Origin: a bacterium
Lineage (GTDB): Bacteria; UBP18; UBA7526
Assembly (NCBI GenBank): GCA_030619985.1
Contig: JAUXAI010000044.1
Location: 1 to 10,231 of the forward strand
Reading direction: 5' to 3'
DNA length: 10,231 bases
Each line of letters opens with the position of its first letter. Position 1 is the stretch's first letter. The translations under genes and the position numbers were made by a program. The notes under the pieces are model-generated. The model searched no databases. It was not told the DNA's origin and saw nothing but the letters and a program-made list of their open reading frames with translations. Of this stretch, positions 1 to 10,231 are shown in pieces.

Positions 1-28
1 AAAAAAGAGATTAATCCCGGGGGATGAA

Positions 29-898
29 ATGTTAGTCTATTTTGATGGAGAACTGATCCCTAAGGAGGAGGCAAGGGTTTCGGTCTATGACCATGGGCTC
101 TTATATGGAGATGGGGTATTTGAAGGAATAAGGTCATATGATGGCAAGGTCTTCAGATTGGAACAGCATCTGGATAGACTCTATGCTTCAGCTCAGGCTA
201 TTGCCCTAAAGATTCCTTTATCAAAGGAAGAGATGGGGGAAGCGGTCTTGAAGACCTTGAGGGCCAATAAGTTAAGGGATGCCTATATTAGATTGGTGGT
301 TACCAGGGGGATAGGGGACTTAGGTCTCGATCCCAGAAAATGTCCCAGACCAACAGTCTTCATCATCACTGATAAGATAAAACTCTATCCCGAGGAGTTT
401 TATAAGGATGGATTGGAGGTAATAGTTACCAAAACAAAGAGAAATATTAGGGAGGCCCTGAATCCAGGGATAAAGTCCTTAAATTATCTGAATAATATCC
501 TGGCTAGGATTGAGGTGAATAGAGCAAATATGGCAGAGGGAATTATGACCAATATTGAGGGCTATGTGGCAGAGGCCACTGCGGATAACGTCTTTATTGT
601 TAGAAATAAAGAGGTGATTACTCCCCCTACAGAGATGGGGGCCTTAAGAGGAATCACCAGGGATGCCGTTCTAGAAATAGCAGAAACTTTGGGAATTAAG
701 GCACATGAGTTGCCCTTCACCGTTAAGGAATTGTATGAGGCGGATGAGTGCTTTCTGACCGGAACAGCAGCAGAGGTCATCTCAGTAGTCAAGGTAGATG
801 ACAAGAATATCGGGGATGGAAAGCCAGGGGAGATTACTCTTAAACTGAGAGAAGGGTTCAAGAAACTCACTCAGAGAGAGGGAACACCTATTTATTGA
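29..898 (+). CDS. ilvE: Branched-chain amino acid aminotransferase (fold-type IV PLP enzyme)
   Basis: This 289-residue protein is a class IV PLP-dependent aminotransferase. The family exchanges amino groups between Leu, Ile or Val and 2-oxoglutarate in the cytoplasm, the last step of branched-chain amino acid synthesis. Visible marks are the N-terminal YGDGVFEGIRSYDG segment (26-39), typical of branched-chain enzymes; the Schiff-base lysine Lys149 in KSLNYLNNILA; the class IV signature EATADNVF (182-189); GALRGITRDAV (204-214); and GTAAEV (245-250), which helps hold the cofactor phosphate. Length is normal for the family. The ATG at 29 follows a G-rich stretch (18-22), and the ATG at 24 hits a stop after three codons. 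The TRGIGDLGLDP segment (92-102) also occurs in related D-amino acid aminotransferases and aminodeoxychorismate lyases, so substrate is less certain than fold. It is separated from mcsA by 164 nt and is probably a separate unit. Confidence 0.88.
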   Translation: MLVYFDGELIPKEEARVSVYDHGLLYGDGVFEGIRSYDGKVFRLEQHLDRLYASAQAIALKIPLSKEEMGEAVLKTLRANKLRDAYIRLVVTRGIGDLGLDPRKCPRPTVFIITDKIKLYPEEFYKDGLEVIVTKTKRNIREALNPGIKSLNYLNNILARIEVNRANMAEGIMTNIEGYVAEATADNVFIVRNKEVITPPTEMGALRGITRDAVLEIAETLGIKAHELPFTVKELYEADECFLTGTAAEVISVVKVDDKNIGDGKPGEITLKLREGFKKLTQREGTPIY

Positions 899-904
899 AG
901 TAAC

Positions 905-1031
905 CAGTAACTAGTGAACAGTAAAAGAGCAGAAAATTCAATGCAAAATGTAAAATTAACAATTAGCAGTGAAAAATGAAGATAACAAGACTTTTTATTC
1001 GTTTTAATTGGTTACTGTTCACTGGTTACTG
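905..1031. repeat. 20-bp inverted repeat made of 7-mer tandem words, between ilvE and mcsA
   Basis: Arms at 905-924 and 1012-1031 are reverse complements at 19 of 20 positions. The one mismatch (T912 against G1024) would be a G-U wobble in RNA, so a transcript could form 20 continuous pairs around an 87-nt A/T-rich loop. Each arm is built of degenerate 7-mers: AGTAACC-like units run from 899 to 926, starting directly after the ilvE stop codon, and the complementary GGTTACT-like units run from 1010 to 1030. No coding sequence is seen in the loop. It is not a classical terminator, because no U-run follows the right arm. It could be a small non-autonomous repeat element or a transcript-stabilising structure. 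Confidence 0.75.
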
Positions 1032-1035
1032 TGAG

Positions 1036-1050
1036 CTATCCGAGCGATAG
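1036..1050 (+). promoter_or_regulatory. Small hairpin directly before the mcsA ribosome-binding site
   Basis: CTATC (1036-1040) and GATAG (1046-1050) form a perfect 5-bp stem with a CGAGC loop. It sits immediately upstream of the strong Shine-Dalgarno GAGGAGG (1052-1058), which lies 4 nt before the mcsA ATG. The hairpin leaves the ribosome-binding site free, so it may keep the site open or may be chance. A 5-bp stem is weak evidence. Confidence 0.3.
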
Positions 1051-1062
1051 TGAGGAGGAAAA

Positions 1063-1614
1063 ATGCTGTGTGAGAGATGTGGGAAGGAAGAGGCCACAGT
1101 ACCAGTAATAAAGATCGTGGGTGGTGAGTTCACGGTCATGCACCTCTGTGATGAATGTGCCGAGGAGGTCACTGGTGAGATAAAGAAGGAGATGGAATCC
1201 CTCTTTCCCTCTTTCCCCGATCTCTTTTCGAAGATATTTTCTGATTTCCCTTCCTTTCATACCGAGTTCTTTGCCCCCTTTGAAGAGAAGATCAAGCCCC
1301 CGGAAGTAGAGGAAATCAAATGTCCCAGATGCGGTCTTTCCTACAGCGACTTCAGGAAAACATTCCAGCTGGGATGTAGTCAGTGCTACGAGACGTTCAA
1401 GGAACAGTTGGAGCCCATGCTCAGAAGGATACACGGAAGTATCATTCATAAGGGAAAGGTTCCCTCCAAGGTTCCAGTTAAAGTGAAGATCCCTAAGGAT
1501 GAGATCGAAGAGATGAAGAAAAAGCTTCAGGAAGCAGTTAAGAGAGAAGAGTATGAAGAGGCAGCCCATTTGAGAGACGAGATAAGAGTTTTAGAGAAGA
1601 GGAAGAAGAAATGA
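1063..1614 (+). CDS. mcsA: McsA: zinc-finger and UVR-motif activator of protein arginine kinase
   Basis: In Firmicutes McsA binds and activates the arginine kinase McsB and helps load ClpC. This 183-residue protein has the full family architecture: four CxxC pairs (Cys3/Cys6, Cys29/Cys32, Cys87/Cys90, Cys105/Cys108), expected to form two zinc-binding units; a Phe-rich spacer at about 48-76; and a C-terminal UVR helical hairpin at about 147-180 with the typical EEYEEAAHLRDEIRVLEKR core. The ATG at 1063 has an excellent Shine-Dalgarno (1052-1058). The stop codon overlaps the mcsB start (ATGA at 1611-1614), so the two are very likely translated together. The usual Firmicutes partner ctsR is not upstream. 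A long antisense reading frame across this gene is a shadow. The identification rests on the Cys pattern, the UVR motif and the mcsB neighbour. Confidence 0.92.
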   Translation: MLCERCGKEEATVPVIKIVGGEFTVMHLCDECAEEVTGEIKKEMESLFPSFPDLFSKIFSDFPSFHTEFFAPFEEKIKPPEVEEIKCPRCGLSYSDFRKTFQLGCSQCYETFKEQLEPMLRRIHGSIIHKGKVPSKVPVKVKIPKDEIEEMKKKLQEAVKREEYEEAAHLRDEIRVLEKRKKK

Positions 1615-2666
1615 GATTCAAGGAGATGGCTTCTAAGATTAGTCAGTGGCTTGAGGAGTCAAAGGAGATCGTCATTTCAAGCCGCGTGAGACTTGCCCGG
1701 AACTTGGCTGACTTCTCCTTTACCCATTGGGCGAAGAAAGAAGATTTAGCCAAGATTGTAGAAAGGGTTTCGAAAGAAGCTAAGACAAGTAGTTATCTGA
1801 AGAATGCTCTTATAATTAATCTTAAAGAACTAGATGATATCGATCGCCAGTTCTTAATGGAGCGTCATCTAATCTCAAGGGAGCATGCTCAAGGCAAGGG
1901 AAAGGAGAGGGCGGTCATTATCGGAGATAAAGAGATTATCTCCATCATGGTGAATGAGGAGGACCATCTCAGGATTCAGGTGACAGAGTCGGGACTGAAC
2001 CTCATTGAAGCCTGGAGATTAGCGACTAAGATAGATAATGAACTGGAGAAGGGATTGAATTATGCCTTTTCCGAGAAGTATGGATACCTAACTGCCTGTC
2101 CCACAAATACTGGGACGGGCCTGAGGGCCTCGGTCATGATTCATCTTCCCGCCTTAGTTATGTCCCGACAGATTAACAAGGTCTTGGATGCCGTCTCCCG
2201 AGCAAATATGGCGGTGAGGGGCATCTATGGAGAGGGAACCCAGGCCCAGGGGGATCTCTTTCAGGTTTCAAATGAGATAAGTCTGGGTGAGAGTGAAGAG
2301 GAGATTGTGGGGCACGTGGAGAAGGCTGCCCGGGAGATTATGGAGTATGAAAAGGGAGCCAGAAAGAGGCTTCTGACTCAGTTGGAGGAAAGAGTGAGAG
2401 ATAGCGTATCCCGGGCCTATGGAACGCTCTGTAGCACCTATACCATTAGTTCTGCTGAGACCCTGACCCTTCTTTCTAAGCTGCGCCTGGGGACGAGCAT
2501 CGGCCTGGCTAAGGATATAGATATCCCTACTTTAAATGAACTCTTGATCCTCACTCGTCCTGCCCATCTTCAAGAGATAGCAGGCAAGAAGTTAAGCGCT
2601 CCAGAGAGGGATGTGAAGAGAGCAGCATTTATAAGAAGTAAATTGGGAATAAAAAGCAGTGAGTAA
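1611..2666 (+). CDS. mcsB: McsB: protein arginine kinase (phosphagen kinase family)
   Basis: McsB transfers phosphate from ATP to arginine side chains of proteins, marking them for ClpC-ClpP. The 351-residue length matches the family. Seen in order: the N-terminal ISSRVRLARN motif (22-31); the acidic NEEDH motif (115-119); the active-site cysteine Cys163 in CPTNTGTG; the RGIYGEGTQAQGDLFQVSN segment (203-221) with Glu208, expected to be catalytic; and RDVKRA (333-338), matching the RDxxRA motif described in bacterial McsB as an allosteric phosphoarginine-binding site. That last motif and the lack of the animal-type N-terminal domain separate it from creatine and arginine kinases that act on free metabolites. 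It overlaps mcsA by 4 nt. A second ATG at 1626 has its AGGAG directly abutting it with no spacer, so 1611 is preferred. Confidence 0.95.
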   Translation: MRFKEMASKISQWLEESKEIVISSRVRLARNLADFSFTHWAKKEDLAKIVERVSKEAKTSSYLKNALIINLKELDDIDRQFLMERHLISREHAQGKGKERAVIIGDKEIISIMVNEEDHLRIQVTESGLNLIEAWRLATKIDNELEKGLNYAFSEKYGYLTACPTNTGTGLRASVMIHLPALVMSRQINKVLDAVSRANMAVRGIYGEGTQAQGDLFQVSNEISLGESEEEIVGHVEKAAREIMEYEKGARKRLLTQLEERVRDSVSRAYGTLCSTYTISSAETLTLLSKLRLGTSIGLAKDIDIPTLNELLILTRPAHLQEIAGKKLSAPERDVKRAAFIRSKLGIKSSE

Positions 2667-2674
2667 TAATCAGC

Positions 2675-2771
2675 TAATATCAGTTAACAGCGGTTAATAA
2701 CAGTTACTAACGGTTGCTTTTTAATGAGGTAACCGATTTTAACCGATGTTAACAGTTTTCAACCGATATTA
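2675..2771. repeat. 10-bp phased repeat array forming an imperfect hairpin upstream of clpC
   Basis: Most of the 139-nt mcsB-clpC gap is made of two arms. The left arm (2675-2717) carries CAGTTAAC/CGGTTAAT-like units starting at 2681, 2691, 2701 and 2711. The right arm (2729-2771) carries AACCGAT-like units starting at 2731, 2741, 2751 and 2761. Both are spaced exactly 10 bp, about one helical turn. Aligned without gaps, the left arm matches the reverse complement of the right at about 31 of 43 positions, with an 11-nt loop. The pattern does not match the CtsR operator (direct GGTCAAA heptads) or the HrcA CIRCE element. It could be a multi-site operator, an RNA structure or a repeat element. 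The clpC Shine-Dalgarno GAGGAGG (2794-2800) lies just outside it. Confidence 0.7.
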
Positions 2772-2805
2772 ACCTCATATTTGTTAAGCAAAAGAGGAGG
2801 TTGAA

Positions 2806-5379
2806 ATGGATGGAAGGTTTACTGAGAGAGCAAAGAAAATCATAAATCTTGCCCGTCAAGAGGCGGGAAGGCTGGGTCACGATTATGTGGGAACAGAGCA
2901 CCTCTTGTTGGGATTGGTGAGATTGGGAGAGGGAGTAGCGGTTGAGATACTCAAGGGCTTCGGTGTCGATCTAGAGTCCGTAAAATCGGGACTGGAGAAG
3001 ATGGTTCCCAAAGGTGCTGCGACCCTAAAGATGGGAGAAATCCCCTTCACCCCTCGAGCGAAGAAAGTCCTGGAGAGAATTGTAGTTGAAGAAGCGAGAA
3101 AGTTAGGACATAACTATGTGGGGACAGAGCATATCCTCTTAGCCCTGATTAGTGAGGGGGAAGGAATTGCGGCCCAGGTCTTATTGAATCTAAAGGTTGA
3201 CCTGGAGAAGGCGAGGAAGGCGATACTGGAGATTCTTAAGCCAGAGATTCCTCCCGAGGCCCCTGAGATTCCAGGGGTTGCTCCAGAAGAAGAGATGCCC
3301 AAGGGATTTCCTCCGATATTTGGAATGCCGGGAATGAAAAAGGAGGCCAAGGCGGTCTCTAAGACTCCGGCCCTGGACGCCTATGGAAGGGATATGACCC
3401 AGTTGGCGAGGGAAGGGAAACTCGATCCGGTCATTGGAAGGGAGGATGAGATAGAAAGGATCATCCAGATCCTGGCCAGAAGAACGAAGAATAATGCAGC
3501 ATTGATCGGTGAGCCGGGAGTGGGAAAGACAGCCATCGCAGAAGGGGTAGCCCAGAAAATTGTCTCTGGAAAAGTGCCCGATCTATTAGCTAATAAGAGG
3601 ATGATTGCTCTTGACTTAGCAGGAATGGTCGCCGGGACAAAGTATCGGGGTGAGTTCGAGGCAAGATTGAAGAAGGTGGTGGAGGAGATCAGGAGGAGCG
3701 GAAACATCCTCATCTTCATCGATGAGCTCCATACTTTAGCCGGGGCTGGTGCCGCAGAGGGAGCCATCGATGCCTCAAGTATCCTAAAGCCTAGTTTAGC
3801 CCGGGGGGAACTGCAGTGCATAGGAGCCACAACCTTAGGTGAATATAGAAAGTATATTGAGAAGGACGGAGCCCTAGAGAGGAGATTTCAGCAGGTCTTC
3901 ATTGATGAGCCATCTGTGGAAGAGACAGAGAAGATCCTGGAGGGATTGAAGGGCAGGTATGAGGAACATCATAAGGTAAAGATAACCCCAGAAGCCCTGA
4001 AAGCTGCCGCAGAATTATCCGAGAGATACATCTCTGATAGGAACCTCCCTGATAAGGCCATCGATCTGATCGATGAGGCCAGCGCCCGGGCGCGCTTAGC
4101 AGAGGCCACCATGCCTCCCCATCTCAAGGATATGGAGAAGGAGGTAGAGGAGGCAGAGAAGAGAAAGGTAGAGGCAGTAAGAGCCCAGGAGTTTGAGAAG
4201 GCAGCAGAATATAGAGACAAGGTCAAAGAACTGAAGGAGAGGTTGAAGAAGACCAGGGAGGAGTGGGAGAGGTCAAAGAAGGCCTTGAAACCAGAGGTCT
4301 CGAGTGATGATATCGCCTATATCGTCTCCAAGTGGACCGGAATACCGGTCATTAAGCTAACTCAGGATGAGCAGGAGAGGCTGACCAGGATGGAGGAGGA
4401 GCTGGCCAAGAGGGTAGTTGGTCAAGAGGAAGCTCTCAAAGCGGTCTCTGATGCCGTGAGAAGGGCTCGGGTAGGAATAAAGGAGCCCAAGAGGCCCATC
4501 GGCTCCTTCATCTTCGCTGGTCCTACCGGGGTAGGGAAGACAGAGCTTGCCCGCACTCTTGCTGAGTCCCTCTTTGGCGATGAGAAGGCCATGGTGCGCT
4601 TCGATATGAGTGAGTTCGCAGAGAGGTTTACGGTCTCCAGACTGGTTGGGGCTCCCCCAGGATATGTGGGATATGAGGAGGCGGGGCAGCTCACAGAGCC
4701 GGTGAGGAGAAGGCCCTATACTGTAATTCTCTTAGACGAGATTGAGAAGGCTCATCCGGACGTCTTTAATATCTTGTTGCAGGTTATGGATGAAGGGAGA
4801 TTGACGGACAGCCTGGGCAGAACGGCAAACTTTAAGAATGCAGTCATCATCATGACTAGTAACGTGGGGACTGAGGATATCATGAGAAGGGCCCCGGGCT
4901 TTGAGGCAGTAAAAGAAATCTCCCATGAAAAGATGTGCAAGAACGTCCTCTCCAAAATGAGAAATACCTTCCGCCCAGAGTTTCTGAATAGACTGGATGG
5001 GATCATCGTCTTCCATCCCTTGGACAAGGATAATCTAACCAAAATCTCGGAACTCATGCTTGAGAGACTACGCAAGAGGTTGGATAAGAAGGGAATAAAA
5101 TTGGAACTCTCTGATAAGGCCAGGGAATTCCTGGTCACCAAGGAGTACGATGCCATCAAGGGGACAAAGGATTATACCTATGCCTTTGGTGCCCGACCAT
5201 TGGAGAGGAATATTGAGAGGTTCATTGAGGACCCCCTCTCAAGTGAACTCTTAAAAGGGAGGTTCAAGGAGGGCTCTACCATCCTGGTCGATCTTGAGGA
5301 GAATAGGCTGACCTTCAAGGAAAAGGGAAAGCCCCGTCCGACCGCCCCGACCGCTAAAAGCGGACAGGAAAAAGTGTAG
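2806..5379 (+). CDS. clpC: ClpC: Hsp100 AAA+ unfoldase of the Clp protease
   Basis: This 857-residue cytoplasmic unfoldase recognises substrates and threads them into ClpP. The N-domain is a double repeat with matching YVGTEHLLLGL (27-37) and YVGTEHILLAL (104-114); Glu31 and Glu108 correspond to the glutamates that bind phosphoarginine in Bacillus ClpC. A Pro-rich linker (about 146-180) follows. The first ATPase domain has Walker A GEPGVGKT (235-242) and Walker B ILIFIDE (301-307). A UVR-containing middle domain lies at about 440-485. The second ATPase domain has Walker A GPTGVGKT (572-579), Walker B VILLDE (640-645), arginine-finger NRLD (728-731) and GARPLER (795-801). The ClpP-docking loop reads PGF (697-699) instead of the usual [VLI]GF. 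A Pro/Thr/Ala/Lys tail (about 840-857) is encoded by repeat-like DNA. The start is set by GAGGAGG 5 nt before the ATG. The middle domain marks it as ClpC rather than ClpA or ClpB. Confidence 0.96.
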   Translation: MDGRFTERAKKIINLARQEAGRLGHDYVGTEHLLLGLVRLGEGVAVEILKGFGVDLESVKSGLEKMVPKGAATLKMGEIPFTPRAKKVLERIVVEEARKLGHNYVGTEHILLALISEGEGIAAQVLLNLKVDLEKARKAILEILKPEIPPEAPEIPGVAPEEEMPKGFPPIFGMPGMKKEAKAVSKTPALDAYGRDMTQLAREGKLDPVIGREDEIERIIQILARRTKNNAALIGEPGVGKTAIAEGVAQKIVSGKVPDLLANKRMIALDLAGMVAGTKYRGEFEARLKKVVEEIRRSGNILIFIDELHTLAGAGAAEGAIDASSILKPSLARGELQCIGATTLGEYRKYIEKDGALERRFQQVFIDEPSVEETEKILEGLKGRYEEHHKVKITPEALKAAAELSERYISDRNLPDKAIDLIDEASARARLAEATMPPHLKDMEKEVEEAEKRKVEAVRAQEFEKAAEYRDKVKELKERLKKTREEWERSKKALKPEVSSDDIAYIVSKWTGIPVIKLTQDEQERLTRMEEELAKRVVGQEEALKAVSDAVRRARVGIKEPKRPIGSFIFAGPTGVGKTELARTLAESLFGDEKAMVRFDMSEFAERFTVSRLVGAPPGYVGYEEAGQLTEPVRRRPYTVILLDEIEKAHPDVFNILLQVMDEGRLTDSLGRTANFKNAVIIMTSNVGTEDIMRRAPGFEAVKEISHEKMCKNVLSKMRNTFRPEFLNRLDGIIVFHPLDKDNLTKISELMLERLRKRLDKKGIKLELSDKAREFLVTKEYDAIKGTKDYTYAFGARPLERNIERFIEDPLSSELLKGRFKEGSTILVDLEENRLTFKEKGKPRPTAPTAKSGQEKV
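5338..5363. repeat. GC-rich tandem 9-mer and hairpin inside the clpC 3' end
   Basis: CCGACCGC occurs at 5338-5345 and 5347-5354 (period 9), encoding the PTAPTA of the ClpC tail. The second copy runs into a perfect 5-bp hairpin, CCGCT (5351-5355) and AGCGG (5359-5363) with an AAA loop. The stretch is clearly richer in C than the rest of clpC. The hairpin ends 20 nt before the bamA GTG. It could be a repeat element captured into the reading frame, a site of ribosome or polymerase pausing, or chance. Confidence 0.45.
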
Positions 5380-5383
5380 CCAG

Positions 5384-7621
5384 GTGAAAAAGGGCCTCAT
5401 CCTTGTCATTTTTAGTCTGACGATTATTACTGGCGGAGCAAGGGCCCAAGGGGAGATTATTAAAGCCATTGAGGTTGAGGGGAATAAGAACATTACCCGG
5501 GAAAGAATCTTAAAGGCAGCAGAAACCAAGGTGGGGGATGAGTACTCTCTCTCTGCCTTGAGAGAAGACCTGAAGAGAATCTATAGACTGGGCTTTTTCT
5601 CTGATGTCAAGATCGATACCTCCCCCTTTCAAGAGGGGATTAAAGTAAAGTTCATTGTTGAGGAGAGATTCTTAGTTGGAAAGATAATTTTTAAGGGAAA
5701 TAAGAAGATCAGAAAAGGGACTCTCTTAGAAGAGATTGGGCTGAAGGTTGACGAGGTCTATAGCGAGAAGAAGATAGAGGAGGCCAAAGAGGAGATCCTC
5801 TCTCTATACAAAGAGAAGAGGTATTATCAGGCAGAGGTTCAGGAAGAGGTAAAGATAGATAAGGAAGAGGGGAAAGTAAATGTTACCTTTAATATCAAAG
5901 AGGGGCCGAAACTGAAGGTAGAGAGGATCGAGATCCTGGGAAATAGGGTCTTCTCTGACAGGAAGATCAGAAGGGTGATGAAGACTAAGAAGAGAAAGTT
6001 TGATGAGGAGGTCTTTAAAGAAGACTTAGAAAGGATAATTACTCTCTATAAGACAAGAGGATATCTTTTAGCAAAGATCGCAGATCATAGGATTAGTTAT
6101 GAAGAAGAAAAGATATTCATCACTATCTTAATCGAAGAAGGTCCCCAGATAAAGATGGGGAGCCTGACCATCTCGGGCAATGAATTATTCACCGATGAGG
6201 AGATCAAGAAGGAGGTGGTCCTGAAGGAGGGGATGGTCTATAATGAACTACAGTTCGATAGAGACCTCTTCCAAGTCCACGCCCTATATTACAATAAGGG
6301 CTACGCCTTTGCCCGCGTAGAGCCCACTAAGAAGATCGATGAAAAGGAAGAGAAGATAGACATTAGCCTGGACGTCACGGAAGGTTCCCTGGCCTATATC
6401 GGGAAGATCGAGATCACGGGGAATGAAAAGACCAAGGATTATGTGATAAGGAGGGAGCTGGTCATCGGAGAAGGAGAGGTCTTCAACTATAAGAAGATAC
6501 TAAGAAGCCAGGAAAAGTTATATAACTTAGGATACTTCAAGAGATTGGACATCGAGGGCGAAGAAGGAGTGAAAATCGATACCTATCCGGGAAAGGAACC
6601 GGATATCATAAACTTGGTCTTCGATATCAAGGAGAAGAAGACCGGAACCCTGAACTTAGGGATGGGATATTCCAGTGTGGATGGAGCGGTTGGCCAGGTC
6701 TCGGTCTCTGAGATCAACCTCTTTGGCCGGGGGTATCAGGCCTCTGCCACTGTGGAGTTTGGAGGAAAGAGGCAGAACTATAATCTGCGCTTCACCAACC
6801 CCTGGCTCTTCAATACCCCCACCTACTTCTCTACTGGGGTTTGGCATAAGACGAGGGTCAGGGATAGCTATGATATTGAGAGGAGAGGGGGTGACATCAC
6901 CTTCGGCCATCCCATAACCGACTTCACCAAGTGGTACCTCAACTATAAGGGGGAGAGGGTAAGGGTCTATAAAGTAGAGAGTGATGCCCCCCTTGACATT
7001 ACCCGAGAGGAAGGGAAGAAATTTCTCTCTTCTCTCACTCCCAGCCTGGTACGGGATACCAGGAACTACATCTTCGATCCCAGCAAGGGCTCTTATAACT
7101 CTTTATCTATAGAGTGTGCTGGTGGCCCCCTAGGAGGGGACGTTGACTTCTTAAAGTATAGATTGGATTCCCGGTGGTACTTCAAGACCTTCTGGAAGTT
7201 CGTTCTTGCCCTGCGCCTCAGGGCGGGATATGTTGAGGAGTTCGATGACTCCACATATGTTCCTATCTTTGAGAGGTTCTATGTTGGGGGGGCGGATACC
7301 GTGAGGGGCTGGAAGTATGCCGATATCGGTCCCAAGGCGGCCAATGGCGATCCCATTGGAGGGGTGAAGATGATGGTGGCCAACCTGGAGTGGCGCTTCC
7401 CAATATATCACAGATTAAAAGGGGTCTTATTTGTTGATGGCGGGGATACCTGGGCAAGGGGAGTAAACCCAGAGTTTGAAGATATTGAGGGAGGATATGG
7501 AGCGGGAATAAGGTTCCATACTCCTATGGGGCTTCTACGCTTCGATTATGGAAGGCCCATTGATCCTCCGGCTGGTGTTTCCCATAGCCAGTTCTATTTT
7601 AGTATTGGGCAATCCTTTTAA
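5384..7621 (+). CDS. bamA: BamA: outer-membrane protein assembly factor (Omp85 family)
   Basis: BamA sits in the outer membrane and folds and inserts beta-barrel proteins. The 745-residue protein begins with a signal peptide (Lys2-Lys3, hydrophobic 4-17, likely cleavage after ARA at 19-21). Five POTRA domains follow at about 24-95, 96-174, 175-253, 254-333 and 336-416; four of the last five strands end in a recognisable IEEG/IKEG/VTEG-like turn, and each domain opens with a GN motif (33-34, 105-106, 186-187, 265-266, 346-347). The rest (about 420-745) is the beta-barrel, with VRGW (640-643) as the conserved VRG[FYW] loop-6 motif and a C-terminal Phe in FYFSIGQSF. Five POTRAs favour BamA over two-partner TpsB or one-POTRA TamA-like relatives. 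The GTG start is chosen because the signal peptide begins there; it lies 4 nt after the clpC stop with no good Shine-Dalgarno nearby, suggesting translational coupling. Confidence 0.95.
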   Translation: MKKGLILVIFSLTIITGGARAQGEIIKAIEVEGNKNITRERILKAAETKVGDEYSLSALREDLKRIYRLGFFSDVKIDTSPFQEGIKVKFIVEERFLVGKIIFKGNKKIRKGTLLEEIGLKVDEVYSEKKIEEAKEEILSLYKEKRYYQAEVQEEVKIDKEEGKVNVTFNIKEGPKLKVERIEILGNRVFSDRKIRRVMKTKKRKFDEEVFKEDLERIITLYKTRGYLLAKIADHRISYEEEKIFITILIEEGPQIKMGSLTISGNELFTDEEIKKEVVLKEGMVYNELQFDRDLFQVHALYYNKGYAFARVEPTKKIDEKEEKIDISLDVTEGSLAYIGKIEITGNEKTKDYVIRRELVIGEGEVFNYKKILRSQEKLYNLGYFKRLDIEGEEGVKIDTYPGKEPDIINLVFDIKEKKTGTLNLGMGYSSVDGAVGQVSVSEINLFGRGYQASATVEFGGKRQNYNLRFTNPWLFNTPTYFSTGVWHKTRVRDSYDIERRGGDITFGHPITDFTKWYLNYKGERVRVYKVESDAPLDITREEGKKFLSSLTPSLVRDTRNYIFDPSKGSYNSLSIECAGGPLGGDVDFLKYRLDSRWYFKTFWKFVLALRLRAGYVEEFDDSTYVPIFERFYVGGADTVRGWKYADIGPKAANGDPIGGVKMMVANLEWRFPIYHRLKGVLFVDGGDTWARGVNPEFEDIEGGYGAGIRFHTPMGLLRFDYGRPIDPPAGVSHSQFYFSIGQSF

Positions 7622-7622
7622 A

Positions 7623-7684
7623 ACACGAAACTACACGAACTGTAAAGTGAAAACGGGAGCAATTAAGACACGAATATACACGAA
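7623..7684. repeat. ACACGAA repeat pairs downstream of bamA
   Basis: ACACGAA occurs four times: 7623-7629, 7633-7639, 7668-7674 and 7678-7684. Within each pair the spacing is exactly 10 bp, and the two pairs are 45 bp apart. No inverted partner was found nearby. Together with the next repeat this accounts for most of the 147-nt bamA-skp gap, where no gene is visible. Function unknown. Confidence 0.7.
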
Positions 7685-7706
7685 TTAATAGTATAATAGA
7701 CATGAG

Positions 7707-7754
7707 ATCTGTGATCTATGTGTCAATCTGTGAACAATCTGTGATAATCTGTGT
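7707..7754. repeat. ATCTGTG repeat array upstream of skp/ompH
   Basis: ATCTGTG occurs at 7707, 7726, 7737 and 7747, with a degenerate ATCTATGTG copy at 7714. The last three start 11 and 10 bp apart, again close to one helical turn. The array ends 3 nt before the skp Shine-Dalgarno (AAGGAG, 7757-7762). It differs in sequence from the ACACGAA repeats next to it. It could be a binding-site array or a simple repeat of no function. Confidence 0.7.
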
Positions 7755-7768
7755 AAAAGGAGAGTGAG

Positions 7769-8287
7769 ATGATGAAAAGAGTAGGTTGTATTGTTGGGAT
7801 GTTATTCTTTCTCTTGGTTTCTCAGGGAAAGGCGGAGGATTTGGCTAAGGTGGGCTATGTGGATATGGACCGGGTGTTCGATGAGTATACTGAGACCCAG
7901 AAAGCGAGCCAGGAGCTCAATAAGGAAATTAACGCGCGCCGGAAGGAGATTACTAAATTAGAGAATGAGATTACTTCTTTAAGAGAAGAACTCAATACCC
8001 AGGAGGCCCTCCTCTCTAAAGAAGAGAGATTAAAGAGGGCCCAGGAGATCAATCAGAAGATCCTCGACCTTCAGAAGTATGTAAGGGATGTGGAGATGGA
8101 TCTGGCAAGGAAAGAGGAAGCCATGACCAAGAAGCTAATTACTGCAATATTGAGTGTGATTAAAAAGGTTGGAGAAAAGGAAGGATATACCCTCATCTTG
8201 AGGAAGGATAGCATCCTCTATGGAGGGGAGGGTATGGATCTCACAGATGAGGTGGTAAAAGTATTGAATAAAGGGAAACGCAGATAG
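7769..8287 (+). CDS. skp: Skp/OmpH family periplasmic chaperone
   Basis: Skp-family proteins form trimers in the periplasm that hold unfolded outer-membrane proteins on their way to the BAM complex. The 172-residue protein has a signal peptide (basic Lys3-Arg4, hydrophobic core about 5-18, likely cleavage after GKA at 20-22). The mature start KVGYVDMDRVFDEY (27-40) is the typical first strand of the family. A long Lys/Glu-rich coiled-coil region (about 42-122) gives the tentacle helices. The end (about 123-168) returns to the body domain with GYTLILRKDSILYGG (139-153), the usual second-strand motif. AAGGAG at 7757-7762 serves either of two adjacent ATG codons (7769 or 7772). Its place between bamA and lpxD is the widespread order in diderm bacteria and supports the call. 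Confidence 0.92.
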   Translation: MMKRVGCIVGMLFFLLVSQGKAEDLAKVGYVDMDRVFDEYTETQKASQELNKEINARRKEITKLENEITSLREELNTQEALLSKEERLKRAQEINQKILDLQKYVRDVEMDLARKEEAMTKKLITAILSVIKKVGEKEGYTLILRKDSILYGGEGMDLTDEVVKVLNKGKRR

Positions 8288-8305
8288 ATTGGGGAAAAGT
8301 ATAAA

Positions 8306-8402
8306 CCCCGCACCTTCGTTTAATTCATTGGTTTTACAATTTAGTAGGTGTGGGGGTGTAGCTGAGAATATGATTTATCGTGAATAATGGGAAGGTGCGG
8401 GG
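8306..8402. repeat. 12-bp perfect inverted repeat enclosing the skp-lpxD gap
   Basis: CCCCGCACCTTC (8306-8317) is the exact reverse complement of GAAGGTGCGGGG (8391-8402). Inside, ATTCA (8323-8327) and TGAAT (8381-8385) continue the pairing after a symmetric 5-by-5 internal loop. The right arm covers the likely lpxD Shine-Dalgarno and the first base of its GTG start. In RNA this structure could hide the lpxD start. It is not a terminator, as no U-run follows. No gene is seen in the 114-nt gap. Confidence 0.75.
8390..8395 (+). promoter_or_regulatory. Ribosome-binding site deciding the lpxD start
   Basis: GGAAGG lies 6 nt before GTG at 8402. The in-frame ATG at 8387 has only A/T-rich sequence before it and would place this purine run inside the gene. 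Family proteins normally begin with a short lysine-led segment just before the [10 protein letters not shown]-like helix, which fits the GTG. Confidence 0.55.
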
Positions 8403-9439
8403 TGAAGAAGAGTCTAAAAGAAATAGCGGAACAAATTGGAGGAGAGATAGTAGGGGACGCGAGTATTGAGATAGAGGGCGTAGCGGGAATAGAGGAGGCA
8501 AGGAAAGGAGAAATCACCTTCATTAGCGATATAAAGCACCTTCCCCTTTTAGAAACTACTCAGGCCTCAGCGGTCATCGTCTCCCGCGAAGTCAAGGAAG
8601 CGAAAGTTCCCCTTATCCAGGTGGAGAATCCCTATCTCGCCTTTAGTCAAGTGATGAGAATTTTAATTCCTCACGAAAAACCCAGTGAAGGAATTCATTC
8701 CTCGGCCATCGTTTCAAAAGGGGTGGATCTGGGGAAGAAGGTCTCCGTCGGTGCCCACTCTGTGATAGAAGAAAAAGCGAGGATTGGAAATAATACCATA
8801 ATCTATCCCCTAGTCTATATAGGGAAAGGAAGCAGGGTAGGGAAGGACTGTATCATCTATCCCCAGGTGATGATTAAGGAGGAGGTAGAGATCGGTAATA
8901 GAGTAATTATCCATTCCGGGGCAGTCATCGGCTCTGATGGCTTTGGTTATATCCCACATGAGGGAAAGCAGCATAAGGTTCCCCAGATTGGGAAGGTGGT
9001 CATTGAGGATGATGTTGAGATCGGAGCCAATGTCACCATCGATCGAGCAACCTTAGGAAAAACCTGGATAAAGAGCGGGGTAAAGATAGATAACTTAGTC
9101 CAGATCGCCCATAATGTAGTCATTGGGGAGGACTCGGTCATCGTTGCCCAGGTGGGGATTTCAGGAAGCACCGAGATTGGTAAAGGAGTTACCTTGGCGG
9201 GTCAGGCAGGGGTGGTGGGCCATATAAAGATCGGGGATGGAGCGATAGTGGGCGGTCAGGCCGGAGTACTGAAGTCTGTCCCTTCCAACACCATCGTTTC
9301 TGGTTATCCAGCCAGGCCCCATACTCAGGCAAAGAAGATTGAGGCCAGTATCTTGAGGCTACCAGAATTACATAAATTGGTTCGAAAATTGAAGAAAAGG
9401 ATTGAGGAATTGGAGAAGAAGAAAGAAGAGAGTGACTAA
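8402..9439 (+). CDS. lpxD: LpxD: UDP-3-O-(3-hydroxyacyl)glucosamine N-acyltransferase
   Basis: LpxD adds the second 3-hydroxyacyl chain, from acyl-ACP, to the 2-amino group of UDP-3-O-acylglucosamine in lipid A synthesis, using the product of LpxC. From the GTG start the protein has 345 residues, the usual size. The N-terminal domain (about 1-95), which binds the uridine part in known structures, has [14 protein letters not shown] and [11 protein letters not shown]. It is followed by a left-handed beta-helix of hexapeptide repeats (about 98-300) with many IG-x-x-[AVT]-x-[IV] turns. Motifs include GSDGFGY (177-183) and NLVQIAHNV with the catalytic base His237. The C-terminal tail (about 310-345) is a Lys/Glu-rich helix. 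An in-frame ATG at 8387 would add five residues but lacks a ribosome-binding site. The inverted repeat over the start is odd and may control translation. Confidence 0.94.
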
Positions 9440-9450
9440 TAACCAAACAT

Positions 9451-9652
9451 CAAGATACAAGATACAAACAATAACCAATAACCCAATAACCAATGAACCA
9501 AACAATTTGTCTGTACCAGATCTGCCGAAGCCAGAAAAGTTTGGGCAATGCTTAACTATTTATACTCTCTCCAATGCCAGCGACGCGCATTGGGTATTGA
9601 AATCTGAATATTTGAATTTGTTTGATGATTGTATCTTGCTTATTGTATCTTA
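9451..9652. repeat. Tandem 7-8-mers with inverted partner in the lpxD-lpxC gap
   Basis: The 228-nt gap holds no convincing gene. Its left part has CAAGATACAA twice with period 7 (9451-9460, 9458-9467), followed by four CAATAAC-like 7-8-mers (9469-9498). Its right part has the complementary TTGTATCTT words at 9629-9637 and 9643-9651. The layout, short words at both ends in opposite orientation around a unique core (about 9510-9600), resembles a small non-autonomous element, but no target-site duplication is evident. LpxD and LpxC genes are often packed closely, so this gap is long for an operon. Confidence 0.65.
9571..9593. repeat. Hairpin in the core of the lpxD-lpxC gap
   Basis: CCAATGC (9571-9577) and GCATTGG (9587-9593) form a perfect 7-bp stem with a 9-nt loop. 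A second CAATGC at 9546-9551 could compete for the same right arm. No U-run follows directly, so a Rho-independent terminator is not supported. It may be an RNA structure in the lpxC leader or the core of a repeat element. Confidence 0.45.
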
Positions 9653-9667
9653 AGATTGAGGAGTTTT

Positions 9668-10231
9668 ATGGAATATCAGAAGACGATTAAGAAAGAGGTT
9701 AGTTATTCTGGGATCGGTCTACATACTGGGAAGAAGGTAAAGATTGCCTTCAAACCTGCGCCCGTAGATGGTGGAGTAAGATTTGTTCGGGTGGACCTTG
9801 AGGGCAAGCCCCAGATGATAGCAGAAATTACCAAGGTAATTAAAGCCTCTCGAGAAACAAGTCTCGGAGAAGGTGAACTAAAAATACAGAGTGTAGAACA
9901 TATCTTGGCGGCCTTGACCGGTTTGGGCATTGATAATTTAATTATTGAGATAAATTCGGATGAAGTACCGGCAGCGGATGGAAGCGCCCTCCCCTTTATG
10001 CAAGCCCTAAAAGAAGCAGGGATCGCTGAGCAGAAAAAAGAAAGAGAATACTTAAAGTTAAAAGAGCCTGTTTCCTATGTGAAGGAAGACGTCTATCTCA
10101 TTGCTCTACCAAATGAAGGGCTCAAGATAAGTTATACCATTGACTTTGACCATCCGGTCCTGAGGACCCAGTTTGCTTCCTTTGTCATAAATGAGGATAC
10201 CTTCGTAAAAGAAATCGCTCCCGCAAGGACC
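9668..10231 (+). CDS. lpxC: LpxC: UDP-3-O-acyl-N-acetylglucosamine deacetylase (3' end cut off)
   Basis: LpxC is the zinc-dependent deacetylase that performs the committed step of lipid A synthesis. The frame is open from the ATG at 9668 to the window end (188 residues). GAGGAG (9658-9663) lies 4 nt before the start. Seen: SGIGLHTGKKV (14-24), the opening motif; SVEHILAAL (75-83) with Glu77 and His78, matching the catalytic glutamate and first zinc ligand; GIDNLIIEI (87-95); PAADGSALPF (101-110); TIDFDHPVL starting the second domain; and IAPART at the very end, normally followed by Phe. The other zinc ligands (His and Asp near the C-terminus) lie beyond the window. The missing part is about 90-115 residues for a simple LpxC. 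A fusion to FabZ, as in Bacteroidetes and some other phyla, cannot be excluded. Confidence 0.94.
   Translation, partial: MEYQKTIKKEVSYSGIGLHTGKKVKIAFKPAPVDGGVRFVRVDLEGKPQMIAEITKVIKASRETSLGEGELKIQSVEHILAALTGLGIDNLIIEINSDEVPAADGSALPFMQALKEAGIAEQKKEREYLKLKEPVSYVKEDVYLIALPNEGLKISYTIDFDHPVLRTQFASFVINEDTFVKEIAPART

Follow-up and report, generated by a model that had tools for sequence, protein, structure and literature searches.

A complete McsA, McsB and ClpC set encoded directly ahead of bamA in the diderm lineage UBP18

Protein arginine phosphorylation has been studied mainly in Gram-positive bacteria. The presence of the kinase McsB, its activator McsA and the unfoldase ClpC on the same strand as genes of outer-membrane biogenesis, in a bacterium of the lineage UBP18, raises the question of what this system does in a diderm and how it came to lie beside bamA. 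The original prediction was that phosphoarginine-directed proteolysis may be co-expressed with envelope assembly in this organism, perhaps removing precursors of envelope proteins that fail to be exported. The analysis reported here, which covers UBP18, a second small phylum (P2), Omnitrophota and Planctomycetota, places the novelty in the Clp machine of UBP18 and in a derived gene junction, and not in a rare diderm system.

The window analysed, 10,231 nt in length, is the entire contig C57 of a 1.25 Mb source genome (91 contigs, 84% complete). Its eight genes (ilvE, mcsA, mcsB, clpC, bamA, skp, lpxD and a truncated lpxC) all lie on the + strand, bearing out the arrangement described earlier from mcsA to lpxC, in which every gene except lpxC is intact. 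The features of the window are as follows:

29..898, + strand: ilvE-type class IV aminotransferase (PF01063, E 1e-61; NF006185, E 1.5e-135)
899..1062, + strand: ilvE-mcsA spacer, containing a long hairpin (arms 905-924 / 1012-1031; RNA fold z -5.06)
1063..1614, + strand: mcsA, protein-arginine kinase activator with Cys pairs and a UVR motif (NF053706, E 1.2e-45; PDB 8wtb chain B, E 9e-33)
1611..2666, + strand: mcsB, protein-arginine kinase (PF00217, E 4e-70; NF002194 / PRK01059.1-4, E 1.5e-128, above cut-off; PDB 6fh1, E 1e-85)
2667..2805, + strand: mcsB-clpC spacer, forming a hairpin (fold z -4.17)
2806..5379, + strand: clpC, Hsp100 unfoldase with docking tripeptide PGF (Clp_N twice, AAA, AAA_lid_9, AAA_2, ClpB_D2-small)
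5384..7621, + strand: bamA, outer membrane protein assembly factor (TIGR03303, E 6.6e-182, above cut-off)
7769..8287, + strand: skp/ompH periplasmic chaperone (PF03938, E 2e-32, above Pfam cut-off)
8387..9439, + strand: lpxD, lipid A acyltransferase (TIGR01853, E 2e-112, above cut-off)
~9668..10231, + strand: lpxC, lipid A deacetylase, 3' part lost at the contig end (PF03331, E 2.5e-62, above Pfam cut-off)

The genes had been said to run straight into one another, which is accurate for clpC and bamA, 4 nt apart in the window, and inaccurate for mcsB and clpC, separated there by a gap of 139 nt; mcsA shares its last 4 nt with mcsB. The inverted repeat of the ilvE-mcsA spacer spans 20 nt with 95% complementarity, and the letters of the mcsB-clpC spacer vary among relatives, its length being merely ~10 nt in L010. 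The lpxC gene is longer in the relatives L008 and L097. Rfam and tRNA searches of the window returned no match, and a scan of the window for consensus promoters and terminators gave matches no better than chance level.

The kinase aligns with McsB of the Protein Data Bank across 339 residues (E 1e-85), and its similarity to solved McsB extends over the full length, the guanidino-kinase domain, the catalytic glutamates, the cysteine and the C-terminal regulatory domain all being present. Across six homologues the NEED glutamates (E116/E117), C163, the YGEG glutamate (E208) and several C-terminal residues are invariant, and the C-terminal RDVKRA stretch agrees with solved McsB. In McsB structures, the functional residues of the enzyme are the glutamates of NEED and YGEG, the active-site cysteine and the RDxxR site; NEED, C163 and YGEG match solved McsB, as expected of the complete catalytic motifs first noticed. 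The adjoining McsA, with its Cys pairs and UVR motif, scores 155.5 bits, below the NCBIfam equivalog cut-off of 210 bits. ClpC comprises two Clp_N repeats, an M-domain with a UVR motif and two AAA domains, and the GTEH glutamates of the phosphoarginine site, also anticipated, occur in both N-domain repeats and are kept in every homologue compared. BamA likewise proved intact, with five POTRA stretches, a full Omp85 domain and a TIGR03303 match above cut-off, the one strong match in its own genome. A complete McsA/McsB/ClpC set is encoded in this diderm.

The UBP18-type phylum is represented here by six genomes, and a relative has an McsB 89% identical. The mcsB gene was found in 6/6 of them, and clpC and bamA are joined in all (the window, L008, L009, L010, L011 and L030); the L009 contig begins just ahead of mcsB, and in G001 one contig carries mcsA-mcsB and another clpC-bamA. 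Outside the window the clpC-bamA gap measures 8 to 171 nt, which leaves room for bamA to have its own promoter in those genomes; the 4-nt gap of the window makes it plausible that clpC and bamA are transcribed together there, and a single transcript may serve both quality-control proteolysis and envelope assembly. The adjacency recurs in P2, a phylum of five genomes in which 4/4 long contigs (L014, L094, L095 and L096) carry the order mcsA-mcsB-clpC-bamA-skp-lpxC, with ~7 kb between bamA and skp in L096, and a fifth contig stops inside clpC. In P2, clpC and bamA are ~2 nt apart or overlapping. Recurring throughout UBP18 and again in P2, the adjacency of clpC and bamA is not a matter of chance. 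The AU test on a McsA+McsB+ClpC tree with three Firmicutes outgroups disfavours a single shared origin through a clade of UBP18 and P2 (p 0.0125), a weak result given the long branches and a p-SH of 0.056; no weight is placed on the branch supports of the re-rooted tree. Were the two phyla not sisters, the junction would therefore have two origins, and on this weak indication it may have formed twice. Within the open-licence literature, we found no papers linking McsB to an outer-membrane cluster.

Outside these two phyla, mcsB is near-universal in Omnitrophota (274/285 genomes) and was found in 141/149 Planctomycetota genomes. At the level of gene content, these counts do not bear out the rarity in diderms that had been implied for arginine phosphorylation, and the McsB system is not exceptional among them; chlamydial ClpC is a further precedent (PMC10128030). 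In the Omnitrophota sample of 60 regions, to which L012 was added, clpC lies immediately 3' of mcsB in 59/60, the L083 contig stopping 199 nt past mcsB, and lolE-lolD lies upstream in 58/60. The contigs of L034 and L066 stop at clpC or immediately after it; 58 loci (57 and L012) extend beyond clpC, and bamA was found in none of them (0/58). Downstream of clpC some loci have an unnamed ORF; mlaE-mlaF-mlaD comes next in the majority and radA in many, with yacL, ispD, ispF and cysS behind, for an overall order of lolE-lolD-ilvE-mcsA-mcsB-clpC-mlaE-mlaF-mlaD-radA-yacL-ispD-ispF-cysS, with ilvE as the conserved 5' neighbour of mcsA in both UBP18 and Omnitrophota. Both Omnitrophota genomes checked (L028 and L029) have bamA-skp-lpxD-lpxC after a dnaB-like gene; a candidate clpC 5' of bamA in L029 is ClpX (33 bits), and the weak lpxD-like matches downstream in Omnitrophota are probably cysE or another hexapeptide protein. 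The 20 Planctomycetota regions contain mcsA in at least 15, clpC directly downstream in at least 8, radA after clpC in 4 and bamA in 0/20, the mcsA, clpC and bamA counts being lower bounds from models built on other phyla. The original prediction is supported in part by the comparison of diderm phyla: bamA is adjacent throughout UBP18 and in P2, and is not found beside mcsB or clpC in the Omnitrophota and Planctomycetota loci, which speaks against a general diderm arrangement and corresponds in part to the refuting outcome named beforehand. With lolE-lolD upstream and mlaE-mlaF-mlaD downstream in Omnitrophota, the envelope-gene neighbourhood of mcsB-clpC is wider than bamA alone.

The B. subtilis record reads ctsR-mcsA-mcsB-clpC-radA-disA-yacL-ispD-ispF-gltX-cysE-cysS, and in C. 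acetobutylicum the order is ctsR-mcsA-mcsB-clpC-sms-disA (PMC3828012). UBP18 carries mlaE-mlaF-mlaD-radA-yacL-ispD-ispF-gltX-cysS at a separate locus, complete on L128 and in portions on L136 and L137. Since clpC-[mlaEFD]-radA is found in Omnitrophota, some Planctomycetota and Bacillus, and UBP18 keeps the block elsewhere, these gene orders identify clpC-(mla)-radA as the older arrangement and clpC-bamA as derived, with the break just 3' of clpC. An old mcsA-mcsB-clpC block, usually followed by radA-yacL-ispD-ispF (with mlaEFD between in Omnitrophota), would in UBP18 have been cut just after clpC and had bamA-skp-lpxD-lpxC joined on. The near-universal presence of mcsB and the order shared with Bacillus, mcsA-mcsB-clpC and then radA-yacL-ispD-ispF, suggest for the system a greater age and a broader distribution than its study in Gram-positive bacteria implies. 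Nor do all Firmicutes lack BamA and lipid A, as had been supposed: Negativicutes and Halanaerobiales have BamA and LPS (PMC5007114).

The protease side of the system is where UBP18 departs from expectation. A search for the Hsp100 C-terminal domain (PF10431) returned one protein above cut-off per UBP18 genome, which is ClpC, and no ClpB, ClpX or HslU above that cut-off in these genomes, ClpX being found in 0/6; assuming independent loss per MAG, set by the completeness values, the probability that the same gene is missing from all six MAGs by chance is ~4e-5. A weak sub-cut-off Hsp100 match in the window's own genome (G000:C75) is CoaBC, as judged by reading its translation. The gene order is tig-clpP-lon in G002 and G003 and clpP-lon in G000 and G005, with no clpX between clpP and lon, and full-length ClpP was not found in the incomplete genomes G001 and G004. 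In 4/4 UBP18 ClpP the triad is Ser-His-Asn, Asn replacing the catalytic Asp, and the canonical Ser-His-Asp is absent; all four of these ClpP also carry a 9-residue insertion. No second ClpP was found in UBP18, and another ClpP-family match (G000:C53) reads in translation as an SppA-type signal peptide peptidase. The ClpC docking loop is APGF, and its tripeptide PGF, present in 5/5 UBP18 ClpC compared, is unlike [LIV]-G-[FL]; ClpC of Omnitrophota and P2 has [IL]GF. Because clpX and the other Hsp100s were not found in UBP18, ClpP probably has ClpC as its sole Hsp100 partner, and marking by McsB is probably a main route of substrate delivery. Given PGF and the ClpP Asn, ClpC may couple to ClpP weakly or in an altered way. 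Having a single Hsp100 and an unusual ClpP, UBP18 constitutes a minimal version of the system for testing how the phosphoarginine mark is linked to ClpP.

Two further components were sought. CtsR was found in 0/13 genomes by a search that also missed the B. subtilis control, as did the McsB search, which leaves the negative incompletely validated. Between sua5 and rpiB (L129) lies the gene of a low-molecular-weight phosphatase, a candidate arginine phosphatase of the YwlE type. Its P-loop is CTGNSCRS; the YwlE type has CTGNTCRS, Thr11 being present in YwlE and PtpB, and the Ser of the UBP18 phosphatase retains the hydroxyl (PMC8001253).

We consider it probable that the locus encodes a genuine McsA/McsB/ClpC/ClpP phosphoarginine proteolysis module, probably with the only Hsp100 gate to ClpP, that was set before the bam/lpx genes by rearrangement. 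McsA would activate McsB, and McsB would phosphorylate arginines of damaged or regulated cytosolic proteins; by analogy with Bacillus and with chlamydial ClpC, the ClpC N-domain would recognise the mark and pass the protein to ClpP, whose gene lies elsewhere. The genomes encode these components in the order described, most of them with their key residues, and activity and substrates are inferred. UBP18 ClpC could instead act mainly as a ClpP-independent disaggregase substituting for the missing ClpB, in line with the lack of ClpB, ClpX and HslU above the PF10431 cut-off, the PGF tripeptide and the Ser-His-Asn triad. ClpP is retained, however, with its Ser and His, and the Gly-Phe of the docking loop is intact; we regard this role as unlikely.

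As for the junction, the case is evenly poised for a neutral juxtaposition, in which the housekeeping blocks of a small genome were reshuffled and bamA came to lie after clpC, the two being connected neither in function nor in regulation. The cluster also includes prfB, lysS and ilvE, Omnitrophota and Planctomycetota do without the junction, the promoter and terminator scan stayed at chance level and the UBP18 spacers range from 4 to 171 nt; yet the junction is kept in every UBP18 genome and in P2, with its very close or overlapping genes, and in Omnitrophota the block stands between lolED and mlaEFD. Neutral juxtaposition concerns the junction alone and is compatible with a working McsB/ClpC. 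It accounts for the junction at least as well as the export-failure idea, by which McsB and ClpC would clear envelope precursors that failed to be exported and would hence be co-expressed with Bam and Lpx. The short clpC-bamA junction, the envelope modules (Lol, Mla or Bam/Lpx) flanking the block in UBP18 and Omnitrophota, and a junction that may have formed twice, the sister grouping of UBP18 and P2 being disfavoured, all speak for such coupling; but the partner of clpC varies between phyla and B. subtilis has the same enzymes in a neighbourhood with no envelope genes, and we think it quite unlikely. A bolder reading, to which we attach very little probability, holds that the UBP18 Clp machine was rebuilt on a single gate (ClpX, ClpB and HslU gone, one ClpC with an altered loop, one Ser-His-Asn ClpP), such that Hsp100-driven ClpP proteolysis would need McsB marking or direct ClpC recognition, and that clpC-bamA formed independently in two phyla under selection for envelope assembly transcribed with the quality-control gate. 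Co-transcription of clpC and bamA, if it occurs, would tie protein quality control to outer-membrane assembly through a common transcript.

Among known systems, Listeria ClpP1 resembles UBP18 ClpP in having Asn for the catalytic Asp and makes an active triad only together with ClpP2 (PMC9765437); Listeria thus differs in also having the ClpP2 that ClpP1 needs, whereas the UBP18 ClpP is the only one found. Chlamydia trachomatis is likewise a diderm, with McsA/B orthologues and a ClpC that handles phosphoarginine substrates in vitro, chlamydial ClpC and ClpP1P2 degrading phosphoarginine casein (PMC10128030); it differs in the separate locations of mcsAB and clpC, in having ClpX and in its two ClpPs, and a bam junction is not described (PMC10128030). 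The ctsR-mcsA-mcsB-clpC locus of B. subtilis shares with UBP18 the mcsA-mcsB-clpC order, full-length homology of McsB, McsA and ClpC and the key residues, and its radA-yacL-ispD-ispF-gltX-cysS block is recognisable in UBP18 at a different locus; UBP18 differs in having ilvE and lolED upstream, bamA-skp-lpxD-lpxC downstream and a diderm envelope, with no ClpX and no CtsR found (the control being missed too). The Omnitrophota cluster differs from that of UBP18 in its right half, mlaEFD-radA-yacL-ispD, in the [IL]GF loop of ClpC, in the ClpX of G006 and in the Ser-His-Asp triad of ClpP in G006 and G007, and resembles it throughout the left half, from lolE to clpC.

The spacers flanking mcsA and clpC form hairpins, and their sequence varies among close relatives; the fold of the mcsB-clpC spacer recurs in relatives despite differing sequence. 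In the same fold test, the bamA-skp spacer of the window and two spacers of L008, an mcsB/clpC-bamA locus of another UBP18 genome (as is L011), folded no better than shuffles.

Hairpin spacers and their RNA fold z
Window 899-1062, + strand: ilvE-mcsA hairpin spacer, z -5.06
Window 2667-2805, + strand: mcsB-clpC hairpin spacer, z -4.17
L008 4889-5028: hairpin spacer, z about -2.7
L011 2053-2179: hairpin spacer, z about -2.8

On the upstream side of UBP18 ilvE (L010 1-8500) lie secA, a VanZ-like ORF, lnt, prfB, lysS, lolE and lolD, names assigned from reading translations, with lysS and lolD partly masked. Elsewhere in the window's genome, a 961-aa protein (L130:2056-4938, contig G000:C43) shows a weak C-terminal match to Omp85; the protein is of similar size (961-995 aa) in four of the UBP18 genomes.

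UBP18 clpP loci
L124:3053-3670 (contig G000:C8 of the window's genome)
L125
L126
L127

ClpP at these loci carries Ser-His-Asn and a 9-residue insertion, whereas the Omnitrophota and P2 (a second small phylum) ClpP examined retain Asp.

In two Planctomycetota regions (L144:1-18001 and L149:1-18001), an mlaF-like ABC ATPase lies ~1.2 kb upstream of mcsB, and neither mcsA nor clpC was found in either region. The Omnitrophota mcsA-mcsB-clpC block (L012, L032-L091) is flanked by lolE-lolD on one side and mlaE-mlaF-mlaD on the other, and is followed by radA-yacL-ispD-ispF, as in Bacillus.
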